From the NCBI GenBank assembly GCA_018262455.1, contig JAGSPR010000133.1:1-14363 (forward strand): 14,363 nt of DNA, read 5' to 3'. Shown here piece after piece: positions 1-14,363 of the stretch. Within the stretch, counting starts at the first letter, position 1, and each line of letters opens with the position of its first letter. The notes beneath the pieces are model-generated. The model made no database searches, was not told where the DNA came from, and worked only from the letters and a program-made list of their open reading frames with translations. The DNA comes from Deltaproteobacteria bacterium (GTDB taxonomy: Bacteria > Myxococcota > Polyangia > Haliangiales > Haliangiaceae). Position numbers and translations under genes: made by a program.

Positions 1-390
1 GAGCGTCGCGACGGTGACCCGCGGCAGCTCGACCCGGCGCCACGCGGTGGCGGTCGCAGCGTCGATCACCGTGCCGAACAGGGTCAGCCCGCCGTCCTCC
101 GACACCACGGACAACGAGAGCACGTACGCGGCGCCCTGCGCGGTGCCGAGGGTCGCGAGACACTTCGGGCTCGTGCACTCGGGCTCCTCGTCATGGGTGA
201 CCGCGACCACCCGCTTGGTGTCGTCGAGCGCGACGAGCAACCGCGCGTCAAACGCGCGCGCCGCGCTGGCATCGAGCGCGGCGGTCGGGGGCAACGGCAG
301 CACGAGCATGCGTGGCGGCACCTTGCCCTCGGCGCGCGCGGCGATGCAGAGCGACAGCAGGATCAGCGTGGCGATGACGAACGTGCGCAT
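1..390 (-). CDS. Secreted TolB/CsgG-like protein, partial (C-terminus beyond window start)
   Basis: Reading the minus strand from the ATG at 390-388 gives 130 open codons that run off the window at base 1. The protein starts with a signal peptide (residues 1 to about 20: basic MR, hydrophobic core, ARA before the likely cut), so it should be exported. The mature part has a beta-strand (RMLVLPL, 27-33), then a segment with two cysteines (C72, C77) and 'GAAYVLSLSV' plus 'LFGTVIDAAT' (about 87-114). That pattern resembles the N-terminal domain of TolB/CsgG/LpoB-like proteins, which myxobacteria often use to sense or sum parameters; this is a resemblance, not a firm assignment. It starts 54 bp after the end of the cytochrome gene on the same strand, so the two are probably co-transcribed. 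The ATG at 390 has no good ribosome site directly upstream. A strong GGGGAGG lies further back, before an out-of-frame ATG at 410. Confidence 0.7.
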   Translation of the reverse strand, partial: MRTFVIATLILLSLCIAARAEGKVPPRMLVLPLPPTAALDASAARAFDARLLVALDDTKRVVAVTHDEEPECTSPKCLATLGTAQGAAYVLSLSVVSEDGGLTLFGTVIDAATATAWRRVELPRVTVATL

Positions 391-444
391 GTGCAGAGCG
401 TTGCGTGCATCACGCCTCCCCGTCATGGCAAACGCCGGTAACGA

Positions 445-2331
445 TCAGCGCTGGACGCAGACCACGGTGTGCGCCTCCGCCACGTCGGCGCGGCGAGCCG
501 CTCCGGTGAACGGATCGACCACCGACCCGTAGCGCTGGTTCGACGCGTCGAGCCGGACGCCCGCGGTCCACAGCGGCTGGTCCTGCTGCAGCCCGGCGGC
601 CAGGCCGTTCGCGATCGCGGTGACGAGCTCGTCGGTGCGCGGCAGCTCGAGGTGGCGGGCCCGGCACTGCGCCAGCGCGGTCGCCTGGTCGACGCGGACG
701 ATCCTCCCGCCCGGATCGCCGAGCACGACCCAGGTGTCGTGCCGCGCGTCGATCCACACCGCGGGCGAACGGTCGTCGCTCGTGCGGGGCGTGAACGCGA
801 TCGCGAGCGACAGCTCGTCGACTGCGCGCGGGAACAGCACGCTCCACGTGTCGCGCTTCACCGTGCCGCCGGGCTGCGCGAGCGCGCCGAACGTCTGGCG
901 CAGCGAGCTCGAGCGTGCGAGGCGTGCCGCGAGCTCGTCGGGCCGCAGCCCGAGCTCGGCCGCCGCGAGGCGCAGATCGAGATCCGCCTCGTAGCGTCCG
1001 GTGAGCAGCGAGATCGGCTCGTCGGACGGATCTGGCGGGCTGGCCACCCCGAGCTTGGTGAGCGCCGCCGCGAACCGCGCGCCGTCCTGGGCGAACCACG
1101 CGGCCATCGCGGCGGCGGGCGGGTAGAGCCGGCGGACGCGGTCGCGCTCGCCGACATCGAGGTTGCCCACGGTGTCCCGGATCTGATCGCCGCGCGCGAT
1201 GATCCCGCTCGCGTGACAGCCCATGCACGAGATCCCGTTCTCGACCGCGCGATCGGGGCGCCGCGGATCGCTGACGATCGCGAGCGGGGCCTTGTCGATC
1301 CGGCGGCCTCTGCGGTCGACCAGCATGTAGCCCTGGAAGCCATCCGGCAGGTTGAAGATGATCTCGCCGCCAGCAGGCACGAACGCCAGCGGGTGCGTGA
1401 AGATGTTCTCGAGGCCGATGCTCGACGCGAAGTCGTAGCTGCGCCACAACGCCCCGTGGCGAGTGACGTGGCGCTCGATCACGCGGTTGTTGACCGACAC
1501 GCCCGAGTGGTTGAACCCGGCCCGCGCGACGCGACCGGTCGCGAGATCGTCGGCGAGGTCGACGCCGAGCCGGCGCGCGAGCTCCGCGTCGCTCTGCGGG
1601 AGCCCGAGCAGGTCGTGGTAGAGCGGCGGGCGCGAGGCGGTGGCGACGAACCAGTCGGCGCGGATCGAGTCGGGCACGCCGGCGCTGCGCGCGACGCCGT
1701 ACGGATAGCTCGCGCGCAGGCGGTCCCACGTCGCCGGCGCCCAGCCGAGCTCGCGGAGATCGATCCGGAAGATCGTGCGCTCGCGATCGATGGCGACGAC
1801 CGCCGGCACCACCGGCGACCAGGTCAGGCTGCCGAGCAGCGTCGCGAGCGCGACTCGATAGCGCTCGAGCTGCGGCTCGGGCACGCCGGCGTTCGCGAGG
1901 TGCGCGAGGGTGAACCAGCGCGCAAACGGCCGGGCATCGGCCGGCAGGCGTGCGGCATCGGCGGCCAGCACGAGCCCAACATCACGCTCGCGCCGGAACG
2001 CCACCGTGGTGGGCAGGCCGTCGATCCACGCGCGGAGCGCCTCGATCTCGGCCGCCGACGGACGCGCCTTGACGGTGTCGGGTGGCATCTCGCCCGCCTC
2101 GACGCGGTGGAACACGAGCGAGCGCGCCGCATCGCCGGGGATGACGAGTCCCTCGGCGATCAGCCGCGGCGTGTCGGTGATGAAGTCGAGGTCACCCTCG
2201 GCGCGCGCACCGGTGTGGCACCGGGCGCACCGCTTCTGGAGCACGGCCCGGCCATCGAGCTGACCCACGGGCTCATCGGCGCGGGCCTGCGCGCAACCAG
2301 CTAGCAAGACGATCAACGCGATCCATCGCAC
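445..2331 (-). CDS. Two-haem c-type cytochrome lipoprotein with C-terminal lectin-like (DUF1566-type) domain
   Basis: This 628-residue protein begins with a lipoprotein signal (LLAGC, Cys13), so it is probably anchored in the outer or inner membrane facing the periplasm. A first c-type haem site, CARCH, lies at 35-39, and GEMPPD (80-85) may give the axial Met. This is the arrangement of planctomycete-type cytochrome c domains. A central region (about 270-380) holds the conserved stretch GVSVNNRVIERH, IIFNLPDGFQGYMLVD and a second haem site CMGCH (369-373), as in a large family of planctomycete and myxobacterial cytochrome proteins of unknown substrate. The last 80 residues (C556, LPRTDEL, PLWTAG, VVCVQR) look like a DUF1566/Lcl C-type-lectin-like fold with a terminal Cys pair. 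The start is GTG at 2331; no better in-frame ATG precedes the signal peptide. The family is known but the substrate is not; electron transfer is inferred from the haem motifs. Confidence 0.85.
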   Translation of the reverse strand: MRWIALIVLLAGCAQARADEPVGQLDGRAVLQKRCARCHTGARAEGDLDFITDTPRLIAEGLVIPGDAARSLVFHRVEAGEMPPDTVKARPSAAEIEALRAWIDGLPTTVAFRRERDVGLVLAADAARLPADARPFARWFTLAHLANAGVPEPQLERYRVALATLLGSLTWSPVVPAVVAIDRERTIFRIDLRELGWAPATWDRLRASYPYGVARSAGVPDSIRADWFVATASRPPLYHDLLGLPQSDAELARRLGVDLADDLATGRVARAGFNHSGVSVNNRVIERHVTRHGALWRSYDFASSIGLENIFTHPLAFVPAGGEIIFNLPDGFQGYMLVDRRGRRIDKAPLAIVSDPRRPDRAVENGISCMGCHASGIIARGDQIRDTVGNLDVGERDRVRRLYPPAAAMAAWFAQDGARFAAALTKLGVASPPDPSDEPISLLTGRYEADLDLRLAAAELGLRPDELAARLARSSSLRQTFGALAQPGGTVKRDTWSVLFPRAVDELSLAIAFTPRTSDDRSPAVWIDARHDTWVVLGDPGGRIVRVDQATALAQCRARHLELPRTDELVTAIANGLAAGLQQDQPLWTAGVRLDASNQRYGSVVDPFTGAARRADVAEAHTVVCVQR

Positions 2332-2408
2332 GCTCCGAGGATGCGCGGCTTTGCGTCGCGCGAGCGCCGTGCTGCCGCGGTTTCCCTGCCTTTGCCACGG
2401 GAGCGCGC

Positions 2409-2414
2409 TAGGCT
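2409..2414 (+). promoter_or_regulatory. -10 box TAGGCT, leaderless-type
   Basis: TAGGCT fits the TANNNT core of a sigma70-type -10 box and ends 6 nt before the GTG at 2421. Transcription would begin at about the start codon itself. No Shine-Dalgarno site is visible, which agrees. No clear -35 lies at normal spacing (CTGCCT at 2386-2391 is weak). It sits in the 89-bp gap between two divergent cytochrome genes. Confidence 0.4.
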
Positions 2415-2420
2415 CGGGTC

Positions 2421-3788
2421 GTGCGCAGGGTGCTCGCCGCGGTCATGCTCCTGGCGAGCGCGTGTGACGAGGCGAGCGCTCCGGATCCCGCGCCCGAGGG
2501 CGTGATCGGCAACGGCCATGCTCCAGAGCCCGCCGCGTGGTCCGACGCGTGGATCAACCGCGAGGCCCAGCGGTTCGCGGAAGATCTCGCGTACCGGCGA
2601 GCCGCGCTCGAGACGTCGCTGACCAACCACGCCAACACGTACTCGCAGCAGCGACTCGGCTCCTACGGGCTGGGCGCGCGCGGCTGGGACGCGCTGCCGG
2701 TGTGGAATCCGCGCTCGATCCCGGTCACCGCCGCGATCGCGGCCACCCTCGAGCGCGGCGAGCGACCGGCGCTGCCGGCGGATCAGCCGCCGCTGTGGGA
2801 CGGCCAGACCCCGACCACGAAGGCCGCCTGGGTGGAGCTCGGCAAGCGCGTGTTCTTCGAGTACCCGATGCGCGCCGAGGTGTTCATGGAGTGGGGGCTG
2901 ACCAGGCCCGCGCTCGCGGCCGCGGTCGGCGTGGAGCGCACCGCCGAGGGCGCGCTGCCCGGGCTGGTCGTGTTCGCCAACGTCGACGGCGCGACCCGCG
3001 TCGGGATCACGTGCGCGATCTGCCACTCCGCGGTGCGCGATGGCGAGCTCGTCGCCGGTGCCGCGCGCCGGCGGTTCGACTACGGCGCGCTGCGGCTCGC
3101 CTACTTCGCGCAGACCGGCTCGTCGGTCGAGCCGATCCTCGCCCAGCGGATGGCGGCGTGGGGGCCCGGCCGGGCCGATGTCACCGAGGACAACGACGAG
3201 GATCCAGTCGCGATCCCGGACCTCTGGGGCCTGCGCGACGAGATGATGCTGACGCAAGCTGGAACGATCCGCCACCCGAGCCCACTCGCGCTCGCGATCC
3301 GCCAGGACACCCAGCTCACGCAGTCCAACCACCAGCGCGTCCGGCCGCCGCGCGAGCTCGCGTGGGCCCTCGCGATGTACCTCTACGCGTTGACGCCGCC
3401 ACCCCCGACGACGCATGCCGAGCTCTCGACCCTCGTCCGAGGTGCGGCGGTGTTCGCGGCGAGCTGTCGTGGCTGTCACGAGAGCCCGGCGTATTCGGGC
3501 CGTGCGATCGCCGCGGCGCGGGTCGGGACCGATCCCGCGCTCGCCCGCGGTCAAGCGCGCGGCACCGGCACCTACCGCGTCGCGCCGCTGCTCGATGTCG
3601 CCCACGCGGCGCCGTACCTGCACCACGGCGCGATCCGCTCGCTCGACGAGCTGCTGTCGACCGCGCGGCTCGCGGCCGATTATCGCGGCGGCCGGCTCGG
3701 GCCCGGGGCGATCCCCGGCCACACCGCCGGCACCGAGCTCGCCGCGCAGGACCGCGCGGCGCTCGTCGCGTTCCTCGAGATCCTGTGA
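2421..3788 (+). CDS. Two-haem cytochrome c peroxidase/MauG-like lipoprotein
   Basis: The 455-residue product starts at GTG 2421 with a short lipoprotein-like signal (LLASAC, Cys15), followed by an acidic/proline linker, so it is predicted to be periplasmic and lipid-anchored. Two c-type haem motifs are present: CAICH (198-202) and CRGCH (349-353). The C-terminal part 'TYRVAPLLDVAHAAPYLHHGAIRSLDELL' region (about 384-412) matches the end of di-haem cytochrome c peroxidases and MauG-like enzymes, where the haem domain is followed by an 'APY-H-G' loop. The N-terminal 190 residues are longer than in standard CCPs and I do not recognise them. It is transcribed away from the other two-haem lipoprotein (89-bp gap) and may share a redox role with it. 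The 3' end lies 4 bp from the convergent lipoprotein gene with no obvious terminator between. The peroxidase-family call is fairly secure; the reaction is inferred. Confidence 0.8.
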   Translation: MRRVLAAVMLLASACDEASAPDPAPEGVIGNGHAPEPAAWSDAWINREAQRFAEDLAYRRAALETSLTNHANTYSQQRLGSYGLGARGWDALPVWNPRSIPVTAAIAATLERGERPALPADQPPLWDGQTPTTKAAWVELGKRVFFEYPMRAEVFMEWGLTRPALAAAVGVERTAEGALPGLVVFANVDGATRVGITCAICHSAVRDGELVAGAARRRFDYGALRLAYFAQTGSSVEPILAQRMAAWGPGRADVTEDNDEDPVAIPDLWGLRDEMMLTQAGTIRHPSPLALAIRQDTQLTQSNHQRVRPPRELAWALAMYLYALTPPPPTTHAELSTLVRGAAVFAASCRGCHESPAYSGRAIAAARVGTDPALARGQARGTGTYRVAPLLDVAHAAPYLHHGAIRSLDELLSTARLAADYRGGRLGPGAIPGHTAGTELAAQDRAALVAFLEIL

Positions 3789-3792
3789 CGGG

Positions 3793-4458
3793 CTAGGTCT
3801 GGATCTGGGGCTCGATCATCACCGGCGTGATCGACTGCTTCTCGACGGTGCGCTCCGCGCTGCCGACGGTCACCGTGACGCGGAGGGTGAACAGCTTGCC
3901 CTGGGCGTTCCACCGACCGTTCGAGATCGCGTTCCAGTCGGGCGAGCTGAGCGTGTAGCTCGTCGCGACCGTCTTGCCCGGCGCCATGGTCTCGTCCCAG
4001 GTGACGTAGTTGCCCTGGTCGTCCCAGCGGGACGGCTTGCGCGCGGTGAGCCGGCCGACGACCTTGCCGGCGGCGTCGACGAGCTCGACCTGCTTGACCT
4101 TGACGGTCATCGGGCCGGGGCCCGCGGTTGCGCGAAGCGACAGCTGCATCGAGGTCTGGTCGCACGCCGGATGGGTCGGACCCTGGCAGTTGCGCGGGTC
4201 GGCGCAGCCGCCCGCCGACGGTCCCTGCGTGGCCCCGGGGGCCGGCACCACCTGGTTCGCCGCGGCGCTCGCTGGCTTCGCGGGCCTCGCCGGTGGGGGG
4301 GCCGCATCGCCGCAATCGTCGGCGAGCGTGACGCCCGCGATCTCCACCGCGACGTCCATCGCCGCGGCCGGGTGCGGCTCCGGTCTGGGCGGCTCTGACC
4401 TCGGGACCTCGGTACAGGCTGCGAGCGTCAGCGCGATGACAGCGGTGTGTCTGGTCAT
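3793..4458 (-). CDS. Lipoprotein, paralogue A of a tandem pair
   Basis: The 221-residue protein starts at ATG 4458 (MTRHTAVIAL...) behind GAGG, six bases upstream. The longer in-frame extension lacks a signal peptide and was not used. A lipoprotein signal ends at LTLAAC (Cys15). It is followed by a Pro/Glu-rich stretch, a short VTLADDC motif (about 43-49), a Pro/Ala-rich linker with three more cysteines, and a conserved beta-rich domain from QTSMQLS onward. That domain includes KVKQVELVD, YVTWDE, SNGRWNAQGK and FTLRVTVTVGS. The conserved part closely parallels the upstream gene at 4499-5167, so the two arose by duplication. The fold looks like an immunoglobulin-like beta-sandwich, inferred from alternating hydrophobic strands only. 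It lies 40 bp behind its paralogue and is likely in the same operon. I do not recognise a characterised family; function unknown. Confidence 0.8.
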   Translation of the reverse strand: MTRHTAVIALTLAACTEVPRSEPPRPEPHPAAAMDVAVEIAGVTLADDCGDAAPPPARPAKPASAAANQVVPAPGATQGPSAGGCADPRNCQGPTHPACDQTSMQLSLRATAGPGPMTVKVKQVELVDAAGKVVGRLTARKPSRWDDQGNYVTWDETMAPGKTVATSYTLSSPDWNAISNGRWNAQGKLFTLRVTVTVGSAERTVEKQSITPVMIEPQIQT

Positions 4459-4498
4459 GTCCGTCCTCGGGGTTCCGGTCTCGACCTCGCGTGCCGGC

Positions 4499-5167
4499 TC
4501 ACGTCGGGACCGCGGGCGGGAGCCGTGCCGCGGTGATCGCTTGCTTGTCGACGGTGATGTCCCCGCTGCCCACCGTGACGGTGACCCGCAGCTGGAAAGT
4601 CCTCGCGTGGGCGTTCCACCGGCCATTCGTCAGCTTGTCCCAGCTCGGCGCGGTGAGCGCGTAGCTCGCCTTGACGGTCTGATCGGCGGCCAGCGCCTGA
4701 TCCCAGACGACGTACTTGCCATCCTGCGCCCACTGCGTCGGCTCGCGTGCCGTGAGGACCTCGAGGAGCTTGCCCTTGTCGTCGAGCAGCTCGACCTTCT
4801 TCACCTTGATCGTGGTCGGCTTCGCACCCGGCTCCGCCTTGATCGAGAGCTGCATCGAGGTCTGCTCGCAGTGCCGTCCGCAGCCGGTGCTCGCACACCG
4901 CGGGTCGGCCACGGAGACCGCCGCGGGCGTGCCAGGCCGCGCAGGATCCTGCGCGACCCGCGAGGGTGCGGCCGGCTGGCCCGGCGCGGGCTTGGCGGGC
5001 GGCGCCGGGGGCGCCGGGGGCGCCGGGGGCACCGGGGCGCAGTTGTCGGCGAGCGTGACCGACGACAGCTCGACGGTGACCTCCTTCATCCGCTTCGCTT
5101 CGCTGATCGAGCTGCATCCCGTCAGCGCGACCGCCGCGAGCACCCAGAGCACATCTCGTTTCGACAT
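4499..5167 (-). CDS. Lipoprotein, paralogue B with PPA-repeat linker
   Basis: The 222-residue protein starts at ATG 5167, preceded by a strong GAGGTG site. The 25 residues further upstream in frame are not signal-like and lie in the promoter. The lipobox is LTGC (Cys18) followed by SS. A VELSSVTLADNC motif leads into a (PPA)n linker, then a cysteine cluster (four non-lipobox Cys in all, as in the paralogue, which would allow two disulfides). The conserved domain has QTSMQLS, KVKKVELLD, YVVWDQ, TNGRWNAH and FQLRVTVTVGS. Compared with the downstream copy, the C-terminal domain is well conserved while the linker has diverged. It is predicted to be a periplasmic or surface lipoprotein; no enzyme motif is visible. 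A sigma70-type promoter lies upstream, so this gene probably leads the two-gene operon. Confidence 0.82.
   Translation of the reverse strand: MSKRDVLWVLAAVALTGCSSISEAKRMKEVTVELSSVTLADNCAPVPPAPPAPPAPPAKPAPGQPAAPSRVAQDPARPGTPAAVSVADPRCASTGCGRHCEQTSMQLSIKAEPGAKPTTIKVKKVELLDDKGKLLEVLTAREPTQWAQDGKYVVWDQALAADQTVKASYALTAPSWDKLTNGRWNAHARTFQLRVTVTVGSGDITVDKQAITAARLPPAVPT
5001..5036. repeat. Four tandem 9-bp units inside lipoprotein B linker
   Basis: GGCGCCGGG is present three times head to tail, then once as GGCACCGGG. On the coding (minus) strand it encodes the PPA repeats of the linker. The unit keeps the reading frame, so copy-number change would lengthen or shorten the spacer between lipid anchor and folded domain without a frameshift. 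Confidence 0.85.
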
Positions 5168-5191
5168 ATCACCTCGTGAAGGGTCAGCGCG

Positions 5192-5221
5192 ATCGTACCT
5201 GTCGGGCCGGTGCGCTGTCGA
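5192..5221 (-). promoter_or_regulatory. Sigma70-type promoter for the lipoprotein pair
   Basis: On the minus strand, TCGACA (5221-5216, five of six matches to TTGACA) is followed after 18 bp by TACGAT (5197-5192, a good -10). The predicted transcript start is near 5185, leaving a leader of about 18 nt that contains the GAGGTG ribosome site of the gene starting at 5167. Confidence 0.55.
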
Positions 5222-5273
5222 TGAAACGCCCCGGCGTTGCAACCGGTCTGTTGTCGCCCGCGCCTCGGCTGGC

Positions 5274-7064
5274 CTATTGCAGGCCGTCGAACGCCACGAC
5301 GCTGTCGCTGGTGAGGCCGGCGGCGTTCGCCTCGTCGGTGTCGATGTGCATGTCGAGCGTGTACTCGGGGTTCACCCGGACGATCACATCGCCCATCGTC
5401 ATCTCGCGGTCGCCCTCGACGCGGACCTTGATCATGGCCTTGTCCGACACGCCGTAGTCGCGGGCTTGCTCGGGGTTCATGTGGACGTGGCGGTGGGCGA
5501 GGATGACCCCGCCCGCGGTGGTGATCGTGCCCGCGGGGCCGCGCAGCGTGATCCCGGGCGTGCCGTCGAGCTTGCCGCTCTCGCGGAGGGGCGGCGTGAC
5601 CCCGAGCGCGAACGCGTCGGTGCGCGCGAGCTCGACCTGGGTCTGCTTGCGGAGCGGGGCGATGATCGCGACCGCGCGGAGCTCCCCCTTGGGACCGACC
5701 AGATCGACGGTCTCGCGAGTGACGTACTGCCCGGGCTGGGTGACCTCGCGCTTGCGGCTGAGCTCGTAGCCGGCGCCGAACAGCGCATCGCAGTCCCCGC
5801 GGCTGAGGTGGACGTGCCGGACGCTGACGCCGACCGGGATCGGCCGGGCGCGGACGCTGCGGATCGCGCCGGTGGGCCCGGAGACGCACCGCATCGCCTC
5901 GCGCGCGATCATGCGCTCCTCGTCGGTCCGGACGACCAGCACCTTCGTCGGCGATCGGTGGCGCGAGATCTCGATGATCCCGCCGCTGGCCGAGGCCTTG
6001 CGCGTGCGGTTCGCCTCCTCGTCGAGCGCGACCCCCATGTAGATCAGGCCATCGCAGACCTGGCTGCGGACGCGGACCGAGTTCTCGCCGATCCCGCCGG
6101 TGAACACGAGCGCATCCGCGCCGCCCATCACCGCGGCATAGGCGCCGACGTACTTGCGGATCCGATGGACGAACACCTCGATCGCGAGGCGCGCCCGCGG
6201 ATCGCCGGCATCGGCCGCGATCTCGATGTCGCGGAAGTCGGCCCCGACGCCCGACAGGCCCGCGAGCCCAGACTTGCGGTTGAGCAGCTGATCGATGTCG
6301 TCGAAGGTCATGCCGTCGCGCGCGAGGAGCAGCGGGATCGCGGGATCGAGATCGCCCGACCGCGTGCCCATCACCAGGCCCTCGAGCGGCGTCATCCCCA
6401 TCGACGTCTCGACGGAGATGCCCCCCTCGATCGCCGACATGCTGGCGCCGCCGCCGAGGTGGCAGGTGATGAGCTTGAGCCGCGATAGATCGGTCTGCAG
6501 GTGTTCCGCTGCCGACAGCGCCATGTACTGGTGGCTCGGCCCGTGGAACCCGTAGCGGCGCACGCCCTTCTGGAGATACAGCTCGTTCGGCACGGCATAG
6601 GTGTAGGCGTGCGGTGGCAGCTGGGCGTGGAACGCGGTGTCGAACACCGCGACGTGCGGGACCGCTGGAAACACCTGCTTCGCCGCGCGGATCCCGGCGA
6701 GGTTGACCGGGTTGTGGAGCGGCGCGTAGACCGCGCACTCGTCGATGATCGCCTCGACCTTGTCGTCGATCTTGATCGGGGCCACGAGGCGCTCTCCACC
6801 GTGGACCACGCGATGGCCGACCGCGCCGAGCGCCTTCGGATCGGGCATCGGCCCGCCGGCCCGGGTGAGGTGCGCGAGGATCGCACGCAGCGCGTCGGCC
6901 ACCGTGCGGCCCTCGATCGGCACGCTGGCGGTCTCGTGGAAGTGCTCCGCCGATGAGGTGCCCACGCGTTCGACCCGCCCGATCGCGAGCCGAGCCTCGG
7001 TGTCCATCTCGTAGAGGTTGTACTTGACCGAGGTGGAACCGACGTTGACGACGAGAACCTTCAT
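5274..7064 (-). CDS. Bifunctional acetate kinase - PduL-type phosphate acyltransferase fusion
   Basis: This 596-residue protein joins two enzymes. Residues 1 to about 392 are acetate kinase (acetyl-P + ADP to acetate + ATP). The visible motifs are NVGSTSVKY (7-15), GHRVVHGGE (83-91), FDTAFH (141-146), GFHGPSH (172-178), HLGGG (202-206), GTRSGDLDP with the catalytic-type Arg (233-241), FTGGIGEN (321-328) and RTDEE (379-383). After a short linker (about 393-407), residues 408-596 are a PduL-type phosphotransacetylase (acyl-CoA + Pi to acyl-P + CoA). Its motifs are PVGVSVRHVHLS (410-421), HRHVHM (524-529) and HIDTDEANAAGL (573-584), the His pairs being the known zinc ligands of PduL. Both parts look complete. 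The microcompartment-targeting N-terminus of classical PduL is absent, so I infer a cytosolic enzyme. The start is ATG 7064, which gives the canonical MKVLVVN; the GTG at 7088 would overlap the promoter. Confidence 0.93.
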   Translation of the reverse strand: MKVLVVNVGSTSVKYNLYEMDTEARLAIGRVERVGTSSAEHFHETASVPIEGRTVADALRAILAHLTRAGGPMPDPKALGAVGHRVVHGGERLVAPIKIDDKVEAIIDECAVYAPLHNPVNLAGIRAAKQVFPAVPHVAVFDTAFHAQLPPHAYTYAVPNELYLQKGVRRYGFHGPSHQYMALSAAEHLQTDLSRLKLITCHLGGGASMSAIEGGISVETSMGMTPLEGLVMGTRSGDLDPAIPLLLARDGMTFDDIDQLLNRKSGLAGLSGVGADFRDIEIAADAGDPRARLAIEVFVHRIRKYVGAYAAVMGGADALVFTGGIGENSVRVRSQVCDGLIYMGVALDEEANRTRKASASGGIIEISRHRSPTKVLVVRTDEERMIAREAMRCVSGPTGAIRSVRARPIPVGVSVRHVHLSRGDCDALFGAGYELSRKREVTQPGQYVTRETVDLVGPKGELRAVAIIAPLRKQTQVELARTDAFALGVTPPLRESGKLDGTPGITLRGPAGTITTAGGVILAHRHVHMNPEQARDYGVSDKAMIKVRVEGDREMTMGDVIVRVNPEYTLDMHIDTDEANAAGLTSDSVVAFDGLQ

Positions 7065-7072
7065 CGGCCCAA

Positions 7073-7078
7073 ATGCTA
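7073..7078 (-). promoter_or_regulatory. -10 box TAGCAT upstream of the kinase fusion gene
   Basis: On the minus strand TAGCAT ends 8 nt before the ATG at 7064, so the transcript would be leaderless or nearly so. No convincing -35 and no Shine-Dalgarno site are visible. It shares a 65-bp divergent gap with the slyX promoter. Confidence 0.35.
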
Positions 7079-7093
7079 GCGCGCCCACTCGCG

Positions 7094-7122
7094 TTGCCGG
7101 GGGATCGGCCAGCGAATATGGT
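7094..7122 (+). promoter_or_regulatory. Sigma70-type promoter of slyX, leaderless-type
   Basis: TTGCCG (7094-7099) and TATGGT (7117-7122) are separated by exactly 17 bp. The -10 ends 7 nt before the ATG at 7130, so the expected transcript start falls on or beside the start codon. No Shine-Dalgarno site is present (the spacer is CCTCCCC, the opposite of one). Confidence 0.6.
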
Positions 7123-7129
7123 CCTCCCC

Positions 7130-7321
7130 ATGGATGACCACCGCGAGCAGCTCGTCGAGCTCGAGATCAAGCTCGCGTTCCAGGACCGTCAGCTGCGCGA
7201 GCTCGACTCGCTCGTCCGCACGCTGGCGAGCCGGATCGAGGCGACCGAGCGCGAGCTCGGCGAGCTCAAGAAGACGCTCCAGCCCGAGTCCGCCGCGAAC
7301 GAGCCGCCGCCGCATTACTAG
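7130..7321 (+). CDS. slyX: SlyX family protein
   Basis: The 63-residue product is almost wholly a predicted coiled coil (about residues 4-50: LVELEIKLAFQDRQLRELD followed by heptad-like Leu/Ile spacing). It ends with the family's hallmark tail NEPPPHY. Length and the 'ELE.KLAFQ' opening agree with SlyX, a small conserved protein of unknown molecular role found across proteobacteria, often near FKBP-type or other protein-folding genes. The start is ATG 7130, chosen because it gives the typical SlyX N-terminus and sits just after a promoter; the ATG at 7073 would give a 19-residue unrelated extension. It is divergent from the acetate kinase fusion gene. A hairpin begins at its stop codon. Confidence 0.88.
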   Translation: MDDHREQLVELEIKLAFQDRQLRELDSLVRTLASRIEATERELGELKKTLQPESAANEPPPHY

Positions 7322-7360
7322 CAGGGCGTCGAGAAACCACAGGTTTCGAGACGACCCTGC
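7321..7360 (+). terminator. Hairpin after slyX, possible terminator without a U-tract
   Basis: The arms GCAGGG/CCCTGC, CGTC/GACG and GAAACC/GGTTTC pair around an ACA loop, with one bulged base. Between the last two helices GA faces GA, which could form tandem sheared G-A pairs. It begins on the last base of the slyX stop codon. No T-run follows, so termination is uncertain; it could instead stabilise the 3' end. Confidence 0.45.
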
Positions 7361-7398
7361 TACCCGATCGTGGAGGTCCCGTGAGCGGCCACAAATCC

Positions 7399-7404
7399 TA
7401 TGGT
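7399..7404 (+). promoter_or_regulatory. -10 box TATGGT, leaderless-type
   Basis: TATGGT ends 7 nt before the ATG at 7412, the same hexamer and spacing as in front of slyX. The GGGAGG that follows is only one base from the ATG, too close for a normal Shine-Dalgarno site, so a leaderless start fits better. The -35 is not clear. Confidence 0.4.
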
Positions 7405-7411
7405 GGGAGGT

Positions 7412-7696
7412 ATGTCCGACAAGCGCATGCTGCAGGCCCTGGTCAGGGAACGCGCGCGCGAGCAACTCGCGGCCCTCCGGCCCGGCGGCTCGGCGCGCTG
7501 GGCGATCGAGGTCTCCTCCGCGGCGGTGATCGAACCGCGCGCCGCGGCGATGGCGTGCCCGCATTGCGGCGGCCAGTACCGCATCCACGACCACACGCGG
7601 CCTCATCCCGGCATCCGGCGCGTCGACGTCGCGTGCCGGAACTGCAGCACGCCGCGGATCTTGTGGTTCCGGATCGCGCCGCGCGAGCCGAACTGA
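7412..7696 (+). CDS. Small CxxC...CxxC zinc-ribbon protein, unknown function
   Basis: The 94-residue protein has a basic, probably helical N-terminus (MSDKRMLQALVRERAREQL, 1-19). It is followed by a predicted zinc ribbon: CPHC at 49-52 and CRNC at 75-78, 22 residues apart, with several histidines between (H59, H61, H65). The end is short and hydrophobic (ILWFRI). No catalytic motif is seen. Nucleic-acid or protein binding is possible for such ribbons but is not shown. The start is set at ATG 7412 because a -10 box ends 7 nt upstream and GGTG lies six bases before it; ATG 7400 would overlap the -10. It is convergent with the glutaredoxin-like gene, with an 8-bp gap. Confidence 0.65.
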   Translation: MSDKRMLQALVRERAREQLAALRPGGSARWAIEVSSAAVIEPRAAAMACPHCGGQYRIHDHTRPHPGIRRVDVACRNCSTPRILWFRIAPREPN

Positions 7697-7704
7697 CCGC
7701 GAAC

Positions 7705-8070
7705 CTAGGCGAGCCGTTTCGCGAGCTCGCCGGACTCGATGAGCTTCTCGAGGTCGTCGGCGCCGCCGATGAGGACGCCCTTGACGAAGACCATCGGGAA
7801 GGTCGGCCAGCCGGTCCACATCTTGAGCGCGAGGCGCCGGCGCCAGGTGCTGAAGTAGCTGCCGTACTCGAGGTAGTGGAAGTCGACGCCGGCGGCACGC
7901 AGAGCCTTGCGCGCGTGCCGCGGGTGCGGGTTCTGCTTCATGCCGACCACGACGACGGGGTGGCTGGCGATCGCGGCCTCGACCTCCTCGACGATGTCGA
8001 GCTGGCTGTTCGCGATGTTGTCGCGGATCGCAGGATCGATCCGATCGTCGGGTAGCAGGCGGCGTTGCAT
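7705..8070 (-). CDS. Glutaredoxin-fold protein lacking the CGFS cysteine
   Basis: The 121-residue protein aligns along its length with monothiol glutaredoxins of the Grx4/GrxD type. A strand VVVVGMK (39-45) leads into the active-site loop, then come the cis-Pro segment WPTFP (88-92), the VFVKG strand (94-98) and GGADDLEKLIESGEL (102-116). In Grx4 the loop reads P-x-C-G-F-S; here it is NPHPRH (47-52), and the protein contains no cysteine at all. It therefore cannot bind an Fe-S cluster or do thiol chemistry in the usual way, although the glutathione-site residues (WPT-P, GG-D) look intact. The start is ATG 8070, with GGTG six bases upstream; GTG 8079 is possible and adds three residues. It lies just 13 bp behind the GreA/B-like gene and is probably in its operon. 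Confidence 0.78.
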   Translation of the reverse strand: MQRRLLPDDRIDPAIRDNIANSQLDIVEEVEAAIASHPVVVVGMKQNPHPRHARKALRAAGVDFHYLEYGSYFSTWRRRLALKMWTGWPTFPMVFVKGVLIGGADDLEKLIESGELAKRLA

Positions 8071-8083
8071 CGCGTGCACCGTA

Positions 8084-8545
8084 CTACTCGACCGCGGTGA
8101 TCGTCAGGATCCGCTTGCCGATCTCGCAGTCGTCCTCGACCGCACGGCCGAGCAGCATGCGTCCGATCGGCGAGGTTGGCGTCAGGACGGTGACCTCGCC
8201 CGGCAGCACGACGCCGCCGCCGTGGCCCGCGATCAGGAACCTGCGCGACTGGTGATCCTCCTCGACGGTGACGAGCGCACCGAGCGTGACAGGCTCGTCG
8301 CCGAAGCCGCGTGGCTGCCAGGCGGCGATCGCGGCGACCGCGGTCTCGAGCTCGACGACGCGCTGGGCATGACCTCGCGCGAGGTAGGACTGCTCGAGCC
8401 CGCGCGTGTCCTTGTCGTTCTCGGCGCGCGCCTCCGAGTGGGTCGCGCCGTCGACGGCGGCCTGGTGCGCGGCGCGCGCGGCCGCGAGATCCTGCTCGAG
8501 CCGCTCGAGCAAGGCCGCCTTGAGCGCGGGCTTGGAGATCACCAC
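8084..8545 (-). CDS. GreA/GreB-family transcription factor-like protein
   Basis: The 153-residue protein has the Gre layout. An N-terminal coiled-coil hairpin (about 5-75) has a turn carrying HSEARAENDKDTRGLE (36-51), where acidic tip residues sit. A C-terminal FKBP-like domain (about 86-150) has LGALVTVEED, PTSPIGRMLLGR (123-134) and DDCEIG. In GreA/GreB the tip acids enter the RNA polymerase secondary channel and trigger cleavage of backtracked RNA. The E and D residues here could do this, but the tip sequence differs from GreA and GreB, so a paralogue that modulates polymerase differently is possible. The start is GTG 8545 behind GGGAGG with good spacing; a second GTG follows directly. The glutaredoxin-like gene follows downstream. 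Confidence 0.75.
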   Translation of the reverse strand: MVISKPALKAALLERLEQDLAAARAAHQAAVDGATHSEARAENDKDTRGLEQSYLARGHAQRVVELETAVAAIAAWQPRGFGDEPVTLGALVTVEEDHQSRRFLIAGHGGGVVLPGEVTVLTPTSPIGRMLLGRAVEDDCEIGKRILTITAVE

Positions 8546-8766
8546 CTCGCCTCCCTCCCCATGGCTGCGTGACCCATGCCCAACCCTACCGGCACCCGGC
8601 GGCTACGACATGTTCTTCCCCCAGGCGAACGACGGCCTGGCGCGACGAGATCTCCCTCACGCGCGGAATCGCGGCCGCAAGCCTCGGCGCCAGCTAAGAC
8701 TCGGTTTCCTGCCATGTTCCTGACGGTAGTGGTCGCCAGGGGCGAGCCTCCGTACGCCAGATCGGC

Positions 8767-8772
8767 TATGCT
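8767..8772 (+). promoter_or_regulatory. Possible -10 box TATGCT upstream of the small disordered protein gene
   Basis: TATGCT lies 24 nt before the ATG at 8797. A transcript starting near 8779 would keep the GAGAG ribosome site at 8788-8792. No good -35 is visible at 16-18 bp. The rest of the 250-bp gap back to 8546 shows nothing clear. Confidence 0.3.
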
Positions 8773-8796
8773 CCGCACCCACTAACTGAGAGCTCT

Positions 8797-9162
8797 ATGG
8801 CCGACCGAAAAGCAACCTTTGCCAAGCGTCAACGCGAGACGGAACTGAAGGACCGTGCGCGAGAGAAGGAAGCGCGTCGTGTCGCGCGGCGGGCCAACCC
8901 GAAAGAGGGGAAAGGCCCCGAGATCGCGTGGGATGAAGCGGTGCATGCGACCGAGTCGGCACCGGTCGATCGCAGCGTCTCGCTGAACCCCACCGACGAC
9001 TCGACGTCCTCGGCACCACCCCCCGCGCCCGAGCCGAGCAAGGATCCACGAGATTCTCGGCCATCGGCGGCCGGCGGCCCGGGTACCGGTCCGGGATCTG
9101 CGCCAGCCTCGTCCAGCGCGGGCAGCCCAGCGCCGGCGCCGACCAACCCCAACCCCGACTGA
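8797..9162 (+). CDS. Small charged, low-complexity protein of unknown function
   Basis: The 121-residue product has two halves. Residues 1-37 are strongly charged and probably helical (ADRKATFAKRQRETELKDR and on, alternating Arg/Lys/Glu). A short conserved-looking patch KGPEIAWDEAV (39-49) follows. From about 60 onward the chain is Ser/Pro/Ala/Gly-rich with 'PAPEPS' and 'SAPASSSAGSPAPAPT', and should be disordered. No signal peptide, membrane segment or enzyme motif is present. The basic helix could touch nucleic acid or ribosomes, but nothing proves it. The start is ATG 8797 with GAGAG four bases upstream. The first codons (AAA, ACC, TTT) are less GC-biased than the neighbours. I do not recognise a named family. 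Confidence 0.6.
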   Translation: MADRKATFAKRQRETELKDRAREKEARRVARRANPKEGKGPEIAWDEAVHATESAPVDRSVSLNPTDDSTSSAPPPAPEPSKDPRDSRPSAAGGPGTGPGSAPASSSAGSPAPAPTNPNPD

Positions 9163-9381
9163 TCTTGATTCACCGCTCCGACGACCGCGGGCGGCGAACG
9201 CTAGCGACGTCGTGAGCGCCTTCCGCTGATCCGGCGCTGAGAGTCCGGATCGCGCGGTTCTGCCTCGTGCGCCCACCGGCCATCGAGCGGTGGCAGGACA
9301 ATCAACTCCAGGAAGCGCCCTCGATCGACCACAGATCGAGCGGGAGCCTGCGGAACATTCTGTGCACCGCGGGTGCCCTGC
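9163..9381. other. Intergenic stretch with no recognisable gene
   Basis: No open frame here resembles a protein I know on either strand, and no RNA gene, strong hairpin or promoter is evident. A minus-strand frame at 9201-9383 is open but has no ribosome site or domain. Together with the SDR relic that follows, the stretch may be decayed sequence upstream of the glycan operon. Confidence 0.4.
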
Positions 9382-9519
9382 ATGTTCCGACGACGCTTGA
9401 TCTCGGGGAGTGCGGGCTTCCTCGGCTCGCACGTGGACGCAGAATTGATCTCCCACCGGCGCAGGGGCCGTGCGCTCGGCTCGTCGCAAGCTCATGACCG
9501 GCTTGGAGGGGCGCCGTGA
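9382..9519 (+). pseudogene. Relic of the N-terminus of an NAD-dependent sugar epimerase (SDR)
   Basis: A 45-codon frame from ATG 9382 reads RRRLISGSAGFLGSHVDAEL near its start. This is the nucleotide-binding opening of extended SDR sugar epimerases (strand, GxxGFLGSH, helix). It then loses similarity and stops at TGA 9517-9519. The stop overlaps the GTG start of the intact SDR by the sequence GTGA, so ribosomes reading the relic could be coupled to the next gene. Most likely it is the remains of a duplicated or recombined epimerase gene. A short functional leader peptide or a chance match cannot be ruled out. Confidence 0.45.
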
Positions 9520-10601
9520 TCGACATGATGGATGCCCCGGTGTTGATCATCGGCGGCGCCGGCTTCATCGGCTCGAACCTGGCCGCGCGGTTCGCAGCAC
9601 AGGGCTATCGGGTCCGGATCTACGACAGCCTGTCGCGCCCCGGGGTCGAGCAGAACCTCGCGTGGCTGCAGATGCAGCACGGGGATCGCATCGAGGCCGA
9701 GATCGCCGATGTCCGCGATCGCGTGCGCCTGCGCGGGGCCGTCGCCGGTGCGCGCGCGGTGTTCCACTTCGCGGCCCAGGTCGCGACGACGACGAGCCTG
9801 CTGGAGCCGCGGCACGACTTCGAGGTCAACGCATGGGGCACGCTGGAGGTGCTCGAGGCGCTCCGCGTGCAGGCCACGCCTCCGCCGCTCGTGTTCGCGT
9901 CCACCAACAAGGTCTACGGCAGCCTGCAAGACGTGCCGATGATGATCGAGGGCTCGCGATGGCGACCCACCAGCGCCGCCCTGGCGGCGACCGGAATCGA
10001 CGAGCGCCGTGGGCTCGCATTCCGAACTCCTCAGGGCTGCTCCAAGGGAGCGGCGGATCAGTACGTGCTCGACTACGCCCACAGCTTCGGCCTTCCGGCG
10101 ACGGTGTTGCGGATGAGCTGCATCTACGGCCCGCGCCAGCTCGGCACCGAGGACCAGGGCTGGGTCGCACACTTCCTGATCTGCGCGCTGCGCGACCAGG
10201 AGATCACGATCTACGGCGATGGCCGGCAGGTGCGAGACGTGCTGTTCGTCGATGACCTGATCGATGCCCTCGACCGCGCGTGGACCCACATCGACGCGAT
10301 CCGCGGCCGCGCGTTCAACATCGGCGGCGGACCGGGCAACTCGATCAGCCTCGTCGAGCTGGTCGACCTGATCTCGCTGCTGCGCGGAAGCTCGCCCGAC
10401 ATCGCGATGGAGGGCTGGCGCGCCGGTGACCAGCGCTACTACGTCTCGGATCCTTCCGCGTTCACCGCGGCGACGGGCTGGCGGCCTCGGATCTCGCCGC
10501 GCGCAGGCGTCGAAGCGCTCTACGGCTGGCTCCTCGAGCAGCGGCGCAGGATCGCCGGCTCGAGACCTCTCACCTCGGCGGCGAGAGTCCCCCGTGCTTG
10601 A
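9516..10601 (+). CDS. CDP-paratose 2-epimerase-like SDR with the catalytic Tyr replaced by Gln
   Basis: The 361-residue protein is an extended SDR with the Rossmann motif GGAGFIGS (13-20). Several stretches closely parallel RfbE/CDP-tyvelose epimerase: NLAW after a 'LSRPG' turn (39-50), STNKVYG (129-135), GCSKGAADQY (174-183), the YGPRQ...TEDQGWVAHF block (204-220), and GRQVRDVLFVDD (236-247). That family moves NAD(H) to epimerise a CDP-deoxysugar at C2. The usual active site is Y-x-x-x-K within 'PYGCSK'. Here it reads PQGCSK, with Gln173 (codon CAG, 10032-10034) in place of Tyr and Lys177 kept. Thr130 of STNKVYG, the partner hydroxyl, is present. The start is GTG 9516 behind GGAGG (9505-9509) at ideal spacing. 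It is the first gene of the glycan operon, 51 bp before the glycosyltransferase gene. Confidence 0.85.
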   Translation: MIDMMDAPVLIIGGAGFIGSNLAARFAAQGYRVRIYDSLSRPGVEQNLAWLQMQHGDRIEAEIADVRDRVRLRGAVAGARAVFHFAAQVATTTSLLEPRHDFEVNAWGTLEVLEALRVQATPPPLVFASTNKVYGSLQDVPMMIEGSRWRPTSAALAATGIDERRGLAFRTPQGCSKGAADQYVLDYAHSFGLPATVLRMSCIYGPRQLGTEDQGWVAHFLICALRDQEITIYGDGRQVRDVLFVDDLIDALDRAWTHIDAIRGRAFNIGGGPGNSISLVELVDLISLLRGSSPDIAMEGWRAGDQRYYVSDPSAFTAATGWRPRISPRAGVEALYGWLLEQRRRIAGSRPLTSAARVPRA

Positions 10602-10652
10602 TCCCGTTCCCAGGCAGGTCGCGGCGCGGGGCGCGGCGGTCAAGGAGCAGTC

Positions 10653-12815
10653 GTGAACATCGCCTTCTTCGGGTCGAGCCTGGTCTCCGCGTACTGGAAC
10701 GGTGCCGCGACCTACTACCGCGGCATCGTGCGCGCCCTCGCAGAACGCGGCCACGTGGTCACCTTCTTCGAGCCCGACGCGTACGAGCGCCAGCAGCATC
10801 GCGATCTCGGCGACCCGGGGTGGGTGAAGGTCGTGGTCTATCCGCCTGAGATCGAGGCCGTCCATCGGATGATCGAGCGTGCGCGCGGTGCGGATCTCGT
10901 CATCAAGGCGAGCGGGGTCGGCGTCCACGACGAGCTCCTCGAGCAGGCGGTGCTCGAGCTCGAGGGGCCGCGGACGCTGGTCGCGTTCTGGGACGTCGAT
11001 GCACCCGCGACCCTCGACCGGATCGAGCGCGACCCCGGCGATCCGTTCCGCGCGTTGATCCCGCGCTACGACCTCGTGTTGACGTACGGAGGAGGCGCCG
11101 CGGTGGTCGACGCGTACGAGCGACTCGGCGCCAGGAGCTGCGTGCCGATCTACAACGCGCTCGATCCCACCACGCATCATGAGGTCTCGCCGGATCCACG
11201 CTTCGCGGGCTCGCTCGGCTTCCTCGGCAACCGCCTGCCGGATCGAGAGAGCCGGGTCGACGAGTTCTTCCTGCGCGCCGCGACCTGCCTGCCGGACCAC
11301 CGGTTCCTGCTCGGGGGCTCCGGCTGGGTCGACAAGCCGATCCCCGCGAACGTCCGTCACCTCGGGCACGTCTACACCCGCGATCACAACGCCTTCAACG
11401 TGACCCCGACCGCGGTGCTCAACATCAGCCGCGGCTCGATGGCGGCCTACGGCTTCTCGCCGGCGACGCGGGTGTTCGAGGCCGCGGGCGCGGGCGCGTG
11501 CCTGATCACGGATGCCTGGTGCGGGCTCGAGCAGTTTCTAGATCCTGGCACCGAGGTGCTCGCCGCGCGCAACGGCGACGAGGTCGTCGAGCATGTGGCG
11601 ACGCTCACCCCGGCGAAGGCACGCGAGATCGGACAGCGCGCCAAGGCTCGGATGCTCGCGCACCACACCTATGCCCACCGCGCGATCGACCTCGAGGCCG
11701 CGCTGTGCGACCGCGTGCGCGCGAACGGCAGATCATCGGGAGAGATCCGGAGACCCGACGGCATGCGGATCGTGTTCCTGGGCCTGTCGATCACGTCGTC
11801 GTGGGGCAACGGCCATGCGACGACCTATCGCGGCCTCGTCCGCGAGCTGTGCGAGCGCGGCCACGACGTCCTGTTCCTCGAGCGCGACGTGCCGTGGCAC
11901 GCCGCGAACCGCGATCTCGAGCAGCCGCCCTACGCGCGCACCGCGCTGTATGCCAGCGTCCGGGAGTTGCAGGTGCGCTACGGCTCGATGGTCAGCGATG
12001 CCGATCTCGTGGTGGTCGGATCCTGCGTGCCTGATGGTGTGGAGATCGGACGGTGGGTCGTCGAGACCGCGCGCGGCGTCACGGCGTTCTATGACATCGA
12101 TACGCCGGTCACGCTGGCACGCCTCGCGGCCGGCGAGTGCTCGTACCTCGAGCGCGAGCTGATCCCACGCTACGCGATGTACCTGTCGTTCACCGGAGGC
12201 CCCACCCTGGCGAGGCTCGAGCGCGAGTTCGGCTCGCCGCGGGCGCTGCCGCTGTACTGCTCGGTCGATCCCGCACTCTACGGGCCCGAACGCCGCCCGA
12301 GCCGATGGGACCTCGGGTACATGGGTACCTACAGCGCCGACCGTCAGCCGGCAGTGGATCGCCTGCTGATCGATGCCGCTCGCGGCGATCCCGAGCGCAG
12401 GTTCGTGGTCGCCGGCCCTCAGTACCCCGCCACGATCCCGTGGCCCGACAACGTCGACCGGATCGAGCACCTCGCGCCCGACGCGCATCGCAGGTTCTAC
12501 AACGAGATGGCGTTCACGCTGAACGTCACGCGGACCGACATGGTCGCCGCCGGGTGGTCTCCGAGTGTCCGGCTGTTCGAGGCGGCCGCGTGCGGCGTAC
12601 CGATCATCAGCGACCGATGGGAAGGGCTCGACGAGCTGTTCGAGCCCGACAGCGAGATCCTGATCGCGCACTCGACCGAGGACGTGCTCCGGCACATGCG
12701 CGACCTGACCGAGAACGAGCGCCGCGCGGTGGGCGCGCGCGCCTGTGCGCGAGTCCGCGCCTCCCACACCGCCGCCCATCGAGCCGCCGACCTCGAGCGC
12801 TACGCCCGAAGTTGA
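10653..12815 (+). CDS. Tandem two-domain CgeB-like glycosyltransferase
   Basis: The 720-residue protein contains two homologous GT-B glycosyltransferase units of the CgeB (DUF3880/Glyco_trans_1_2) kind: residues 1 to about 351 and 371-720, joined by a polar linker. Matching landmarks include the opening IAFFGSSL / IVFLGLSI, the TYYRGIVRALAERGH / TYRGLVRELCERGH helix (20-34 / 390-404), WDVDAP / YDIDTP (113-118 / 480-485), LIPRY (135-139 / 503-507), and the donor-site segment SPATRVFEAAGAG / SPSVRLFEAAACG (269-281 / 636-648). The ending HTYAHRAIDLE / HTAAHRAADLE also matches. Both halves keep the FEAA...G donor signature, so both may be active. There is no signal or membrane segment, so it should be cytosolic and use NDP-sugars. 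The start is GTG 10653 with AAGGAG five bases upstream. An in-frame ATG at 11763, ten bases after GGAG, could also start the second domain alone. Confidence 0.85.
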   Translation: MNIAFFGSSLVSAYWNGAATYYRGIVRALAERGHVVTFFEPDAYERQQHRDLGDPGWVKVVVYPPEIEAVHRMIERARGADLVIKASGVGVHDELLEQAVLELEGPRTLVAFWDVDAPATLDRIERDPGDPFRALIPRYDLVLTYGGGAAVVDAYERLGARSCVPIYNALDPTTHHEVSPDPRFAGSLGFLGNRLPDRESRVDEFFLRAATCLPDHRFLLGGSGWVDKPIPANVRHLGHVYTRDHNAFNVTPTAVLNISRGSMAAYGFSPATRVFEAAGAGACLITDAWCGLEQFLDPGTEVLAARNGDEVVEHVATLTPAKAREIGQRAKARMLAHHTYAHRAIDLEAALCDRVRANGRSSGEIRRPDGMRIVFLGLSITSSWGNGHATTYRGLVRELCERGHDVLFLERDVPWHAANRDLEQPPYARTALYASVRELQVRYGSMVSDADLVVVGSCVPDGVEIGRWVVETARGVTAFYDIDTPVTLARLAAGECSYLERELIPRYAMYLSFTGGPTLARLEREFGSPRALPLYCSVDPALYGPERRPSRWDLGYMGTYSADRQPAVDRLLIDAARGDPERRFVVAGPQYPATIPWPDNVDRIEHLAPDAHRRFYNEMAFTLNVTRTDMVAAGWSPSVRLFEAAACGVPIISDRWEGLDELFEPDSEILIAHSTEDVLRHMRDLTENERRAVGARACARVRASHTAAHRAADLERYARS

Positions 12816-12858
12816 CCATGGCCCTGCCCACATGACCCGTCGCCACACGAGGTGCACC

Positions 12859-13761
12859 ATGAGGATCGAGCTTCACGTGACGGATCGGGACGACGCCCAT
12901 GGCTCGGTCGAGCTCGGCCGTCTCCGCGCGGTGTTCCCGGCGATGGCATTCGAGCTCGTCCGCGATGAGGGGAGCCGCGCGATCACCGCGAGCTCCTGGC
13001 TCGCTGATGACTTCGACTTCTGGTCGTTCGATCGCGAGCTCGACGACCTCGCGGACCGAGGCGAGCCAGTCCGAGTGTCGGCGAATGGACTCGAGGCCAC
13101 CCTGATCGCGGAGCAGGTCGCGACGCGGGCGCAACGGCTCGCCTGGCGATGCAACGCGGCCTCGCACACCGCCTGGTTCGAGCGCGTCCTCCACGAGCAT
13201 CGCGCGCTCCACGATCTCGGCGAGCCGTTCGTCCGCGCGGACTACGACCACGCGCTCGACACCTGGCAATGGACGTTGCGCCGCGAGCCGGGGGCCGGGG
13301 CCGCGCTGCAGCTCGCGGCCCTGCTCCACGAGATCGAGCGGCTGGTCCGCGGCAGCGGTGCGGGGATCGTGGCCGATGACTACCGTGCGTTCAAGGATGC
13401 CCACGCGCGGGCTGGCGCGCGCCTCGCCGACGAGCTGTTCTACCGCGCCGGTGTGCCGCTCGCGATCGCGGCGGCGGCGACCGCGCTGATCGCGGTCCAC
13501 GAGCATGCCAACGACAACCTCCTCCTGCGCACGATCAACGATGCCGATGCGCTGTCGTTCTTCTCGCTCAACAGCCCAGGTTACCTCGCCTACTTCGGCG
13601 CCGAGCAGACGAACCGCAAGGTCCTGTACACGCTCGCGCGCATGTCGCCTGCGGCGTGCCGCGAGCTCGCGATGATGCGGATCCCTCGGATCGTCAACGA
13701 CCAGGTCCGGCGCGCGCTCACGACCCGGATCACCCTCCACGAGACAGGAGCAATCACATGA
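12859..13761 (+). CDS. HD-like putative metal-dependent protein, uncharacterised
   Basis: The 300-residue protein starts at ATG 12859, four bases after GAGGTG; the open frame reaches further upstream but into the end of the previous gene. The first 80 residues are acidic with short strands (VTDRDDAHG, SSWLADDFDFWSFD). The rest is helical and histidine-rich, in an HD-superfamily-like order: H131 (DYDHALDTW), H157-E158 (ALLHEIERL), H182 (DAHARAGAR), H214-E215-H216, and NDADALSFFSLNSPGYLAYFG (227-247), rich in acids. The standard HD pair appears as HE. Many HD proteins are phosphohydrolases, so a nucleotide or sugar-phosphate substrate is plausible, but this is inference. Its stop overlaps the start of the nucleotidyltransferase gene (ATGA), so the two products are probably made in step and may act on the same sugar nucleotide. 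Confidence 0.65.
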   Translation: MRIELHVTDRDDAHGSVELGRLRAVFPAMAFELVRDEGSRAITASSWLADDFDFWSFDRELDDLADRGEPVRVSANGLEATLIAEQVATRAQRLAWRCNAASHTAWFERVLHEHRALHDLGEPFVRADYDHALDTWQWTLRREPGAGAALQLAALLHEIERLVRGSGAGIVADDYRAFKDAHARAGARLADELFYRAGVPLAIAAAATALIAVHEHANDNLLLRTINDADALSFFSLNSPGYLAYFGAEQTNRKVLYTLARMSPAACRELAMMRIPRIVNDQVRRALTTRITLHETGAIT

Positions 13762-14363
13762 CCTGGGGCATCATCCCGGCGGCCGGTGTCGGCAGCCGCA
13801 TCCAGCCGCTCGCATTCTCGAAGGAGCTGTTGCCGGTCGGCAGCCGGCTCGAAGACGGCATCGAGCGACCACGGGCGGTCAGCGAATACCTCGTCGAGCG
13901 CATGGTGCTCGGCGGGGCCACGAAGATCTGCTTCGTCATCTCGCCGTCCAAGTCCGACATCGTCGAGTACTACGGCGGCGAGGTGGAGGGCGCATCGATC
14001 GCGTACGTGGTCCAGCAGAGCCCCGGCGGGCTGTGCGATGCGATCTTCCGGGCGCTGCCGCTGCTCGCTCCAGACGAGCCGGTGATCGTCGGGCTGCCCG
14101 ACACGATCTGGTTCCCCTCCAACGCGCTCGCGCTGCTCCCCGACGATCGCCTGAGCTTCCTGTGCTTCCCGGTCGACGACCCGCAGCACTTCGATGCCGT
14201 GGTCAGCGATCCAGATGGCCGGATCCGGGAGATCCAGGTCAAGCGACCTGGCGCTGCGAGCCACTGGGTGTGGGGCGCGTTCAAGCTGCCGGCACGCATG
14301 CTGGGCGAGCTCGCCAAGCTCTGGCACGAACCCGGCCGTCATGACACCTACATCGGCACGCTC
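13758..14363 (+). CDS. Sugar-phosphate nucleotidyltransferase, partial (C-terminus beyond window end)
   Basis: The 202 codons seen begin at ATG 13758 with AGGAG seven bases upstream, overlapping the previous stop as ATGA. The protein is an RmlA/GlmU-like NTP transferase (sugar 1-phosphate + NTP to NDP-sugar + PPi). Visible motifs are the nucleotide loop IPAAGVGSRIQPLAFSKELL (6-25, Arg14 and Lys22 as the key basic residues), RAVSEYLVERM (39-49), QQSPGGLCDAI (86-96) for base binding, and GLPDTIWFP (112-120) with the metal-binding Asp115. The base is not fixed by sequence: RmlA-like dTTP or CDP-type use are both possible, and the neighbouring CDP-paratose-epimerase-like SDR hints at CTP. It is the last gene seen of the operon, which continues past the window. 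Confidence 0.88.
   Translation, partial: MTWGIIPAAGVGSRIQPLAFSKELLPVGSRLEDGIERPRAVSEYLVERMVLGGATKICFVISPSKSDIVEYYGGEVEGASIAYVVQQSPGGLCDAIFRALPLLAPDEPVIVGLPDTIWFPSNALALLPDDRLSFLCFPVDDPQHFDAVVSDPDGRIREIQVKRPGAASHWVWGAFKLPARMLGELAKLWHEPGRHDTYIGTL

Follow-up and report, generated by a model that had tools for sequence, protein, structure and literature searches.

The locus described here raises the question of whether an acetate kinase and a PduL-type phosphotransacylase encoded in one reading frame form a single bifunctional enzyme, and whether such an enzyme would pass acetyl phosphate directly between its two sites. Acetyl phosphate is an ATP source as well as a donor for signaling and protein acetylation, and a single chain that both produces and consumes it lends itself to the question of whether the free pool is reduced by fusion. 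The window, meaning the whole stretch of DNA analyzed, comprised 14,363 nucleotides (contig JAGSPR010000133.1 of GCA_018262455.1, Deltaproteobacteria bacterium).

Reading frame, domains, and the joint

The gene was found on the minus strand as an ORF of 596 residues without an internal stop, running from an ATG at 7064 to a stop codon at 5274-5276. The mechanical ORF list also offered a GTG start at 7088, eight codons upstream; the ATG was the first aligned position in an alignment of 10 fusions. The main features were as follows:

5274..7064, minus strand: coding sequence of the acetate kinase-PduL fusion, 596 amino acids, stop codon included; homologues carry both domains
5901..7061, minus strand: acetate kinase domain, residues 2-388, from Pfam and a Foldseek match to 1g99 (TMt 0.94)
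5844..5879, minus strand: linker GPTGAIRSVRAR, residues 396-407, with bounds set by the HMM envelopes
5277..5843, minus strand: PduL-type phosphotransacylase part, residues 408-596 (Pfam PTAC at 410-584), from a Foldseek match to 5cuo

The match to Pfam Acetate_kinase (PF00871, residues 2-388) spanned the whole model and scored 429.9 bits against a curated cut-off of 22, and that to PTAC (PF06130, residues 410-584) scored 241.3 bits against 25. The NCBIfam models for the acetate/propionate kinase family (TIGR00016; 418.9 bits, cut-off 293.4) and for phosphate propanoyltransferase (249.1 bits, cut-off 209) were passed as well. The preliminary description had placed an acetate kinase and PduL on one chain and had named the partner as PduL and not Pta; both points were confirmed by the single ORF and by the scores of its two domains, which lie far above the cut-offs in Pfam and NCBIfam.

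Both domains were present in 120 of the 120 homologues listed (the best 120 of 7998 scored), which shared 72-91% identity with the query at a coverage of 100% in 119 cases and 89% in one; the source names among them included Kofleriaceae, Myxococcota, Sandaracinus, and Pyxidicoccus. A search for the same architecture in other genomes, as the preliminary description had advised, yielded 60 distinct fused ORFs over all loci, the window included, with the kinase first in 60 of 60 and with linkers of 8-17 residues (median 12). In the profile search of genome contigs, the 80 loci among the matches listed had both domains in one frame in at least 14 cases, and in two of these (L014 and L016) the ORF ran to the contig end. 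The kinase was followed by pduL as an adjoining gene at L010, pduL was followed by the kinase at L037 and L047, and PduL was not seen at 63 of the 80 kinase loci.

A joining of two genes by an assembly error or by chance read-through has nothing in its favor in the window itself; separate adjacent genes do exist elsewhere, at the three loci just named. The same joint recurs throughout the 120 listed homologues and the 60 distinct fused ORFs, and thus it is not an assembly artefact. With the joint found in independent contigs, an error at the junction, a concern of the preliminary description, was ruled out, and read-through or misassembly as an explanation is left with a practically negligible probability.

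Distribution, history, and genome context

The fused loci belong to phyla that we take to be Myxococcota, Bacteroidota, Nitrospirota, Pseudomonadota, Chloroflexota, and Spirochaetota. When genomes were sampled by phylum, PF06130 was present in 38 of the 195 from Myxococcota, 31 of which carried it in a fusion with the kinase. In samples of five other phyla, each centered on a fusion carrier that was counted in, the fusion was found in 5 of 148 Nitrospirota genomes (PF06130 in 5), 4 of 198 Spirochaetota (PF06130 in 29), 4 of 349 Pseudomonadota (PF06130 in 5), 2 of 345 Bacteroidota (PF06130 in 5), and 1 of 251 Chloroflexota genomes (PF06130 over the cut-off in 1). For 249 Bacillota genomes centered on that of L037, PF06130 was present in 148, and no PF06130 frame longer than 347 residues occurred among the matches listed.

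In the sample taken for the phylum to which the Spirochaetes MAG L016 belongs, PduL followed approximately 250 other residues at four loci (L183, L186, L188, and L191). The two that were scanned (L183 and L188) had a Pfam ComFB domain ahead of PduL, which may connect a regulatory domain with the phosphotransacylase; a literature search for ComFB paired with PduL found no paper in the collection searched.

All PduL and kinase trees were quick trees, on which the fused label changed four times (PduL) and three times (kinase). A strict single clade of the fused PduL rows was rejected (p-AU 0.0005) because the unfused L107, L173, L178, and L179 nest inside it. One clade of the fused PduLs together with these four, a group that was picked after the tree had been seen and that left L211 outside, was not rejected (p-AU 0.784), nor was one clade of the fused kinase rows (p-AU 0.146). 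The unfused and long-branched L211 joined the window's clade on the free PduL tree (SH-aLRT 95), and the unfused kinase L048 fell among the fused rows on the kinase tree. The history that fits these trees best would be one fusion origin, partial spread by transfer, and later loss of the kinase.

In the Nitrospirota sample, the unfused PduL of L173, L178, and L179 followed approximately 150 residues in place of the kinase, which gave no Pfam match in L173, the one scanned; the genomes of all three also keep an Ack-PduL fusion. At L107, the PduL followed approximately 180 other residues without a Pfam match, and no kinase domain was found; this arrangement may be real or may come from a chimeric contig.

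The window's clade was represented by 11 genomes, of which ten were on the trees (G001, G030, G116, G117, G119, G120, G129, G149, G155, and G163); the row of the eleventh, G144 (L105), was dropped from the trees as a near-copy. Eight of the 11 genomes had no PF00871 match other than the fusion, and a second acetate kinase was found in G129, G144, and G149. PF01515 (Pta) had no match in 8 of the 11; in G001 it matched a malic enzyme that has a PTA domain, in G155 it gave a weak match that proved to be PlsX, and in G163 it matched a fragment of 73 residues within a frame of 375, possibly what is left of a Pta. A full-length stand-alone Pta was recognized in none of the 11 genomes, and this absence is provisional, as genome completeness was not stated. 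The sole PF00871 match in 8 of 11 genomes and the lack of a recognized full-length Pta make the fusion plausibly the acetate kinase-phosphotransacetylase route of the clade, and it may be the only one there. Among the 31 fused Myxococcota genomes, a PF01515 match was present in 19; in G086, G088, and G180, the matches included a strong one close to a second acetate kinase, and thus, outside the window's clade, the fusion coexists with a probable ordinary pair.

Shared neighbors were sought at 15 loci (14 fused and L010) and gave no cluster beyond the gene itself; the only others were two pairs formed by the gene or by shadow frames, in a comparison of mechanically chosen longest ORFs, a choice by which true genes in GC-rich DNA can be overlooked. 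For 12 loci of the window's clade, some of them cut by short contigs, clusters of at least three loci held the gene and shadow frames only, and sharing outside the gene was confined to pairs of loci. As no neighbor was common to more than two loci, there was no operon hint at a pathway.

Active sites of the two halves

The PduL half matched the CoA-bound PduL structure 5cuo in Foldseek (TMt 0.97 and 0.96, rmsd 0.7). Compared with this Rhodopseudomonas palustris enzyme (5cuo/5cup), it has the same fold at 50% identity (Foldseek) and the same ligands for two zinc ions; the R. palustris PduL is stand-alone and microcompartment-associated, whereas that of the window is fused behind a kinase. Alignment to 5cuo placed the zinc ligands (rPduL numbering in brackets) as follows:

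5808..5816, minus strand: H417 and H419 (H48 and H50)
5631..5633, minus strand: E478 (E109)
5481..5489, minus strand: H526 and H528 (H157 and H159)
5346..5348, minus strand: H573 (H204)

R472, S496, R563, Q476, Q443, and Q446 of the window corresponded to R103, S127, R194, Q107, Q74, and Q77 of rPduL. The roles of the zinc ligands and the other named residues are those given in the available text of PMC4784909. Every PduL examined, 58 fused and 70 stand-alone, retained the six zinc ligands. The PduL motif set was therefore complete in the window, with six of six zinc ligands and the other named sites present, as had been described. The N-terminal encapsulation peptide, which is restricted to microcompartment members and marks microcompartment targeting, not the PduL family, was absent, because the 12-residue linker ahead of PduL leaves no room for it; the preliminary description was also right in seeing no targeting segment.

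The kinase half shared the fold of Methanosarcina thermophila acetate kinase (1g99/1tuu; 47% identity in Foldseek) and its catalytic residues, and differed in having Gly for Asn211 and a PduL domain after the C-terminus. In the alignment to 1tuu, N7, R85, H117, D142, H174, R235, and E382 of the window matched N7, R91, H123, D148, H180, R241, and E384, the catalytic set of the M. thermophila enzyme. The equivalents of G239 and G331 were present, and the ADENOSINE and LOOP3 glycines were intact. The exception was found by alignment to the M. thermophila kinase at the following position:

6450..6452, minus strand: codon of Gly205, in the place of PHOSPHATE2 Asn211

The earlier claim of full motif sets in both halves thus held for the zinc ligands and for the other kinase residues checked, but not for PHOSPHATE2.

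Asn occupied the 211 site in 33 of 59 fused kinases and in 64 of 68 stand-alone kinases, so that another residue was found in 26 and 4, respectively; the stand-alone set was drawn from the matches listed and is weighted toward relatives of the query. On the tree, seven changes at this site were inferred among the fused rows and three among the stand-alone rows. Within the window's clade, the residue was Gly in 10 of the 11 rows on the tree, the window included, and Ser in the remaining one, L091. According to the available text on the M. thermophila variants (PMC4390882), N211A lowered the specific activity approximately 6-fold, with approximately 16% kept, and increased the acetate Km from 14.3 mM to 165 mM; N211S and N211T were worse than N211A, and the variants described there do not include Gly.

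Five related Myxococcota fusions (L082, L084, L088, L089, and L101) lacked the equivalent of H180 and, in addition, that of H123 or R91 in their kinase halves, with the PduL zinc ligands retained; thus, the architecture alone is no guarantee of a working kinase. Each of these five genomes has a second PduL that is not fused to a kinase. In three other fused kinases (L114, L117, and L126), the ADENOSINE Gly331 site held Asp and the Asn211 site held Ile, and nucleotide use may be different in these.

These results bear on whether the kinase half of the window is impaired or biased, so that the protein would be mainly a phosphotransacylase or would work in the acetate-forming direction only. The Gly at the Asn211 site, the excess of other residues and of changes at this site in fused kinases, and the loss of catalytic residues in five fused relatives favor such a reading. 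They are offset by the intact state of all the other catalytic and nucleotide-site residues checked in the window, by the activity kept in the Methanosarcina N211A variant in the available text of PMC4390882, by the standing of the fusion as the sole acetate kinase in most genomes of the clade, and by the bias of the stand-alone set toward relatives of the query. On balance, an impaired or biased kinase appears quite improbable.

Proposed function and channeling

A working bifunctional enzyme is supported by two domains far over their cut-offs, conserved active-site residues, matching folds, and wide single-chain conservation. The protein is very probably an enzyme of the acetate kinase-phosphotransacetylase route that converts acetyl-CoA to acetate with formation of ATP. 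The C-terminal PduL half would use phosphate and acetyl-CoA (perhaps also propionyl-CoA) to form acyl phosphate at its two-zinc site, with release of CoA, and the N-terminal kinase half would transfer the phosphoryl group to ADP to give acetate and ATP. The pair should be reversible in principle; we infer both activities, the substrate, and the direction in the cell from the sequence comparisons. The fusion probably takes the place of a separate Pta in the window's clade. Counted against the bifunctional reading were the Gly at Asn211, the five related fusions without kinase residues, the second acetate kinase in 3 of the 11 clade genomes, and the G163 fragment.

A related route is described in the accessible part of a study of Moorella thermoacetica (PMC10823632), where PduL-type phosphotransacetylases and acetate kinase form acetate, as proposed for the window; the Moorella proteins are separate, whereas those of the window are one chain. 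In the available sections of Erbilgin et al. 2016 (PMC4784909), the PduL signature is noted in multidomain proteins, most of which carry an acetate kinase annotation, and channeling is proposed. Those fusions resemble that of the window in having both domains on one chain and no encapsulation peptide; the fusion section, as available, is without sequences, distribution, or an active-site survey, unlike the present analysis. A literature search for PF06130 paired with PF00871 found no paper in the collection searched. The architecture is thus real, widespread, and already in print since 2016 (PMC4784909, as far as available), together with the channeling idea; the present analysis adds the distribution, the active-site detail, and the test cases.

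Joining of an acyl kinase to a transacylase was also seen in another form. Eight Myxococcota genomes that hold an Ack-PduL fusion had nine single-frame ORFs combining a butyrate-kinase-like domain with PTA_PTB, a transacylase unrelated to PduL. The kinase was first in L238, L240-L244, and L252, with a phosphotransbutyrylase-like transferase, and the transferase was first in L237 and L239, where it was nearer phosphotransacetylase. Six of the nine scored above the butyrate kinase subfamily cut-off, and none of the nine reached the cut-off of the phosphotransbutyrylase model or that of the phosphotransacetylase model. These ORFs suggest that acyl kinases have been joined to transacylases repeatedly. 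A broader scenario is speculative and unlikely as a whole: such joining would have been favored repeatedly in Myxococcota (Ack-PduL, butyrate-kinase-like-PTA_PTB, and the reverse order) as a way of confining the reactive acyl phosphate, with later drift of the fused acetate kinases at the nucleotide site toward one-way work forming acetate and ATP.

For the geometry of the two halves, an AlphaFold monomer model from an alignment of 121 sequences had a mean pLDDT of 94.5 and a pTM of 0.69, with pLDDT below 50 at residues 400-405 only, inside the linker; an alignment of 10 close sequences gave a poor model (pLDDT 53.6). The low linker pLDDT and the pTM, set against the high mean pLDDT, mean that the relative placement of the domains was not firmly predicted. 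None of the best 50 of 1426 Foldseek matches was a chain spanning both halves, and the longest had at most 453 residues. The model suggests a pair of rigid enzymes held by a short tether, with no sign of a rigid channel.

True channeling of acetyl phosphate between the sites, which would keep it from the signaling and acetylation pool, has been put forward in print for Ack-PduL fusions in the available text of PMC4784909. It also draws on the short linkers, which measure 8-17 residues in every one of the 60 fused ORFs, and on the butyrate-kinase-like/PTA_PTB fusions, whose occurrence in both orders in related genomes indicates that kinase-transacylase joining is apparently favored. The loosely predicted domain placement speaks against it, as do linkers that differ in length and sequence between lineages across the 60 fused ORFs and a structure model that is a monomer. 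We consider channeling unlikely; most likely, the joint gives fixed 1:1 production and closeness of two enzymes, not a built tunnel.

Two further regions of the window were recorded. Two adjoining ORFs at 3793-5242 on the minus strand, without a Pfam match, were alike by eye and are perhaps paralogous secreted proteins or lipoproteins. A 720-residue ORF at 10653-12815 on the plus strand contained two Glyco_trans_1_2 stretches, apparently a tandem duplication judged from these repeated matches.
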